64,000 nucleotides of DNA from the NCBI GenBank assembly GCA_024235695.1, contig JACKLX010000011.1, forward strand, positions 62,001 through 126,000. The letters run 5' to 3'. The position numbers and the translations under genes are program-made. This document shows positions 1-64,000 of this stretch, piece by piece. The DNA comes from Accumulibacter sp. Its GTDB lineage: Bacteria; Pseudomonadota; Gammaproteobacteria; Burkholderiales; Rhodocyclaceae. How positions within the stretch are numbered: the stretch's first letter is position 1; every line of letters begins with the position of its first letter. The notes beneath the pieces were generated by a model. The model was given only the letters and a program-made list of their open reading frames with translations, was not told the origin of the DNA and searched no databases.

Positions 1-95
1 AGATGTCCTGGCACCCGGCCGACTGGGAGGCGCGCGGCTGGCACGATTCGCCGTGGCTGCGGATCTTTCGCAACGCGCGGCGCTGGGTGAGCTGA
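1..95 (+). CDS. 3' end of an unidentified gene (partial)
   Basis: An open frame with first whole codon at position 3 runs into the window from the left and stops with TGA at 93-95. The visible 30 residues are rich in Trp and Arg (SWHPADWEARGWH..., ending RRWVS). A rho-independent terminator follows about 55 bases later on the same strand, which supports a real plus-strand gene ending here. I do not recognise the family from this tail. The Met at position 3 may be internal. Confidence 0.4.
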   Translation, partial: MSWHPADWEARGWHDSPWLRIFRNARRWVS

Positions 96-150
96 GCCTC
101 GACGGAAGTCATCCGGCCGCGGCGGCAGTGCCCGTCGACCAGCAACAAGA

Positions 151-175
151 CGCCGGCCGAGCCGGCGTTTTTCTT
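151..175 (+). terminator. Rho-independent terminator of the upstream partial gene
   Basis: A 7-bp GC-only stem (CGCCGGC / GCCGGCG) with a CGA loop at 151-167 is followed by TTTTTCTTATTT. It lies between the convergent ends of the partial plus-strand gene and ppiC, so it may also act in reverse, although the minus side lacks a clean U run. Confidence 0.75.
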
Positions 176-187
176 ATTTGGCGTCGC

Positions 188-988
188 TCAATCGACGATC
201 TTCGCCTTGGCGCGCAGGTCGCTCACCATCTTCTGAATCTGTTCCTGCTGCAAGCGCTGCGACAGCTGCTGCTGGATCTGGTCGAAAGGCGGCGGCGTCA
301 GCGGCCGGCTGTCCTCAAGCAGGATCACGTGATAGCCGAAATCGGTCTTGACCGGGGTCTCGGTGTACTTGCCCTTGCTCAGCCCGGCGACCGCGTCGCC
401 GAAGGGCTTGACGAAAGCGGCCGTGCTCGTCCAGCCAAGGTCACCGCCCTTCTCGCGCGATCCCGGATCCTTCGACTGCTTGGCCAGATCGTCGAATTTC
501 TGCCCTTTCTTGAGGTTGACGATGATCTGCTTGGCGTCGTCTTCCTTCTCGACCAGAATATGACGCACCTTGTACTCGGTGCTGCCCATCTGCGCCTTCA
601 GCCGATCGTAGGCCGCCTTGACCTGCTCCTCGCTGATCGGATGCTTCTTGACGTAATCCTGGACGAAGGCGCGGATGAAGATTGCCTGCCGGGCGAGGTC
701 GGCTTGCGCCGCAACGTCGGGATTCTTGTCGAGACCCATCTTCTTCGCCTGCTGGGCGAGCAGTTCGCGACGGATCAGTTCCTCGCGGATCGCGTTCTTC
801 AACTCGGGCGAATCGGCGGCGCCTTGCGCTTCCTGTTCGGCGAGGAAGGCATTGGCGACGGTCTGCGAAATGGCAACGCCGTTCACGGTGACCAGAGTGC
901 CCGACTTGGCCTTGTCGGCGGCGACAGCCGGTAGCGAAATCAGCGCGCCGAGCAGAAGTGCGCCAGCCAGCTTGGAGAGATTTTGCAT
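188..988 (-). CDS. PpiC-type periplasmic peptidyl-prolyl cis-trans isomerase
   Basis: A 266-residue parvulin-family foldase. The start at 988 gives a Sec signal peptide (MQNLSKLAGALLLGALISLPAVAA) and has an AAGGAA ribosome site about 8 bases upstream. The frame stays open to 1096, but that extension is low-complexity Ser/Pro. A SurA/PrsA-like N-terminal helical region is followed by the parvulin domain from about residue 140 (VRHILVEKEDDA..., GGDLGWT..., FGYHVILLED). It should act in the periplasm or at the inner-membrane face, assisting folding of exported proteins. It lies 134 bases downstream of bolA in a gene order common in betaproteobacteria. The client proteins cannot be inferred from sequence. 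Confidence 0.92.
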   Translation of the reverse strand: MQNLSKLAGALLLGALISLPAVAADKAKSGTLVTVNGVAISQTVANAFLAEQEAQGAADSPELKNAIREELIRRELLAQQAKKMGLDKNPDVAAQADLARQAIFIRAFVQDYVKKHPISEEQVKAAYDRLKAQMGSTEYKVRHILVEKEDDAKQIIVNLKKGQKFDDLAKQSKDPGSREKGGDLGWTSTAAFVKPFGDAVAGLSKGKYTETPVKTDFGYHVILLEDSRPLTPPPFDQIQQQLSQRLQQEQIQKMVSDLRAKAKIVD

Positions 989-1042
989 GTTTGCTTTTCC
1001 TTCAGTTGGGATGGGATGGGGTGAAGCGAAATATCTGAAAAC

Positions 1043-1069
1043 GGGTGAAAGGGGTGACAGGGGTGACAA
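1043..1069. repeat. Three tandem 9-bp repeats
   Basis: GGGTGAAAG, GGGTGACAG and GGGTGACAA stand end to end in the bolA-ppiC gap, about 55-80 bases upstream of the ppiC start. On the minus strand they read as repeated TGTCACCC. The region might carry a ppiC promoter, but no convincing -35/-10 pair is visible. Confidence 0.7.
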
Positions 1070-1122
1070 GGAGAAGGGGGAAGGGGCAGGCGACACCGGC
1101 CGCCGCGGGGCGGCCGCCTGGC

Positions 1123-1449
1123 TCAGGCCGCCGCCGACATGCTCGCGGTCGCTTCGTCGGGGCTCAGCGCCTTGATGCTCAGGGCGTGAATCCGCTCACG
1201 CATGAGGTCGCCAAGCGCATCGTGGACCATGCGATGACGTGCCAGACGACCCTGGCCGGCAAAAGCTGGCGAAACAATCAACAGGCGATAGTGAGCACCG
1301 CCGCCTTTGGCGCCCTGATGACCGGCGTGGCGCGCCGAATCGTCGATCAGCTCGATGCGATTCGGCGCCAGCACGGCGAGGCGTTGATGGATCAGTGCCT
1401 CGCGGTGGCCCTTGCCGTCGTCGACGGCGGTGAGCGGCGTTTCGCTCAC
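1123..1449 (-). CDS. bolA: BolA family protein
   Basis: A 108-residue small regulator of the BolA/IbaG family. The conserved class II KH-like core is visible: [14 protein letters not shown]..., then [30 protein letters not shown], ending in the [14 protein letters not shown] helix-strand. Family members interact with monothiol glutaredoxins around Fe-S clusters, and some bind DNA. The start is taken as GTG at 1449, which overlaps the TGA stop of the upstream YciI-like gene (GTGA), implying translational coupling. The C-terminus has a short Ala/Ser tail. Assignment to the family is firm, but which BolA subtype it is was not determined. Confidence 0.88.
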
Positions 1450-1748
1450 GCCGGCAAGACCTTCTTGAACGGCTTGACGGTGACCGACTGGTAGACCCCG
1501 GCGGCAACGTAGGGATCGGCGTCGGCCCAGCTGGTGGCCGCTTCCAGCGACGCGAACTCGGCGACAATCAGGCTGCCCGAAAATCCCGCCGGGCCGGGAT
1601 CCGGCGAATCGATTGCCGGGAAGGGACCGGCCAGCAGCAAGCGGCCCTCGTCCTGCAGCGCCTGCAAGCGCTCGACGTGCGCCGGTCTGGCGGCAAGGCG
1701 ATCGTCGAGCGACTGCGGACGATCTTCGCCGACGATGGCGTAGAACAT
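1446..1748 (-). CDS. yciI: YciI-like domain protein
   Basis: A 100-residue protein with the YciI/YCII dimeric alpha/beta-barrel fold: [45 protein letters not shown]..., and an [25 protein letters not shown]-terminus that is highly typical. The His in RPAHVERL and the Asp in WADADPY are the conserved active-site-like residues of the family. The biochemical role in vivo is unclear. The start ATG at 1748 overlaps the yciB stop (ATGATG), preceded by a GGAGGAAAAGGA ribosome site. A second ATG at 1751 would add one residue. Confidence 0.88.
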
Positions 1749-2281
1749 CATTCCTTTTCCTCCATGTATTTGGACAGCACCAGCCCCTGGGCAAGGACGA
1801 AGACCAGCATCAGCCCGGTGGCTCCGAACAGCTTGAAATTGACCCAGGTGTCCTCGGAAAAATTGAGCGCCACGTAGAGGTTGGCGATCCCCATGAACAC
1901 GAAGAAACCGATCCACGCCCAGTTGAGCTGCGTCCAGGCGACCTCGGGCAGTTCCATCTGCTCGGACAGCAAGCTACGAATCAGGTTTTTCTTCAGTAAC
2001 AGCATGCCGCCGAGCAGCGTCGCCGCGAAGGTCCAGTAGAGGATGGTCGGTTTCCACTGGATGAAGGTCTTGTCGTGAAGAAACAGCGTCAGGCCGCCAA
2101 AGACGGTGATGATCACCACGCTGACCCACAGCATGGTGTCGATCTTGCGCTTCCTGAAGCGCAGCCAAGCGATCTGCGCGAAGCTGGCGGCAATTGCCAC
2201 GCCGGTGGCGACGTAGATGTCGGCGACCTTGTAGGCGACGAAAAAGAGGATGACCGGGAAGAGGTCGAACAGGAACTTCAT
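1748..2281 (-). CDS. yciB: Inner-membrane septation protein A family (YciB/IspZ)
   Basis: A 177-residue polytopic membrane protein matching the usual family length. It starts [27 protein letters not shown] and has about five hydrophobic segments, with the family signature [11 protein letters not shown]...[11 protein letters not shown] and the late segment [28 protein letters not shown]. In enterobacteria and Shigella this family affects septation and envelope integrity. It is the first gene of the yciB-yciI-bolA-ppiC cluster on the minus strand, with overlapping ends to yciI. Confidence 0.93.
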
Positions 2282-2695
2282 GACGGGCGCCGCAGGAACA
2301 TCACGCGATTATGGCCGATTAGGGGCGCTGCTGTCCATGCCAGGGCAATCGCCACACGGATCACGGCGCAAGAGTGGCCGCCAGGTCCGGCGCCTTGTCG
2401 CCGCCAGTTCCGGCACCGGCCGCGCTCAACTGCCCGGTCTCCTACGGGATTCATGCGACAGCCCCGGGAGGTACCACCAGCCTGCGGGTTCTGGCAATGC
2501 GCCGCAGCAAGCGGCTGCAGTGCTGCCTGCCGGACGGGATATTCAGCGGCCGTGAAAGCGGTGCAAAACCCTTGTTCTGGCTACAATGCGAATGCTCCAC
2601 ACCGGCTGCAACACTATAATGGCCACGCAACGCTTCCGCTATCCGTTGACCTCTCGCCGCATCGCCGATAGCGCATTTTCTGGGGATCTGCCGGC
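2282..2695. other. Intergenic region without a recognised gene
   Basis: This 414-base gap separates the divergently transcribed yciB (minus) and the SH3 lipoprotein gene (plus). Open frames here look like GC-bias artefacts. A TATAAT hexamer at 2615-2620, about 75 bases before the next start, could be a -10 box, but I see no good -35 at the right distance. Confidence 0.5.
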
Positions 2696-3235
2696 ATGAT
2701 TCAGCGCTCAAAACACTTCATCTCCCTCCTGTTTTCCGCCGGGCTCGTCGTCGCTTTGGGCGGCTGCTCGACGCTTGAGAAACACATCCCGGCGATCGGC
2801 GCGCTCACTCCGGAGACCAGCGGGTCGGCGGCCGCGGCAGGCGTCTATTACGCCGCCTCGCCCGATCTGCCGCTGCACCGCAGCCCCGGCGGGATCATCG
2901 TCAAGCGCCTGCCACAGTACACCAAGCTCCATCGCGACCAGGTGGACAAGGGCTTTGCCCACGTGCGCGTGGAGTCGACCGGTGAAACCGGCTGGGTAGA
3001 AAACGCGCAGCTCACCTGGCGTCCGCCGACACATGGATCGCCACAACAAGCTCCCGCACCGGCGAGCCAACCGGCGGCGGCGCCTCTGCCGCAAGCGGTC
3101 GAAGCGTCGCCGCAAGCCGTCGAAGCGCCAGAGTCACGGCCACCGCAAGCGGTCGAAGCACCGCCGCCCTCGCCCTCACCGTCGAGCGCGCCTGCCAAGG
3201 GTACGGTCGCGCCGTCGATCTTCAACCCCTACTAA
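2696..3235 (+). CDS. SH3-domain lipoprotein with Pro/Ala-rich repeat tail
   Basis: A 179-residue predicted lipoprotein. The signal peptide MIQRSKHFISLLFSAGLVVALGGC ends in a lipobox with Cys24. A bacterial SH3-like domain follows at about residues 50-110 (GVYYAASPDLPLHRSPGGIIVKRL...TGETGWVENAQLTW), a fold usually involved in cell-wall or protein binding. The last 70 residues are Pro/Gln/Ala/Val/Glu-rich, with three PQAVEA copies encoded by near-identical 17-bp repeats, ending in SIFNPY. The gene lies 18 bases upstream of the DUF389 gene and may be co-transcribed with it. The precise function is unknown. Confidence 0.82.
   Translation: MIQRSKHFISLLFSAGLVVALGGCSTLEKHIPAIGALTPETSGSAAAAGVYYAASPDLPLHRSPGGIIVKRLPQYTKLHRDQVDKGFAHVRVESTGETGWVENAQLTWRPPTHGSPQQAPAPASQPAAAPLPQAVEASPQAVEAPESRPPQAVEAPPPSPSPSSAPAKGTVAPSIFNPY
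3089..3159 (+). repeat. Three imperfectly spaced 17-bp coding repeats
   Basis: CCGCAAGCGGTCGAAGC occurs at 3089-3105 and 3143-3159, with a one-base variant at 3110-3126. All three are in the same frame and encode PQAVEA. This suggests recent slippage or duplication in the lipoprotein tail. Confidence 0.85.
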
Positions 3236-3253
3236 CTGGCCGCAGCAGCCATC

Positions 3254-5014
3254 ATGAACAGCACCAGCGATAGCGCGGATCCGGTCCGTCCCGACCCGAG
3301 TCCGAAGCGCACGGATCTGGATGTGCCGCTGGTTGCCTTGTGGTCGGTGTCGCAACAACGCAAGGCGGCGGTGATCGACGATATCGCGCACGGCTCCATC
3401 CCAAGGCCGCTGTACTATGTGCTGCTGCTCGCCTCCGGGGGAATCGCCGCCTTCGGCTTGCTCGCCAACAGCGCTGCGGTGGTCATCGGCGCCATGCTCG
3501 TCTCGCCGCTGATGGCGCCGATTTTCGGCATTGCCCTGGCGCTTTCCCGCGGCGACCTGCGCTTGTTGCGCAACGCCATGGTCGCCGAGTTCGGCGGCGT
3601 ACTGCTGATCGTCGCGTTTGCCCTGATCCTGGGTCTGTTGCCGTTCGCCCTGGAAGTGACGCCCGAGATGCTGGCGCGCACCAAGCCATCCTTGCTCGAC
3701 CTGTTCGTGGCCGCCCTGGCTGGCCTCGCCGGCGGCCTGGCGCTGGTCGATGAGCGAACCAGCCCGGCGCTGCCGGGGGTGGCGATTGCCACCTCATTGA
3801 CGCCGCCACTCGCCACCTCCGGTCTGTCTTTGGCCTTCGGGGCTTTCGATGGCGCCTGGGGAGCCTTTCTGCTGTTCTTTGCCAACTTCCTTACGATACT
3901 CGCCGTCTCAGCCGCCATCTTCATTCTCGCCGGATTCGTCACCCGCGCCGAGATTGGCACGCGAATCGACTTCCTGAAACGCTTTTCCGCTGCCGGCATC
4001 GGCCTGCTCGCCGTCGCCGCCATCCTCACCCGTCAACTGGTAACCACCATCGACGACTGGCGCCTCAACCAGTCGATCGTCGCCACCATCGAGCACTCGC
4101 TGGCGGATGATCCCGGTGCCCGCCTTTCGCGGGTTATCTATGACCAGACCTCAGACGGCCTGGTCAATGTGCTGGCGACGGTCAATACGCCGCGATCGTT
4201 CTCGCCGCAGAAGGTCAAGGCCATGCAGCAGGCGATCTCGGAAGAGGTCAATCGGCAGATCAGCCTGTTCGTCAGGTGCGCCATCACGCACGATGTGGCG
4301 GCAGCGGGTTCGGCAAACCTGCTGCCGACGGTCAACCTTGACGGCCACTTCATTGCTGCCGACGTGACAGCCAATGTACGGATGGCGGAAATTGCCGAGC
4401 AGACGCTTCGCGAACTGGTGAGCCATGGTCAAACCTTTGAGCTGGAAGGTGTGCAGTTGATCCACCTGCCAATTGGCCCGGTGATCGTTGCCACCGTGTC
4501 CGGCGCCCGTCCGCCGGTTCCCTCACAGGTCAGGATTGCCGAAGAAACGATTCGCAGGCGGCTCGGCGATCCAAGCGCCACCCTGCTGGTGCGCGCGACG
4601 ACGACCAGCGACATCACGGCGAAGGGGCGCGTGCTGCTTGGTGACGCGCTGTTCGCACCGATGACCGCCACCGAGCGGGCCGTTCAGCAGAAACTTGAAA
4701 CGCTCGGGAAGAGCGAGCTGGAGCAGGTCGCCAATACCTTTGTCAACAGCATTGATGCGGCGAAAACTGCAGACGGATGGGAAGTGCGGGCGGAAGCGGT
4801 CAGCGCCCGGGTGCTGCAGCCGGCCGAGGTGGGCAGGGTGGAAAAGAGCCTTGCCAGGCTTGCCGGCACCGCCATCACTCTTTCCGTGCTGACGCCAAAC
4901 GGCCTGATCGTCGGGCCGAATGGCTTCACGACGGTGCAACGCTCAATCGAGGAGGGACTCGCCCGCCGCCTTGACACCGTCGATCAGACGGAACGAACCC
5001 ATCAGTCGAAGTAA
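3254..5014 (+). CDS. DUF389 multi-pass membrane protein with large soluble C-terminus
   Basis: A 586-residue protein. Residues about 45-260 are the DUF389 membrane core: IPRPLYYVLLLASGGIAAFGLLANSAAVVIGAMLVSPLMAPIFGIALAL, then LVDERTSPALPGVAIATSLTPPLATSGL and further hydrophobic segments. The roughly 310-residue remainder is soluble and appears to contain three successive alpha/beta repeats of about 80-100 residues (LNQSIVATIEHSL..., VNRQISLFVRCAI..., AVQQKLETLGKSEL...), roughly reminiscent of BON-like modules. The family function is not established, and transport has only been suggested for relatives. The start ATG at 3254 is preceded by a purine-poor site, so the first few codons are uncertain. 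Confidence 0.85.
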   Translation: MNSTSDSADPVRPDPSPKRTDLDVPLVALWSVSQQRKAAVIDDIAHGSIPRPLYYVLLLASGGIAAFGLLANSAAVVIGAMLVSPLMAPIFGIALALSRGDLRLLRNAMVAEFGGVLLIVAFALILGLLPFALEVTPEMLARTKPSLLDLFVAALAGLAGGLALVDERTSPALPGVAIATSLTPPLATSGLSLAFGAFDGAWGAFLLFFANFLTILAVSAAIFILAGFVTRAEIGTRIDFLKRFSAAGIGLLAVAAILTRQLVTTIDDWRLNQSIVATIEHSLADDPGARLSRVIYDQTSDGLVNVLATVNTPRSFSPQKVKAMQQAISEEVNRQISLFVRCAITHDVAAAGSANLLPTVNLDGHFIAADVTANVRMAEIAEQTLRELVSHGQTFELEGVQLIHLPIGPVIVATVSGARPPVPSQVRIAEETIRRRLGDPSATLLVRATTTSDITAKGRVLLGDALFAPMTATERAVQQKLETLGKSELEQVANTFVNSIDAAKTADGWEVRAEAVSARVLQPAEVGRVEKSLARLAGTAITLSVLTPNGLIVGPNGFTTVQRSIEEGLARRLDTVDQTERTHQSK

Positions 5015-5199
5015 GCGAAGCCGGCATTCGGCGGCTGCATGGCCGCTTACCGCTCGCCATCATTCGCCACCGCCTTCAGCCGCTTCACGGCCAGTTCCCT
5101 GGACGCCGGCGCGCCGGCCGGTTGCGGCATCTTCGTCCTTCACGCCAGGAGATGAGCGAATCCTGCCGCACCTCGGGAAGACGAAATTTCGCCGGCAAC

Positions 5200-6513
5200 T
5201 CACTCACACGGTCGCTTGTCGATCACCCGACGCGCCTTGCCGAGCGAGCGTTCGATGCCGCCGATATCGACGATGCGGACCTGAACGGAAATGCCGATGA
5301 AGGACTTGATGTGGTGTTGCAGGGCGCGCGCCACGTGCTCCTTGTCGACCGCCAGGCGGAAGCGGTACTCGCGCTTGAGCTCGACGTTGACGTCGACCGC
5401 GTCGAGGTGACCGTCGCGCCAGACTTCGATCAGGTAGTGCGGCGACAGCATCGGCTGCTGCAGGATCAGTTCCTCGATCTGTGACGGAAAGACGTTCACG
5501 CCGCGAATGATCAGCATGTCGTCCGAGCGGCCGGTGATCTTGTCCATGCGCCGCATCGAGCGCGAGGTCGGCGGCAGCAGACGCGTCAGGTCGCGCGTCC
5601 GGTAACGGATGATCGGCAGTGCTTCCTTGCTCAACGAGGTGAAAACCAGCTCGCCAGAGCTGCCGTCGGGCAGCACCTCGCCGGTCGCCGGGTCGATGAT
5701 CTCGGGGTAGAAATGGTCCTCCCAGATCACCGGCCCATCCTTGCTTTCGGCGCACTCGCTGGCGACCCCGGGGCCGATCACTTCCGACAGTCCGTAGAGG
5801 TCGATCGCGTCGATGGCGAAGGTGGTCTCGATTTCGCGGCGCATCAGCTCGCTCCACGGCTCGGCGCCGAACAGGCCGACGCGCAGCCGCGTCGAATCCG
5901 GGGTGACGTTCTGTCGCTTGAATTCATCGGCGAGGTTGAGCATGTACGACGGCGTCACCATGATGATGTCCGGCTGGAAGTCGACGATCAGCTGCACCTG
6001 TTTCTCGGTCTGTCCGCCCGACATCGGAATCACCATGCACCCCAGGCGCTCGGCGCCGTAGTGCGCTCCGAGGCCGCCGGTAAACAGACCGTAGCCGTAA
6101 CCGACATGCACCATGTCGCCGCGGCGCCCACCAGCGGCGTAGATCGAGCGGGCCATCACCGTCGCCCACATGTCGACGTCTTTCTGGGTGTAGCCGACGA
6201 CGGTCGGCTGGCCGGTGGTACCCGACGAGGCGTGCACCCGCACGACCTGCTCGCGCGGCACGGCGAACATCCCGAAGGGATAGTTGTCGCGCAGATCCGA
6301 CTTGGTCGTGAACGGGAAGCGGTGCAGGTCGGTGACGCTCTTCAGGTCATCCGGATGGACGCCGTGGGCATCGAACTTGCGGCGGTAGTGTTCGACATTG
6401 TCGTAGGCCTGGTGCAGGGACCAGCGCAGACGATCGAATTGCAGCGCCGTAATTTCATCGCGGCTGGCGGTTTCGATGGGTTCGTAGGAGGTGGCACCGC
6501 TCGCTGCAGCCAT
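5200..6513 (-). CDS. paaK: Phenylacetate-CoA ligase
   Basis: A 437-residue acyl-adenylate-forming enzyme that activates phenylacetate to phenylacetyl-CoA with ATP, the first step of aerobic phenylacetate degradation. The AMP-binding motif SSGTTGQPTVVGYTQKDVDMWA, the YGLSEVIGPGVASECAESKDG motif, the YRTRDLTRLLPPTSRSMRRMDKITGRSDDMLIIRGVNVFPSQIEE hinge region and the C-terminal SLGKARRVIDKR lysine are all present, matching PaaK over its full length. No other paa genes lie nearby, so it is either an isolated copy or used for another aryl acid. It is divergent from the MATE gene. Confidence 0.93.
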   Translation of the reverse strand: MAAASGATSYEPIETASRDEITALQFDRLRWSLHQAYDNVEHYRRKFDAHGVHPDDLKSVTDLHRFPFTTKSDLRDNYPFGMFAVPREQVVRVHASSGTTGQPTVVGYTQKDVDMWATVMARSIYAAGGRRGDMVHVGYGYGLFTGGLGAHYGAERLGCMVIPMSGGQTEKQVQLIVDFQPDIIMVTPSYMLNLADEFKRQNVTPDSTRLRVGLFGAEPWSELMRREIETTFAIDAIDLYGLSEVIGPGVASECAESKDGPVIWEDHFYPEIIDPATGEVLPDGSSGELVFTSLSKEALPIIRYRTRDLTRLLPPTSRSMRRMDKITGRSDDMLIIRGVNVFPSQIEELILQQPMLSPHYLIEVWRDGHLDAVDVNVELKREYRFRLAVDKEHVARALQHHIKSFIGISVQVRIVDIGGIERSLGKARRVIDKRPCE

Positions 6514-6689
6514 GTCGTCGTCTCTCTGGTGGGCAAAGCCGAAACCCTAGTACAACCGGGGTGATCTTTCAACAGGGTCGCTCGCTTGCCGGCGAAATCG
6601 GGTAGCCTTGGCGGCCCGCAAACGATCACGCGGCGGCGAGAGGCCCCGACCGGGCCGGTGCTGACTTCGCCGCCCGCTCTCCTCGACCG

Positions 6690-8024
6690 ATGTTCGTCCA
6701 ACAGACCCGCCTGATTCTCGCGCACGCGACGCCGATCCTGGTCGCCCAACTGGCGTCGATCGGCATGATGGTCATCGACACCGCACTACTGGGCCATTAC
6801 GGCGCCGACGATCTGGCCGCGGTGGCGGTTGGCGGCGGCATCTACATCTCGGTGCTGTTTGCCCTGGCCGGCATCGTACACGCCGTCGCACCGACCGTTG
6901 CCCACCTGCACGGCGCCGGCCGCCGCCAGGAGATCGCCGGCGCGCTGCAGCAGACGCTTTGGCTGGCGCTGCTGCTGGCGCTGCCCGGCGTCTATCTGCT
7001 GCTCCATCCGGCGCCACTGTTCGCCCTGTCACGAATCGACCCGGCAGTCGAAGACAAGGCCCGCGACTACCTGGCGATGCTCGCCATGGGCATGCCGGCG
7101 GTGCTGCTCTACCGGACCTTCCACGCTATCTGCAACGCTCTTGGCAAGCCGCGCCCGCTGCTCGTGATCAGCCTCGGCGCGACGGCCCTGCACGGGCTGC
7201 TGGCCTGGTCGCTGGTCACCGGACAGTGGGGCGGCGAAGCGCTTGGTGCGCGCGGATGCGGCATCTCGAACGCCATCGTCGGCTGGTTCTCGACCCTCTG
7301 CGCCGCTGCCTACCTGTGGTCCGCCAGGCCATTGCAAGCTTACCGCCTGCTCGCCGACTGGCAGCCACCGCGCCGGCGGCCACTTGCCGAACTCTTGCGC
7401 CTCGGCCTGCCGATGGGTTTTTCCAGCTTCGTCGAAATCTCGTCGTTCACCCTGATGGCGCTGTTCATCGCACAGCTTGGGGCGAGCGTCGTCGCCGGGC
7501 ACCGCATCGTCGCCAACCTCGCCGCGGTCTGCTACATGCTGCCGCTGGCGCTGGCGATCGCCACCCTGGCGCAGGTCGGCCAGGCTGCCGGCGCGCGTGC
7601 CTGGCAACGCGCCGAAGCGTCGATCGGCGCCGGCCTGCTGCTGGCCGGCGTGCTGTCGGCACTGCTCTGTCTGCTGCTCTGGCTGTTCGCCGTACCGCTC
7701 ACCGGCGCCTACACCGACGACCCGGCAGTACGGGCGGTGGCGCTGTCGCTGCTCGGCTACGTCGCCGTTTACCAGCTTTTCGACGCCGTCCAGACGATCG
7801 CCGCGCATGCCTTGCGCGGCTACAAGATCACCTTCGTGCCGATGCTGGTGCATGTCGTCTGCTTCTGGGGCGTCGGGCTGTTCGGCGGCTGGTGGCTGGC
7901 CTTTCACGCGCGCCGACCAATGGGCGCTGCCGGCTTCTGGCTGGCGTCGCTGCTCGGGCTGATGCTGGCGTCGCTGCTGCTCGCTGCACTGCTGCGGCGC
8001 GCCGTACGGGCGGTGCAGGAGTAG
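6690..8024 (+). CDS. MATE family efflux transporter
   Basis: A 444-residue integral membrane protein with about 12 hydrophobic segments in two homologous halves, each starting with a MATE signature (ILAHATPILVAQLASIGMMVIDTALLGHYGADDLAAVAVG; and LPMGFSSFVEISSFTLMALFIAQLGASVVAGHRIVANLAAVCYMLPLALAIATLAQVGQAAGA). The size and motifs fit the NorM/DinF-type Na+ or H+ coupled multidrug exporters. The substrate cannot be predicted. The ribosome site before the ATG at 6690 is weak. Confidence 0.92.
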   Translation: MFVQQTRLILAHATPILVAQLASIGMMVIDTALLGHYGADDLAAVAVGGGIYISVLFALAGIVHAVAPTVAHLHGAGRRQEIAGALQQTLWLALLLALPGVYLLLHPAPLFALSRIDPAVEDKARDYLAMLAMGMPAVLLYRTFHAICNALGKPRPLLVISLGATALHGLLAWSLVTGQWGGEALGARGCGISNAIVGWFSTLCAAAYLWSARPLQAYRLLADWQPPRRRPLAELLRLGLPMGFSSFVEISSFTLMALFIAQLGASVVAGHRIVANLAAVCYMLPLALAIATLAQVGQAAGARAWQRAEASIGAGLLLAGVLSALLCLLLWLFAVPLTGAYTDDPAVRAVALSLLGYVAVYQLFDAVQTIAAHALRGYKITFVPMLVHVVCFWGVGLFGGWWLAFHARRPMGAAGFWLASLLGLMLASLLLAALLRRAVRAVQE

Positions 8025-8191
8025 CCGAAGCGATGCCGGCCGATCGCCGCCGACCGAGCCAGAGTGGCGACAGGAGCCACGACGCACGGCAACCGACACT
8101 AAAGTTCTGCCGCAGTTGGCCGCTAGTCAAATAAACCACGATTGCAATATTGCTTCCATGTTTCCTTGACCACCTTGCCGGAGAACTGCTG

Positions 8192-8659
8192 ATGCGCCCC
8201 TATCCTCAAGCCACCGTCCGCCTGCTGGCGATCGTCGCGCTGACCATCGCGCCGGCATTTGCCGCCGGCGACAAACCCGATACGCCGACCAGCGTCAAGG
8301 GCGCCACGGTCATCACCGTGGACGACGCCAGGGCGCTGCTCGAAAAGAAGGCGGCGACCTTCTTCGACATGCGCAATCCGCTCAACTTCGGCAGGGGTCA
8401 CCTGCCTGGCGCGACGCTTCTTGCCTACAAAGAGAAGAGCGAGTACCAGCCGGACTTCGACGCGTCGCTGGATTCGTTCGACCTCGCCAGGCTTCCCGCC
8501 GACAGGAACGCGACGATCGTCCTGTACAGCGACGGGCCGAAAGGCTGGAAGTCGTACAAGGCGAGCGTGCTGGCCGTCAAGGCGGGTTACACCCGGCTGT
8601 TCTGGATGCGCGACGGTTTCGCCGGGTGGACGGCGAAAAGCCTGCCCGTCGACAACTGA
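8192..8659 (+). CDS. Secreted rhodanese-fold protein lacking the catalytic cysteine
   Basis: A 155-residue protein. The start at 8192 is chosen for its GGAGAA ribosome site and the signal peptide that follows ([25 protein letters not shown]). An upstream in-frame ATG at 8150 would hide the signal. The rhodanese domain is clear: [34 protein letters not shown], then [43 protein letters not shown]. In active rhodaneses the residue after the VLY strand is Cys, and here it is Ser. The nearby position often held by a second Cys is Gly. It is therefore probably a binding or sensor pseudoenzyme. It ends 16 bases before the hybrid kinase gene, suggesting a functional pair. Confidence 0.85.
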
Positions 8660-8675
8660 GCGCCAGGCCCTGCCG

Positions 8676-11516
8676 ATGAACAAGGCGCGTCTGACGATCC
8701 GTTCCCGGCTGATCGTCGCGGGTCTACTTTCGCTGGCCATCGTCGCCTTCGTTGCCGCCGCCGCGGTGCATGGTCACCGGCTGATGGAGCGCAAGGCGAC
8801 GGTGCTCAATGCGGCCACCGAAGAGCTCATCAACCTGCAGCGGACGCTGCAAGGACTCAACGAAACGATGTTCACCGAAGGCACACCGGCGGCATGGGCA
8901 GTGGTCGGCAACAGCGTGCTCGCCTTTGACCGGACCTGGCCGGAACTGGTCGCGGCAACCCGTGCCGCCGATCGGCGCGCGCAACTCGAGGTCGACATCG
9001 CACCCAGGTGGCAGGTGTTCCGCAGTGAAGTCGCGGCCTTTCTCGGAATTCATTTTCCCGGGCCGGAAAACGAACAGGCAATGGTGGCCTTTGGCAGGCT
9101 GATCAACCAGGCCAACACCCTCGGCATGGATCTCGACAGCTTTCGCAACGGTGCCCGAGAATCTGCCGACGCCAACATGCGTCGGTTCACGACCTTGGCG
9201 ACGACGATCACACTGTTCATGGTGATCGCCCTCCTGGCCGTCTTCAGGTGGGCTTATCAGGGCATCGTGAGGCCGATTTCAAATCTTGCGGGCATCATGG
9301 CCAAGGTGTCGCAGGATGGCGATTACTCGGCCCGCGCGCCCGTTGCCGCCGACGACGAGATCGGCCAGCTGTCGAGCGGCTTCAACGTCATGCTCGACCA
9401 GATCGAGGATCGCAATCTCGATCTGGCGGCCCATCGTGACCTGCTCGAGTGCGAGGTCGAAGCGCGCACCGCCGAATTGCGGCAGGCGAGGGATCGTGCC
9501 GAAGCCGGCAGCCGCGCCAAGAGCGAATTCCTGGCGACGATGAGCCACGAAATCCGTACGCCGATGAACGGCATCCTCGGCATGACCGAGTTGCTGCGCA
9601 GCACCAAACTCGATGCGCAGCAACGGCGATTCACCGACGCCGTGTACCATTCAGGCGAGCACCTGCTGCGGGTCATCAACGACATCCTCGATTTTTCCAA
9701 GATCGAAGCGGGCAAACTGGAGATCGAGCGAATCAACTTCAACCTCCGCCAACTGCTCGAGGACGTCGCCTACCTTTTCGCTCAGCCGGCCGAGGCCAAG
9801 GGCCTCGAGATGATCTGCAGCGTACCGCACGAGGTCCCGGTGGCGGTCAGCGGCGACCCCGTGCGACTGCGCCAGATCATGACCAATCTGGTCAGCAACG
9901 CGATCAAGTTCACCAGCAGCGGCGAAGTCGTGGTGCGCGTCAAGCTTCTCGAAGAGACGGCGCAGCAGGCGCAGCTGCGCTTCGAGGTTCAGGACAGCGG
10001 TGTTGGCATCGATGCGGCAACACAAGGCCGCCTGTTCAGAGCCTTTGTCCAGGCCGACAGTTCGACCACCCGGCGCTACGGCGGCAGCGGCCTGGGACTG
10101 GCGATTGCCCGGCGCCTGGTCGAACTGATGGGCGGACAGATCGGCGTGCACAGCGAAGCCGGGAACGGCACGCTGTTCTGGTTCGAGATTCCCCTGAGCA
10201 AGCAGAATGCCGACGCGCGGACGATCGTCGAACTCGCTGCGCGCCTGGCCGGGCTGCGCGTGCTGGTCGTTGACGACAACGCCAGCAACCGTGAAATCCT
10301 TGCTCACCAACTGGCTGGCTGGTCGATGACCTACAGCGGCGCCGCCGATGCACGCACGGCCCTGCAGCGCCTGCGAGAGGCTGAGCCGTGCCATTTCGAC
10401 CTCGCCATCCTCGACCTGCACATGCCGGAGATCGATGGTCTGGCGCTGGCCAAGGCGATCAAGCGTGAGTCACGCTGGGCGGCGTTGCCGCTGATCATGC
10501 TCTCGTCGGTCAGCGTCGCCAGCGACCATCCCGACCGGCAGCTTGCGCCGATCGACTGCTACCTGACCAAACCGGTGCGCCAGTCCGATCTCTACGACGC
10601 GATCGCGACGGCGATGTCGGCCCCCGCCGTGGCGGCGACCAGACAGCACCCGCCCCCGCCCCGAGCGGTCGCCGCGGTGCTGCCGACAAACCTCCGGGGA
10701 CGCGTTCTGGTCGCCGAGGACAATCCCGTCAATCAGCAGGTGGCCGCCGCCATGCTCGAATCGCTTGGCGTCGACGTCAGCTTCGCCGAGGACGGCCGCG
10801 AGGCCGTCGCGCGGGTGCTCGACGAGGCGTACGACCTCGTGCTGATGGACTGCCAGATGCCCGAAATGGACGGCTTCGAAGCAACCGCCCGGATTCGCTC
10901 GCGGCACAATCGGAGCGCGCCTGGCCGCCACCTGCCGATCGTCGCCTTGACCGCCAACGCCGTCGAGGGTGACCGCGAACGCTGCCTGGCAGCCGGCATG
11001 GACGATTACCTGAGCAAGCCCTTCACACGTGAACAACTGCTGGGCGCCTTGCGGCGCTGGCTTCCTCAGGCCGCCCCGGCAAGCCAGACCACCCGCCGGA
11101 CGCCGCCGGCAGCGGCGTCCGACGCAGCCGCCGCATCGCCCGACGACGAGCCGATCAATCCGCGCGCGCTCGACGCGATCCGACATCTGCCCGGCCCCAA
11201 TGGGGCCTTGCTGGTCGGCAAGGTGATCGACGCCTATCTCGCCGACGCGCCCTTGCGTCTGGCGCAAATGCACGCGGCGGCGGCTGCCGTCGATGGCGAA
11301 GCCCTGCGCAAGGCCGCGCATGCCATGAAGTCGAGCAGCGCCAACGTCGGCGCCGACCGGCTGGCGGCGCTCTGCAAGGCTTTGGAGGCCATTGGCCGTC
11401 AGAACACCGTCGTCGGCGCCAATTCCCTGCTGGCAGAGATAGAATCCCGCATGCCGCATGTGCTGGCGGCGCTGCAGGCGACGCTTGCCAGGAGTTCGAA
11501 CGATGCCCTTGTCTGA
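8676..11516 (+). CDS. Hybrid sensor histidine kinase with two receiver domains and Hpt (BarA-like architecture)
   Basis: A 946-residue membrane kinase. A first transmembrane segment at residues 13-33 and a second at about 177-197 enclose a periplasmic sensor region. HAMP follows ([21 protein letters not shown]...), then a HisKA box [10 protein letters not shown] with phospho-His291, an HATPase domain ([25 protein letters not shown]), REC1 with Asp580 ([10 protein letters not shown]), REC2 with Asp725 ([10 protein letters not shown]) and a C-terminal Hpt with His882 ([14 protein letters not shown]). All relay residues are intact. The open frame extends upstream to 8259 through the rhodanese gene, but ATG 8676 begins the membrane anchor. 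Its stop overlaps the next response regulator, the obvious phosphorelay partner. Confidence 0.93.
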
Positions 11517-13680
11517 CGCACCCGGACGACCCAGGGTGCTGGTCGTCGACGACGACGCCGTGATGCGCATGCTCGAGCAGGAAGCGCTCAGCCAATTCGA
11601 ATTCGAAGTCGAGCAAGCGGCCGACGGCGAGCAGGCGCTCGACCTGCTTGCCGGACCGCTACCCGACCTGGCGCTGCTTGACGTCGACATGCCGGGGATA
11701 GACGGCTTCGAGGTCTGCCGACGGATTCGCCTGCGTCATGACATGACCGTGCTGCCGGTGATCATGGTCACCGGCATGGACGATCTCGAATCGATCAACC
11801 GGGCCTACCAATCGGGCGCCAACGACTTCATCGCCAAGCCGATCAACTGGCCGATGCTCGGCCACCGGGCCCGCTACGTGCTGCGCTCGGCGAGAGCCAC
11901 GCGCCAGTTGCGGGAACTGGAGGAGAAACAGGCGGCGATCGTCGAGGCGATACCCGACATGATCCTGCTGCTCGACCAGCACGGGACCTGCCTGGACTAC
12001 AAGGCCGGTTACGGAACGACCGCCTGGCTGCCAGCGGAGGATTTCCTGGGCCGCAAGCTGGCCGACGTGCTGCCTGGCGACATTGCCGAGCTCCTGCGGC
12101 GCGGTGTCGAGCGTGCGGTCGAACGTGGCGAACTGCAATCCGCGGTCTACCAGCTGCAACTGGCCGACGGCGCCCACCACCACGAAGCGCGTATCGCGCC
12201 GAGTGGTGCCGACAAGGTGGTGGTGGTCGTCCGCGACGTCACGCTGCAGCGGCTGAACGAGGAGAAGGTCAGGCGCCTGGCGTATTTCGATACGCTGACC
12301 GGCATGCCCAACCGCGAAAGCTTTCTCGAAAGGCTCGATCTCGAGTTGCGCCGGGCAAGTCGAGCGCAACTGCAGGTTGCGCTGCTGTTTCTCGATCTGG
12401 ATGGTTTCAAGCGCATCAACGACACCCTTGGTCACAGCGTCGGCGACTACCTGCTGCAAGCCGTCGCCGAGCGGCTGAAGGAAAAGCTGCGCGCCGGCGA
12501 CATCGTCGCCCGACCGGCTCTCGAGGAAACGGGTCTGCATTTCGCGCGCCTGGGGGGCGACGAGTTCACCGTCGTGCTGCCCGATCTCGACGGCACGCAG
12601 ACGGTGAAGATGGTCGCCGAACGCGTGCAGCGGCTGCTCAGCCAGCCATTCCGGCTTGGCGACCAGGAGATAACCGTCACCGCCAGCATCGGCGTTGCCG
12701 TCTTCCCCGACGACGGCGACGACGCCGCCGCTCTCCTGAAGCATGCCGATACGGCGATGTATCACGCCAAGGATCAGGGTCGCAACAACTGGCAACTGTA
12801 CGACAAGACGCTGACCGCCGAGACGATGGCCCGCATGACTCTCGAGAACGACCTTCGCAAGGGCCTCGAGCGAGACGAGTTTCATCTTCTGTACCAACCG
12901 CAGGTGAGTGCCGACGACGGGTCGATGGTCGGTATCGAGGCCTTGATTCGCTGGCAGCACCCCGAGCACGGCCTGGTTTCACCGGCGCAGTTCATCCCCG
13001 TTGCCGAGGATAGCGGCTTGATCGAGGCGATCGGTGACTGGGTACTGCGCACCGCCTGCCAGCAAGTGCGGACCTGGCAGAAAAGCGGCGTTGTCAGCCC
13101 ACGCGTGGCGGTGAATATCTCGGCGCGCCAGTTGCGCGCGCACGACTTCCTCGGCAGTGTCGCGGCGATCATTGCCGAGACCGGCATCGACGCCAGCCTG
13201 CTCGAACTCGAACTGACCGAAAGCATCCTGATGGAGCCCGAGGCGCGGCGAATCGACGGTCTTTATCGCCTGCGCAAGCTCGGCGTGCATTTCTCGATCG
13301 ACGATTTCGGTACCGGTTATTCGTCGCTGTCCTACGTCAAGCGCTTCCCGATCGGCATGCTGAAGATCGACCAGAGCTTCGTCCGCGGTCTGCCGCAGAG
13401 CACCGACGACGCCGGCATCACGACGGCGATCATCGCCATGGCGCATAGCCTCGGGCTGGACGTGATTGCCGAAGGCGTCGAGACACCGGAACAGTTCGAG
13501 TTTCTGCGGCAGGCCAACTGCCACAAGGTGCAAGGTTATCTGTTCAGCCGTCCACTGCCGGCCGACGGCATCGAACGCCTGCTGCGGCATGGCCGCTTCG
13601 TCCTGCCCACGCCGGCACCGAAGAAATCGATTTCGCGGGTCGCGGCGGCGCCCATTAGCGCCAGATTTAACGATGAATGA
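11503..13680 (+). CDS. Response regulator with REC, PAS-like, GGDEF and EAL domains
   Basis: A 725-residue c-di-GMP turnover protein. REC at about 10-125 has phospho-Asp60 ([12 protein letters not shown]) and Lys in FIAKP. A PAS-like linker follows ([27 protein letters not shown]). The GGDEF domain has an intact GGDEF at 351-355, preceded by a roughly 10-residue insert and no RxxD inhibitory site. The EAL domain has EAL at 479-481, DDFGTGYSS and [11 protein letters not shown], all intact. Both synthesis and hydrolysis are therefore possible. The start ATG at 11503 has an AGGAG site and overlaps the end of the hybrid kinase gene by 14 bases, which points to translational coupling and a cognate pair. 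Confidence 0.93.
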
Positions 13681-13734
13681 AGTAAACTCGAGCGAAAGCC
13701 GCATGCCAAACAAGAAAACCAAGCGAGGACGACA

Positions 13735-14790
13735 ATGAAGTACCGCCACAGCGTTGCGCAGAGCGCCGACTACTTGCGGCTGGCCGTGAAGCGGATGGCC
13801 CAGCAGGAGGCCGGGCTGCATCCGATCAGCTATGCGATCTGGTACGAATACGTCGCCAGCCTCAATCCCGACCTGCAGACGGCCATCGATGCCCGGCTCA
13901 AGGAAAGCGGCAAGCTGGACGAGGAAACGACCTGCGCGCTGTTTCACAAGCATGTCGCCGAACTGGACGCGAAGACCGCGATGCGCATCGGCAACAGCGT
14001 CAGCCATCTGGTCGACCAGGTATCGGAATCGGCGATCGACGCCGGTCATCAGGCGTCTCGCTTTGGCAGCTCGCTCGAGAGCTGGAGCGAAACGCTGTCG
14101 CAGCCGGCAGGCGGCGTCACCGGCGGCCTGGCGCCCGGCGTCGAGGACATCCTGCGCGGTACGCGTGAAATGCAGAAGGCGATAAGCACGCTGCAGGACA
14201 GACTGGAAGACAGCAGCCGCGAGGCCAGGGTGCTCCGCGAGGAGGTCGCGCGCGCGCGCGAGGAAGCCTTGCTCGACGCGCTCACCGGCCTGGTCAATCG
14301 CAAGGGCTTCGACCTGGCGATGGCCGCTTGCCTGCAACAGCAACCGGCGACGGTTCCCGGGCCATGCCTGCTGATGATCGACCTGGACGCGTTCAAGCGG
14401 ATCAACGACAGCCACGGACACCCGTTCGGTGACCGGGTATTGGCGACGGTCGGCGAGATCCTCAGGGCCAACATCAAGGGCAAGGACACGGCGGCACGCT
14501 ACGGCGGTGAGGAATTCGCGGTGATCCTGCCGCAAACGCCGCGCGGCGGCGCGCTGGGTCTCGCCGAGGCGCTGCGTGCGCTGGTCGCGGCCAGCCGGGT
14601 CAAGAGCGGCGGCACGAGCGAGACGATGATCGGCAACATCACCGTCTCGATCGGTGTCGCCGACCACGTTGCCGGCGAATCGGCGGCGGAGTTCATCCTC
14701 CGTGCCGACCGGGCGCTCTACGCGGCCAAGGCGCAGGGGCGCAACCGCGTGGCGCTGGCACCGCGGCCGACGACCGAGGCGGGCCGGTAG
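13735..14790 (+). CDS. Diguanylate cyclase
   Basis: A 351-residue protein with no membrane segment. Residues 1-170 form an all-helical N-terminal region (KYRHSVAQSADYLRLAVKRMAQQEAGLHPISYAIWYEYVA..., ending in a coiled coil), a type seen in many proteobacterial diguanylate cyclases. The GGDEF domain follows (DALTGLVNRKGF, DLDAFKRINDSHGHPFGD, YGGEEF with GGEEF from 257). The position of the RxxD inhibitory site reads KGKD, so product inhibition may be weak. The ATG at 13735 follows a GAGGA site. The gene lies 54 bases after the GGDEF-EAL regulator. Confidence 0.92.
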   Translation: MKYRHSVAQSADYLRLAVKRMAQQEAGLHPISYAIWYEYVASLNPDLQTAIDARLKESGKLDEETTCALFHKHVAELDAKTAMRIGNSVSHLVDQVSESAIDAGHQASRFGSSLESWSETLSQPAGGVTGGLAPGVEDILRGTREMQKAISTLQDRLEDSSREARVLREEVARAREEALLDALTGLVNRKGFDLAMAACLQQQPATVPGPCLLMIDLDAFKRINDSHGHPFGDRVLATVGEILRANIKGKDTAARYGGEEFAVILPQTPRGGALGLAEALRALVAASRVKSGGTSETMIGNITVSIGVADHVAGESAAEFILRADRALYAAKAQGRNRVALAPRPTTEAGR

Positions 14791-15064
14791 CGCCGCCTCA
14801 CCGCTTTCGCCAGCGACGAGCAGAACGGCCACCACCACGCCAGTTCTCGCGGCGAGCCTGCCGGCTCGATGCGCGGCGCCAGCGCGTCCGATGCCGCTCA
14901 CCAAGGCGCTCAGCGAGCGGCGCCGGGAAGCCTTTCTGCCGCCCGTCGAGCGCTTGTTCACCGCTGCCGAAAGACGTATACTCGCGCACCTGCCCGGCGC
15001 CCGGCAGAGGTAGCGCCGATCTGCGCCGACCCCAACGCCAGGCCACTCGAGGGATGCGTCAGGG

Positions 15065-16492
15065 ATGAATGAAGACGACTTGATCCAGGCCATCACCGAG
15101 GATGACGTGATCCGGATGGCGGGCTTGCTGCCGCTGCTGATGCACGCCGATGGTGGTGTCGGTTTCGGCGTCAAGGGGCTCGACGGACGCTATCGGCTCG
15201 CCAACCCGATGCTGGAACGGCTCCTCGGCCAGCATCCCGGCCAGCTGGCCGGGAAATCGGAGAGCGAACTGCTGCCGGCGAACCTGCTGGCGCCGCTGCT
15301 GCGCAGCGACCAGCGCATCCTGGCAGGCGCCGCGACCGCGTCCGAGGAGGTCGACCTGCCGGACGACGGCCACTACCTCTGGCTCCGACTGCCCATCCTC
15401 GGACCCGACCGCCGGCTGCGGTCGATTGCCTCGGTCATTTTCGAGCACTCGCCGCGCGCCCCCCGGCAGCCGGCAGCCGCCGTGCAGCAGACTCTCGACA
15501 GCCTGCAGCAAGCCAACCGGGAGTTGCAGCGGACGGTTGTCGAGCTCGAGCAGGTAGCCAGCACCGACAAGCTCACCGGCGCCTGGAACCGGCGGCGCCT
15601 GGAGGAGTGCGTGCGCAGCGAACTGGGGCGCTTCGAGCGCTATCAACATCCGCTCAGCCTGCTGATTCTCGACATCGATTTCTTCAAGGCGATCAATGAC
15701 CGGCACGGTCATGGCACCGGCGATCAGGTGCTGCAGTCGCTGACCCGTCGCCTGCAAGGCGGGCTTCGCGCCACCGATGCCCTGGCGCGCTGGGGCGGCG
15801 AAGAATTCGTCGTCCTCTGCCCCGACACCAACCGCGCGACCGCAGCAACGCTGGCCGAGCGCTTGCGCGAACAGATCGCGCAAGCGAGTTTTGCGGACGT
15901 CGACCGGCTGACGATCAGCATCGGCGTCGCCGAATGCCGCGCCGGCGAAACCTGGGACGAGTGGTTCCAGCGTGCCGACGAGGCGCTCTACCGGGCCAAG
16001 GCCGCTGGCCGCAACCAGGTCCAACTGGCTCCCGAAGCGGCGCTGCCGGCCGACGCCGGCGACTATCTGGTCGCCAATTTCGTGCAGCTCGTCTGGCGGT
16101 CGGCGTACGAATGCGGTGACGAGGCGATCGATCGCGGTCACCGCTTGCTGTTCTCCGACGCCAACGAGCTGCTCGCGGCAATCCTTTCCGGGCAAGCCGC
16201 CGAGCGGGTCAACACGATGGTCGACCGACTGCTGACCGACGTGCTCGAGCATTTCCATGACGAGGAGACGGTCTTTGTCGCTGCCGGCTATCCGCGCGCC
16301 GAGGAACACATCGCGATGCACCGCGACCTCGTCAGTCAGTCGCTGAAGATGGCGGCGGCTTTCCGTGCCGGCACGCAGGGCGTTGGCGACGTCTTCAAGT
16401 TCCTGGCCCATGACGTGATCACCAGGCATCTGTTGAGTGAGGACCGCAAGTTCTTTGACCACCTGCGGCGACAGCGGCCACTCGGCGCCTGA
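15065..16492 (+). CDS. Diguanylate cyclase with PAS and C-terminal hemerythrin domain
   Basis: A 475-residue predicted cytoplasmic protein. A PAS-type domain at about 20-135 (GVGFGVKGLDGRYRLANPMLERLLGQHPGQLAGKSESELL) is followed by a short coiled coil and an active GGDEF domain (GGEEF from 244) with an intact RATD inhibitory site five residues before it. The last 135 residues form a bacteriohemerythrin: the pattern RGH, HFHDEE, HIAMHRD and HLLSED supplies the His and carboxylate ligands of a di-iron, O2-binding site. Oxygen or redox state is thus likely to set c-di-GMP output. A 274-base gap without a recognisable gene precedes it. Confidence 0.93.
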   Translation: MNEDDLIQAITEDDVIRMAGLLPLLMHADGGVGFGVKGLDGRYRLANPMLERLLGQHPGQLAGKSESELLPANLLAPLLRSDQRILAGAATASEEVDLPDDGHYLWLRLPILGPDRRLRSIASVIFEHSPRAPRQPAAAVQQTLDSLQQANRELQRTVVELEQVASTDKLTGAWNRRRLEECVRSELGRFERYQHPLSLLILDIDFFKAINDRHGHGTGDQVLQSLTRRLQGGLRATDALARWGGEEFVVLCPDTNRATAATLAERLREQIAQASFADVDRLTISIGVAECRAGETWDEWFQRADEALYRAKAAGRNQVQLAPEAALPADAGDYLVANFVQLVWRSAYECGDEAIDRGHRLLFSDANELLAAILSGQAAERVNTMVDRLLTDVLEHFHDEETVFVAAGYPRAEEHIAMHRDLVSQSLKMAAAFRAGTQGVGDVFKFLAHDVITRHLLSEDRKFFDHLRRQRPLGA

Positions 16493-16614
16493 GGTTCCGC
16501 CGGCAATGGCGGCGGCCTGGCGACCGGTACGCTTGCCGTCGTGGCGGCTTGTTCCGCGTCTTGAACTCGCGCGGCCTGGCTGACCAGGCGTCGACACGAC
16601 ATGAAAGGACTGCG

Positions 16615-17544
16615 ATGAGCTGGGGCCCTGGTCTGGACGCTGCCCTTGGCGACGAACTGCGCGCGCTGATCGCCAACGACGGCGGCGGTGGCGCTGGCAG
16701 TTCGGCGGCCGCCATCGACACCGTCAGCGAGGTCGGCGGCGGATCGATCTCGCGCACGCTGCTGCTCGGCAGCGGCAGGCAGCGCTGGTTCGTCAAACTC
16801 AATGACGCCGATCTGCTGCCGATGTTCAGCGCCGAGGCCGACGGTCTCGAGGCGCTGGCCGGTTGCCCGGCGCTGCGCGTGCCGCGCGTCGTCGGCCACG
16901 GCGTTGGCGGTCGACAGGCCTACCTGGTGCTCGAATACCTGCACCTGCAGCCGCTGCGGGACCCGCTTCATGCCGCCTGCGCCGGTCGCGCCCTGGCCCG
17001 GCTGCACCGCATTTGCGGCACGCAGTACGGCTGGCAGCGCGACAACTTCATCGGCCGGACGCCACAGCACAACAGCTGGCAGCGTTCCTGGCCGGCCTTC
17101 TTCGCCGACCAGCGGCTTCTGCCGCAACTCTCCCTGGCCGGGCGTCGCAGCGAGCACGGCAAGCTGATCGCCAGCGGCGAGCGCCTGGCGGCCAAGCTGG
17201 ACCTGTTGTTCGCCGGCCATCAACCGCCGGCGAGCCTGTTGCACGGCGACCTGTGGTACGGCAACGCCGCGACCGACGAGACGGGCAGGCCCGTCTTGTT
17301 CGATCCGGCAGTGCATTTTGGCGACCGCGAGAGCGATCTGGCGATGGCCGAGCTGTTCGGCGGTTTCTCCGACGCCTTCCATGCCGCCTACCGCGAGGCC
17401 TGGCCGCTCGCCGACGGATTCGTCGTGCGCCGGACGCTCTATCAGCTCTACCACGTGCTCAATCACCTCAACCTGTTCGGCGGCGCTTACCTGCGCCAGG
17501 CCGAACGGATGATCGCGACGCTACTGGCCGAGGTCGGCGGCTGA
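16615..17544 (+). CDS. Fructosamine/ketosamine-3-kinase family protein
   Basis: A 309-residue kinase-fold protein. The family pattern is clear: GGGSISRTLLLGSGRQRWFVKLNDADLLPMFSAEADGLEAL, AYLVLEYLHL, LARLHR, then the catalytic loop HGDLWYGN (His210-Asp212) and the metal-binding FDPAVHFGDRESDLAMAELFGGF. Relatives phosphorylate protein-bound ketosamines to trigger deglycation, and bacterial YniA/Fn3K homologues are thought to repair glycated proteins. The chosen ATG at 16615 has an AAGGA site 5-8 bases upstream. Confidence 0.88.
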   Translation: MSWGPGLDAALGDELRALIANDGGGGAGSSAAAIDTVSEVGGGSISRTLLLGSGRQRWFVKLNDADLLPMFSAEADGLEALAGCPALRVPRVVGHGVGGRQAYLVLEYLHLQPLRDPLHAACAGRALARLHRICGTQYGWQRDNFIGRTPQHNSWQRSWPAFFADQRLLPQLSLAGRRSEHGKLIASGERLAAKLDLLFAGHQPPASLLHGDLWYGNAATDETGRPVLFDPAVHFGDRESDLAMAELFGGFSDAFHAAYREAWPLADGFVVRRTLYQLYHVLNHLNLFGGAYLRQAERMIATLLAEVGG

Positions 17545-17583
17545 TCACCGGCTGGCCAAGCGACACCTCTCCCGGAGAAACCG

Positions 17584-19248
17584 ATGGATCTGGCAAGCAA
17601 AGACACGGAGCAGCGGGTCAGGCATTTTCGGCAGATCCTGATGTGGCCGCTGCAGCTGATGCCGCTGGCCAGCGGCAGCCCCTTCGAGAACCACGCGCAG
17701 CTGCTCGACCGGCAGGACGCGGACAACCCGTGGCGGGAACTGGTCGACGAATTCTCCGGCGACCCGGGACAATTCCACGAGCGCCATTACAGTGAGTTTG
17801 TCACCTTCCTGCCCTACGTCCAGCGCTTCCTGTACGGCGAAGGCGGTGGCCTGGAAGGCAGGCAGGCGCACGACGGTGAGTCGCCGATCCGCATTTTCCG
17901 TCGGCACGACGTTGCCAGGGTACGCATGCGCTACAAGGATCGCGACAGCCCGGTCGACTTCGACATCGCACACCTCGACCTCTATTTCTTCTATGACATC
18001 GAGGTGGTCATCCTGGTCGTCGAGATCTTCGCCGACGATCTCGAACTGCGGCAGGTGCACGACACTCTTTACCGATTCGGCCGCGCCTATCCGCCGTCCT
18101 GGGACGAGGACGGCAGCGGCAGCCACTGCCTGCAGCGGGCCGAATGGCTGGCATCCGACGGCCGTGTGCTGGCCGCTTCCGACTACGAGAAGCGCAGCAA
18201 GTACCTCTCTTTCGTCTCCCGCTTCCGGGCACCGTGCATCTCGTCGCACTGGGAATTCATTCTGCAGCCGCTGGTTCTCCACCACTCCGACGAATGCGGT
18301 CCGCTGCGCTATCGGCAGATCGAGTATCACCGCATGCCGCTGGTCGCTTACCTGGCGATGGACGACCCGCGCACCCTCAGCCGCGACGACTTCGCCCGTC
18401 TGGTGCTGGTCACCGGACCGGGAAAGCGTGGTGCCCCGCCAGCTGCCGAGTTGCCGCTGGACGGCTTCGAATCGCGCTACTGCTACGACCGCTACTGGCA
18501 ACCGCAGGCCGAGCAAGCCGGAACCCGTCTGCTCTCCTGCGGCCACGCGGTAGTAATGGTTGGCAGTGCCCAAGATGCCTACTTCACGGGCACCGAGAAC
18601 GGCCTGCTCGGCCAGTTTCGTCACCAGTTCTTCCTTCTGGCGCTGATCCCTCACTTCCACAAGGCGGCCCTGCTGATGCTCTCCGATCGCCTGGTGACGG
18701 CACTCAATCGCCTGCGGATCGGCCAGACCGAATCGGTCAAGGATTTCAAGCGCGCGATCCGGCAGATCCTCGAGGTCTTCCTGCGCTTCACCCATCGTTA
18801 CTGGTTCTACGAGATCTCCGATCAGGCACAGGCCCGCGCACTGTTCGGCATGACCAGGGAACACCTGGGTACCGAGCGTCTGTATGCCGAGGTGCGCGAG
18901 GAGATTCATGACATGAGCCAGTATCTCGACAGTGACAGCCTGCGCCGGCAATCCAATACGGTGGTCCGGTTGACGGTGGTCACCACCGCCGGCTTGATCG
19001 CGACGATTACCACCGGCGTCCTCGGGATGAACCTGCTCGACGCCGCACAAGCGCCTTTCGCCGACCGGCTGGCCCTGTTTACCCTGGTCGCCGTGCCATC
19101 GGCACTGCTCACCGGCTTCGCCATCGCCAAATCCAAACCACTTTCCGATTTTCTCGAGGCACTGTCCGACGAACGTCTCACGGCGCGCGCCAAACTCACC
19201 GCCCTGACCGCGGTCTGGCGCCGGACTCGGCCGCCAGCAGACGGCTGA
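17584..19248 (+). CDS. CorA-superfamily-like membrane protein with very large N-terminal domain
   Basis: A 554-residue protein. Most is soluble (N-terminal 450 residues, rich in Asp, Tyr, His and aromatic residues). Near the C-terminus a long helix (MTREHLGTERLYAEVREEIHDMSQYLDSDSLRRQSNTVVRLTVVTTAGLIATITTGVLGMNLLD) leads into two transmembrane segments separated by the GMN triplet that defines the CorA/Mrs2 pore entrance. It is longer than usual CorA (about 320 residues), so substrate and gating may differ. Divalent cation transport is inference from GMN and topology. A GGAGAA ribosome site precedes ATG 17584. Confidence 0.72.
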   Translation: MDLASKDTEQRVRHFRQILMWPLQLMPLASGSPFENHAQLLDRQDADNPWRELVDEFSGDPGQFHERHYSEFVTFLPYVQRFLYGEGGGLEGRQAHDGESPIRIFRRHDVARVRMRYKDRDSPVDFDIAHLDLYFFYDIEVVILVVEIFADDLELRQVHDTLYRFGRAYPPSWDEDGSGSHCLQRAEWLASDGRVLAASDYEKRSKYLSFVSRFRAPCISSHWEFILQPLVLHHSDECGPLRYRQIEYHRMPLVAYLAMDDPRTLSRDDFARLVLVTGPGKRGAPPAAELPLDGFESRYCYDRYWQPQAEQAGTRLLSCGHAVVMVGSAQDAYFTGTENGLLGQFRHQFFLLALIPHFHKAALLMLSDRLVTALNRLRIGQTESVKDFKRAIRQILEVFLRFTHRYWFYEISDQAQARALFGMTREHLGTERLYAEVREEIHDMSQYLDSDSLRRQSNTVVRLTVVTTAGLIATITTGVLGMNLLDAAQAPFADRLALFTLVAVPSALLTGFAIAKSKPLSDFLEALSDERLTARAKLTALTAVWRRTRPPADG

Positions 19249-19441
19249 GGCAGACGCGCATGCGGCGCCGGCAGGCTGGCCAGAGGCGCCAGGAAACCCC
19301 CGTTATCGCTGGTGTTTTTTTGCGGCCAAAGGTGTAGATTGTCGACTCTATCGACGTCACCGGCTGGCGGGCTCGGCCGGGTCGCCGGCCGCCCGATCCG
19401 TAGCGCAGCAAGCCGCCTATCCGCGCCAGGAAGCCAGTCCC

Positions 19442-22120
19442 GTGCGTATCCATTCTCTCGCTGTCGCGCAGTCGCTGGCGAGTCTCAACACTTCGGCCGC
19501 GGGTCTCGACGCCGCTGAAGCAGCGCGCCGCCTGGCCGAGTACGGTCCGAACCAGTTCGAGGAAGTACGGCGAAAGCACCTGCTGCTGCGCTTCGCACAG
19601 GAGTTCACCCACTTCTTCGCGATCATCCTGTGGATCGGTGCGACACTGTCCTTCGTCGCCGAGCACTTCGATCCCGGCCAGGGAATGGCGCGTCTCGGCG
19701 TGGCGATCGTCGGCGTCATCGTGATCAACGGCGTCTTCTCCTTCTGGCAGGAGTACAGGGCCGAACGGGCCGTCGCCGCGCTGCGGCAACTGCTGCCGCA
19801 AAAGGTGAAAGTGTCGCGTGGCGGCGAGATCGTCGAGGTTCTCGCCAGCGACCTGGTACCCGGCGACGTCGCACTGCTCGAAGCCGGCGATTTCATCGCT
19901 GCCGACTGCCGGCTGACCGAAGTCAACGGCCTGCGCGTCAACCTGTCGACGGTCACCGGCGAGTCGCTGGCCAGGGCGCGGGACATCGAAGCCAGCAGCG
20001 AGGAGTCGCCGCTGCACGCCCGCAACGTCGTTCTTGCCGGCACTTCGGTCGTCGCCGGGCAGGCACGCGCCGTCGTTTACGCGACCGGCAAGCATACCGA
20101 ATTCGGCCGTATTGCCCAACTGACGCAGACCGCCGGCGAGGCCAGTTCGCCACTGCAACAGGAGATCGCCCGCCTGTCGCGTCTGGTCGCTTTCCTGGCC
20201 ACGGGAATGGGCCTGCTGCTCTTTCTCGTCGGGCAGGCGATGGGCCTGCCAGCGTGGGAGAACATGCTGTTCGCCATCGGCATCATCATCGCCAACGTCC
20301 CGGAAGGGCTGCTGCCGACAGTCACCCTGTCGCTGGCGATGGCCACCCAGCGAATGGCAAGACGCAACGCGCTGGTACGCCACCTGCCTGCCGTCGAGGC
20401 ACTCGGCTCGACGACGGTGATCTGCAGCGACAAGACCGGCACCCTGACCGAGAACCGGATGTCGGTGCAAAGCTTGTGGATTGGCGGCGCGTTCATGCCG
20501 CGCGCCGATCTCGCAGCGCGGCCCCAGATTGTCGACGATCACCGCCAGTTGTTCATCAACGCGGCGCTCTGCCACAACCTGAAGGAAGTCGGCGACAAGG
20601 GCCGGCAAACGCTGCACGGCGATCCGATGGAACTCGCACTGGTCGAGATCGGCCGCAACACCGCCGGCGACCTCGAGGGCTTCGAGCGCCTCGACGAGAT
20701 TCCCTTCGATACCGACCGCAAGCGCATGTCGGTCCTCTGTCAGACGCCACAGGGTCGCATGCTCTATTGCAAGGGGGCGCTGGAGACGGTAATCGCCGGC
20801 TGTCGGGACATCCAGTTCGATGCCGGCCTGGCGCCGCTCGATCCGGCCGCCCGCACGCGCCTGCTGGCGGCGCAGGACGAGATGGCCGGGGCCGGCCTGC
20901 GGGTTCTTGCTTTCGCCCACCGTGCGGTCGACGCGGAGCAGCCGGCTGACGAGCAGGGGATGACCCTCGCCGGCCTGATCGGCCTTGCCGATCCGCCGCG
21001 CGCCGAGGTCCCCGAGGCCGTCGCGCGCTGCGCGGCGGCCGGCATCCGGATCATCATGGTGACCGGCGACCATCCCCGAACAGCGCTGGCGATCGGCCGC
21101 CAGATCGGTCTCGTGCGCAGCGAGCAGCCGCTGCTGATCAGCGGCGAGCAACTGCGCCTGATGTCGCCGACGCAACTGCAGCTGGCCCTTGATGCGCCCG
21201 AGATACTCTTCGCCCGGGTCGCCGCCGAACAGAAGATGCGGATTGTCGAGTCGTTGAAGAAAAAGGGCGAGGTCGTCGCGGCTACCGGTGACGGCGTCAA
21301 TGACGCACCGGCGCTGAAGAGCGCGCACATCGGCATCGCCATGGGCATCGGCGGTACCGACGTGGCGAAGGCCGCCGCCGACCTGATCCTGCTCGACGAC
21401 AACTTTGCCAGCATCGTCGCGGCGATCGAGGAAGGCCGCGCGGTGTTCGACAACATCCGCAAGTTCCTCACCTACATCCTCAGCTCGAACATTCCCCAGA
21501 TCGTGCCCTTCCTGGCGTTCGTCCTGTTCCGCATTCCGCTGCCGCTGACGGTGATCCAGATCCTGGCCGTCGATCTCGGCACTGACATGCTGCCGGCGCT
21601 GGCGCTCGGTGCCGAGAAACCCGATCCGGCGGTGATGCAACGGCCACCGCGCGCGCGTCGCGAGCGCCTGCTGTCCTGGGGTCTGATCGGTCGCGCCTAT
21701 CTGTTCCTCGGCGTCCTCGAAGCGGCGGCGGCGATGGCGATCTTCTTCCACGTTCTCGACGCCGCCGGCTGGCACTACGGCCAGCAACTGGCTGGCACCG
21801 ACCCCTTGTACCTGCAGGCGACATCGGCGTGCCTGGCGACGATCGTCGTCATGCAGGTCATCAACGTCGTGCTCTGCCGCCATCCGCAGCGTTCGTCGCT
21901 GGCCTATGGCCTCCTGGCTGGCAATCGCACCCTGCAGGTCGCCATCGCCTGCGAACTGGCGGTGATCGGCTTGATCCTGTACACGGCGACCGGCAACTGG
22001 CTTTTCGGAACCGCGCCGATCGCTGCTACGAGCTGGTTGCTGGCCGCCGCCTGCGGGCTGCTGATGTGGTCGCTCGAGGAGCTGCGCAAGGCTCTTGTGC
22101 GGCGAGCCCAGAAGGGCTGA
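19442..22120 (+). CDS. P-type cation ATPase resembling type IIC (Na,K-ATPase alpha-like)
   Basis: An 892-residue P-type ATPase starting with GTG at 19442. Cation_ATPase_N is followed by the actuator TGES loop near residue 173, the phosphorylation motif SDKTGTLTENRM (Asp330), a nucleotide-binding domain, GDGVND from 616 and about ten membrane segments. The M4 motif is NVPEGLLPTVTLSLAMATQRMARRNALVRHLPAVEALGS (Pro287) and M6-loop is DLGTDMLPALALGAEKPD. Both are closer to Na,K- and H,K-ATPase alpha chains than to Ca2+ pumps (IPEGLP). No beta subunit is seen. Likely role: monovalent cation export or uptake, with the ion not determinable here. The next gene follows after 3 bases. Confidence 0.9.
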   Translation: MRIHSLAVAQSLASLNTSAAGLDAAEAARRLAEYGPNQFEEVRRKHLLLRFAQEFTHFFAIILWIGATLSFVAEHFDPGQGMARLGVAIVGVIVINGVFSFWQEYRAERAVAALRQLLPQKVKVSRGGEIVEVLASDLVPGDVALLEAGDFIAADCRLTEVNGLRVNLSTVTGESLARARDIEASSEESPLHARNVVLAGTSVVAGQARAVVYATGKHTEFGRIAQLTQTAGEASSPLQQEIARLSRLVAFLATGMGLLLFLVGQAMGLPAWENMLFAIGIIIANVPEGLLPTVTLSLAMATQRMARRNALVRHLPAVEALGSTTVICSDKTGTLTENRMSVQSLWIGGAFMPRADLAARPQIVDDHRQLFINAALCHNLKEVGDKGRQTLHGDPMELALVEIGRNTAGDLEGFERLDEIPFDTDRKRMSVLCQTPQGRMLYCKGALETVIAGCRDIQFDAGLAPLDPAARTRLLAAQDEMAGAGLRVLAFAHRAVDAEQPADEQGMTLAGLIGLADPPRAEVPEAVARCAAAGIRIIMVTGDHPRTALAIGRQIGLVRSEQPLLISGEQLRLMSPTQLQLALDAPEILFARVAAEQKMRIVESLKKKGEVVAATGDGVNDAPALKSAHIGIAMGIGGTDVAKAAADLILLDDNFASIVAAIEEGRAVFDNIRKFLTYILSSNIPQIVPFLAFVLFRIPLPLTVIQILAVDLGTDMLPALALGAEKPDPAVMQRPPRARRERLLSWGLIGRAYLFLGVLEAAAAMAIFFHVLDAAGWHYGQQLAGTDPLYLQATSACLATIVVMQVINVVLCRHPQRSSLAYGLLAGNRTLQVAIACELAVIGLILYTATGNWLFGTAPIAATSWLLAAACGLLMWSLEELRKALVRRAQKG

Positions 22121-22123
22121 GAG

Positions 22124-23617
22124 ATGCCCCGGACCCTGCCACCACTGATCCGGGCGCTGCTCGACCCGGAACGCTATCCCGAACCCGCGATGCGGGTCGA
22201 ACTGGTCGAGACGCACGCCTCGTGGTTGCTGCTGGCCGGCTCCTTTGCCTACAAGGTCAAGAAACCGGTGGTCCTGCCATTCCTTGACTATGGCACGCTC
22301 GAGCGGCGCCGCGTCTGCTGCGAGGACGAACTGCGCCTGAACCGCCGCTTCGCACCGGACCTTTACCTGGCCGTCGTGGCGATCACCGGTTGCCCGGAAG
22401 ATCCGCAGATAGGCGGCCCGGGCGCCGCCATCGAGTACGCGGTCCGCATGCGCCGTTTCGCCGAATCCGGCAGGCTGGACCACCTCTGCGCCCGCGGCCA
22501 GCTGAACACCGGGCATGTTTCCGCCCTCGCCGCCGCCGTCGTTGCCTTTCACCAGCAGCTGGCGCCGGCGGCGACGGCAACACGCTTTGGAGAACCCGCC
22601 GCCGTTCTGGCACCGGCGCTGGCAAACTTCGCCGAATTGCCGGCATTGCTGAACAGCAACGAAGAGCAGGCACGACTGGCGCTGTTGGCCGATTGGACGC
22701 GTGCGCAGTTCGCCCGCCTGGCGCCACGCTTCGCCGCCCGCAAGGCAGCAGGCCGGGTGCGCGAGTGCCACGGCGACCTGCATCTTGGCAACCTGGTGCT
22801 GATCGACAGCCAGGTACGCTTGTTCGACTGCATCGAGTTCAGCGAAGACCTGCGCTGGATCGACGTCGCCAGCGAGATCGCCTTCACCTACGTCGACCTT
22901 CTCGATCAGGGCCAGCCCGGCCTCGCCGGTTGGCTGCTCAACGAATGGCTTGCCTCTAGCGGCGACTACGATGCAGCCGACGTGCTGCGCTTCTACGCCG
23001 TCTATCGCGCACTGGTCCGAGCCAAGGTGGCAGCGATCCTCGCCAGTCAGACCGGCGGCGACTTGGCCCCGGCGCGCCATTACCTGGCACTCGCCGAGCG
23101 CCTGGCGAAACCGCCGGCAGCACGCTTGATCATCACCCATGGCGTCGCCGGCTGCGGCAAGAGCCGCGCCTCGCGACTGCTGCTGTTGCGCGATCCGGCG
23201 GCGGCAACGCTGCGCCTGCGTTCCGACATCGAACGCAAGCGCCTGTTCGAGCTGGCGATTTCAGCGCGCAGCAATTCGCCGGTCGATGCCGGCATCTACG
23301 CCAGAGACGCCAGCGAGCGGACCTATCGTCGCCTGCATCAACTGGCGCGCGAGCTGCTGGTTGCCGGCTGGTCGGTGATCGTGGACGCCGCCTTCCTCGA
23401 ACGCCGCCGGCGCGACGGCTTCCGGGCGCTCGCCATGGCGGTCGGCGCAGCATTCTTCATCATCGCCCCGCAGGCAACGCCAACCGTGCTGCGGGCACGC
23501 ATTCGTGGCCGCCTGGCCAAAGGCCGTGACGCCTCCGAAGCGACGATCGCGGTACTCGAGCGACAGCTGGCGCGCATCGAACCGCTGGCAGCCGACGAGC
23601 GCGATGGCGTGTTGTAG
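22124..23617 (+). CDS. Aminoglycoside-phosphotransferase-like / P-loop kinase fusion protein
   Basis: A 497-residue two-domain protein. Residues 1-310 have a kinase fold of the APH/choline-kinase type (GSFAYKVKKPVVLPFLDYGTLERRRVCCEDELRLNRRFAPDLYL; catalytic ECHGDLHLGNLV with His216; metal-binding FDCIEFSEDLRWIDVASEIAF). Residues 330-497 are an AAA_33/zeta-toxin-like P-loop kinase domain (ITHGVAGCGKS, Walker A near 340-347; RSDIERKRLF; VIVDAAFL; RARIRGR). This fusion is widespread but functionally unassigned. The start lies 3 bases after the ATPase stop, so the two are probably co-translated. Confidence 0.88.
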   Translation: MPRTLPPLIRALLDPERYPEPAMRVELVETHASWLLLAGSFAYKVKKPVVLPFLDYGTLERRRVCCEDELRLNRRFAPDLYLAVVAITGCPEDPQIGGPGAAIEYAVRMRRFAESGRLDHLCARGQLNTGHVSALAAAVVAFHQQLAPAATATRFGEPAAVLAPALANFAELPALLNSNEEQARLALLADWTRAQFARLAPRFAARKAAGRVRECHGDLHLGNLVLIDSQVRLFDCIEFSEDLRWIDVASEIAFTYVDLLDQGQPGLAGWLLNEWLASSGDYDAADVLRFYAVYRALVRAKVAAILASQTGGDLAPARHYLALAERLAKPPAARLIITHGVAGCGKSRASRLLLLRDPAAATLRLRSDIERKRLFELAISARSNSPVDAGIYARDASERTYRRLHQLARELLVAGWSVIVDAAFLERRRRDGFRALAMAVGAAFFIIAPQATPTVLRARIRGRLAKGRDASEATIAVLERQLARIEPLAADERDGVL

Positions 23618-24201
23618 GGGAACTTGCCGTCGCCGGGCGCGGGCCCTGACCAAGCCAGTGGCCGATCGGCGCCAAGCGATCGTCAAGCAAGCTTGCGCTG
23701 GCGGCCGGTGGATGTGTCGAAAAATTTTACAACCAAGTCCATCGCCAGCCCAAGGCGCCCCAATAGCGCCCTGCTTTAATGAAGGAACAATTGCATGGCA
23801 AGGTTCTTGCTCAAGATCCAGTGCGTCTGCTCGGCGCGACTCGCAAGGGCTCATCCCGGCACGGCAATGGACGCCCGTCGTCGCACTCGGGACGGCTCAC
23901 GGAATGGCACGGCAGACGGCTTGCTGACCACGCCGCGTCAGGCGAAGTGGTCTGGTCAGCAGGGTCGCCGCGAGCTTGGGAACAAGAAAGTCGCTCCGGC
24001 GGACGGGCAAGACGTTTGACAAACCATCCTATCAGCTTACAAGTCTCTGAAAGAAATCATGATTGGCTGCTCGATTACACCAACAGGCGCGCTCCGGGTT
24101 TACTTCGAACCGGTAGCCAAAAGACTGCGCGGTGGAGATTTCTCGAGTAGAATTGGGGCTTGCTCGGGCACTTTACGTCGTGGACAGGGTCGGGGAGCAC
24201 T
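23618..24201. other. Region without an intact recognisable gene
   Basis: The 584 bases between the kinase fusion gene and the small hypothetical gene carry a TGTCGAAAAATTTTACA element, a weak -24/-12-like site and a ribosome site plus ATG at 23795, followed by a 74-codon open frame of improbable composition (23795-24019). It may be a decayed gene. The segment 24020-24200 is noticeably less GC-rich than its surroundings. No RNA gene was recognised. Confidence 0.5.
23715..23731 (+). promoter_or_regulatory. PEP-CTERM-regulon-like palindromic element
   Basis: TGTCGAAAAATTTTACA is an imperfect dyad of the TGT-(A/T-rich)-ACA type, which I recall lying ahead of PEP-CTERM protein genes in exosortase-carrying betaproteobacteria, where PrsK/PrsR and sigma-54 regulate them. 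A GG-N10-GC site (AGGCGCCCCAATAGC, 23753-23767) and an AAGGAACA ribosome site follow at fitting distances. The gene downstream is not intact. Confidence 0.35.
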
Positions 24202-24558
24202 ATGAATATCCTCAATAACTGGAAAACTCTGGAACTGGTCACCCGTGACGGCGAGACACTGGTATGCATCGAGGGGCGCGTGTATGGCAGCAATCCGCGT
24301 TTCCCATCGTCCTCGCACATCAGAACGTCACCAGTCACCGGCTACAGCTTCGAGTCAAATTCGATGGTGGTAATGACCAAGCGTGGCTCGGAGTACCTGC
24401 TGGGAAAGGCTGACCCATCGGAAACCTTTGCCCAGCAGCGCCTGATGCGGCGCCTTTCGCGACTCGGACAGAAACCACCGTCCACCTTCAACGAACTCGA
24501 TACGCAGCTCACTGGTTACACCGAAAGCCGCAAGGAAGACGCCGCCAAGGAGAGCTGA
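24202..24558 (+). CDS. Hypothetical protein
   Basis: A 118-residue protein without signal peptide or membrane segment. The ATG at 24202 is preceded by a GGGGAG site; an in-frame ATG at 24160 lacks one. The sequence (MNILNNWKTLELVTRDGETLVCIEGRVYGSNPRFPSSSHIRTSPVTGYSFESNSMVVMTKRGSEYLLGKAD...) suggests a small beta-rich domain with a charged helical C-terminus (QQRLMRRLSRLGQ). Codon usage looks coding. I do not recognise a family. The neighbours (kinase fusion, tmRNA) give no functional hint. Confidence 0.65.
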   Translation: MNILNNWKTLELVTRDGETLVCIEGRVYGSNPRFPSSSHIRTSPVTGYSFESNSMVVMTKRGSEYLLGKADPSETFAQQRLMRRLSRLGQKPPSTFNELDTQLTGYTESRKEDAAKES

Positions 24559-24859
24559 GCCGGCTCGACTGGTTTTGCATTCCGGCAGGCCGGGTGGCTC
24601 GGCGCGCATCGCGCGTGACGCGTCGGTCGAAGCTGTCGCGCCTCGACTGCGCAGGCACCAGCGCACTGGACCCCAACATCCACCAAGGTGCCGACAAGCC
24701 CCGACCAGTTTCACCACCGCAAGTTCGTGCCCTGCAGCCGGCTCCCCCAGGCCTTGACTCGCCATCGGTAACGGCGATGCCGGCGGGCCTCGCCGCCAGG
24801 CACGACCTGGCATGACCCCGACAACCGCCGCCGATGTCGCGCCGCTTGGTCCACAAATG
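24559..24859. other. Intergenic region, nothing recognised
   Basis: These 301 bases between the hypothetical gene and the 3' end of the tmRNA coding piece hold only short, overlapping open frames of GC-bias type. No promoter, RNA or repeat was seen. Confidence 0.5.
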
Positions 24860-25114
24860 ACGGCGGGGGCCGAAGCCCCCGCCGATAGCCATTCTGTTTA
24901 TCGGACGGCTATGTCCTCAGCAGGCCTTAAGCGGCCATTGCGAAACGCTCATCATTGGCGTTTGTGGTTTTGCGCGGATTACGTCCGTCGCCTCTCGGGC
25001 CGCCTGCTCGCCATCTGTCACCCTGTCGAAACCGGTACACCCCCGCAGTGGTGGAGGTGGCGGGAATCGAACCCGCGTCCAGAACGCTTCCGGTTTGCCG
25101 GAATTACGACCATG
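24860..25114 (-). ncRNA. ssrA: Circularly permuted (two-piece) tmRNA
   Basis: tmRNA rescues stalled ribosomes and tags nascent proteins for proteolysis. Here the gene order is inverted: the acceptor piece comes first (about 25114 to 25049), with a T-arm GCGGG-TTCGATT-CCCGC, the 3' acceptor strand CACCTCC, A and an encoded CCA. After only four bases (CTGC, 25048-25045) the coding piece begins with GGGGGTG (25044-25038), which pairs fully with CACCTCC, including a G-U at the third pair, the alanine identity mark. The tmRNA core GGTTTCGACAGGG follows. The tag frame (24959-24927) encodes ANDERFAMAA and stops with TAA. A pseudoknot follows (GGAC/GTCC at 24916-24903, with loop ATAGCC pairing GGCTAT at 24890-24885), then a UUCG-capped hairpin. 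The exact ends are estimated. Confidence 0.92.
24862..24883 (-). terminator. UUCG-capped terminal hairpin of the tmRNA
   Basis: A 9-bp perfect stem GGCGGGGGC / GCCCCCGCC with a TTCG loop (minus-strand reading) closes the coding piece. Only a short T run follows (GTCATTTG), so it may act as both a stabilising 3' end and a weak intrinsic terminator. Confidence 0.6.
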
Positions 25115-25120
25115 TCGACG

Positions 25121-25149
25121 ATTATGGGGGCGACCGTCGATAAACTCAA
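25121..25149 (-). promoter_or_regulatory. Sigma-70 promoter of the tmRNA gene
   Basis: On the minus strand TTGAGT (25149-25144) and CATAAT (25126-25121) are separated by exactly 17 bases. Initiation about 7 bases downstream would begin the acceptor-piece precursor near 25114. Confidence 0.75.
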
Positions 25150-25282
25150 GGACTGAAACATCGCGACTGGCGCGGACCGCGGGCGGATCGCCAGCGGCGT
25201 ACCGCGGCAACGGCCGGTCGTACTTCAGGCCGACAGCAGCAATCGACCGCGCCCTCCCTGATCGCCGCACAGCGGCGGCGTA

Positions 25283-25606
25283 TCAGACCTGCATGTTCAT
25301 GACGTCCTGGTAGGCGGAGACAAGCTTGTTGCGAACCTGGACCATTTCCTGAAACGAGAGGTTGGCCGTCTGCAGCGCGATCATCACTTCGTGGAGGTTT
25401 TCCGTTCCGTTGCCGGCGGCAAAACTTGCCGCCATTGCTTCGGCCTGCTGCTGGGTCTGGCTGACCCGGGCGATCGAATTCTGTAACACCTGCGCGAAGT
25501 CCGTCGCGCCTGCCGGCGGGCTCTGCGCCTCGGTCGCCCGGCCAGCCGCCGCCGTCGAGGTCGCTTGCAGCACACTCAGCACCTGTTCAATCCCTTTGCT
25601 TTCCAT
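25283..25606 (-). CDS. fliE: Flagellar hook-basal body complex protein FliE
   Basis: A 107-residue MS-ring/rod junction protein. The conserved C-terminus is clear: NLHEVMIALQTANLSFQEMVQVRNKLVSAYQDVMNMQV. The N-terminus is a variable Ala/Gln-rich helix, as usual. It is transcribed towards the tmRNA gene, downstream of fleR, with its own -24/-12 promoter 33 bases upstream of the ATG. fliE is separated from fliF here by the oppositely oriented fleSR. Confidence 0.95.
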   Translation of the reverse strand: MESKGIEQVLSVLQATSTAAAGRATEAQSPPAGATDFAQVLQNSIARVSQTQQQAEAMAASFAAGNGTENLHEVMIALQTANLSFQEMVQVRNKLVSAYQDVMNMQV

Positions 25607-25638
25607 TCATTTCTCCACACGGAATCCCACTGAGCAAC

Positions 25639-25653
25639 GCAAGAAACACGCCA
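25639..25653 (-). promoter_or_regulatory. Sigma-54 promoter of fliE
   Basis: TGGCGTGTTTCTTGC on the minus strand matches the -24/-12 consensus TGGCACG-N4-TTGC at all but two positions, with invariant GG and GC 10 bases apart. The ATG of fliE lies 33 bases further on. A perfect 6-bp inverted repeat (CAGGTC-N6-GACCTG, 25652-25669) abuts the -24 element. Confidence 0.8.
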
Positions 25654-25682
25654 GGTCGCTCAAGACCTGAACAAGCAGATCG

Positions 25683-27077
25683 TCACCCCTTCAGGAAGCC
25701 CTCGAGGCGATATTGCCGCAACTTGTGGCGCAAGGTTCTCTCTGACATTCCCAGACGCTGCCCGGCCAGCGTCCGCGAACCACCAGCCGCCGCCAGGGTA
25801 TCGAGGATATGCGCACGTTCGACTTCCCGCAGGTTGTCACCTTTTCGTGAACCCGCTGCTGGCCGCTCGGCGGTCATCGGCGACGCTTCAAGCGAAGCAC
25901 GCAGAGCCGCCCTCTGCGCGCGCGGCGCCACGGCCGGATCGACCGGCACCGCCGCCTCGAGGTGCAAGGCATCGAGATCGACAATGTCGCCGGCCGCCAG
26001 AATCACCGCACGCTGCATGACGTTTTCCATCTCGCGGACGTTTCCGGTCCAGGCGTAGTCGCGCAGCGCCGCTTCGGCGGCGGCCGACAGGCGCAAGCCG
26101 GGGCGACCAGCGCGTCCGCCGTGCTCGGCGAGAAAGTGCCGCGCCAGCGGCGCGATATCCTCGGGTCGCTGCCGCAGCGCCGGGATCAACAGTGGAAAGA
26201 CGTTCAAGCGATAGAACAGATCCTCGCGAAAATGCCCTCGGCTGACCGCTTCCGCCATGTCCCGGTTCGACGTGGCGACGACTCGAATGTCGAGCAGCAC
26301 CGGCTTCTTGCCGCCGACCCGCTCGACTTCCCGTTCCTGCAAGACACGCAGCAGCTTGGCCTGCAGGCCGAGTGGCATTTCGGTGACCTCGTCGAGCAGC
26401 AGCGTGCCATGCTGCGCCTGCTCGAACTTGCCCGCCTGCGCTTGCTGCGCGCCGCTGAAAGCCCCCTTCTCGTGACCGAAAAGAGTGGCTTCGAGCAGGC
26501 TGTCGGGAATCGCGGCGCAGTTGATGGCGACGAAAGGTCCCTTCCGACGCACCGAGTGCTGGTGGATAAAGCGCGCCACGACTTCCTTGCCGACACCGCT
26601 CTCACCGGTCAGCAGGACGGTGCTGTCGCTCTGGGCAACGCGCCGGGCCAGAGCAAAGAGGTTCCTGCTCACCGGATCGGCGGCAATCACCCGATCGTCG
26701 TCGATCGCCGCCGGCAAACGATAACGCAGCACGTGATCGAGCAGCGCTTGCGGCTCGAAGGGTTTGAGCAGGAAGTCGCAGGCGCCCGCACGCATCGCTT
26801 CGACGGCCCGATCGACATCGGCGAACGCGGTCATCAAGACCACCGGCAACGACGGAAAGCGGTTGCGAATTTCCTTGAGCAGGGTAACGCCGTCGATCGG
26901 CAACATGCGTACGTCGCTGACCACCAGCGACACCGGACATCGGGCGAGCATCGCCAGAGCCTCTTCGCCGCCGCCAGCTGAAATGACTGCCTGCCCTGCC
27001 AGTTCGAGGGTGTCGCAGACCGCTTCGCGCAGCGCGGGGTCATCTTCGACAATCAATATCGGCAATCCTGATGCCAT
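25683..27077 (-). CDS. fleR: Sigma-54-dependent flagellar response regulator FleR/FlrC
   Basis: A 464-residue NtrC-class regulator. It has a REC domain (LIVEDDPALREAV, phospho-Asp in VVSDVRMLPIDG, KPFEP), a sigma-54 interaction AAA+ domain (Walker A GESGVGKE, Walker B GTLLLDEV, and the sigma-54 loop at 205-210 reading GAFSGA instead of GAFTGA), and a Fis-type HTH (SRTLAGQRLGMSERTLRHKLRQYRLEG). With FleS it should activate RpoN-dependent hook-basal body genes such as flgB, fliE and fliF. It lies 15 bases downstream of fleS. Confidence 0.93.
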   Translation of the reverse strand: MASGLPILIVEDDPALREAVCDTLELAGQAVISAGGGEEALAMLARCPVSLVVSDVRMLPIDGVTLLKEIRNRFPSLPVVLMTAFADVDRAVEAMRAGACDFLLKPFEPQALLDHVLRYRLPAAIDDDRVIAADPVSRNLFALARRVAQSDSTVLLTGESGVGKEVVARFIHQHSVRRKGPFVAINCAAIPDSLLEATLFGHEKGAFSGAQQAQAGKFEQAQHGTLLLDEVTEMPLGLQAKLLRVLQEREVERVGGKKPVLLDIRVVATSNRDMAEAVSRGHFREDLFYRLNVFPLLIPALRQRPEDIAPLARHFLAEHGGRAGRPGLRLSAAAEAALRDYAWTGNVREMENVMQRAVILAAGDIVDLDALHLEAAVPVDPAVAPRAQRAALRASLEASPMTAERPAAGSRKGDNLREVERAHILDTLAAAGGSRTLAGQRLGMSERTLRHKLRQYRLEGFLKG

Positions 27078-27092
27078 TCGATCGACGCTTCC

Positions 27093-28271
27093 TCAGCAGT
27101 CCCGCTCGGCCGCAGCGGGCACCGGCAGGATGATCACGAACTCGCTCCCTTCGCCAGCTACCGAGCGAAGCTTCATGCTACCACCGTGGGCGCGCACCAC
27201 GCCGAGCGCGATCGCCAGACCGAGCCCGGTTCCCTGACCTCTGGTGGTGAAGAACGGTTCGAAGACGCGCGCCTGAATCTCGGGCGCAATCCCGGAACCG
27301 GTATCCCTGACGGCGATCCGCAATTGCTCGTCGGCAAGGGTCGCGTCGAGGGTGACTTCGCCGTCGGCCGCGCAGGCCTGCAAGGCGTTCTCGAGCAGGT
27401 TCACCAGCGCGCCGACCAGCGCCTTGCGGCCGCCGGTGACGATTGCCTGGTCGGCGTCACAGAGCAGCCGGAAGCGGACACCCCGGTTGGCAAACAGGGG
27501 CTCGACGGTCAGCACCGCGTCGGCCAGCAATTGCCGCACCGGCGTGCGGTCGCTACCGATGCTTTCGCCGCGCGCGAACAGCAGCACTTCCTGAATCAGC
27601 CGCTCGAGGCGTCTGAGCTGGACGGTGGTCTTGCCGGCGAAGCGCAGGCGCGCCTCGTCAGCCAGTTCGGCCTGGCCAAGATTGGCGCTGTAGAGCAAGG
27701 CGGTGGCCAGCGGCGTGCGCAACTGGTGAGCCAGCGACGCCGCCATTTCACCCATCGCGACCAGCCGCTGGTTACGTTCGAGCTCGGCCTTGAGGCCATG
27801 CGCCGCGGTGACGTCGTGGATCAGAAGAATCCTCCCACCGGCCGAATCGAGCGGACTCTCGACAATCGCCAGGCGTCGCGAATCGAGCTGCCATTCGTCC
27901 GGCGAGTCGGTCGCCCGCAAACGGTCCTGCGCCATCGCTGGCCAGCTTTCGCCGATCATCGCCTGGCCAAACATCCGGCTGGCGGCCGGATTCGCCTCGC
28001 TGACGCAGGCCGCGGCGTCGACCACGACGACGCCGGCCGGCAAGGCATCGAGCAACAATGAAAGGCGCTCGGAGAGCGCTTCTTTCTCCTCGTACTGCCG
28101 ACGCAAGGCGCCGTTGGCGACCGCCAGTTCGGCGGTCAGCGACTCGACGCGATTCTGAAGCCCCTGGTAGGACTGCGTCAGCGCCAGCGAGACCTGATTG
28201 AAGGCGTCGAACGCCCGTTGCAACTCCTGTGCCTTGAGTTCCTGGCCCGACAGTGGTGAAACTTGACTCAT
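27093..28271 (-). CDS. fleS: Flagellar two-component sensor kinase FleS/FlrB
   Basis: A 392-residue soluble PAS-containing histidine kinase. An N-terminal coiled coil is followed by a PAS domain (LLDALPAGVVVVDAAACVSEANPAASRMFG), an H-box MGEMAASLAHQLRTPL and HATPase motifs (NLLENALQA, VRDTGSGI, GQGTGLGLAI). There is no membrane segment, so it probably reads an internal cue such as basal-body assembly state. It is the partner of the adjacent FleR. It starts divergently from fliF, 103 bases away. Confidence 0.93.
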   Translation of the reverse strand: MSQVSPLSGQELKAQELQRAFDAFNQVSLALTQSYQGLQNRVESLTAELAVANGALRRQYEEKEALSERLSLLLDALPAGVVVVDAAACVSEANPAASRMFGQAMIGESWPAMAQDRLRATDSPDEWQLDSRRLAIVESPLDSAGGRILLIHDVTAAHGLKAELERNQRLVAMGEMAASLAHQLRTPLATALLYSANLGQAELADEARLRFAGKTTVQLRRLERLIQEVLLFARGESIGSDRTPVRQLLADAVLTVEPLFANRGVRFRLLCDADQAIVTGGRKALVGALVNLLENALQACAADGEVTLDATLADEQLRIAVRDTGSGIAPEIQARVFEPFFTTRGQGTGLGLAIALGVVRAHGGSMKLRSVAGEGSEFVIILPVPAAAERDC

Positions 28272-28275
28272 CGGA

Positions 28276-28290
28276 TGGAAAGTCCCGTGC
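28276..28290 (+). promoter_or_regulatory. Candidate sigma-54 promoter of the fliF operon
   Basis: TGGAAAGTCCCGTGC keeps the GG-N10-GC core of a -24/-12 element and 8 of 11 consensus bases. It lies 85 bases upstream of the fliF ATG in the fleS-fliF divergent gap. A TACAAT further downstream could be an alternative sigma-70 -10 box. Confidence 0.5.
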
Positions 28291-28374
28291 AGTTAACCGC
28301 TACAATAGCAGAGCACTTATCAGCCCTTTTCGCTTTCCGCCTGCTCGATTGCAGGCTCATACCGTATCACGCGC

Positions 28375-30111
28375 ATGGCGGCAGCCGGAACCGAAACGAC
28401 AGAAACAGCAGGCGCGGGCAATCCGCTGGATCGCGTTCGCGAGGCTCTGGCGCGTTTGAGCGACCGGCAGAAGGTGGTGCTGATGGTGTCGATCGCCGCC
28501 GTCTTCGCGCTGCTCGTCACCGCCGCAATGATGCTCAGACAGGGCGAGTTCAGAATTCTCTTCTCGAACGTTGGCGAGCGCGACGGCGGCGCGATCATCG
28601 CCGCACTCGAGCAGATGAACGTGCCGTACCAGTTCAGCGACTCGGGCAGCGCGATTCTCGTCCCCGGCAGCCGGGTCCACGACGTCCGCCTGCGCCTCGC
28701 CTCGCAGGGACTGCCCCGTGGCGGCGCCGTCGGCTTCGAGCTGATGGAAAGCCAGAAGTTCGGAATCAGCCAGTTTGCCGAACAGGTCAATTATCAGCGC
28801 GGTCTCGAGGGCGAACTGTCGCGAACCATCCAGTCGATTGCCGCCGTTCAGTCGGCACGCGTCCACCTGGCGATTCCGAAGCCCAGCGTCTTCCTGCGCG
28901 AAGAACTCAAGCCCTCGGCGTCGGTGCTGCTCCGCCTCTATCCCGGACGCTCGCTGGACCCGGCGCAGATCGCCGGCATCCAGAACCTGGTCGCCGCCAG
29001 CGTGCCGCAGTTGGCGCCGACCAGCGTCACTCTGCTCGACCAGAGCGGTGCGCTGCTGTCGCAGGCGAAAAGCAAGCTGCTGGAAGCCGGTCTCGACCCA
29101 ACGCAGGTGAATTACGTCCAGGAAGTCGAGGCGAGCATCATCAAGCGCGTCGAAGACATCCTGGCGCCGATCGTCGGTGCCGACAACGCGCGCGTCCAGA
29201 TCGCTGCCGACATCGACTTCTCGCAGAGCGAACAGACCGCCGAAACCCATCGACCCAACACGACACCGCCAGATATCGCCATCCGCAGCCAGCAGAGCAG
29301 CGAAACGGCGAGTACCAACGCCAGCGCGCAGGGCGTTCCCGGGGCGCTCAGCAATCAACCGCCGGTGCCGGCAAGCGCACCGCTGACCCAGCCCGCGGTG
29401 GCTGGCGCCGGCCCCGGCTCGACGCCGGTCCAGCCACCACTGCCCGGCCAGATCAATGCGGCCGGAGTGCAGGCACCCATTGCCAGCGTCGGTCAGCCGC
29501 TCAGTACCAGCAAGAACTCGACGGTGAACTACGAGGTCGACAAGACCATCCGCCATGTCAAGCAAGCGGTCGGGACGATCAAGCGGCTGTCGGGTGCGGT
29601 GGTGATCAACCAGCGCAAGGAAATCGGCAAGGACGGCAAAGCGCTGAGCAAGCCTTTGCCGGATGCCGAGCTGAAACAGATCAGCGATCTCGTCAAGGAA
29701 GCCATGGGTTTCAACAAGGATCGCGGCGACACCGTCTCGGTCGCCAACGCGCCGTTCACCGCGATCGACAAGACGGACGAACTGCCGCTGTGGCGTGATC
29801 CCGAAATGGTCGGCCTGGCCAAGGACCTGATCAAGTTCGGCGCGATCGCAGCAATCATCGCCTATCTCCTGCTTGGCGTCGTCCGGCCGCTGCTGAAAAC
29901 CGTCCTCCCGCCCAAGCCGGTGGCCGCGGCGACGCCCGGCGGCACGATCGACCTGATGGCGGGTGATGAAGGCGGCGACGGCGAAGAGCGGGCGCCGACA
30001 GCTGGCCAGCAGCTCGAGAAGAAGCTCGCCGATGCCCGTGCGCTGGCACAGCAGGATCCCAAGGCGGTGGCCAACATCATCAGGGAATGGATGGGCGCCA
30101 ATGCCGGCTGA
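28375..30111 (+). CDS. fliF: Flagellar MS-ring protein FliF
   Basis: A 578-residue inner-membrane ring protein. The first transmembrane segment is near residues 36-56 (VVLMVSIAAVFALLVTAAMML), followed by ring-building motifs (GGAIIAALEQMNVPY, RLRLASQGLPRGGAVGFELM), the conserved NYQRGLEGELSRTIQSIAAVQSARVHLAIPK region, a Pro/Ala-rich periplasmic loop (about 290-370), a second transmembrane segment (about 483-503) and a cytoplasmic tail that docks FliG. It is the first gene of fliFGHIJKLMNOPQR; its end overlaps fliG. Confidence 0.96.
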   Translation: MAAAGTETTETAGAGNPLDRVREALARLSDRQKVVLMVSIAAVFALLVTAAMMLRQGEFRILFSNVGERDGGAIIAALEQMNVPYQFSDSGSAILVPGSRVHDVRLRLASQGLPRGGAVGFELMESQKFGISQFAEQVNYQRGLEGELSRTIQSIAAVQSARVHLAIPKPSVFLREELKPSASVLLRLYPGRSLDPAQIAGIQNLVAASVPQLAPTSVTLLDQSGALLSQAKSKLLEAGLDPTQVNYVQEVEASIIKRVEDILAPIVGADNARVQIAADIDFSQSEQTAETHRPNTTPPDIAIRSQQSSETASTNASAQGVPGALSNQPPVPASAPLTQPAVAGAGPGSTPVQPPLPGQINAAGVQAPIASVGQPLSTSKNSTVNYEVDKTIRHVKQAVGTIKRLSGAVVINQRKEIGKDGKALSKPLPDAELKQISDLVKEAMGFNKDRGDTVSVANAPFTAIDKTDELPLWRDPEMVGLAKDLIKFGAIAAIIAYLLLGVVRPLLKTVLPPKPVAAATPGGTIDLMAGDEGGDGEERAPTAGQQLEKKLADARALAQQDPKAVANIIREWMGANAG

Positions 30112-31099
30112 CGAAGGCATAGACAAGAGCGCCATCCTGCTGATCGCGCTCGGTGAAGATTACGCCGCCGAGGTTCTCAAGCATCTGGGACCCAAGGAGG
30201 TGCAGAAACTGGGCCACGCGATGGCGGCCCTGCGTTCGGTCCCGCGGACGCGCGTCGAAGAGGTGCTCTCGGAGTTCCACACCACCGCCGAGGAATCGGC
30301 CGCAGTGAACGTCGATACCGACGCCTATGTCCGCTCGGTGCTCACCAAGGCGCTCGGCGACGACAAGGCGTCCAATCTGATCTCGCGAATCCTGCAGCCC
30401 GGCGACACCAACGGCATCGAAGGGCTCAAGTGGATGGACGCTCCGACGGTGGCCGATCTGATCAAGAACGAGCACCCACAGATCATCGCCACGATTCTCG
30501 TTCACCTCGCCCATGACCATACCAGTGACATCCTCAACCAGTTCACCGAACGACTGCGCAACGATGTCGTCCTGCGCATCGCGACGCTCGAAGGCATTCA
30601 ACCCGACGCCCTGAAGGAATTGAACGACGTCATGCTGCGCCTGCTCTCCGGCTCGGCGAGCGTCAAGCAATCGGCGATGGGTGGCGTCCGGACGGTAGCC
30701 GAAATCCTCAACTTCATGGGCACTGCCAACGAAACGTCGGTGGTCGACTCGATTCGCGAGTACGATCCGGACCTGGCGCAGAAGATCCTCGACGAGATGT
30801 TCGTCTTCGAGAACCTGCTCGACCTTGACGATCGCGCGATCCAGCTCCTGCTGCGCGAGATACAGTCCGAATCCCTGATCCTGGCGATGAAGGGTGCCAC
30901 CGAATCGCTGCGCGACAAGATCTTCAAGAACATGTCGCAACGCGCTTCGGAAATGCTGCGCGAAGATCTCGACTCGCGTGGTCCGGTGCGCCTCTCCGAA
31001 GTCGAAGCCGAGCAGAAGGAGATCCTCAAGATCGTCCGCCGACTCGCCGACGAAGGCCAGATCGTGCTCGGCGGCGCCGGTGGGGAGGAAATGGTCTGA
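30101..31099 (+). CDS. fliG: Flagellar motor switch protein FliG
   Basis: A 332-residue rotor protein linking FliF to the FliM/FliN ring and contacting the stator. The start ATG at 30101 overlaps the fliF stop by 11 bases; longer upstream readings are not credible. N-terminal (DKSAILLIALGEDYAAEVLKHLGPKEVQKLG), middle EHPQIIATILVHL, and C-terminal charged torque helix (FVFENLLDLDDRAIQLLLREIQSESLILAMKGATESLRDKIFKNMSQRASEMLREDL) are all conserved. Confidence 0.97.
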   Translation: MPADEGIDKSAILLIALGEDYAAEVLKHLGPKEVQKLGHAMAALRSVPRTRVEEVLSEFHTTAEESAAVNVDTDAYVRSVLTKALGDDKASNLISRILQPGDTNGIEGLKWMDAPTVADLIKNEHPQIIATILVHLAHDHTSDILNQFTERLRNDVVLRIATLEGIQPDALKELNDVMLRLLSGSASVKQSAMGGVRTVAEILNFMGTANETSVVDSIREYDPDLAQKILDEMFVFENLLDLDDRAIQLLLREIQSESLILAMKGATESLRDKIFKNMSQRASEMLREDLDSRGPVRLSEVEAEQKEILKIVRRLADEGQIVLGGAGGEEMV

Positions 31100-31194
31100 G
31101 CGCAAATGGCAGCGAGGAGCGAGTAGGTGAGTGAGCAGCACAATGAACTGGCCTTGCCGCCGACCAGCGTAGCAGCGATGAGCGTGCATCGGCG

Positions 31195-31953
31195 ATGAGC
31201 GATTTCATCCCCAAGGAAAAGCTGACCGCCTACCAGCGCTGGGAAGTCGCCGCTTTCGACGAGGATAGAAAGGTCACCGCCGAGTCGCCGCCGGCCGCCC
31301 GGCAAGCTGAAGATCAGCCGCTCGCAGCTCCGCCCGTCGAAACGGCCAGCGAACAGGAGAACCCGTCGCCCGAACCGCCGCTTGTGCTGCCGACCGCCGA
31401 GGCGATCGAGACCATGCATCGCGAGGCGCACGAGGCCGGCTATGCCGCGGGTTACCAGGAGGGGATTGCCGCAGCGCAGTCGTCCGCCGAGGCGATTTCG
31501 ACGCTGATGGACAACCTCCAGCAGGCACTGGCCGGCATCGACCAGACAGTCGCCGAGCAGTTGCTGGCGCTGGCCATCGAAGTCGCCAGCCAGGTACTTC
31601 GCCAGAGCCTCAAGGTGCAGCCGGAACTGCTGTTGCCGGTCGTCAGGGAAGCGGTCACCACGCTTCACCCCCATCACGGACAGCCACTGCTGTTCATCCA
31701 CCCCGTTGACGCCGCCCTGGTACGCGGCCAACTCGGCGATCAACTCGCGCATGTCAATTGGCGGATCGTCGAAGACGCGACGCTGACGCCTGGCGGCTGT
31801 CGCGTCGAACTCGGTGCCAGCGAAGTGGACGCCAGCCTCGAAACCCGCTGGCGCCGGGTCATCGAAAACATCGGCATCAGTCAGGACTGGCTGGAAGCGC
31901 AGGCGGGTGAGACGAACGCGAACGCCGGCGAGCGCCGGCTGGGCTCGCGGTGA
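31195..31953 (+). CDS. fliH: Flagellar assembly/export protein FliH
   Basis: A 252-residue stator-like regulator of the export ATPase FliI. The N-terminal 85 residues are Pro/Glu/Ala-rich, followed by the typical helical [19 protein letters not shown] segment (GxxxG-like pattern) and a C-terminal domain ([31 protein letters not shown]...[24 protein letters not shown]). It lies 95 bases after fliG and overlaps the GTG start of fliI by four bases. Confidence 0.92.
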
Positions 31954-33368
31954 GCGAACTCTCCGAAAACCCGCACACCGCTGCCTGGCGCCGCTTTCTC
32001 GAGGGCTGCGGACAGGCTGCCAGCCAGGTCAATTCCTTGCTGCCAAGCGGTCACCTGACGCGCATCAATGGACTCGTCATGGAGGCTTCGGGCCTGCGCC
32101 TGCCGCTCGGCAGTTCATGCCGGATCATTCCTCCCGGTGGCTCGCCGATCGAAGCCGAAGTGGTCGGCTTCAACGGCGAACGACTCTTCCTGATGCCCTC
32201 GGAAGATGTCTATGGCCTGCCACCGGGCGCCCGCGTGGTCGCCCTCGAGACGCCGAAACGGCCACCGCGAATCGATCGGCCGCAGCCCGCACGCCGCCGC
32301 TCAATCGACCGGGCAAAGCTGGTGCCGGTCGGCGAGTCGCTGCTCGGACGCGTCCTCGACGGCGCCGGCCGACCGCTCGACAGGCTCGGCCCGCTGGACG
32401 CCGGATCGCTTCGCCCGCTGCAGAGCCGGCCGGTCAACCCGATGTCGAGGGCGCCGATCGAACAGGTGCTCGACGTCGGCGTGCGGGCGATCAACGCCTT
32501 GCTCTGCGTCGGCCGGGGCCAACGGATGGGGCTCTTTGCCGGATCGGGTGTCGGCAAGAGCGTGCTGCTCGGGATGATGGCCCGCTACACCGAGGCCGAC
32601 GTGATCGTCGTCGGCTTGATCGGCGAGCGCGGTCGCGAAGTCAAGGAATTCATCGAACAGATCCTCGGCGAAGAAGGTCTGCGCCGCTCGGTGGTGGTCG
32701 CCGCACCAGCCGACGTCAGCCCGCTGATGCGTCTGCAGGGTGCGGCCTACGCGACCTGCATTGCCGAGTACTTTCGCGATCGCGGCCAGCATGTCCTGCT
32801 GATCATGGATTCGCTGACCCGTTACGCCATGGCACAGCGCGAGATCGCGCTGGCCATCGGCGAGCCGCCGGTCACCCGTGGCTACCCACCGTCGGTCTTC
32901 GCCCGCCTGCCGCAGTTGGTCGAACGTGCCGGCAACGGTGCCGACGGCGGCGGTTCGATTACCGGCTTCTACACGGTCCTCGCCGAAGGCGACGACCAGC
33001 AGGATCCGATCGCCGATTCGGCACGCGCGATTCTCGACGGTCACATCGTCTTGTCGCGAACACTGGCCGATGCCGGTCACTATCCGGCGATCGACATCGA
33101 ACAATCGATCTCGCGGGCGATGGTCAATCTCGTCAGCCCGTCGCATCTCGAGCAGATCCGGCGATTCAAGAACCTCTTTTCCCGCTACCAGCGCTCGCGC
33201 GACCTGATCAGTGTCGGCGCCTATGCGGCTGGTTCAGACCTGCAACTCGACCAGGCGATCGCCATCTATCCGAGCTTTGAGGTACTGTTGCAGCAAAGCC
33301 TGGCGCAGAGAGCGGATTTCGACAGCAGCGTCGGCCAACTGCACGCCTTGTTTGCCGCCAACGGCTGA
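31950..33368 (+). CDS. fliI: Flagellum-specific export ATPase FliI
   Basis: A 472-residue F1-beta-like ATPase powering type III export. Walker A is [11 protein letters not shown] (about residues 195-205), Walker B is [48 protein letters not shown], and the C-terminus is typical. The start is GTG at 31950, fused to the fliH stop (GTGA), so translation is coupled. Confidence 0.97.
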
Positions 33369-33447
33369 ACTGCCGCGCGTCGGGATATCATCGCGACATC
33401 GTCACCCTGTCGTCGCTGCGGCGACGCCATGACCGGTCCAACCGCCC

Positions 33448-33894
33448 GTGCCCAGACCCTTCTCCCTGCAAACCGTGCTCGACCTGATGCAGGATCGCAG
33501 CGATGAGGCGACACGAGCTCTCGCGCAGCTGATCGCTGCCGAACGCGATGCCCGGAACAGGCTCGAGATGCTCCAGCAATACCGGGACGAATACCGCGAG
33601 CGCTTCCGGCAAGCGGCGCAAAACGGACTGCGGCAGAGCGAATGGCGCAACTACCACGAGTTCCTCAATCGCCTCGACGAGGCCATCACGCAGCAGGTCG
33701 CGACCGTCACCCGGCAGGCGACGTACACCGCCGCCGGCCAGGAAAGGTGGCAACACCAGCGGACCCGGCTGCAGGCCTTTGATGCGCTGCACGAACGCCA
33801 TCGCGCCAGCGAAGCGCGGCGTGAACTTCGCCAGGAGCAAAAGGCGCAGGACGAGTTCGCCGCTCGCCGAACGGACGACGACGAGAAGCACTGA
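33448..33894 (+). CDS. fliJ: Flagellar FliJ protein
   Basis: A 148-residue, nearly wholly helical, Gln/Arg/Glu-rich coiled-coil protein, as expected for the central stalk that couples FliI to the export gate. The N-terminus PFSLQTVLDLMQDRSDEATRALAQLIAAERDARNRLEMLQQYRDEYRERF is typical of FliJ. The start is taken as GTG at 33448; the ribosome site is weak. Position between fliI and fliK supports the call. Confidence 0.9.
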   Translation: MPRPFSLQTVLDLMQDRSDEATRALAQLIAAERDARNRLEMLQQYRDEYRERFRQAAQNGLRQSEWRNYHEFLNRLDEAITQQVATVTRQATYTAAGQERWQHQRTRLQAFDALHERHRASEARRELRQEQKAQDEFAARRTDDDEKH

Positions 33895-33953
33895 TTCACT
33901 TCAGGCACGCAATTTGCTTGAATTCCGGCAGCACCCGCCGGAGAGCATTGACC

Positions 33954-35021
33954 ATGAGCATCACGATCGTCGCAAGTTTCCTGAAACCACCCGCTCCGGC
34001 GACCACTGCCGAGGGTATTGCCGCTGGTTCGGCGCTCGCCGACGGCAGTGGTGGCGGCCTCGACTTCGCCAGCGTGCTGCTCGGCCTGCCGCCCAAGGCG
34101 AGCGTCGTGCCGGCGACTGAAGAAACCCCGCCAGCCAGCACGACGGCGGCGGGCGAGGCCGACCCGCCGCTCGGCGAAGCGCAGTTCCTGACGGTCCTCG
34201 ACCTCAGGCAGGTCAACACGCCGATCGCGCCGACGGCCCAGAGTCCGCTCGAACCGCGACTTGCCGGCGAAGGCGAGTTCGCCAGGGTCTCGCGGATCGC
34301 CGGCAAGGCACCGGCGGTCACCTCTGCGACAGCGACGACGCCGACCCCGACGGCGGATCCGAAACCCGGCCTTGTGATCGATGACGGCTCAGCGGCATCA
34401 ACGGCAGTGGGCGGCGACGGCAAGGCGGCAAATTTTGCCGTTGCCGCCGTCGCTGCCGCACAGACCTCTGGCCGCGTCGATCCGAAGGTCGTCGAAGCCG
34501 CCCCGCCAAGCAGCAATCTGGCCACTCTCGCGGCGACACCGCACGCGCAAACGGCCACGGCAGTGCCCGCGGATCTCGCGTCAAGCCTCCACACACCGCT
34601 CCGTGACCCGTCCTGGGCCGGCGATTTCGGCCAGAAGCTGTTGTGGTTCGCCAGCAATGACAAGCAGTTCGCGCAAATGACGCTCAATCCGCCACAACTC
34701 GGGTCGCTGGAGGTCACGCTGAAGCTCGACAAGGATGGCGCCAATGCGCATTTCTTCTCGGCGAACGCCGATGTTCGCGGCGCCATCGAAAACGCCCTGC
34801 CGCGACTGCGCGAGATGTTCTCGACGGCGGGAATCGAACTGGCGCAGGTCAGTGTTGGCAGCGAATCGTCCCGCCAGCCGGGCGGCGGCCAGCACCCGCC
34901 AGCGCAGCCGCCCCACCCGCTCGGCGATGGGTCTATACTTGCGACTGATTCCGTCGGCGGCTTCTCCGGCCACGAGGTCGCCATGGCGGGCGGCAGCGCG
35001 CTGATCGACATCTTCGCCTAA
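33954..35021 (+). CDS. fliK: Flagellar hook-length control protein FliK
   Basis: A 355-residue exported ruler and substrate-specificity switch. The long N-terminal region is Ala/Pro/Thr-rich and disordered; the C-terminal Flg_hook domain starts near residue 220 (WAGDFGQKLLWFASNDKQFAQMTLNPPQLGSLEVTLKLDKDGANAHFFSANADVRGAIENALPRLREMFSTAGIEL). ATG 33954 is chosen for its GGAGAG site; the frame is open 36 bases further upstream. Confidence 0.93.
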   Translation: MSITIVASFLKPPAPATTAEGIAAGSALADGSGGGLDFASVLLGLPPKASVVPATEETPPASTTAAGEADPPLGEAQFLTVLDLRQVNTPIAPTAQSPLEPRLAGEGEFARVSRIAGKAPAVTSATATTPTPTADPKPGLVIDDGSAASTAVGGDGKAANFAVAAVAAAQTSGRVDPKVVEAAPPSSNLATLAATPHAQTATAVPADLASSLHTPLRDPSWAGDFGQKLLWFASNDKQFAQMTLNPPQLGSLEVTLKLDKDGANAHFFSANADVRGAIENALPRLREMFSTAGIELAQVSVGSESSRQPGGGQHPPAQPPHPLGDGSILATDSVGGFSGHEVAMAGGSALIDIFA

Positions 35022-35107
35022 CGCCTGTCGCCCGCGTGCGCGACCATGCGCTGGTCCGGGACCAGAGAACAAACGACAAACAGGACAATCAGGGAGACAG
35101 GTGCTGA

Positions 35108-35662
35108 ATGGCCAATGATGCAAAGTCCGCAGCCGAAAGCGCGAGCGCCGCGCCAGCGAAAAGCAGCAAGAAACTGCTGATCATCATTGTCGCCCTGCTG
35201 GTGCTGGTACTCGGCCTTGGTGGAGTGGGTGCCTTCCTGCTGCTGAAACCGGCTCCGGAGTACGACGAGGAGCATGGCGAAGCCGCCGTTGAAAGGTCCG
35301 GGCCAGTCAAGAAGAAGAAGGCCGCGCGCGACGGCCCGCCGATCTACGTCGCCATGGACGCATTCACCGTCAATCTCGTGCCGGAAAACGGCGACCAGTT
35401 CCTGCAGCTGATCATTTCGGTCGAAGTCGACGATGGGCAGACCGACGAACAGCTCAAGCAGTACATGCCCAAGCTGCGCAACGATCTGACCTTGCTGCTG
35501 TCGAGCAAGAAGGCGTCCGAGCTGATCACCACTGAAGGCAAGCGGAACCTGGCGCAGGAAATCAGGGAGCAGATGAATGGCGTTCTCGACCCTGCCGGCA
35601 AAGGCAAGAAGCGTGAGTGGCCGATCAGGGAAGTCCTGTTCACCTCTTTCATCATTCAGTGA
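35108..35662 (+). CDS. fliL: Flagellar basal body-associated protein FliL
   Basis: A 184-residue single-pass membrane protein. Residues 1-20 are cytoplasmic, followed by one transmembrane helix (KLLIIIVALLVLVLGLGGVGAFLLL) and a periplasmic domain (PPIYVAMDAFTVNLVPENGDQFLQLIISVEVDD...). FliL associates with the stator units and supports torque or swarming. An 86-base gap separates it from fliK and holds a short hairpin but no clear promoter. fliM follows after 6 bases. Confidence 0.95.
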   Translation: MANDAKSAAESASAAPAKSSKKLLIIIVALLVLVLGLGGVGAFLLLKPAPEYDEEHGEAAVERSGPVKKKKAARDGPPIYVAMDAFTVNLVPENGDQFLQLIISVEVDDGQTDEQLKQYMPKLRNDLTLLLSSKKASELITTEGKRNLAQEIREQMNGVLDPAGKGKKREWPIREVLFTSFIIQ

Positions 35663-35668
35663 GCGACG

Positions 35669-36673
35669 ATGAGCGCCGATTTCCTCTCCCAGGATGAAGT
35701 CGACGCCCTGCTCAAGGGCGTCAGCGGCGAAGCCGACGAACAGGAGCCGGTCGAGGATGTTGGCGATGGTGCGCGTCCTTACAACCTCGGGACGCAGGAG
35801 CGGATCGTCCGCGGGCGGATGCCGACGCTCGAACTGGTCAACGAACGCTTCGCCCGTTATCTGCGCATCGGTCTGTTCAATTACATGCATCGCAGCACCG
35901 AGATCTCGGTCGGCTCGATACGCGTCCAGAAATACAGCGAGTTCACCCGCAACCTGGTGGTGCCAACCAACCTCAACCTGGTTACCGCCAAGTCGCTGCG
36001 TGGCACGGCATTGTTCGTCTTCGACCCCAGCCTGGTGTTCCTGGTGGTGGACAACATGTTCGGCGGCGACGGTCGTTTCCACACTCGCGTCGAAGGCCGG
36101 GACTTCACGGCGACCGAGCAACGGATCATCCAGGGACTGCTGGCAGTGGTGTTCAACGAGTATTCCCGCTCGTGGAAGCCGGTATATGACATGAGCTTCG
36201 AGTACGTCCGGTCGGAGATGAATTCGCAATTCGCGAACATCGCGACACCCTCCGAAATAGTCATCTCGACGACCTTTTCGCTGGAGTTCGGCGGCTCGAG
36301 CGCCGACATGCACATCTGCTTCCCGTACGCGATGATCGAACCGATTCGTGATCTGCTGTACAGCGCCATGCAGAGCGACCAGCTGTCGACCGACCGGCGC
36401 TGGATCATCATGTTGCGCAAGCAACTGAAGAACGCCGAGGTGGAAATCACCGCCAAGCTGGCAACGACCAGCGTCACCCTTCGCCAGATTCTGAAGATGA
36501 AGGTCGGCGATGTCATTCCCCTGGACATCCCCGACAAGATCGTCGCCCAGGTTGACGACGTACCGGTTATGGAATGCCACTACGGGCAGCAGGATGGTCA
36601 GTACGCTCTCAAGATCGACCGCTTCATCGCCGCCGAGAACGAGCACACCCCTGTCGGAGAAAGCAATGGATAA
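35669..36673 (+). CDS. fliM: Flagellar motor switch protein FliM
   Basis: A 334-residue C-ring protein. The N-terminal MSADFLSQDEVDALLKGV is the CheY-P binding segment. The middle CheC-like domain contains RIVRGRMPTLELVNERFARYLRIGLFNYMHR and the GGDGR loop, and the C-terminal SpoA domain follows (EVEITAKLATTSVTLRQILKMKVGDVIPLDIPDKI). Its stop overlaps fliN. Confidence 0.97.
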   Translation: MSADFLSQDEVDALLKGVSGEADEQEPVEDVGDGARPYNLGTQERIVRGRMPTLELVNERFARYLRIGLFNYMHRSTEISVGSIRVQKYSEFTRNLVVPTNLNLVTAKSLRGTALFVFDPSLVFLVVDNMFGGDGRFHTRVEGRDFTATEQRIIQGLLAVVFNEYSRSWKPVYDMSFEYVRSEMNSQFANIATPSEIVISTTFSLEFGGSSADMHICFPYAMIEPIRDLLYSAMQSDQLSTDRRWIIMLRKQLKNAEVEITAKLATTSVTLRQILKMKVGDVIPLDIPDKIVAQVDDVPVMECHYGQQDGQYALKIDRFIAAENEHTPVGESNG

Positions 36674-37103
36674 GGAAGAAACGGACGATTTCGATAGCGC
36701 CGCCGGTGACAGCAGCGCCGACGACGATTGGGCAGCGGCGATGGCCGAACAGGCGATGGCCGAGTCGACTCCCGCCGGCAACGCGCAGGCCGCCAATATC
36801 TTCCCGAGCTTCGACGAGCCGGGAAACAAGGCCTCGCTGATGAACGAACTCGACATGATCCTGGATATTCCGGTACAGATCGCCGTCGAGCTCGGGCGTA
36901 CCAAGATCACCATCAAGAATCTGCTGCAACTGGCGCATGGCTCGGTCGTCGAACTCGACGCGATGGCCGGCGAACCGATGAGCGTCTTCGTCAATGGCAC
37001 GCTGATCGCCCAGGGTGAGGTGGTGGTGGTCAATGACAAGTTCGGCATCCGGCTGACCGACATCGTCACCCCGTCCGAGCGGGCCCGCAAGATCGGCCAC
37101 TGA
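36666..37103 (+). CDS. fliN: Flagellar motor switch protein FliN
   Basis: A 145-residue C-ring protein with an acidic N-terminal extension (DKEETDDFDSAAGDSSADDDW) and the SpoA domain (LDMILDIPVQIAVELGRTKITIKNLLQLAHGSVVELDAMAGEPMSVFVNGTLIAQGEVVVVNDKFGIRLTDI). The ATG at 36666 overlaps the fliM stop by 8 bases. Confidence 0.96.
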   Translation: MDKEETDDFDSAAGDSSADDDWAAAMAEQAMAESTPAGNAQAANIFPSFDEPGNKASLMNELDMILDIPVQIAVELGRTKITIKNLLQLAHGSVVELDAMAGEPMSVFVNGTLIAQGEVVVVNDKFGIRLTDIVTPSERARKIGH

Positions 37104-37205
37104 GTCGGGCAGCACCCTTGCCGGCGTCGCCCCGCCGATGCGACGTTTGATCTTCCTCGCGCTTGCTTTAAGATAGCGACCAGCCCACCGCGCCGGCCGA
37201 CACTC

Positions 37206-37658
37206 TTGCTGCGACCTCTCGAATCCATTGCATTCCCACCGCTACGCCGCGTGAGCAGCCTGCCGTTCGCGCTCTTTTCGAGCAGCGTTCTGGCGCAGGC
37301 GGCGGTGCCCGAAGCACCGGGCCTTTCGGCCAGCGCGCTGCTGCAAACGGCGCTCGCCCTGGCCTTGGTCGTCGGCATCCTGTTTCTTGCCGCTTACCTG
37401 CTGCGCAAGCTCAATGGTGGTCGCGGCTTCGGTAACAGCGGCCCGCTGCGGGTCGTCGGCGGACTGATGATCGGCACGCGGGAGCGGATCGTTCTCGTCG
37501 AGATCGACGATACCTGGATCGTCGTTGGCCTGGTACCGGGCCAGATCCGCACCCTGCACACCTTGCCGAAGGGCCAGCTGCCGCCGGCTGGCGATGGCGA
37601 GCGGCCGTTCGCCCAGTGGCTGAAGCAGATTGCCGAGCGCAAGAATGAAGCCCGCTGA
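37206..37658 (+). CDS. fliO: Flagellar biosynthetic protein FliO
   Basis: A small membrane protein assisting FliP assembly into the export gate. After a hydrophobic, signal-like N-terminus ([16 protein letters not shown]) comes one transmembrane segment ([26 protein letters not shown]), then the conserved [43 protein letters not shown]. The start is uncertain: TTG 37206 (150 residues) or GTG 37251 (135 residues), neither with a good ribosome site. It overlaps fliP by 14 bases. Confidence 0.87.
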
Positions 37659-38397
37659 GCTCGCTCGCGGCGTCGTTCTGCTCGCCTTGCTGGCGCCGCT
37701 GGCGGCCTGGGCCCAGGCTGGCGGCCTGCCGGCACTGACCAGCACGCCGGGCGCCGGCGGCAGCCAGACCTACACGCTGTCGATCCAGACGCTGCTGACG
37801 CTGACGGCGCTGACCTTCATCCCGGCAGCGCTGCTGATGATGACCAGCTTCACGCGGATCATCATCGTCCTCTCGCTGCTGCGGCACGCGCTCGGCACGC
37901 AGACTTCGCCACCGAACCAGGTCCTCGTCGGGCTGTCGCTGTTCCTGACCTTCTTCATCATGTCGCCGGTGCTCGACAGCATCTACAGCGAGGCCTATCT
38001 GCCGCTGTCGGAGAACCGGATCACCTACGTCCAGGCGATCGAGCGAGGCGCCGTACCGCTCCGCAAGTTCATGCTCAAACAGACCCGCGAGTCGGATATC
38101 GCGTTGTTCGCACGGATGACCAACGCCCCCCGCTTCCAGTCGGCCGACGACATCCCGATGCGGCTGCTGATCCCGGCGTTCGCGACCAGCGAATTGAAGA
38201 CCGCCTTTCAGATCGGCTTCATCATCTTCATCCCCTTCCTGATCGTCGACATGGTCGTCGCCAGCGTGCTGATGTCGATGGGGATGATGATGATGTCGCC
38301 GGTGATGATTGCCCTGCCCTTCAAGCTGATGCTGTTCGTTCTGGTCGACGGCTGGCACTTGATCCTCGGCTCGCTGGTCGCGAGCTTTGCCACGTGA
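37645..38397 (+). CDS. fliP: Flagellar biosynthetic protein FliP
   Basis: A 250-residue export-gate core protein with a cleavable signal peptide ([24 protein letters not shown]), then [58 protein letters not shown] and the C-terminal membrane pair ([30 protein letters not shown]...). ATG 37645 lies inside the end of fliO. It shares its last bases with the fliQ GTG start. Confidence 0.97.
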
Positions 38398-38663
38398 CGC
38401 CTGAACTGGTCATGGATGTCGGGCGTCAGGCGGTCGAGATGACCTTGCTGCTGGGCGCGCCGCTGTTGCTGGCGGCGCTGCTGATCGGCCTGATCGTCAG
38501 CATCTTTCAGGCAGCGACCCAGATCAACGAGCAGACCCTGTCGTTCATTCCCAAGCTGGTAGGTGTCTTCCTGACCCTTCTTCTGGCCGGTCCGTGGATG
38601 CTCGAGATGATGGTCGAATATGTTCGGCGACTGTTCGAAAGCATCCCGCTGCTGATCGGCTGA
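38394..38663 (+). CDS. fliQ: Flagellar biosynthetic protein FliQ
   Basis: An 89-residue two-helix membrane subunit of the export gate, starting with GTG fused to the fliP stop (GTGA). The family core [65 protein letters not shown] is fully conserved. Confidence 0.96.
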
Positions 38664-38670
38664 ACGATCG

Positions 38671-39495
38671 ATGATCAGCCTGACGGCGGCCGAGATCAAT
38701 GCCTGGGTGGTGGCCTTCTTCTTTCCGCTGGCGCGCATCCTGGCGGTGCTGGTCAGCGCCCCACCCTTCAGCAATCCGGCCTTGCCGGTGCGCGTGCGGC
38801 TGATCCTCGGCCTGGCCATCGCTCTCGCCATCGCACCGATCCTGCCAGCGATGCCGGCCGTCGACCCGGCTTCGGCTGCCGGCCTGCTGATCCTTGCCCA
38901 GCAAATGATCATCGGCCTGGCGATGGGCTTTGCGGTCCGTCTGGTCCTGGCCGCTGTCGACCTGGCCGGGACCATGATCGGGCTGCAGATGGGTCTCGGC
39001 TTTGCCGTCTCGTACGACCCCCAGAGCGCCGGTCAAACGCCGGTGATCGCGGAGTTCATCGGCCTGCTGTCGCTGCTGGTGTTCATGGCCATCAACGGCC
39101 ACCTGATGGTGGTCGCCACCCTGACACGGAGCTTCACCGCCATTCCGATCGGTGCACCCTTGCCGGGACCCGGCAGCTGGTGGAACGTCGCCGCCGCCGG
39201 CGCGACCGTCTTCTCGTCGGGACTATTGCTGGCGCTGCCGATCCTCGTCACGCTCCTGGTCACCAACCTGGCGCTGGCCATTCTCAGCCGCGCGGCACCG
39301 CAACTCAACCTGATCGTCATCGGCTTTCCGCTGACCATCACGCTTGGCTTCGTCGCCTTGATGCTCGGCCTGCATTTCCTCGGCGCTCCCCTGCAGCAGC
39401 TGTTCGAATACGGCCTCGAGTCGATGCTCGGCAATTTCAATTCCCTGCCGGCCGCCGCTCAGGGCTTTCCGTCAGGCGCCGCGCGAACCAACTGA
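38671..39495 (+). CDS. fliR: Flagellar biosynthetic protein FliR
   Basis: A 274-residue export-gate membrane protein with about six hydrophobic segments: WVVAFFFPLARILAVLVSAPPFSN, RLILGLAIALAIAPILPAMP, then the DLAGTMIGLQMGLGFAVSYDPQSAGQTPVIAEF signature. It is the last gene of the fliF-fliR series. Its final 37 bases overlap the end of a convergent lipoprotein gene. Confidence 0.96.
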   Translation: MISLTAAEINAWVVAFFFPLARILAVLVSAPPFSNPALPVRVRLILGLAIALAIAPILPAMPAVDPASAAGLLILAQQMIIGLAMGFAVRLVLAAVDLAGTMIGLQMGLGFAVSYDPQSAGQTPVIAEFIGLLSLLVFMAINGHLMVVATLTRSFTAIPIGAPLPGPGSWWNVAAAGATVFSSGLLLALPILVTLLVTNLALAILSRAAPQLNLIVIGFPLTITLGFVALMLGLHFLGAPLQQLFEYGLESMLGNFNSLPAAAQGFPSGAARTN

Positions 39496-39998
39496 AACAT
39501 CCCTTCGGCAAAGCGATGGGCAAACGGCGTACTCGATTCGATCCCCTCGGAGTAATCGATGATCCGGTAATCACGGAAACCTCGGGCGCGCTGCAACTGC
39601 AACGCCCGCCGCCGGAGAATCAACCCCGACTCGCCGTCACCGCCGGTGCGGAAGCTCTTGGCACGCATCGACAGACGGTAGGTGTCGGTACCGACAAGCG
39701 TTTCCTCGATCGTCCAGTTGGGAGCCAGGGGGTCGTAGATGGCGTAGGCGGCGACCACGGCCGCCGCGGCCAGGCCGAGATTAACGGCCGGCCCGGAGTA
39801 CTGTCCGGCCGCGTAGGCGACCGAGCCGGCCAGCGCAATGGCCCTGACCGGTTCGACGCTGACCGTCGGATCCGGTGACTGGCCGTAGGTGTAGACCGGA
39901 CCGTCGGCGTCGGCGTACGGCCGCTCGGGCAAGTAGCTGGCGCAGGCGGCGAGGAGAACGGTAAGTGCGCAGCCGACGCCGGTACGCATCGCGATCAT
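39459..39998 (-). CDS. Putative lipoprotein downstream of flgL
   Basis: A 179-residue predicted lipoprotein: signal MIAMRTGVGCALTVLLAAC with lipobox LLAAC (Cys19). An AAGGGAG site lies just upstream of ATG 39998; ATG 39989 is an alternative. The mature part has one Ala/Val-rich hydrophobic stretch (IALAGSVAYAAGQYSGPAVNLGLAAAAVVAAYAIYDPLAPNW), then a domain reading WTIEETLVGTDTYRLSMRAKSFRTGGDGESGLILRRRALQLQRARGF. It starts 13 bases after the flgL stop on the same strand, so it is probably the last gene of the flgB-flgL operon. I do not recognise a named family. Confidence 0.75.
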   Translation of the reverse strand: MIAMRTGVGCALTVLLAACASYLPERPYADADGPVYTYGQSPDPTVSVEPVRAIALAGSVAYAAGQYSGPAVNLGLAAAAVVAAYAIYDPLAPNWTIEETLVGTDTYRLSMRAKSFRTGGDGESGLILRRRALQLQRARGFRDYRIIDYSEGIESSTPFAHRFAEGMFQLVRAAPDGKP

Positions 39999-40011
39999 CG
40001 CGCTCCCTTGA

Positions 40012-41361
40012 TCAGAGGTAGTTGAAGAGACTCAGGCCGCTTATCGTGACAAAGGATTTCTGCGCCGCCTCGAGACCGACCTGCTGCCGGGTGAAATCCG
40101 AAATCGCTTGCGCGTAATCGAGATCCTGGAGATTCGACAAGGTTTGCTGATACTGGATATCGAGCGCGGCCGCGTTGCTGCTCAGGCTGTCGAGTTCCTG
40201 CAGATGCGCGCCGACCGTCGATTGGACACGGCTGACCTTGGCCAGCGCCTGGTCGAGATTGCTCAGGTGCCCCTGCAACTGACTGGCGAAGTCGCCTCTC
40301 GCCGTACTCGAATCAAGCGGCGAACGCAGCAGTGCGATCAATTCGTCCATGGTCTGGAAAACGCTCTTGTTGGCACTCGGCCTGACCGCGAAGGTATCGC
40401 CCGCCGCGGGCTGGCCGCTGATCACCACCTGCGCGCCGAAATCAACGCTCAGCGGTGCCGCCGGCGGCTGCGCCGTGGTCAGCAGCGGGATCGCCTGTCC
40501 CGGCGAAAATGGCCTGACGTCGCTGACGGCCAGCGGTGGCAGGGGCGCACTGGGCGGCGCCGGCGTCGAGACGTCGAACAGCTGGTAGGTGGTGCCGCCG
40601 GTGCCGGACGAAAAGACCACTTGCAGACTGCGATTGTTCGTCCCCTGCCAGGGAAACGCGGTGTTGATCGCGTCCTGCCACTTCTGATGGTCAAGCACCG
40701 AGCCGGCGTCGATGCTGCCGCTGCCCTGATTGGCAAGACCGCCATTGCCGCCGCCAGCCGTCGAAAAACGACCATTGCCTTCGCGGATGTTCATGAACAG
40801 GTCGCTGCCGGCAACGTTGCTGGGCATTTGTTGCGACGAACTCACCTGCAGCAGCCGCTGGCCATCGTCACCGAAATAGGCCACTGCCGAAGCACCGGTC
40901 GGCGCCGTCGCGGCGCTGCGCGCAAACGGCATCGTCGCGCCCTGAAAACCGGCGAAGAGGTAATCTCCTTCGGCACTGCGGCTGTTGGCGATCGCCAGCA
41001 TTTCGTCCAGCCGCGCCTCGAGCTCAATCGCGATCGCCTGCCGGTCAGTGTCGGCGAGGACCGTATTGCCGGCCTGGACAACGCGGCTGCGAACACTCTG
41101 CAGCGAATCGTTCAAGGCGCTCAGCTGGCTGTCGACAAGGCCCAGCCGATCGCTGGCGTGGCCCTGGTTGCGCGCGTACTGGGCGGTGACTTCCCTGGCC
41201 TGGGTGACCGCCAGGGCCCGCGCCGAGGCGACCGGATCGTCCGCCGGCGTCAGCATCCGGCGGCCGCTGCTCAGCTGATTCTGCAGTTTCAGCAGCTGAC
41301 TGTTGCTGCGCTCCATTCCCTGCAGCGCGGAATCGTAGATCTGACTGGTACTGATGCGCAT
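40012..41361 (-). CDS. flgL: Flagellar hook-associated protein 3 FlgL
   Basis: A 449-residue hook-filament junction protein. The flagellin-like N-terminus MRISTSQIYDSALQGMERSNSQLLKLQNQLSSGRRMLTPADDPVASARAL and C-terminus (ALDIQYQQTLSNLQDLDYAQAISDFTRQQVGLEAAQKSFVTISGLSLFNYL) are conserved, with a variable middle. The start ATG at 41361 follows an AAGGAGA site. A 13-base gap separates it from flgK. Confidence 0.95.
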   Translation of the reverse strand: MRISTSQIYDSALQGMERSNSQLLKLQNQLSSGRRMLTPADDPVASARALAVTQAREVTAQYARNQGHASDRLGLVDSQLSALNDSLQSVRSRVVQAGNTVLADTDRQAIAIELEARLDEMLAIANSRSAEGDYLFAGFQGATMPFARSAATAPTGASAVAYFGDDGQRLLQVSSSQQMPSNVAGSDLFMNIREGNGRFSTAGGGNGGLANQGSGSIDAGSVLDHQKWQDAINTAFPWQGTNNRSLQVVFSSGTGGTTYQLFDVSTPAPPSAPLPPLAVSDVRPFSPGQAIPLLTTAQPPAAPLSVDFGAQVVISGQPAAGDTFAVRPSANKSVFQTMDELIALLRSPLDSSTARGDFASQLQGHLSNLDQALAKVSRVQSTVGAHLQELDSLSSNAAALDIQYQQTLSNLQDLDYAQAISDFTRQQVGLEAAQKSFVTISGLSLFNYL

Positions 41362-41374
41362 CTGAGTCTCCTTG

Positions 41375-43417
41375 CTACTGCCCCAATGCCAGAATCGTGT
41401 CGAACAGACTGGCGCCAATCTGCAATGCCCTGGCCGACGCTTGATAGGCCTGCTGGTAACGGATCAGATTGGCGGCTTCCTCGTCGAGATTGACGCCGGA
41501 GAGCGACTCGCGGCTGGCTTGTGCCTGTTCGAGCAGCGCTGTTTGCGCTTCGGCCGACACCTGGATCTGGCGCGTCCGGCTGCCGGTCTCGCTGACCAGC
41601 TGAGCGTAAGCCTGCTGGTACGAGTCGGTCTGGCCGGACATCGTCGCCTGCGTCTGCAACTGCGCCAGGGCCAGCGCGTTGCGGCCGTCGGCGGTGGCGC
41701 CGGCATTGCGCGCAATCACGAAGCTATCGCCATTGTTCGGCAGGCCCGACACCACGAAGCTGAAGCCGGTCGGCGGACTGCTCGCGACCGAGCCAAGCAG
41801 GGTGAGCGTCGCGCCGCTGGTGTACGCCACGCCATCGGTTGGCGCGCCAATCACCACCGGTGCGCCGCCGTCGATCGATACGCGTGCTCCGACCGGAAAA
41901 TTTCGCAGTTCGCCGGCCTGATAGACGAGACTGATCGGAATGCCGCCAACGGCGGCCGGATAACCCGGTCCGACACTGCCCGCCGAGATCGTCGCGCCGC
42001 CCGTATTGGCAGTCCCGGTTGAGGTCCGGATCGGCCCGGCAGCAGCAATCAGGCTGGGGTCGGCAGCGACCGCCGGGTTCACCGCGATGTCGGTCGCCGC
42101 GGCCCGCGTCGGTTGGACAAGATAGCTCGAGCCGGCCAGCAGCGGCCCGGCGGCGAGCGTGAATCCCTGCGGGTCGCTGGCCAGTTGGACGTTGATCACC
42201 GCGACGTCCGCGCCCGGCCCCGACCACTGCTTGTTGTCCGACAGGCGGGTCAGCGTGACGCTGCTGCCGTCGGAGTCCAGCCGGTAGTCACTGTTGACCA
42301 GGTCGGTGTAGAAATTGCCGTTGAATGGCGGCGGCGTGACGAAAGCGGCGCTCACCGTCGGGCTGGATGGCGGGTTGCCGGTGTTGGCGATCACCGTCGG
42401 TGAGGGGATCGAAAAGAAGTTCGGGGAAAAACTCGATGACGACGACAGCTGCGATTGACCGAGCAGGTCCTGGCCAAGCGCGCTTTGCGCATTGAAGGTC
42501 AGGGCCAGCGACGCCGCGTTGCGGCCCAGGTCATTGCTGGCCTGGTCGAGCGATTCGCTGCGAAACTGCAACAGACCGCCGAGACTGCCGCCGCGGAGCA
42601 ATGCCTCGGGCATCTCCTGGACACCCGCCGCGGTACTCAGGCCAACCGTCAGACGCGCCGGATCGGCAGACGATGGCGTAGTCGTGATACGCATCACCTG
42701 TGGGCCGACGACCAGCTGCTGGCCGCTGCCGATGAAGACGTTGTAGCTGCCATCGCTATTGGTCGTGGTCCTTGCCTTGACCAGCGTGTTCAACTCCGCC
42801 ACCAGGCGGTCGCGGGTGTCGAGCAGGTCGTTGGCCGGTTGCCCGGTGGCTGCCTCGGCGACGACGATCTGCTGGTTGAGGGAGCCAATCTGTTCGGCGT
42901 ACGAATTGATGCTGCCCACCGTCGCCTTGATCTCGGCGTTGACGCCGCCGTACATCTCGGCAAGCTGGCCAGCAAGCGACTGATAGCGCGCGCCGAGCGC
43001 CTGCCCGGCGGCGACCATCGCCTGGCGGCTCGGCAACTGCGCGGGATTGGCGGCAACGTCCTGGGCCTTGGCGAAGAAATCCTGCAGGGCCGGCGAAAGG
43101 CCGGTGCTCGGGTCAGCCAGCATGTTGTCGATCTGGCTGATCTGTGCATGGTAGGTATCGAGCTCGCTGGCACGAGTCTGCGAACGATCGACCTGGTCGG
43201 TCAGGAAGCGGCTGTACATGCGTTCGATGGTCGCCACATGCGTGCCCTGGCCGACGAAGCCGGCGCCGGTCGACAGCGGCGGATTGGTCGCCTGCACGCT
43301 GCGCTGCCGGTTGAACCCGGCGGTGTTGACGTTGGCGATATTGTGCTCGGTGGTCAGCAATCCGAGCTGTGCGGCCTGCAAGCCGCTGACACTGCTACCA
43401 ATCAATCCTGAGCCCAT
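41375..43417 (-). CDS. flgK: Flagellar hook-associated protein 1 FlgK
   Basis: A 680-residue junction protein. N-terminal rod-type motif (GSSVSGLQAAQLGLLTTEHNIANVNTAGFNRQRSVQ) and C-terminal GVNLDEEAANLIRYQQAYQASARALQIGASLFDTILALGQ are conserved. The middle is a long, Ser/Gly/Ala-rich variable region, longer than in enterobacterial FlgK (about 550). A sigma-28-like site lies 29-55 bases upstream of its ATG, which would give FliA-dependent late expression together with flgL. Confidence 0.95.
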   Translation of the reverse strand: MGSGLIGSSVSGLQAAQLGLLTTEHNIANVNTAGFNRQRSVQATNPPLSTGAGFVGQGTHVATIERMYSRFLTDQVDRSQTRASELDTYHAQISQIDNMLADPSTGLSPALQDFFAKAQDVAANPAQLPSRQAMVAAGQALGARYQSLAGQLAEMYGGVNAEIKATVGSINSYAEQIGSLNQQIVVAEAATGQPANDLLDTRDRLVAELNTLVKARTTTNSDGSYNVFIGSGQQLVVGPQVMRITTTPSSADPARLTVGLSTAAGVQEMPEALLRGGSLGGLLQFRSESLDQASNDLGRNAASLALTFNAQSALGQDLLGQSQLSSSSSFSPNFFSIPSPTVIANTGNPPSSPTVSAAFVTPPPFNGNFYTDLVNSDYRLDSDGSSVTLTRLSDNKQWSGPGADVAVINVQLASDPQGFTLAAGPLLAGSSYLVQPTRAAATDIAVNPAVAADPSLIAAAGPIRTSTGTANTGGATISAGSVGPGYPAAVGGIPISLVYQAGELRNFPVGARVSIDGGAPVVIGAPTDGVAYTSGATLTLLGSVASSPPTGFSFVVSGLPNNGDSFVIARNAGATADGRNALALAQLQTQATMSGQTDSYQQAYAQLVSETGSRTRQIQVSAEAQTALLEQAQASRESLSGVNLDEEAANLIRYQQAYQASARALQIGASLFDTILALGQ

Positions 43418-43445
43418 GGTCTAGGGTCCTTGTTCGATCACTCTG

Positions 43446-43472
43446 TAAACGGCAGCCTGGCCGAGATATTTA
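43446..43472 (-). promoter_or_regulatory. Candidate sigma-28 (FliA) promoter of flgKL
   Basis: On the minus strand TAAATATC (43472-43465), an 11-base spacer and GCCGTTTA (43453-43446) resemble the FliA consensus TAAAGTTT-N11-GCCGATAA, with TAAA and GCCG intact. It lies in the flgJ-flgK gap just upstream of flgK. Confidence 0.55.
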
Positions 43473-43515
43473 GTGCCGGCGCGCGCCCGACAGCAATAAA
43501 CCGCCTGGCCGCTGG

Positions 43516-44478
43516 CTAGCCGGCCAGGGCCTGCCGCAAGGTCGCTCCGCCGATGATACGGGTTATCTTGTCGGCGTACATCGGATCCGTCGCATAGCCT
43601 GCCTGCTGCAAGGAACGCGCAAACTGGGCGCCGTCCTGCTGGCCGATGACCCCGGAAAAACGCGGCTTGCTGCGCAGCAGATCTGCGTAGTCGCGAAAAG
43701 CCTCGGCATAGGAGGAATAGACGCGGAACTTCGCTCGCTCGGACCGTACGACGCCGTCGACAAACTCGCTGGTCTGCACCTCGACGGTCGGTCCGGACCA
43801 GCTGCGCCCTGCCTTGACGCCAAACAGATTGAAGCTCGGCGTGCCATCGGCGGCCCTGATCTCGTGTTTTCCCCAGCCACTCTCGAGCGCCGACTGGGCG
43901 ACCAGGAAATGCGGCGGCACGCCGGTGACTGCCGCCGCCTCGACCGCGTGCGGCCAGATGCGATCGACAAAGTCCCGCGGCCCGGTCGCCGACATGCCTT
44001 CCGAGCTGCCCGCCGAAGCCGCTGTGCCGAGCGCTGCCGCCGCCCTCGCCCAGGCCGCGCGCGGCACCCCGGCTTCCGCCGCCTGCGCGGCAGCCGCCGC
44101 GGCGTACTGCGAACGCAGGGACTGCTGCAGGGCGTCAAGCGGTGAACCGGCGCTGTCGGACTTGCTGCCATTGAGCTGTCGCCCGAGCTGCTGCTCGATC
44201 AGCCCGGCAAAACCGATCGGCATCTGCGAGGAAAGATTCAGTGCCATCTGCTGGTCGCCGATGGCGGTGAAGAATCGGCTCTGGTCGCTGTCCAGCAGCC
44301 CACCGCTGCCGATCGCGTCGCGCATGCTCTTCAACATCAGGTGCAGCAGCATGCCCTCGAACTGCTGTGCCGCCTGCTTCAGCCCGCCCTGCGGATCCTG
44401 GCCAAGCCGGGCACGCAGATCGCCGGCTGCTGCCGGATCGAGAACCAGCCGGTTGGTGGCGAGGTCGATGGATTTCAC
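43516..44478 (-). CDS. flgJ: Flagellar rod-capping protein and peptidoglycan hydrolase FlgJ
   Basis: A 320-residue two-domain protein. The N-terminal rod-cap domain (LKQAAQQFEGMLLHLMLKSMRDAIGSGGLLDSDQSRFFTAIGDQQMALNLS) is followed by an Ala-rich linker and a C-terminal glucosaminidase/muramidase domain from about residue 170 (FVDRIWPHAVEAAAVTGVPPHFLVAQSALESGWGKHEIRAADGTPSFNLFGVKAG), with the catalytic Glu in ALESGWG. It lets the rod penetrate the peptidoglycan. Confidence 0.95.
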   Translation of the reverse strand: MKSIDLATNRLVLDPAAAGDLRARLGQDPQGGLKQAAQQFEGMLLHLMLKSMRDAIGSGGLLDSDQSRFFTAIGDQQMALNLSSQMPIGFAGLIEQQLGRQLNGSKSDSAGSPLDALQQSLRSQYAAAAAAQAAEAGVPRAAWARAAAALGTAASAGSSEGMSATGPRDFVDRIWPHAVEAAAVTGVPPHFLVAQSALESGWGKHEIRAADGTPSFNLFGVKAGRSWSGPTVEVQTSEFVDGVVRSERAKFRVYSSYAEAFRDYADLLRSKPRFSGVIGQQDGAQFARSLQQAGYATDPMYADKITRIIGGATLRQALAG

Positions 44479-44517
44479 GCGTGGCCTTCGGCGTCTGGCA
44501 GATCGTTGGCCGCTGAC

Positions 44518-45657
44518 TCAGATGATCTCGAGTTCGGCACGCAGGGCCCCGGCCGCCTTCATCGACTGCAGGATCGACAGCAGATCCTGCGGCCCGGCTC
44601 CCAGAGCGTTGATCGCCTTGACCACCTCGGCGAGATTCACGCCCGCTTTCAACTGCATCAGCGAACCGCCGCCCTGTTTGATATCGATCTCGCTCTGGCT
44701 GGTGGTCACCGTTTGACCGGCGGCCAGGGCGTTGGGCTGACTGACCTTCTGTTCGGTATTGATCACCACCGACAGACTGCCGTGGGCAATGGCGCACGAT
44801 TCGATGGTCACCGTCTGGTTCATCACCACCGAGCCGGTACGTGGATTGATGATCACTTTCGCCATGCCTTTGGTTGGACGCACTTCGAGGCCCTCCAGAC
44901 GGCCCAGGAAGGCCACCCGGCTATTCGGGTCCTGCGGCGCGATTACCTGAATCCGGCGCCCGTCGAGCGCCTGCGCGGTCCCCGGGCCGATTTCGCGGTT
45001 GATCACCTCGACGACGCGCTGGGTGGTGCCGAAGTCGGTGGTTCCCATCTCGTAGTGGATGAACGGCCCCTGCCCGAGGGCCGTCGGCACCTCGCGCTCG
45101 ACGGTGGCGCCACCGGTGATGCGACCCGCCAGCAGGTGGTTGACCGACACCCGGCTGCCAGCGGCGGCCGCACCGGCACCGCCGACCAGCAGATTGCCCT
45201 GCGCCTGCGCGTAGATCTGACCGTCGGCGCCTTTCAGCGGGGTCATCACCAGCGTTCCGCCGCGCAGGCTCTTGGCGTTGCCCATCGACGATACGGTGAC
45301 GTCGATCTGCTGCCCGATGCTGGCAAAGGGCGGCAGATCGGCGGTCACCATTACCGCCGCGACGTTCTTGAGCTGCAGCGATTGCGTCGTCGCCAGGGTG
45401 GTCCCGAGCTGGGCCAGCATGTTGATGATGCCCTGCGTGGTGAACGGCGTCTGTGTCGTCTGGTCACCGCTGCCGTCAAGACCGACGACGATCCCGTAAC
45501 CGACCAGCTGGTTGTTGCGGACCCCCTGCACCGACGCCAGATCCTTGATCCGCTCGGCGTCAGCCGGCGCACTCAGCAAGGCCAGCACGGCCAGGCCGAC
45601 AAGCATGGCCGCACGGCGCATGGCTCGGCCGGCGTCTCTGTCGATGATCGGAAGCAC
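44518..45657 (-). CDS. flgI: Flagellar P-ring protein FlgI
   Basis: A 379-residue periplasmic ring protein. GTG 45657 is chosen because an AAGGAG site lies 7 bases upstream; an internal ATG at 45621 would still retain the signal peptide ([22 protein letters not shown]). The mature start [47 protein letters not shown] and the end [36 protein letters not shown] are family-typical. Confidence 0.96.
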
Positions 45658-45669
45658 TTCGTTGTCTCC

Positions 45670-46353
45670 TTAGAATGGCAGGACGGTCAGGAAGAAGCGT
45701 GCCAGCCAACCCATCACCTGCGCTTCGCTGATCGCGCCGCTTTCCTTGTATTCGATTCTCGCATCGGCGATCTGCGACGAGGGGATGGTATTGGCGGCAT
45801 TGACGAAGTACGGATTGACGATGCCGGAAAGGCGGATGTATTCCTGCCCGTGACCGATCGCCACCTGTTTCTCGCCGGAGACCAGCAGGTTGCCGTTCGG
45901 CAGCACCTCGATCACGGTCACCGTGATGAAACCGGTAAACACGTTGTTGGCCGCGGCATCACCCTTGCCGGCGGCAACGTTGCTGCTGCTCGCGGTCAGC
46001 TCGGTCAACGTCTTGCCGGGCAGATTGATGTTCGGTCCCACCGAGGCGTTGATGCTGCCGGTCTTGGACACGTTGCTGTTCGACTTGGTCGCGGCAGTGG
46101 TGTTCTCGGTAATCGACACGGTGATCGTGTCGCCGACATAGCGAGCGCGCCGGTCTTCGAACAAGGTCCGCGATGCCCCGGCCTGGTAGATGCTGCCGGT
46201 GGCCGCGAGGTTGGCGGCCAGCGCGTCGCTCCGCGCCTGCGGCCGCGCGGTCATCGGCTGATGGATATTGGTCGGCGGCACCGTCGTACAGGCAGTCATC
46301 ATCAGTACTGCGGAAATCAGCAGCAAGTTGTTGAGTGGCAGGCGCTTTTCCAT
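45670..46353 (-). CDS. flgH: Flagellar L-ring lipoprotein FlgH
   Basis: A 227-residue outer-membrane ring lipoprotein with signal MEKRLPLNNLLLISAVLMMTAC (Cys22). Conserved segments: SLFEDRRARYVGDTITVSITENTTA-like (read here as RTLFEDRRARYVGDTITVSI), LPNGNLLVSGEKQVAIGHGQEYIRLSGIVNP, and the C-terminal AQVMGWLARFFLTVLPF. It lies between flgG and flgI with gaps of 10 and 12 bases. Confidence 0.96.
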   Translation of the reverse strand: MEKRLPLNNLLLISAVLMMTACTTVPPTNIHQPMTARPQARSDALAANLAATGSIYQAGASRTLFEDRRARYVGDTITVSITENTTAATKSNSNVSKTGSINASVGPNINLPGKTLTELTASSSNVAAGKGDAAANNVFTGFITVTVIEVLPNGNLLVSGEKQVAIGHGQEYIRLSGIVNPYFVNAANTIPSSQIADARIEYKESGAISEAQVMGWLARFFLTVLPF

Positions 46354-46363
46354 GATCAGCCCC

Positions 46364-47146
46364 TTACAACTGGGTCAGACGCGCCAGCATCTGGTCCGAG
46401 GTCGAAACGACCTTGGAGTTGAGTTCGTAGGCGCGTTGGGTCTGGATCATGTTCACCAGCTCCTGCGCGACATTGACGTTCGAAGCCTCGACGTAGTTCT
46501 GCACCACCAGCCCGGAACCGTTGGTGCCGGGGGTGTTGGGCGTTGGCGTGCCACTCGACGCCGTCTCTAGAAACAGGTTGTCGCCGACCGCCAGCAGGCC
46601 GCCGTTGTTGATGAAGGTGGCAACCTGGATGGTGCCGATCTGGACCGTCGCGACAGTACCCGGCTGGGTAATGCTGACGACACCATCGGTACCGACGGTA
46701 ATCGACAGCGCGTTCTCGGGAATGGTGATTGCCGGCTGTACGGGATAGCCACTGGTGGTCACCAGCTGCCCCTGGTTGTCTTTCTGGAACGAGCCATCAC
46801 GCGTGTAGGCGGTGGTGCCGTCAGGCAGCAGCACCTGGAAAAAGCCGGCGCCGTCGATCGCCATGTCCAGGCTGTTGCCGGTTTGCTGGAGCGAGCCCTG
46901 GGTGAAGATGCGGCCGGTCGATACCGGCGTCACGCCGAGACCGATCTGCAGACCATCGGGGATCTGCGTCGTCTGCGACGACTGCGCGCCCGGTTGGCGC
47001 AGCGTCTGGTAGAGCAGGTCGGCAAAGATACCGCGCGCCTGCTTGAAGCCATTGGTGCTGACGTTCGCCAGGTTGTTGGCGATGATGTCGATCTGCACCT
47101 GTTGGGCGTTGAGGCCGGTGCTGGCAGTCCACAGCGAGCGCATCAT
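46364..47146 (-). CDS. flgG: Flagellar distal rod protein FlgG
   Basis: A 260-residue rod protein, matching the usual length. The N-terminus [71 protein letters not shown] and C-terminus [46 protein letters not shown] are diagnostic. Confidence 0.97.
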
Positions 47147-47161
47147 TCGGCATTCTTCCTA

Positions 47162-47911
47162 TCAGCGGTTCATGGTGAGGATCTGGCTGGCCGTGCGCGC
47201 ATTCGCGTCGGCCGTCTGCAACATCTTGATCTGCATCTCGAACTGGCGAGCCAGGCTGATCATTCGCACCATCGCCTCGACGGTGTTGGCATTGCTCCCC
47301 TCGAGCGCCTCCGGCGTCAGCTTGACGTTCTCGTCGACGAGGGCCGGAAGGCCGTTGGCGGTGCGAAACAATCCGTCATCGCCGCGCACCATTTCACTGT
47401 CCGGCGGATTGACCAGCTTGATGCGGCCGACGATGTTGGCGTTGTTGATCGCCCCGGCGCCGAAGCGCGGAATGCTCGACACGGTCCCGTCGGCGGCGAC
47501 GACGATGTTGTTGTCCGGCGGCAGCGCGATCGGCCCACCCTCGCCGAGCACGTTGAAGCCATTGCTGGTCTGCAGCACACCGTTGGCGTCGGTCTTGAGG
47601 TTGCCGGCGCGGGTGTACGCTTCCCGTCCGTCGCCGCCCTGCACCGCGATCCAGCCGGCACCCTGGACGGCGACGTCGAGCGGCCGACCGGTGACGGTCA
47701 GCGGTCCCTGTTCGAAGACGTTGGCGACCGAGGCGTCAGCCGCGAAAGCACGCGTCGGCGCACCCTCGCCGAGCACCGGCACGGCGCGGAAGCGATGTTC
47801 CATCGCCCGGTAGCCGTTGGTCGTGGCGTTGGCAAGATTCTGGGCGACGCCGGCCTGCTGCAGGAAGACCTGCTTGGCGCCACTCATCGCGGTGTAGATC
47901 AGACGATCCAT
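47162..47911 (-). CDS. flgF: Flagellar proximal rod protein FlgF
   Basis: A 249-residue rod protein: MDRLIYTAMSGAKQVFLQQAGVAQNLANATTNGYRAMEHRFRAVPV at the N-terminus and SNANTVEAMVRMISLARQFEMQIKMLQTADANARTASQILTMNR at the C-terminus. It sits between flgE and flgG in standard order. Confidence 0.96.
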   Translation of the reverse strand: MDRLIYTAMSGAKQVFLQQAGVAQNLANATTNGYRAMEHRFRAVPVLGEGAPTRAFAADASVANVFEQGPLTVTGRPLDVAVQGAGWIAVQGGDGREAYTRAGNLKTDANGVLQTSNGFNVLGEGGPIALPPDNNIVVAADGTVSSIPRFGAGAINNANIVGRIKLVNPPDSEMVRGDDGLFRTANGLPALVDENVKLTPEALEGSNANTVEAMVRMISLARQFEMQIKMLQTADANARTASQILTMNR

Positions 47912-47951
47912 AGCCCCCCCGCGGCCTTGGTCGGATTGCCCCGGTCAGCGA

Positions 47952-49208
47952 TCAACGCAGGTTGACCAGCGTCTGCATGATCTGGTCCTGGGTCTTGATC
48001 GTCTGGGCGTTGGCCTGATAGTTTCGCTGCGCGGTAATCATCGCCACCAGCTCGTTGGTCAGGTCCACGTTCGAGTCCTCGACCGCCGCCGACTGGATCA
48101 CGCCGCGACTGCCCGATGCCGGCGTGCCGATCAATTCCGGTCCCGACACCGAGGTCGACCGCCACTGGTTGTTGCCGAGGTTCAGCAGACCATTCGGGTC
48201 GGCGAAACTGGCCAGCACCACCTGACCCATGTTGCGCGTCTGGCCATTGCTGTAACGGCCCTGCACGACGCCGTCGTTGCCGACACCGACGCTCACCAGG
48301 CTGCCCGAGGCGAAGCCACCCTGGGTCAGGCTATTCACGCTCGAGTCGCTGCCGTACTGGGTGGTGCCGGTGAAATCCATGATCCCCGGCGACCACGGCG
48401 AGCTGGCGCCGCTGCTGAGGTTCCATGAAGGAAGCGTCTGCAAGGCCGATGCCGGGTTCAGCGCACCCGAGGTATCGAAAACCAGATTGCCGATCGGCCC
48501 GGCAGTAACGGGATTGGCGCCATCGAGCGTCGCGTACAGGGTCCATTCGCCACCCGCCGGTGGCGTCGGCGCGTTGAGCACGTAGAAGGTGCTCAGGTTG
48601 TGCACCACACCGAGCGTGTCGAAAACGGTCAGCGCCGTCGAGAAATTGTAGGTGGCCGGATTGGCCGGATTGAACGGCGTCAGGACCGGCACGGTGTCGC
48701 GCGAATCGAGGTTGATCACTGCCGTCAGGTCGCCCGAGAGCGGATCGCTGGTCGCCTGCGGCGGGATCTGGCTGGCGGTGAGCTGCAGCTCGACCGGATT
48801 GGACGGCGAGATCTGGCCGCTGCTGGTCACCGGGTATCCGGTCAGGCGCAGCGTCTGGTCGTTGACGATGTAGCCCTGGTTGTCGATGTGGAACTGGCCG
48901 TTGCGGGTGTAGGAAGTGGCCCCGCTCTGGCTCATGCGAAAAAAGCCGCCGCCGTTGATCGCCAGATCGAGCGGATTGTTGGTGGTGGTCAGATTGCCCT
49001 GGGTGAACTGCTGCTGGATCGCCGAAACGCCAACGCCGATGCCGATCTGCGAGGCACCGACCAGACCCAGGGACGCCGCATAGACGTCGGCGAAGTTCGC
49101 CGTGGCGCTCTTGAAACCGACCGTACTCGAGTTGGCGACGTTATTGCCGATCACATCCAGCGCTGCCGAAGCGGCGTCGAGACCGCTCAAACCCTGTTGG
49201 AAACTCAT
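47952..49208 (-). CDS. flgE: Flagellar hook protein FlgE
   Basis: A 418-residue hook subunit: MSFQQGLSGLDAASAALDVIGNNVANSSTVGFKSATANFADVYAASLG at the N-terminus, hook-core and FlgE-specific D2 domain in the middle, and SNVDLTNELVAMITAQRNYQANAQTIKTQDQIMQTLVNLR at the C-terminus. Length fits the family. Confidence 0.97.
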   Translation of the reverse strand: MSFQQGLSGLDAASAALDVIGNNVANSSTVGFKSATANFADVYAASLGLVGASQIGIGVGVSAIQQQFTQGNLTTTNNPLDLAINGGGFFRMSQSGATSYTRNGQFHIDNQGYIVNDQTLRLTGYPVTSSGQISPSNPVELQLTASQIPPQATSDPLSGDLTAVINLDSRDTVPVLTPFNPANPATYNFSTALTVFDTLGVVHNLSTFYVLNAPTPPAGGEWTLYATLDGANPVTAGPIGNLVFDTSGALNPASALQTLPSWNLSSGASSPWSPGIMDFTGTTQYGSDSSVNSLTQGGFASGSLVSVGVGNDGVVQGRYSNGQTRNMGQVVLASFADPNGLLNLGNNQWRSTSVSGPELIGTPASGSRGVIQSAAVEDSNVDLTNELVAMITAQRNYQANAQTIKTQDQIMQTLVNLR

Positions 49209-49222
49209 TCTTGCCCCCGCTC

Positions 49223-49906
49223 CTAGAGAATCTGCTGAACCTTGCCGAAATCCACCCGCCCCAGTCCGCCGAGGTCGAGTTGGAAACCACTCTTCTCCCT
49301 GACCAAAGCAGAAACCGTGCCAATTTGCAGGGTTTCGGCAGCCACTTTCTCGCCACCGCGCACCGCGTCCACCGTGAAGCCGTAGCTACCCGGCGGCGCA
49401 TCGCTGCCGGCGGCCGTCTTGCCGTCCCAGGAGAAAGCGAAACTGCCGGCGTCGCGGGCACCGAGACGCTGACTTTGCAGCACGCTGCCGCCAGCACCGA
49501 GAATCGTCAGCATGACATCGTCGACCGGTTCGGCAAGATTCACGCCACCGCTTGCCGTGCCATTGGCCAGAACCAGCCCTGAGCCGCGAACCAGAACGCT
49601 CTTGCCGATCAGAGCGGCGGCCTGGACCGCCTGGCCGTCGTTGTAGGTGCTCAGCAAGGTCTCAAGCGTGGCGTTGAGGCGTTCGATGCCGGTAACCGTG
49701 TTGATCTGCGATATCTGGGTGGTGACCGCAGCGTTGTCGAGCGGATTGAGCGGATCCTGGTTCTTGAGTTGCGTCACCAGCAGCTTGAGAAAGCGGTTCT
49801 GGACTTCCTCGCTGGTCGACACCAAGGCACTGGTCCCCGCCCTGGATTGCGCATTGAGCGAGGCCAGGATGTCACTGCTCGAACTGCTTGCTTGTACGGC
49901 TGCCAT
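49223..49906 (-). CDS. flgD: Flagellar hook capping protein FlgD
   Basis: A 227-residue hook scaffold. The conserved segment NRFLKLLVTQLKNQDPLNPLDNAAVTTQISQINTVTGIERLNATLETLL is followed by FLGD Tudor-like and Ig-like regions (AGSFAFSWDGKTAAGSDAPPGSYGFTVDAVRGGEKV). It caps the growing hook and is lost at completion. Confidence 0.96.
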   Translation of the reverse strand: MAAVQASSSSSDILASLNAQSRAGTSALVSTSEEVQNRFLKLLVTQLKNQDPLNPLDNAAVTTQISQINTVTGIERLNATLETLLSTYNDGQAVQAAALIGKSVLVRGSGLVLANGTASGGVNLAEPVDDVMLTILGAGGSVLQSQRLGARDAGSFAFSWDGKTAAGSDAPPGSYGFTVDAVRGGEKVAAETLQIGTVSALVREKSGFQLDLGGLGRVDFGKVQQIL

Positions 49907-49933
49907 CGAATTCTCCTAGGGTTGCCCTGCCGG

Positions 49934-50338
49934 CTACTGACCAAGCGCCAGCGTCCTGAGCAGCAGTTGCTTGGCGGTATTCATCACCTCGGCGTTGGTC
50001 TGGTAGGCGCGCGCCGCCGAGATCATGTTGGTCATTTCATCGACCACGCTGACGTTGGGCATCGTCACGTAACCTTGCGCATCGGCGGCCGGGTTGCGCG
50101 GATCATAGAGCAGGCGCCCGGGACTGCGGTCCTCGACCACCTGGGTCACGCGCACCCCTTGCGCCGCCGGATTGCCCATCGGCGTGGCGGCGAACACCAC
50201 CTGCTTGGCGCGATAGGGCTGGCCGTCCGAGCTGACCACGCTATCGGCGTTGGCAAGGTTGCTGGCGACCGCGTTGAGACGCATTGCCTGCGCCGTCATG
50301 GCGCTGCCGGCAACATGGAAGGCGTTGAAAATGCTCAT
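49934..50338 (-). CDS. flgC: Flagellar proximal rod protein FlgC
   Basis: A 134-residue rod protein: MSIFNAFHVAGSAMTAQAMRLNAVASNLANADSVVSSDGQPYRAKQVVF at the N-terminus and GYVTMPNVSVVDEMTNMISAARAYQTNAEVMNTAKQLLLRTLALGQ at the C-terminus. Two bases separate it from flgB. Confidence 0.97.
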   Translation of the reverse strand: MSIFNAFHVAGSAMTAQAMRLNAVASNLANADSVVSSDGQPYRAKQVVFAATPMGNPAAQGVRVTQVVEDRSPGRLLYDPRNPAADAQGYVTMPNVSVVDEMTNMISAARAYQTNAEVMNTAKQLLLRTLALGQ

Positions 50339-50340
50339 GC

Positions 50341-50745
50341 CTATTGTCCCTGAATGGCCGTCTGCAGGGTTCTGATCCGGCCCGTGAGAAAGGTCAGACC
50401 CGCCTCGTAGTAGAAGGCGTTTTCGGCGAACTGGGCGCGTTCGACGTCCATGTCGACGGTATTGCCGTCGGCGCTCGCCTGTACCGGCTGACGGTACAGC
50501 AGGTTCAGCGGCGCACCGTCGGACGCGCCCGGCGAATGACGCGGCGATGTGGTCGCCAACGGCAGAGCGCTCGCGCCGCGGCCGCTGACGGCATCCTGCA
50601 GCGCCCGGCTGAAGTCCAGGTCTCGCGCCTGGTAGTGCGGCGTATCGGCGTTGGCGATGTTCCCGGCCAGCACCTGCTGCCGGGTGGCCCGCAGGCTCAG
50701 CGCCTGCTGCTGGAAAAACAGGGCGTCCTGAATCTTGTTGATCAC
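50341..50745 (-). CDS. flgB: Flagellar proximal rod protein FlgB
   Basis: A 134-residue rod protein. The GTG at 50745 (reading VINKIQDALFFQQQALSLRATRQQVLAGNIANADTPHYQARDLDFSRAL) matches the family's usual start MINKL...; the frame is open upstream to 50802, but that stretch contains the sigma-54 promoter. It is the first gene of flgBCDEFGHIJKL, running on the minus strand. Confidence 0.94.
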   Translation of the reverse strand: MINKIQDALFFQQQALSLRATRQQVLAGNIANADTPHYQARDLDFSRALQDAVSGRGASALPLATTSPRHSPGASDGAPLNLLYRQPVQASADGNTVDMDVERAQFAENAFYYEAGLTFLTGRIRTLQTAIQGQ

Positions 50746-50786
50746 CTCGATCTCACCTCGCGCGATAGCTTGTGGTGGGTCATCAA

Positions 50787-50801
50787 GCAATCGCCGTGCC
50801 A
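50787..50801 (-). promoter_or_regulatory. Perfect sigma-54 promoter of the flgB operon
   Basis: TGGCACGGCGATTGC on the minus strand equals the -24/-12 consensus TGGCACG-N4-TTGC at every defined position. Transcription would start near 50775, about 30 bases before the flgB GTG. Presumably activated by FleR or a FleQ-like regulator. Confidence 0.9.
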
Positions 50802-50874
50802 TGACTCAACAAAGCCTCGTGGCAATCCTTTGGCGGTCGCCAGGCAACGGCGGCGCAGCGACTTTTGCCGGATC

Positions 50875-50893
50875 GGCGGCAAATATTGCCGCC
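50875..50893. repeat. Inverted repeat between flgB and flgA
   Basis: Perfect 8-bp arms GGCGGCAA and TTGCCGCC flank ATA, 74-92 bases upstream of the flgB -24 element and about 70 bases before flgA. The position fits an enhancer or operator for either divergent gene, although no known binding consensus is matched. Confidence 0.5.
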
Positions 50894-50961
50894 GGCATCG
50901 CCCTGCCGGGCGAGCGGCACGGCCGCTTCGCCGGTGGCGAAAAATCAGGCAGAATGTTGCC

Positions 50962-51666
50962 ATGCATACTCCTCGCGCCTTTGAGCAGTCTGGCAGGTTC
51001 TGGCGCCCGCTGCTCGTTCTGCTGGCCGTGGCAAGCGGCAACGCTTTCGCCCAGGCTTCGCTTTCCGCGGCGCTCGATCAGTTCCTGCGCGTCCAGACGC
51101 AGGGTTTGCCGGGCAAGGTCACTTACGCCGTCGGCCGCCTCGACCAGCACGCCCAGACCGCTGCCTGCAGTGCCTTCGAGCCGTTTCTGCCGCAGGGAAG
51201 TCGCCTCTGGGGGCGAACCACCGTCGGCGTTCGCTGCCTCGCGCCCAACGCATGGACGATCTACGTGCCGGTCCAGATCCGGGTCGCCGGAAACTATCTG
51301 GTGACGGCAAGGCAACTGAGTCCCGGCCAGGTGGTCAGCGCTTCCGACGTGTTCCTGCAGAGCGGCGATCTCGGCACCCTGCCGACGACCATCGTGACCG
51401 ATCCGGCGCACGCGGTTGGCATGACGATCAGGAACGGGATTGCCGCTGGCCAACCGCTGCGTAGCGACCTGCTGACGGCACCGTGGGCCGTTCAGCAGGG
51501 GCAAAGCGTCAAGCTCTTGTCGAGTGGCGCCGGATTCACGGTCAGCAACGAAGGAAAGGCGCTGAACAACGCCACCGACGGTCAGATCGCGCAGGTCCGG
51601 ACGTCGTCGGGACAGGTCGTCAGCGGCGTTGCGCGTCCCGGCGGCATCGTCGAGGTGGCTTATTGA
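50962..51666 (+). CDS. flgA: Flagellar P-ring assembly chaperone FlgA
   Basis: A 234-residue periplasmic chaperone for FlgI. Start ATG 50962 gives a signal peptide (FWRPLLVLLAVASGNAFAQ). The SAF-type domain is visible: YVPVQIRVAGNYLVTARQLSPGQVVSASDVFLQSGDLGTLP, and the C-terminal GQSVKLLSSGAGFTVSNEGKALNNATDGQIAQVRTSSGQVVSGVARPGGIVEV. Longer in-frame readings upstream run through flgB antisense and are rejected. First gene of flgA-flgM-flgN. Confidence 0.94.
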   Translation: MHTPRAFEQSGRFWRPLLVLLAVASGNAFAQASLSAALDQFLRVQTQGLPGKVTYAVGRLDQHAQTAACSAFEPFLPQGSRLWGRTTVGVRCLAPNAWTIYVPVQIRVAGNYLVTARQLSPGQVVSASDVFLQSGDLGTLPTTIVTDPAHAVGMTIRNGIAAGQPLRSDLLTAPWAVQQGQSVKLLSSGAGFTVSNEGKALNNATDGQIAQVRTSSGQVVSGVARPGGIVEVAY

Positions 51667-51701
51667 TGCTCGGAGATTGCCAGCGCCGACAGCAAAAATG
51701 T

Positions 51702-51728
51702 TAAAGTTTCGCCGTTGTTCGCCGATAG
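51702..51728 (+). promoter_or_regulatory. Sigma-28 (FliA) promoter of flgMN
   Basis: TAAAGTTT (51702-51709), exactly 11 bases, then GCCGATAG (51721-51728): a match to the FliA consensus at all but the last base. It lies in the flgA-flgM gap, 35 bases before the flgM start, giving the usual FliA-FlgM feedback loop. Confidence 0.9.
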
Positions 51729-51762
51729 TTGACGTGAGAACAACCGTTCAAGGGGTCCTACC

Positions 51763-52062
51763 GTGAAAATCGACAGTACAACCACCGCTGCCGGCGCGAC
51801 AAATGCTGTCGGCGGCAGTCCCGAGGCGCGCAATCGCAGCAGTACCGCCAACCCGCCGGCCGGCGCCGCCGCCGAAGTTCATCTCAGTGAATTGGCCGGA
51901 CAGCTGCAATCGTCCGGCGAGGCATTGCCGTTTGACGCGACCCGGGTTGCCGAGATCAAGCGGGCGATCACCGACGGCCGCTTCACGATCAACGCCGACG
52001 CCATAGCCGACCGGCTGATTGCCTCGGCCAGCGAACTGCTCGGTTCGCCACCTCCGGCCTGA
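51763..52062 (+). CDS. flgM: Anti-sigma-28 factor FlgM
   Basis: A 99-residue protein starting with GTG. Ser/Thr/Ala-rich disordered N-terminus, then the FliA-binding C-terminus VHLSELAGQLQ...FDATRVAEIKRAITDGRFTINADAIADRLIASASELL, typical of FlgM. It binds FliA until hook completion, when it is exported through the basal body. Confidence 0.93.
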   Translation: MKIDSTTTAAGATNAVGGSPEARNRSSTANPPAGAAAEVHLSELAGQLQSSGEALPFDATRVAEIKRAITDGRFTINADAIADRLIASASELLGSPPPA

Positions 52063-52073
52063 CCGCCGGCAAG

Positions 52074-52550
52074 GTGATGGTCGAAAAGGCGGCTTTTCTG
52101 CACACGGTCGAGAGCGAAATCGCCGCCGTAAGGAGTTTTCTCGAGCTGCTCGAGCGCGAGCAGCAGATGCTGCTCAAAGGCCAAGTCGACGACCTGACCG
52201 ACATCGCCAGGCAGAAGAACGGCGTCGCCGCCGAACTGGCAGCGCTCGCCGCACAGCGCGATCGATTGCTTGCCGCCAGCGGTCTGGCCAGCGATCGCGC
52301 CGGCATGATTGCCTGGTTCGACGCCCACCCCGGCGACAGCGAAGCGCGCGTCGCGTGGGCGTCGCTGCTGGCGGTCGCCGGCCAGGCGCGCGAACGGAAC
52401 CGGATCAACGGCGAATTGATCCAGCTTCGCATGCAGCATAACGCGCAGGCACTGAAAACCCTCCTGGGCAGCAACGTCTTCGCGAATCTGTACGGTCCCG
52501 ACGGGCAGAGCGCCCCCGAAAGCGGCCGCCGCATCAGCGACAGCGCATAG
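52074..52550 (+). CDS. flgN: Flagellar export chaperone FlgN
   Basis: A 158-residue helical protein, chaperone for FlgK and FlgL. Core helices: FLHTVESEIAAVRSFLELLEREQQMLLKGQVDDLTDIARQKNGVAAELAALAAQRDRLL and RERNRINGELIQLRMQHNAQALKTLLG. The tail is disordered. It lies 11 bases after flgM; the start ATG at 52074 follows a GGCAAGG site. Confidence 0.9.
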   Translation: MMVEKAAFLHTVESEIAAVRSFLELLEREQQMLLKGQVDDLTDIARQKNGVAAELAALAAQRDRLLAASGLASDRAGMIAWFDAHPGDSEARVAWASLLAVAGQARERNRINGELIQLRMQHNAQALKTLLGSNVFANLYGPDGQSAPESGRRISDSA

Positions 52551-52854
52551 CCTACGCCGGCCCGCTCACACTGACCGAACAGCAGACGTTCAACCGGGTC
52601 GGCGAGCATCTGGGCAAGGAGTGCTTCGAACTCCCGTTGCCGACGGGAAATCGGGCAGCGGGCAACACCTGTTGCCGGCCGACAACGCCAGCCGCCAACG
52701 CCCCCGGCAAGCAGGGTCGTTGCCGCGGCGGCCGGACCGGCTGCGAATGGACCCGGCCGCAGACCGAAACGACTCCGGCCAGCCCCATCAGCTTGCTGGT
52801 GGTCATCGTCCGGCCCGCCGGTTCAGGCCGAGACCAAGCCTGCGCAAGGCGGTG
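52551..52854. other. Intergenic region between convergent flgN and motD
   Basis: 304 bases with no recognised gene. Two small hairpins are visible (CCCGT-N5-ACGGG at 52633-52647 and GGCAACA-CC-TGTTGCC at 52661-52676) but neither is followed by a T run. Open frames on both strands (for example minus 52552-52806) have arbitrary composition. Confidence 0.5.
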
Positions 52855-53712
52855 TCAGCGGTTGGCTGTCTCCGCGCCAGCCGACTGAGGCGCCGGAACA
52901 GCCACCGGCGGCGCCTCGGTCGGCGCCGCCCCGGGCGAGGACTCCTGGCCCTGCAGCTTGACTTCGGTTGCCTGTTCCGGGATCGCCGAGTCGATCAGGA
53001 TCGAGACGCGACGGTTGCGCGCCCGCCCGTCGGCAAGCGCATTCGGTTCGACCGGGCGGGTATCGGCGTAACCGATCGCCGTCAGCCGGGTCGGCGCGAT
53101 GCCGGCAGCGGTGAACAAGCGCAAGACGGTCGTCGCACGCACCGCCGACAGCTCCCAGTTCGAGGGAAACTGCGCATTGCTGATCGGCACGTCATCGGTA
53201 TGGCCTTCGATGGTGATCGGGAAATCGGTCGCAACCAGCACCTCGGCCACCGATTGCATGGCTCTCGCCAGGGGCGGCTGAATCAACGCCTGCCCAGGCG
53301 CGAACAGGATGCTGTCGTTGATCTCGATGGTCACGCCGCGACTCGTTTCGAGAACCCGGACCTTGCCCTGCTCGACCAGCGGCGCCATCACTTCAAGGAT
53401 GTCCCTGGCGATATTGCGCATCTTTTCGCGCTGCTTCTGCCTGACCGGTTCCTGTGTCTTGCTCGCCAGGCTGGCTTTCTGTACCGGCACCGGCGTCGGC
53501 ACCACCAGCGGGATCTGTCCGACGCTGTTGACCGGGATGTTGCGAAAGGCGCTGACCATCGAATCGCTGAGAATCCGGTACTTGCCCTCATTGACCGACG
53601 ACAGCGCGTACATCACGACAAAAAAAGCAAACAGCAGGGTAATGAAGTCAGCGTAGGACACCAGCCAGCGCTCGTGGTTGTCGTGCTCATCTTCGCGCTT
53701 GCGGCGGGCCAT
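52855..53712 (-). CDS. motD: Flagellar stator protein MotD (MotB-like)
   Basis: A 285-residue stator subunit. The N-terminus HERWLVSYADFITLLFAFFVVMYALSSVNEGKYRILSDSMVSAF holds the single transmembrane helix with the proton-binding Asp in YADF; a plug region follows, then an OmpA peptidoglycan-binding domain (FPITIEGHTDDVPISNAQFPSNWELSAVRATTVLRLFTAAGIAPTRLTAIGYADTRPVEPNALADGRARNRRVSILI). It is paired with motC upstream by 3 bases. Ion specificity (H+ likely) is inference. Confidence 0.93.
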   Translation of the reverse strand: MARRKREDEHDNHERWLVSYADFITLLFAFFVVMYALSSVNEGKYRILSDSMVSAFRNIPVNSVGQIPLVVPTPVPVQKASLASKTQEPVRQKQREKMRNIARDILEVMAPLVEQGKVRVLETSRGVTIEINDSILFAPGQALIQPPLARAMQSVAEVLVATDFPITIEGHTDDVPISNAQFPSNWELSAVRATTVLRLFTAAGIAPTRLTAIGYADTRPVEPNALADGRARNRRVSILIDSAIPEQATEVKLQGQESSPGAAPTEAPPVAVPAPQSAGAETANR

Positions 53713-53715
53713 GGC

Positions 53716-54456
53716 TCAGAAGATATAGCCGCGCAGCCGGCTTTCGATGATCCGCGGGTTGTCGCCATTGGCGATGCCCACCAGCCCGTCGACGATCATT
53801 TCACGCTGCACGATCAAGCGGTTGATATGCGCCTTGAGTTTGTTGGCCATCGGCAGGTAGACCAGATTGGCGAGTCCGACACCGTAGATCGTCGCCACAA
53901 ACGCCACCGCGATGCCGGCGCCAAGCTTGGACGGATCGGAAAGATTCTCCATCACCTGGATCAATCCCATCACCGCTCCCAGAATGCCGATGGTCGGCGA
54001 GTAACCGCCGGCGGCCTCCCAGATCCTCGCCGAGAGCTTCATTTCCTGGTCGAAGGTGTTGATTTCGACTTCGAGCACTTCGCGCAGGCGCTCGGGTTCG
54101 GCGCCGTCGACCAGCAACTGCAGGCCCTTGCGCGTGAACTCGTCCGGCAGCTCGTTGACCACCGCGTCGAGTGCCAGCAGTCCCTCGCGCCGGGACACCT
54201 GGCTCCAGCTCGAGACCTGCTGGATCAATTGCAGCGGGTTGACCACCGGCGGACGCCAGATCCATTTCGCCATCCGGATGCCGCGCACGAAGGTCGCGTA
54301 CGGACTCTGCAACATCACCGCGCCAAGCGTACCGCCGACGACGATCAGCAGCGCGGTCGGCTGCGAAAGCGACCCAAGGTGTCCACCCTCGAGAATCTGG
54401 CCGCCGACGATCGCCAGGAAACCGAGCATCAAGCCGAGAATGCTGATCCTATCCAT
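53716..54456 (-). CDS. motC: Flagellar stator protein MotC (MotA-like)
   Basis: A 246-residue four-helix stator protein: MDRISILGLMLGFLAIVGGQILEGGHLGSLSQPTALLIVVGGTLGAVMLQSP, cytoplasmic loop with RRE/Glu residues, and the C-terminal pair AAGGYSPTIGILGAVMGLIQVMENLSDPSKLGAGIAVAFVATIYGVGLANLVYLPMANKLK. The ATG at 54456 overlaps the fliA stop by 8 bases. The call motC rather than motA follows from the flhF-flhG-fliA-motCD context. Confidence 0.92.
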   Translation of the reverse strand: MDRISILGLMLGFLAIVGGQILEGGHLGSLSQPTALLIVVGGTLGAVMLQSPYATFVRGIRMAKWIWRPPVVNPLQLIQQVSSWSQVSRREGLLALDAVVNELPDEFTRKGLQLLVDGAEPERLREVLEVEINTFDQEMKLSARIWEAAGGYSPTIGILGAVMGLIQVMENLSDPSKLGAGIAVAFVATIYGVGLANLVYLPMANKLKAHINRLIVQREMIVDGLVGIANGDNPRIIESRLRGYIF

Positions 54457-55195
54457 CGCGCCCGGCCTTCTTCCGCGTCTTGCCGGCGCCATCGTACAAG
54501 CGCGCGCGCAGTCGCATGACCGCCTGACTGTGCAGTTGGCAAACGCGTGATTCCGTAACCCCCATGACCTCCCCGATCTCGCGAAGATTCAGATCCTGCT
54601 CGTAGTACAGGGCCATCATCAGCTTCTCACGCTCCGGCAGCACGGCGATCGCCTGCGCCAGCGCCTGACGCAGATGCTCGTCTTCGAACAGTCTTGCCGG
54701 GTCAGCCCCTTCCTCCACCCGGTGTCGTGCCAGGAAGTCCTCGCCATCCTCGCCAACCAGGTCTTCGAGATAGACCAGCTGATGCCCACGCGCATCCTGC
54801 AACATCTTCTGGTACTCGACCAGTGACATGCCAAGAGCACCGGCAAGCTCGCCTTCGGTCGGCGCACGACCATTTTCCTGCTCAAGCTGGGCGATCGCCA
54901 CCTCGATCCGCCGACAGCCGCGTCGCAGGCTGCGCGGCAACCAATCGTTGTCGCGCAGGCCGTCGAGCATGGCCCCGCGAATACGCTGCGCCGCGTAGAC
55001 TTCGAACTGAGCGCCGACGCCTGCCTCGAAACGGCCGATGGCATCGAGCAAGCCGAGCATGCCGTTCTGGACCAGATCATCGAGCTGAACGCTGGGAGGC
55101 AAGCGTGCCATCAGGTGGCAAGCAATGCGCTTGACCATCGGGGCGAAGCGCTGAACGAGCTGCTCCTTGTTGATCTGACCAGCCGCGTTATACAT
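54449..55195 (-). CDS. fliA: Flagellar sigma-28 factor FliA
   Basis: A 248-residue sigma-70 family protein with region 2 (LVQRFAPMVKRIACHLMARLPPSVQLDDLVQNGMLGLLDAIGRFEAGVGAQFEVYAAQRIRGAMLDGLRDNDWLPRSLRR), region 3 (GRAPTEGELAGALGMSLVEYQKML) and region 4 (LPEREKLMMALYYEQDLNLREIGEVMGVTESRVCQLHSQAVMRLRARL). It directs RNA polymerase to late flagellar genes, here at least flgM and probably flgKL. Confidence 0.97.
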   Translation of the reverse strand: MYNAAGQINKEQLVQRFAPMVKRIACHLMARLPPSVQLDDLVQNGMLGLLDAIGRFEAGVGAQFEVYAAQRIRGAMLDGLRDNDWLPRSLRRGCRRIEVAIAQLEQENGRAPTEGELAGALGMSLVEYQKMLQDARGHQLVYLEDLVGEDGEDFLARHRVEEGADPARLFEDEHLRQALAQAIAVLPEREKLMMALYYEQDLNLREIGEVMGVTESRVCQLHSQAVMRLRARLYDGAGKTRKKAGRDG

Positions 55196-55212
55196 GCGTC
55201 TCGGGAGCGCTA

Positions 55213-56097
55213 TCAGGCGTAGATAGCTGCGGGATCCATACGTTGGCTCAAGTGTAGCAGCTGTTGCATGAAATGTTCGAGCCCGCCGAGCTGGGCGCCG
55301 GCCGTCGGCCAGGCCAGCAACTCGCCGGCCACGGCTTGATAGGCGCGGGCAGCCGGCGACTCCGGAAACAGTCCGACGACCGGCTGACAGAGCCGCGAGG
55401 CCTGCCGCAGCTGCTCGTCGAGCGGTACGTAACCGGCATAATCGAGACGGGCGAGCCGGCGACTTTGGGTGACATCGGCGATGTTGTCATGAACCGCCTG
55501 CGCCTCGCTGGCGGTCCGCGCCTTGTTCACCAGGATGCGGAAATGCCTGCGCGCGTACGCCAGGCTGACCTTCTTGATCAGGGCGTAGGCCTCGGTGATC
55601 GACGCCCCATTCGGCGCGACAACGATCACCGCTTCCTGCGCGGCAAGAGCGAGCGGTGAAAAGCCCAGCGGGTGGTCGAGCGAGGTGTCGACCAGCACGA
55701 CGTCGGCCGGCCGGCCGATGTCACCGAAGCTCTCGAGCAGGGTTCCCTGCTCGGCAGCGCTCAGGCTGGCCAGCTGACTGACCACCCTGGCCGCCGGCAG
55801 GACCCTGACACCCTTTGCCACCGACACGATCACCTCCGACAGCATCTTTTGCCGATCGATGACTTGCTGCAGGTCGTACCTGGCGACGGCGCCAAAGTAC
55901 GCGGCAACGTTGACCTTGGCATTCTCGTCGACGACCAGCACTTCCCTGCCGAGGGCCGCCAGCGAAGCGGCCAGATTGGCCACCGCGACGCTCTTGCCGA
56001 CGCCGACGCTACCGGCAACGAAAGTCACCACGCGCAGTTGCGGGCGGCCAAAGAGGCGTCGCAGGCCGGCCGCCTGATCTCCCCGAAAATCAGCCAC
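55213..56097 (-). CDS. flhG: Flagellar number regulator FlhG (FleN), MinD-like ATPase
   Basis: A 294-residue ParA/MinD-family protein limiting flagellar number. The N-terminal DQAAGLRRLFGRP motif that stimulates FlhF is present. The P-loop reads VAGSVGVGKSVAVANLAASL: compared with the deviant Walker A KGGVGKT, the signature Lys is replaced by Ser. Later motifs are VLVVDENAKVNVAAYFG, VVLVDTSLDH and VVAPNGASITEAYALIKK. It follows flhF with an 8-base overlap and precedes fliA. Confidence 0.92.
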   Translation of the reverse strand: MADFRGDQAAGLRRLFGRPQLRVVTFVAGSVGVGKSVAVANLAASLAALGREVLVVDENAKVNVAAYFGAVARYDLQQVIDRQKMLSEVIVSVAKGVRVLPAARVVSQLASLSAAEQGTLLESFGDIGRPADVVLVDTSLDHPLGFSPLALAAQEAVIVVAPNGASITEAYALIKKVSLAYARRHFRILVNKARTASEAQAVHDNIADVTQSRRLARLDYAGYVPLDEQLRQASRLCQPVVGLFPESPAARAYQAVAGELLAWPTAGAQLGGLEHFMQQLLHLSQRMDPAAIYA

Positions 56098-57463
56098 GGT
56101 GGCCTCCGACAGAAGCGATGCCGGCAGGCGCGCTGGCCATCAGCAGACCGGGCTCGACGCCGTCCAGGCGATGCGGCGAACTCTCCGGCAGATCCTTGAA
56201 CGCGCGGTGCAGGAGATACGGACGATTCGGCAGGTGCAGATCCTCGGGCACCCGCTGGCCGTTCGAAACGTAATAGAGACGCAAGCGATGACGAATCACC
56301 ACGTCGAGCGACGACGCCAGACTCGCCGCTTCGTCGACCTTGGTGAGAATGCAACCGGCGAGGTGCTGCAGTCCGCTGTACGCCCTGACCACGTCGTCAA
56401 GAGTGTCGCCGCGGCTGGTCGCCGACAGCAACAGCAAGGACTTGACGTCGTTGTCGCCGAACATCGCCACCTGCTCGCTGACCAGGCGGTCGCGCTGGCT
56501 CATCCCCATGGTGTCGATCAGCACCATGTGGGTGTGCCGCAAGTCCTGCAGCGTCGCCCGCAGGTCCGCGGCGTCCCTGGCCAGGTGCACCGCTACGCCG
56601 AGGATTCGGCCATAGATGCGCAGCTGCTCGTGGGCACCGATGCGATAGCCATCGGTGGTCACCAGCGCCAGCTTCCTGGCGCCATGGCGGAGCACGCAAC
56701 GTGCCGCCAGCTTGGCGGTAGTGGTCGTCTTGCCGACACCGGTCGGTCCGACCAGCGCATAGATGCCGCCACGGTCGACGATGTCGGTCTCGCTACTGGT
56801 GGTCAGCAGGCCGCGGTCGGCGCCACCCTTGACCCAGGCCAGCGCATGTCCGGCATCGAGGTCGCGCGGCAGGTCGGCCAGCAGTTCACGAGCGAACTGC
56901 GGCGAAAAACCGGCGTCCAGCATCTGCCGGAGAACCTCCGTCTTGACCGGCTCGGCGCGCGACGACTCGCCCCAGGCGAAGCCAGCCAGCTGCTGCTCGA
57001 CGATCCGTCGCAGGCTGCGGATCTCGTCCATCACCGCGGCCGGAACGACCTCCGCTTCCGGCGGCGGCGCGCGGCGGGCTGACGGCCGCGGCACCGCGAC
57101 CTGCGGCATCGGCCGAGCCGCCAGCGGTGGCGTCGGCCGAAGCGGCTGGCCGCCGGTCGATCCCTCTGTCCTGGTGGCCACGGGCGCCGGCGAGCGGGCC
57201 GCCAGCGTTCCCCGCGCGGCAACGCCAGATGTCCGCAGGCTTTCCTCGGCGGCGGCCGCCGGCGCGGCCTCCCGGCGACGCGGCGGTGCCTGCCGTTCGC
57301 CGGCGGGCACGATCATCTCCATGTCGCGAGCGGCAACCGCCATGATCTCGACGCCGCCCGGGATGCTGCGATTGGACAGGATGATCGCGTCCGGTCCGAG
57401 AGTCTCCTTGACCTTGCGCAAAGCGTCGCGCGCGGTCGCGGCGATGAATTTCCTGACGTTCAT
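56090..57463 (-). CDS. flhF: Flagellar placement GTPase FlhF
   Basis: A 457-residue SRP-type GTPase that sets polar flagellum position. N-terminal B-like region (MNVRKFIAATARDALRKVKETLGPDAIILSNRSIPGGVEIMAVA), a Pro/Ala/Arg-rich linker, then the NG domain: FAWG...FSPQFARELLADLP, G1 loop GPTGVGKTTTTAKLAARC, LVTTDGYRIGAHEQLRIYGRILGV, IDTMGMSQRD, and LTKVDEAASLASSLDVVIRHRLRLYYVSNGQRVPEDLHL. Presence of FlhF suggests polar flagellation. Confidence 0.95.
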   Translation of the reverse strand: MNVRKFIAATARDALRKVKETLGPDAIILSNRSIPGGVEIMAVAARDMEMIVPAGERQAPPRRREAAPAAAAEESLRTSGVAARGTLAARSPAPVATRTEGSTGGQPLRPTPPLAARPMPQVAVPRPSARRAPPPEAEVVPAAVMDEIRSLRRIVEQQLAGFAWGESSRAEPVKTEVLRQMLDAGFSPQFARELLADLPRDLDAGHALAWVKGGADRGLLTTSSETDIVDRGGIYALVGPTGVGKTTTTAKLAARCVLRHGARKLALVTTDGYRIGAHEQLRIYGRILGVAVHLARDAADLRATLQDLRHTHMVLIDTMGMSQRDRLVSEQVAMFGDNDVKSLLLLSATSRGDTLDDVVRAYSGLQHLAGCILTKVDEAASLASSLDVVIRHRLRLYYVSNGQRVPEDLHLPNRPYLLHRAFKDLPESSPHRLDGVEPGLLMASAPAGIASVGGHRG

Positions 57464-59550
57464 ACCCTGCCTCCGATGATAGAGGTAACCTTGATGATCC
57501 TGTTGTCAGGCACTTCGCCGTGCGCGAGTACCTTCAACTGCGAAATGCTGCGACGTAGAAAGCGTGACAAGAGCGTTCGCAGGTTGCCGGGAACCAGCAG
57601 AACGGTCGGCAAGCCGACCTCTTCCTGACGCTGCGCCGCGCTGACCGCCTCGCGCACCAGGGTGTCGGCCAGCCCCGGTTCGATGCTGGCGCCGGCGCCA
57701 TCGCCGCCGGCGACCGCCTGCTGGAGAATGCGCTCGAGTTGCGGATCGAGCGACATCACCTGCATTTCGGCGGCACCCGGAAACAGTTCCTGGACGATCG
57801 CACGACCCAGGGCCATCCGCACCTGCGCCGTCAGGACCTCGGGATCCTGCGAACGCGGCGCGATATCGGCGAGCGTTTCGATGATCGTGCGCATGTCGCG
57901 CAGATGCACACCCTCTTCGAGCAGGTTGCGCAACACCTTCTGGAACACCCCCAGCGGCAGAACCTTGGGCACCACATCCTCGACCAGCTTGGGCATCTCC
58001 TTGGCCAGATGATCGAGCAGCGCTTGCGTCTCCTGGCGCCCGAGAAGCTCGGCGGCGTGCGACAGAATCAGCTGGTTGAGGTGCGTCGCGGCAACCGTGC
58101 TGGCATCGACGACGGTGTAGCCGTAGGCTTGCGCCTGCTCACGCAGCGCCGCGTCGATCCACACTGCCGGCAGGCCGTAAGCGGGGTCCTTGGTCGCCGT
58201 CCCCGGCACCTGCCCGGCGACCCGCCCGGGGTTGATCGCCAGCAGGTTGCCGGGAAAGACTTCGCCTTCACCGATCTCGACGCCTTTGAGCAGAATCTTG
58301 TAGGCATTGGGTTTCAGTTCCAGATTGTCGCGGATGTGTACCGGCGAGACCAGAAATCCGACTTCCTGCGCAAACTTCTTGCGTATGCCCCGGATGCGGC
58401 GCAACAACTCGCCGTCCTGTGCTTTGTCCACCAGCGGGATCAGGCGATAGCCGACCTCCAGACCGAGCACGTCGAGCGCCGTGACATCGGCCCAGCTGGC
58501 TTCCTGGACTTCGCGGCTGACGACCGGCGCGACGGCGACCGCAACCGGAGCCGTCGCGCGCTGGCTCTTGGCGATCCGCCAGGCGAGGATTGCCAGCGTG
58601 CCGGCGAGCAGCAGGAAGACGAAATTCGGCATGCCGGGTATCAACCCGAGCAGCCCGATGATGCCGGCGGTGAGGAAGAGCAGCCGCGGATTCCTGAACA
58701 GCTGCGCGGCAAACTGCTGCGAGACATCCTGATCGTCGCCGACGCGGGTGACCACCATGCCGGCGGCGATCGAAATGATCAGCGCCGGGATCTGCGCCAC
58801 CAGACCGTCGCCGATGGTCAGCAGGGTATAGGTCCTGGCGGCCGTGGCGATGTCCAGATTGTGCTGCAGAACACCGACGAAGAGTCCGCCGAGAACATTG
58901 ATGAGCATGATCAGGATGCCGGCGACGGCGTCGCCGCGGACGAACTTCGACGCACCGTCCATCGAACCGAAGAAATCCGCCTCCTCGGCGATCGTTGCCC
59001 GGCGCCGCCGTGCTTCGTCCTCGCCGATCAGCCCGGCGTTGAGGTCGGCGTCGATCGCCATCTGCTTGCCCGGCATGGCGTCCAGCGTGAACCGCGCGGC
59101 GACCTCGGCGACCCGTCCGGCGCCCTTGGTGATGACCACGAAATTGATGATCACCAGAATCGTGAATACCACCAGCCCGACGGCATAGTTGCCACCGACC
59201 AGGAAATGCCCGAAGGCCTCGATAACCTGCCCGGCCGCCCCCGGGCCGGTGTGCCCGTCGAGCAGAACGACACGGGTGGATGCGACGTTGAGCGACAGGC
59301 GCAGCAAGGTGGTGACCAGCAGCACGGTCGGAAAGACCGAGAAATCGAGCGGCTTCATGACGCTCATCGCGACCAGCATGACGATCACCGAGATGGCGAT
59401 GTTGAAGGTGAAGAAGAGGTCCAGGGCGAAGGGAGGCAATGGCAGGACCATCATCGCCAGGATCGCCAGGATCAACACCGGGCCGGCCAGCTGCCGGTGG
59501 CCGGAGCGGACGAAGAGCTCGCGCAGCGCGACCACCCCGGCGTTAGCCAT
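57460..59550 (-). CDS. flhA: Flagellar biosynthesis protein FlhA
   Basis: A 696-residue export-gate protein with eight N-terminal membrane segments, the FHIPEP-type cytoplasmic loop signature (VVFTILVIINFVVITKGAGRVAEVAARFTLDAMPGKQMAIDADLNAGLIGEDEARRRR) and a large C-terminal substrate-docking domain. It overlaps flhF by 4 bases and flhB by 8 bases on the minus strand. Confidence 0.97.
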   Translation of the reverse strand: MANAGVVALRELFVRSGHRQLAGPVLILAILAMMVLPLPPFALDLFFTFNIAISVIVMLVAMSVMKPLDFSVFPTVLLVTTLLRLSLNVASTRVVLLDGHTGPGAAGQVIEAFGHFLVGGNYAVGLVVFTILVIINFVVITKGAGRVAEVAARFTLDAMPGKQMAIDADLNAGLIGEDEARRRRATIAEEADFFGSMDGASKFVRGDAVAGILIMLINVLGGLFVGVLQHNLDIATAARTYTLLTIGDGLVAQIPALIISIAAGMVVTRVGDDQDVSQQFAAQLFRNPRLLFLTAGIIGLLGLIPGMPNFVFLLLAGTLAILAWRIAKSQRATAPVAVAVAPVVSREVQEASWADVTALDVLGLEVGYRLIPLVDKAQDGELLRRIRGIRKKFAQEVGFLVSPVHIRDNLELKPNAYKILLKGVEIGEGEVFPGNLLAINPGRVAGQVPGTATKDPAYGLPAVWIDAALREQAQAYGYTVVDASTVAATHLNQLILSHAAELLGRQETQALLDHLAKEMPKLVEDVVPKVLPLGVFQKVLRNLLEEGVHLRDMRTIIETLADIAPRSQDPEVLTAQVRMALGRAIVQELFPGAAEMQVMSLDPQLERILQQAVAGGDGAGASIEPGLADTLVREAVSAAQRQEEVGLPTVLLVPGNLRTLLSRFLRRSISQLKVLAHGEVPDNRIIKVTSIIGGRV

Positions 59551-60682
59551 TCAGCGCCTCCGGCACCAGTTCGGCAGGGACCGGCAGGTCGTTTGGCGGC
59601 AGCGGATAGCTGCCGCCGGTCGCCCGCCAGCTCTGCAGCTGATAGACGTAGGCCAGGACCTCGGCGACCGCCGCGTACAGCCTTGCCGGAATCTCCTGAT
59701 CGAGCTCGGCGTGGCGGTAGAGGGCCCGCGCCAGCGGTGCCGCCGCGACCGTCGGCACACCGTTCTCGGCCGCCAGCTCGCGAATCTTCAGGGCCACCTC
59801 GCCCATTCCCTTGGCGAGCAGTTTCGGCGCCCGCATGCCGCTCTTGTACGCCAGCGCGACGGCGTAGTGGCTTGGATTGGTGACGATCACGTCGGCCGCC
59901 GGCACCGCAGCCATCATCCGCTTGCGCGCCGCCTGCCGTTGCAACTGGCGGATGCGGCCCTTGATTTCGGGATTTCCTTCCAGTTCCTTGCCTTCCTGCT
60001 TGACTTCCTGCCGACTCATCTTGAGCTTGTCGTGGTATTGCCAGATCTGAAAGGGAACGTCGACAACGACGATCAGCAGCATCGCCGCGACGATCATCAG
60101 GAAACTGAAACTGAGCAGATGCCCGGCCGTCGCCAGACCGGCATCGATCGATTGCGCGAACATCGCCAACAGGTCGCCGCTCTCGCTCCACAGGACCCAG
60201 ACCGCGACGCCACCGATCAGCGCGGATTTGACCACCGCCTTGAACAGTTCGACCAGTCCGTTCCACGAGACCAGACGGCCGAGACCCTTGAGTGGATTCA
60301 GACGACCCAGGTCGGGCTGCATGGCCTTGGGAGAGAAGTTCCAGCTGCCGACCAGAAACGGCGAAAGCAGCGCGGCAACGATCAGGGCGCCGAACAGCGG
60401 CGCGAAAGACAGCAAGGCATCGATCGAGATATCGGCCAGTCGAACGACCAGCAACGCCGGTTCACGTGCCATTTCCTGGTCGATCACCAACCCGCGCCGG
60501 AACATCGCGGCGAGCCGCTGCACCATCCATGGCCCGACCAGCCAGAACGCCGCCGCGCCAACAATCAGAATCAGGAACGTGCCGACCTCGCGCGAGCGAG
60601 GGACCTGCCCCTCCTCACGCGCCTGCTCAAGGCGTCTTGATGACGCCGCTTCGGTCTTTTCGAGGTCGCTTTCCTCTGCCAT
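59543..60682 (-). CDS. flhB: Flagellar biosynthesis protein FlhB
   Basis: A 379-residue export-gate switch protein with four membrane segments after a charged N-terminus (MAEESDLEKTEAASSRRLEQAREEGQVPRSREVGTF). The autocleavage site, NPTH in most homologues, reads NPSH at residues 269-272 (VIVTNPSHYAVALAYKSG); the cleaved Asn-Pro bond is retained. First gene of flhB-flhA-flhF-flhG-fliA-motC-motD. Confidence 0.96.
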   Translation of the reverse strand: MAEESDLEKTEAASSRRLEQAREEGQVPRSREVGTFLILIVGAAAFWLVGPWMVQRLAAMFRRGLVIDQEMAREPALLVVRLADISIDALLSFAPLFGALIVAALLSPFLVGSWNFSPKAMQPDLGRLNPLKGLGRLVSWNGLVELFKAVVKSALIGGVAVWVLWSESGDLLAMFAQSIDAGLATAGHLLSFSFLMIVAAMLLIVVVDVPFQIWQYHDKLKMSRQEVKQEGKELEGNPEIKGRIRQLQRQAARKRMMAAVPAADVIVTNPSHYAVALAYKSGMRAPKLLAKGMGEVALKIRELAAENGVPTVAAAPLARALYRHAELDQEIPARLYAAVAEVLAYVYQLQSWRATGGSYPLPPNDLPVPAELVPEALNG

Positions 60683-60805
60683 TTCGAGTTTCCAGTGGAC
60701 TCGCGGCTATTATAGAAAAAAACTTTAATAAATAAAGTAGTAAGCGATATTATTTAGACCAATTCTCGAATAGTGGCAGGAGAGCAACAATTGTTGCTGT
60801 GACGC
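60683..60805 (-). promoter_or_regulatory. AT-rich promoter region of the flhB operon
   Basis: Between the che terminator and flhB lies an unusually AT-rich 90-base stretch. On the minus strand it reads TATTAAAGTTTTTTTCTATAATAGCCGCG just upstream of flhB: a consensus TATAAT (-10), and a TAAAGTTT followed after 12 bases by GCCG, which resembles a FliA site one base too long. A perfect 16-bp palindrome lies at 60783-60798. Which sigma factor is used is not clear. Confidence 0.55.
60783..60798. repeat. Perfect 16-bp palindrome upstream of flhB
   Basis: AGCAACAATTGTTGCT has complete dyad symmetry with no loop, typical of a protein-binding operator rather than a hairpin. It lies about 100 bases before the flhB ATG and 8 bases from the che terminator T run. 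Confidence 0.7.
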
Positions 60806-60833
60806 AAAAAAAAACGGGGGCCGCAGCCCCCGG
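60806..60833 (-). terminator. Rho-independent terminator after cheA
   Basis: On the minus strand CGGGGGC-TGCG-GCCCCCG forms a 7-bp all-GC stem (60832-60815) followed by nine T. It ends the cheYZA transcript 26 bases after the cheA stop. Confidence 0.92.
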
Positions 60834-60858
60834 AAAACTTCTCTGCCTGGCGCAGGAC

Positions 60859-62778
60859 TCAGGCAAAGGACTCCAGCGCCCGCACCGGCGAACTGCGCGC
60901 GTCGCGGTCACCACGCGCGGTCAGATCGGAGAGCAATTCCTTCATGTCGAGGATCAGCACGATCTGGCCATTGGAAAGTGTCGTCACACCGGCGACGCCG
61001 CGTGGCCGGAAATCGTCGAGCGCCTTGATCACCGCGTCATCGCGGCCGGCAAAGTTGTCGACCGCGAGAATGAAGCTGCGCTCGGCGGTCTGCATCAGCA
61101 CCCCGTACTCGGGTCGCCGCACCTGCGGCCAGCCCAACAGGCCGGACAACGCGATCACCGGCAGGATCTCGCCACGGACCACAACCGTTTCCTTGCCGCC
61201 GACCTCCTGCATTCCTTCATGGTCGATCGGCAGGATTTCCCTGACCATCGACAGCGGCAGGGCAAACGGCTGGTCGCCGAGCAGAACCAGCAGAACCGGC
61301 AGGATCGCCAGCGTCAGCGGCAATGAGATGACGAACACCGAGCCCTTGCCGAGTTCGGAGCGGATCTCGATCGACCCGTTGAGCTTCTGGATGTTGGTCT
61401 TGACCACGTCCATCCCGACGCCCCGGCCGGACACTGCCGAGGCCTGCGCCATGGTCGAGAAACCGGGCAGGAAGATCAGGTTCAGACTTTGCCGATCGTC
61501 GAGCGTATTGGCCTCTTCCTCGCTGATGATGCCCTTCTCGATCGCCTTGGCCCTGATCCGTTCGGGACTGATGCCGCGACCGTCGTCGGCGATGATCAGA
61601 ACGATGTGGTCGCCCTCCTGACGCGCCTCGAGACGAACCACGCTCTTCGCCTGCTTGCCGGCTGCCTGTCTTTCTTCGCTCGACTCGACGCCATGATCGA
61701 CGGCATTGCGAATCAGGTGAATCAGCGGATCGGCGAGATCCTCGATCATCGTCTTGTCGACTTCGGTTTCTTCGCCGACCAGCGCCAGCTCGACGTCCTT
61801 GCCGAGTTGGCGGGCGAGATCGCGGGCAATTCGCGGATACTTCTGGAACAGGCGACCGATCGGCTGCATCCGCGTCTTCATTACCGAGTTCTGCAGGTCG
61901 GAAACCAGCAGGTCGAGCTGGCTGACCGCCTGGTCGAGCGCCTGCAGCGTTTCGGCGTCGGTTCGGCCGGCGAGGATGTCCGCCCGCAGGCTGGTCAGCC
62001 GGTTCTTGGTCAGACCGATCTCGCCAGACAGGTTGAGCACCTGATCGAGCCGCGCGGTATCGACGCGAATCGTCGTCTCGCGGGCGGCCGCCTTGTCGTC
62101 CGCACGGCGACCCGAACTGGCGCCAGTGATCGCCGCCCCCGGTTTGTCGGTCGAGCGACGGCCTTCCGGCGGGAAGTGCGGCTGCAAGTTGCCGACGTCG
62201 ACCGCCGTGCCTGACCGGGCTGGCGCGGCCGCTGCGGCCGCAGCCGCCGGGGCCGTGGCGCCGGCCATCGGGCCGACCAGCGCCTGGTGCAAGGCCTGCC
62301 AGTCCGGACCCTCAGCCGCAGCCGCTGGCGGCAAGTTCGCGGCGGCCGGTTCGGCAACCTCGGCCGCGCCCGGAGCGACGACCGGCTGCTCGTCGAGTGC
62401 CGCGCGCAGACTGTTCGTCACGTCGAGCGGCGGCGGCTCCGGCTGTCGTCCCTGCGCTATCTCGCCGAACATGTCACGGACGCCCTGGGTCGCCGCCATG
62501 ATGGTATCCATCAATGCCGGCGTCAGCGTTCGCTCGGCGTTCCTGAGCTTGTCAAAGAGATTCTCGGTCAGATGGCAGAGCGTCACCAGTTCAACGGCGT
62601 TGAGGAAGCCGGCACCGCCCTTGATCGTGTGAAACCCCCGGAAGATGTCGTTGAGCAGCCGCGAGTCGTCGGGACTTCGCTCGAGATCGACGAGTTTGTT
62701 ATCGACGTCCGACAGCAGGTCACCGGCTTCCTGCAGGAAATCCTGCAGCAGGTCTTCCATCCCGGCAAAGTCACTCAT
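60859..62778 (-). CDS. cheA: Chemotaxis histidine kinase CheA
   Basis: A 639-residue kinase that phosphorylates CheY and CheB in response to chemoreceptors. P1/Hpt domain with phospho-His50 (FHTIKGGAGFLNAVELVTLCHLTENLFDKLR); an Ala/Pro-rich linker; dimerisation (TTIRVDTARLDQVLNLSGEIGLTKNRL), ATPase (LIHLIRNAVDHGVE, IIADDGRGI, GRGVGMDVVKTNIQKLNGSIEI) and CheW-like P5 domains. A typical CheY/CheB-binding P2 domain is not evident between residues 130 and 230. ATG 62778 follows AGGAGA. Confidence 0.96.
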   Translation of the reverse strand: MSDFAGMEDLLQDFLQEAGDLLSDVDNKLVDLERSPDDSRLLNDIFRGFHTIKGGAGFLNAVELVTLCHLTENLFDKLRNAERTLTPALMDTIMAATQGVRDMFGEIAQGRQPEPPPLDVTNSLRAALDEQPVVAPGAAEVAEPAAANLPPAAAAEGPDWQALHQALVGPMAGATAPAAAAAAAAPARSGTAVDVGNLQPHFPPEGRRSTDKPGAAITGASSGRRADDKAAARETTIRVDTARLDQVLNLSGEIGLTKNRLTSLRADILAGRTDAETLQALDQAVSQLDLLVSDLQNSVMKTRMQPIGRLFQKYPRIARDLARQLGKDVELALVGEETEVDKTMIEDLADPLIHLIRNAVDHGVESSEERQAAGKQAKSVVRLEARQEGDHIVLIIADDGRGISPERIRAKAIEKGIISEEEANTLDDRQSLNLIFLPGFSTMAQASAVSGRGVGMDVVKTNIQKLNGSIEIRSELGKGSVFVISLPLTLAILPVLLVLLGDQPFALPLSMVREILPIDHEGMQEVGGKETVVVRGEILPVIALSGLLGWPQVRRPEYGVLMQTAERSFILAVDNFAGRDDAVIKALDDFRPRGVAGVTTLSNGQIVLILDMKELLSDLTARGDRDARSSPVRALESFA

Positions 62779-62788
62779 CTTGGATCTC

Positions 62789-63655
62789 CTAGAACCCCAG
62801 GCTGCCGAGCAGATCGTCGACCTGCTGCTGCGTCGCCACGACATCGCTGCGCCCTTCGGCATTGATCACCGGCCCGTTGAGCAGGTTCATTACCGATTCG
62901 GTACGCCGCTCGCCCGGCATGCTTTCGATCAGCACGCCCATCAACTGGGCCTCCAGATCCTGCGCGACGCCGATGATCTTCTTGATCACCTGCCCGGTAA
63001 GATCCTGGAAGTCCTGCGCCATCATGATCTCGAGCAGCTGCGCCTTGGTCGCTTCGGTCTTCTGCGGCAATCCCTGCTTGAGAAAAGCACGCGTTTCGTC
63101 GGCCAATCGCCTGAACTCGTCGACGCCCATCTGATTGGCATACAGCGCATCCCATTTCGCTGCCAGCGCGGCCGAACCGGCCTCCAGCTCGTCCTGCAGG
63201 GGATTGGCGATATCGGTCGCATTCAACACCTTGCACGCCGCCTGCTCGGTGAGGTTGGCGATGTACATGAGGCGGTCCCTGGCATCCGGTATGCCGGCCA
63301 CGGTCGTCTCGAGCAGCGCGTGATAGCCAAGCTCGCCGAGCGTGTCGTGCAACTGCCTGGCCATCTGGCCGACGCGCTGAAACACCTTGTCGTTGCCGCC
63401 GCACTCCTCGCCCGGCGCCGCGGACTGGTCGGCGACTGCCGCCGCGTCGCCGTGCTGGGCGGCAACCACGGCCTCGAACAGCGCCTGCAACTCATCACTA
63501 TCGTCGACCTCACCGTCCCCTTCCCGCAGTTCCTGCATCAGCGACGCCCTGCCCGGCGGCGGCGCGGGAATGCTGGTGGTGCGGCCTGCCGCGGCGATGC
63601 TGTCGAACAGGTCTTCGAGTTCCTTCGAGTCACCGGAGCTGTTGGCGTCGCTCAT
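62789..63655 (-). CDS. cheZ: Chemotaxis phosphatase CheZ
   Basis: A 288-residue helical phosphatase that removes phosphate from CheY-P. The active-site segment MMAQDFQDLTGQVIKKIIGVAQDLEAQL with the catalytic Gln, and the C-terminal CheY-binding helix ATQQQVDDLLGSLGF, are both conserved. The start ATG at 63655 overlaps nothing and lies one base after the cheY stop; longer upstream readings are rejected. Confidence 0.95.
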   Translation of the reverse strand: MSDANSSGDSKELEDLFDSIAAAGRTTSIPAPPPGRASLMQELREGDGEVDDSDELQALFEAVVAAQHGDAAAVADQSAAPGEECGGNDKVFQRVGQMARQLHDTLGELGYHALLETTVAGIPDARDRLMYIANLTEQAACKVLNATDIANPLQDELEAGSAALAAKWDALYANQMGVDEFRRLADETRAFLKQGLPQKTEATKAQLLEIMMAQDFQDLTGQVIKKIIGVAQDLEAQLMGVLIESMPGERRTESVMNLLNGPVINAEGRSDVVATQQQVDDLLGSLGF

Positions 63656-63656
63656 T

Positions 63657-64000
63657 TCAAGCACCCATCTTGTCGAAAATCTTCTGCAGCTTCTCGGCCA
63701 GCGTCGCCGCGGTGAACGGCTTGACGATGTAGCCGCTTGCCCCGGCCTGGGCCGCGGCAATGATGTTCTCCTTCTTTGCTTCGGCGGTAATCATCATCAC
63801 CGGCAAGTGCTTGAGCGTCGGGTTGCCGCGAATCGCCTGCAGCAACTGCAGGCCATCCATGTTCGGCATGTTCCAGTCGGTAACGACGAACTCGAAGCCA
63901 CCGGCCTGCAACTTCTGGAGCGCAATGGCGCCGTCCTCGGCCTCGTCTACGTTGGCGAATCCCAGTTCCTTGAGCAGATTCCTGACGATTCGCCGCATCG
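63657..64000 (-). CDS. cheY: Chemotaxis response regulator CheY (5' end outside window)
   Basis: The visible 113 residues (from [31 protein letters not shown]) lack about 16 N-terminal residues including the acidic pair. Phospho-Asp is residue 41 of the fragment ([12 protein letters not shown]), Thr/Ser in MMITAEA and Lys in [11 protein letters not shown] are present. When phosphorylated it binds FliM to change flagellar rotation. The stop is one base before the cheZ ATG, so cheYZA is one operon. Confidence 0.96.

What the first reader, a model, noticed from the sequence alone, without database searches (positions are those of the whole stretch)
24860..25149. Circularly permuted tmRNA gene with a four-base intervening segment
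The acceptor half (T-arm, 3' acceptor strand, CCA) precedes the coding half (5' acceptor strand, tmRNA core, tag ANDERFAMAA, pseudoknot). The acceptor strands pair over all seven positions with the tmRNA-typical G-U third pair. Permuted tmRNAs are known in alphaproteobacteria, some cyanobacteria and a betaproteobacterial group. Here the segment between CCA and the next G is only CTGC, which leaves little room for separate processing enzymes and raises the question of how the two ends are made. The tag also ends AMAA rather than the common ALAA.
Basis: partly seen in the sequence, partly recalled or inferred. Interest (0 to 1): 0.8.

Follow-up and report, generated by a model that had tools for sequence, protein, structure and literature searches.

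The report
Compact circularly permuted tmRNA gene
A wastewater bacterium encodes its ribosome-rescue RNA with its two halves swapped and only four bases between them, a compact layout shared by its genus that probably lets one ordinary enzyme cut and some trimming make both RNA ends.

Summary
Window 24858-25163 (minus strand) is a permuted ssrA (tmRNA) gene: Rfam beta_tmRNA, 232.8 bits. It has a 7/7 acceptor stem with G-U third, encoded CCA, a 4-base intervening sequence (IVS) CTGC, and tag ANDERFAMAA. It is the only ssrA found in the host assembly (83.7% complete), a Candidatus Accumulibacter relative. Permuted two-piece tmRNA is long known, so the family is not new. The layout is less ordinary. 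In 135 parsed permuted tmRNAs there are two classes and nothing between 7 and 22 nt. Compact genes (3-6 nt; 47 of 47 encode CCA) leave the discriminator unpaired in 46 of 47. Long genes (23-48 nt; 77 of 88 lack CCA) have a hairpin pairing it in 88 of 88. The compact form holds in 26 of 27 readable genomes of the genus; it is scattered over an rpoB tree (14 changes) but needs 4 changes on the tmRNA tree. This suggests exchange of a gene lineage that mostly carries its own 3' pseudoknot; how many separate origins there are is unsettled. Most likely maturation: RNase P cuts once before G1 and exonucleases trim CUGC from the CCA end. I have no RNA data.

The parts
25144..25149 (-). -35-like hexamer TTGAGT
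   Evidence: 9 of 12 consensus matches with the -10, spacer 17; shuffles mean 0.1
25121..25126 (-). -10-like hexamer CATAAT
   Evidence: the Rfam beta_tmRNA model spans the same promoter-like stretch
25049..25114 (-). acceptor piece, about 66 nt; its 5' end near 25114 is inferred from the -10 position, not mapped
25060..25076 (-). T-arm GCGGG-UUCGAUU-CCCGC
   Evidence: covariation (2 of 5 pairs change on both sides)
25053..25059 (-). acceptor stem, 3' strand CACCTCC
25052..25052 (-). discriminator A73, predicted unpaired
25049..25051 (-). encoded CCA
25045..25048 (-). 4-base intervening segment CTGC; with A73 and CCA it forms the predicted 8-nt loop ACCACUGC closed by the acceptor stem
24861..25044 (-). 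coding piece, about 184 nt if it ends at the terminator stem; begins GGGGGUG at the predicted RNase P site (25045/25044); ends not mapped
25038..25044 (-). acceptor stem, 5' strand GGGGGTG (all 7 pairs, G3-U70)
24927..24959 (-). tag reading frame ANDERFAMAA plus stop
24903..24916 (-). 3' pseudoknot: stem 1 GGAC/GUCC (24916-24913 with 24906-24903) and 5' arm of stem 2 AUAGCC (24912-24907)
   Evidence: two-sided changes in 2 of 4 pairs of stem 1 and 1 of 6 of stem 2; differs from the long-form consensus
24885..24890 (-). 3' arm GGCUAU of pseudoknot stem 2
24861..24884 (-). terminator-like hairpin CGGCGGGGGC-UUCG-GCCCCCGCCG with a weak T tail
   Evidence: 6 of 10 pairs with two-sided changes

Best explanation
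This is a functional two-piece tmRNA gene in the compact layout. One transcript carries the acceptor half, CCA, CUGC, then the coding half. The acceptor stem closes an 8-nt loop, A-CCA-CUGC, that leaves the discriminator and CCA single-stranded. RNase P, anchored by the free ACC(A), cuts once between 25045 and 25044 and makes the 5' end of the coding piece. 3' exonucleases then trim CUGC off the acceptor piece to expose CCA for alanylation. The two pieces stay paired and work with SmpB in trans-translation. The layout belongs mostly to a tmRNA gene lineage, with its own 3' pseudoknot, that has moved among Rhodocyclaceae. Shown here: anatomy, encoded CCA, predicted open loop, distribution, conservation. 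Inferred: each enzyme step, RNA ends, charging, and transfer.
For: Family match. SmpB, class A RNase P RNA and a PolyA_pol-family (CCA-adding type) protein are in the genome. All 10 tRNA genes inspected there encode CCA, so trimming down to an encoded CCA is plausibly ordinary in this host. The isolated 40-nt T-arm/acceptor/loop sequence folds as stated, -19.9 kcal/mol, 3 of 200 shuffles as good. In 47 compact genes position 73 is free in 46 and N-1 is U in only 1; in 88 long genes position 73 is paired in 88 and N-1 is U in 87. Compact goes with encoded CCA in 47 of 47; over independent pairs on the rpoB tree in 8-10 of 10, never the reverse, p 0.002-0.008, and with non-U N-1 in 10 of 10. PMC11143913 (passages): pairing of the RCCA with RNase P RNA anchors the substrate, and selected substrates with a 7-bp helix appended to a 3' trailer or a loop were cleaved 5' of a G. 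Transfer: 14 changes of layout on the rpoB tree against 4 on the tmRNA tree for the same 57 genomes; two same-genus groupings rejected by the tmRNA data, p 3e-7 and 1e-5.
Against: No RNA ends, northern, charging or RNase P assay. Positions 74 and 75 are predicted paired in 16 and 17 of 47 compact genes, so the loop is not always fully open. On the tmRNA tree only 3 supported independent layout changes exist (median p 0.25), so the link between spacer length and CCA is not independent evidence if the gene moves as a unit. The same review says those selected substrates were cut less well than a pre-tRNA (the passage breaks off there). The longer 119-nt fold did not recover the tRNA-like structure (z -0.48). 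Many genomes are draft or metagenome bins, so part of the scatter could be misbinning. tmRNA trees rest on 170-254 columns with many weak forks and long-branch warnings. The AU-test groups were chosen after seeing the tree.
Confidence: 0.7

Rival explanations
1. Same gene, different maturation: a single-strand endonuclease (RNase E/G type) cuts inside the 8-nt loop first, and RNase P and exonucleases only tidy the two ends.
For: The loop ACCACUGC is predicted unpaired. PMC3978253 (passages) says it is not known whether RNase P and tRNase Z need free ends.
Against: The loop is short and not AU-rich (RNase E preference is recalled). PMC11143913 passages describe loop-bearing RNase P substrates that were cut directly.
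Confidence: 0.2
2. tRNase Z and RNase P both cut, as a review proposes for permuted tmRNA in general, and CCA is re-added.
For: [quoted passage not shown] A PolyA_pol-family (CCA-adding type) gene is present. CCA is missing in 77 of 88 long-IVS relatives.
Confidence: 0.1
3. The scatter of compact and long forms over the species tree reflects repeated loss of the hairpin in place (convergence), not gene transfer.
For: Compact spacers occur with the long-type pseudoknot in 5 of 41 compared (G407, G1070, G426, G417, G1042), and in distant lineages with 1-5 nt. Genus g290 holds CCA-less 24-42, CCA+23/24, 6 and 4 nt forms.
Against: 36 of 41 compact genes share a distinct 3' pseudoknot. The tmRNA tree needs 4 changes against 14. 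With the pseudoknot left out, G407, G1070 and G417 fall with the compact group rather than among long genes, so only G426 and, on a long branch, G958 still nest among long genes there.
Confidence: 0.3
4. The locus is a degenerate or unused ssrA copy.
For: The promoter -10 is CATAAT and the terminator has a weak T tail.
Against: Only copy found; tag open; stems conserved with compensatory changes; a match in 28 of 28 genomes of the genus.
Confidence: 0.02

Closest known systems
Betaproteobacterial permuted (two-piece) tmRNA, Rfam RF01850 / RF04321 (Sharkady and Williams 2004, known here from citations only)
   Same: Gene order, promoter-like stretch, T-arm, acceptor stem, tag, pseudoknot and terminator positions; 232.8 bits.
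   Different: Where the Rfam alignment has 28 model positions between the two halves, this gene has 4 bases; CCA encoded and predicted unpaired; different 3' pseudoknot sequence; unlike the CCA-less, hairpin-closed IVS of 77 of 88 long relatives.
Alphaproteobacterial permuted tmRNA (RF01849)
   Same: Permuted order, two pieces.
   Different: IVS of 75-125 bp stated in PMC2704228 (passages); 129 nt in Hodgkinia (PMC6581868, passages). One Rickettsiales metagenome bin (L157) found here has 1 nt and encoded CCA.
Permuted tRNA genes, Thermofilum pendens tRNA-Tyr
   Same: Very short (1 nt) IVS with encoded CCA; how it is removed is named as an open question (PMC3978253, passages).
   Different: tRNA halves are religated in the known pathway; tmRNA pieces stay separate.
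Standard one-piece ssrA (RF00023)
   Same: tRNA-like domain, tag, SmpB partner.
   Different: Not permuted; no such gene over the cut-off in this genome.

Membership tests
Permuted betaproteobacterial tmRNA (RF01850) | covariance-model score over the gathering cut-off | tested here: met
   232.8 vs 84 bits
Permuted betaproteobacterial tmRNA (RF01850) | acceptor half encoded upstream of coding half | tested here: met
Permuted betaproteobacterial tmRNA (RF01850) | alanine-type acceptor with G-U third pair, A73 | tested here: met
   the alanine rule itself is recalled
Permuted betaproteobacterial tmRNA (RF01850) | tag frame ending in two alanines with stop | tested here: met
   ANDERFAMAA
Permuted betaproteobacterial tmRNA (RF01850) | SmpB encoded in the genome | tested here: met
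   196.4 bits
Permuted betaproteobacterial tmRNA (RF01850) | RNA found as two pieces, alanylated | not testable with these tools
   needs northern, 3' RACE and a charging assay
Hairpin-closed, CCA-less IVS type of the same family | IVS of 23-48 nt pairing the discriminator, CCA absent | tested here: not met
   4 nt, CCA encoded, A73 free
Standard one-piece tmRNA (RF00023) | score over cut-off | tested here: not met
   33.9 vs 47 bits at this locus

The most novel reading that the evidence does not exclude
Compact permuted tmRNA genes are a distinct maturation class: an open 5-10 nt loop with encoded CCA replaces the hairpin-closed, mostly CCA-less IVS, so one RNase P cut within a closed loop plus trimming makes both ends. 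The class arose more than once (Rhodocyclaceae, one cyanobacterium, a Dyella, a Pseudogulbenkiania bin, and a Rickettsiales bin with a single-base IVS) and a compact ssrA lineage with its own pseudoknot is exchanged between Rhodocyclaceae genera.
Probability: 0.4. Interest if true: 0.6.

Novelty: new variant of a known kind. Interest (0 to 1): 0.42.

Why it matters
How a permuted precursor with almost no spacer is cut is stated as open for a 1-nt archaeal tRNA (PMC3978253, passages). This bacterial set supplies natural open-loop and hairpin-closed versions of the same RNA. Two 4-nt cases are in records not labelled as metagenome bins (Dechloromonas sp. H13 and Azonexaceae bacterium s22), so probably culturable. 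That makes the RNase P requirement for a free RCCA and the role of encoded CCA directly testable.

Tried and rejected
Chance or misread: rejected. Second ssrA: none found. One-genome curiosity: rejected, genus-wide. AMAA tag as meaningful: minor variant. An unusual RNase P RNA P15 motif: the locus reads GGC where I recalled GGU, but it matches the Rfam consensus there, so dropped. Shared neighbourhood by linking loci: one component of 98 of 112 loci, too permissive to use. The 119-nt fold did not show the tRNA-like shape and is not used as support. In one search the coordinates I gave for L039 and L068 missed the acceptor; those two rows are ignored and one search replaces them. The first rpoB tree put six rows on a very long branch, apparently antisense frames, and is replaced. 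Genome counts are lower bounds, because only 4-10 candidates per genome were scored. Rows dropped before counts: 5 of 140 loci not parsed (G025, G370, G448, G500, G419); 6 of 135 in the tree (129 used, 5 changes); 4 of 59 and 2 of 59 in the tmRNA tree, for short flanks; the 5 compact genes with long-type pseudoknot were left out of the alignment (35 of 40 used). Of the 45 hits, Hydrogenophaga L171 was dropped: acceptor pairs 5 of 7, not permuted. One search for tmRNA with permuted and Dechloromonas returned no paper.

Full report
What is there. The finding is real and correctly read. On the minus strand, 25163-24858 matches Rfam beta_tmRNA with 232.8 bits (cut-off 84) and tmRNA_permuted with 156.2; ARAGORN calls the same gene with tag ANDERFAMAA. 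One search reads each part back from the sequence: T-arm, acceptor strand CACCTCC, A73, CCA (25051-25049), CTGC (25048-25045), GGGGGTG (25044-25038), tag 24959-24927, an H-type pseudoknot and a terminator hairpin. A promoter-like pair TTGAGT/CATAAT lies just upstream. Neighbouring genes on one side include FliE, a sigma-54 response regulator, a sensor kinase and FliF. The genome (3.83 Mb, 83.7% complete) holds one RF01850 match, no RF00023 match over cut-off, SmpB, class A RNase P RNA and a PolyA_pol-family (CCA-adding type) protein. Contigs of the same lengths as several same-genus contigs are titled Candidatus Accumulibacter, so the host is a relative or member of that genus.

The short spacer is a layout, not an accident. 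All 28 genomes of the genus held here have a match over cut-off. Of 27 that could be parsed, 25 have 4 nt, one has 3, one (G384) has 27; G370 was not parsed. I parsed 135 of 140 permuted tmRNA loci from covariance and pattern searches: 47 compact (3-6 nt), all with encoded CCA; 88 long (23-48 nt), of which 77 lack CCA; none between 7 and 22 nt. Of the 135, 7 come from other families (G780, G591, G710, G826, G688, G782, G910). The sample is a mixture of searches, so these are not frequencies. The family pattern search, which allowed CCA-less short spacers, matched in 107 of 395 genomes. In a draw of 398 genomes of the phylum, the exact pattern for a CCA-encoded spacer of 0-30 nt matched only in the host itself.

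Two geometries. Folding the T-arm, acceptor and spacer of each gene gives a clear split. In the long genes position 73 is paired in 88 of 88 and N-1 is U in 87, so the acceptor helix runs on past both presumed cut sites. In the compact genes position 73 is free in 46 of 47 and N-1 is U once (C 24, G 16, A 6). Positions 74 and 75 are predicted paired in 16 and 17 of 47 compact genes, which weakens the idea of a fully open loop. The window's own hairpin folds with an 8-nt loop ACCACUGC at -19.9 kcal/mol. A longer 119-nt stretch did not fold to the tRNA-like shape.

Structure is under selection. On 35 compact genes sharing the variant pseudoknot (of 40 with enough flank), the named stems pair in 98.6% of cells with 12 of 38 pairs changed on both sides (shuffles 3.7; slid controls at most 3). 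That set includes the acceptor stem (35 of 35 paired at every position), the pseudoknot and the terminator. The acceptor-piece hairpin TTCCGG/CCGGAA has no two-sided change there.

History. On an rpoB tree of 60 genomes (59 with a known layout) the layout changes at least 14 times. On the tmRNA core, with acceptor, spacer and pseudoknot left out, the same 57 genomes need 4 changes against 14 for rpoB; with the pseudoknot kept, 55 genomes need 4 against 13; a wider tmRNA tree of 129 genes, 42 compact, needs 5. 36 of 41 compact genes share a pseudoknot sequence not seen in the 82 long genes compared; the five exceptions are G407, G1070, G426, G417 and G1042. Where those five belong depends on the columns: with the pseudoknot G407 and G1070 nest among long genes, without it they join the compact group on a long branch; G426 nests among long genes both times. 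So separate origins inside this family are likely but not counted. Holding G440 with G530 (one genus, opposite layouts), or the host genus including G384, is rejected by the tmRNA data (p 3e-7 and 1e-5; groups chosen after seeing the tree). G384's locus shares no reading frame (over 40% identity) with 111 other loci compared; it may be transfer or a misbinned contig. Among compact same-genus loci, L057 and the contig-end locus L062 also showed none of the window's neighbours, so position alone proves little. I read the whole as a compact ssrA lineage exchanged among genera. Part of the scatter could be binning error, though G417, G447, G373 and G382 are single-contig genomes.

Other lineages. 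Of 45 contigs matched by a CCA-plus-short-spacer pattern in the named genome collection, 44 have a perfect 7-pair acceptor: 38 with 4 nt, 3 with 5, and one each with 3, 6 and 1. The 5-nt cases are Aphanocapsa lilacina, a Dyella and a Pseudogulbenkiania bin. The 1-nt case is a Rickettsiales bin (alpha_tmRNA 127.9 bits) whose reading frame I read by eye as ANDNRPAYDLALAA; ARAGORN did not call it. That search required CCA, so it cannot speak for CCA-less short spacers outside the family.

How it most likely works. Inference: RNase P binds the T-arm/acceptor with free A73-C74-C75 and cuts before G1; exonucleases trim CUGC. Support from print: the RCCA pairs with the RNase P RNA and anchors the substrate, and selected substrates with a 7-bp helix appended to a 3' trailer or a loop were cut 5' of a G, though less well than a pre-tRNA (PMC11143913, passages). 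A review says only 'probably' RNase P and tRNase Z for permuted tmRNA (PMC3985003, passages). A 1-nt spacer with encoded CCA in an archaeal permuted tRNA is called intriguing and unsolved (PMC3978253, passages). All 10 tRNA genes inspected in the host encode CCA; whether the hosts of CCA-less genes also do was not tested.

Known or new. Permuted betaproteobacterial tmRNA is a described family, and a curated database of 97,179 tmRNA sequences exists (PMC11915505, passages); those passages mention long IVSs but not a minimum. Searches (listings, plus the passages named above and those of PMC4131195 and PMC9004378) showed no description of the compact class, but the founding papers are not held, so it may be in print. 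I therefore call it a new variant of a known kind.

Noticed in passing
L171 5812-6150: A Hydrogenophaga bin has an array of 17 tRNA genes with an 83-nt standard-type tmRNA match (RF00023, 68.5 bits) packed between tRNA-Ala and tRNA-Glu and too short to hold a full tmRNA; possibly phage-borne.
   Followed up: partly
L157 1406-1676: Rickettsiales bin with a permuted tmRNA whose spacer is a single base (CCA-T-GGGGGCG).
   Followed up: partly
L039 (G384): One genome placed in the host genus has a long, CCA-less tmRNA among genes unlike those around the gene in its relatives: transfer or misbinning.
   Followed up: partly
window 24160-24558 (+): 132-aa reading frame beside the tmRNA without a Pfam match but with matches at 64-84% identity in 15 of the 25 other genus loci L040-L063 and L065.
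   Followed up: no
L176 396-443: A compact betaproteobacterial-type tmRNA sits in a bog assembly labelled Mycobacteriaceae, probably a misbinned contig.
   Followed up: no
G1148 C87/C142, G1118 C48/C75: Two genomes carry the permuted tmRNA stretch twice with identical matched sequence on separate contigs: duplication or assembly artefact.
   Followed up: no
genus g290 loci L101, L102, L123, L232-L237: One genus holds nearly every layout: CCA-less 24-42 nt, CCA with 23-24 nt, 6 nt and 4 nt; a good place to study the switch.
   Followed up: partly
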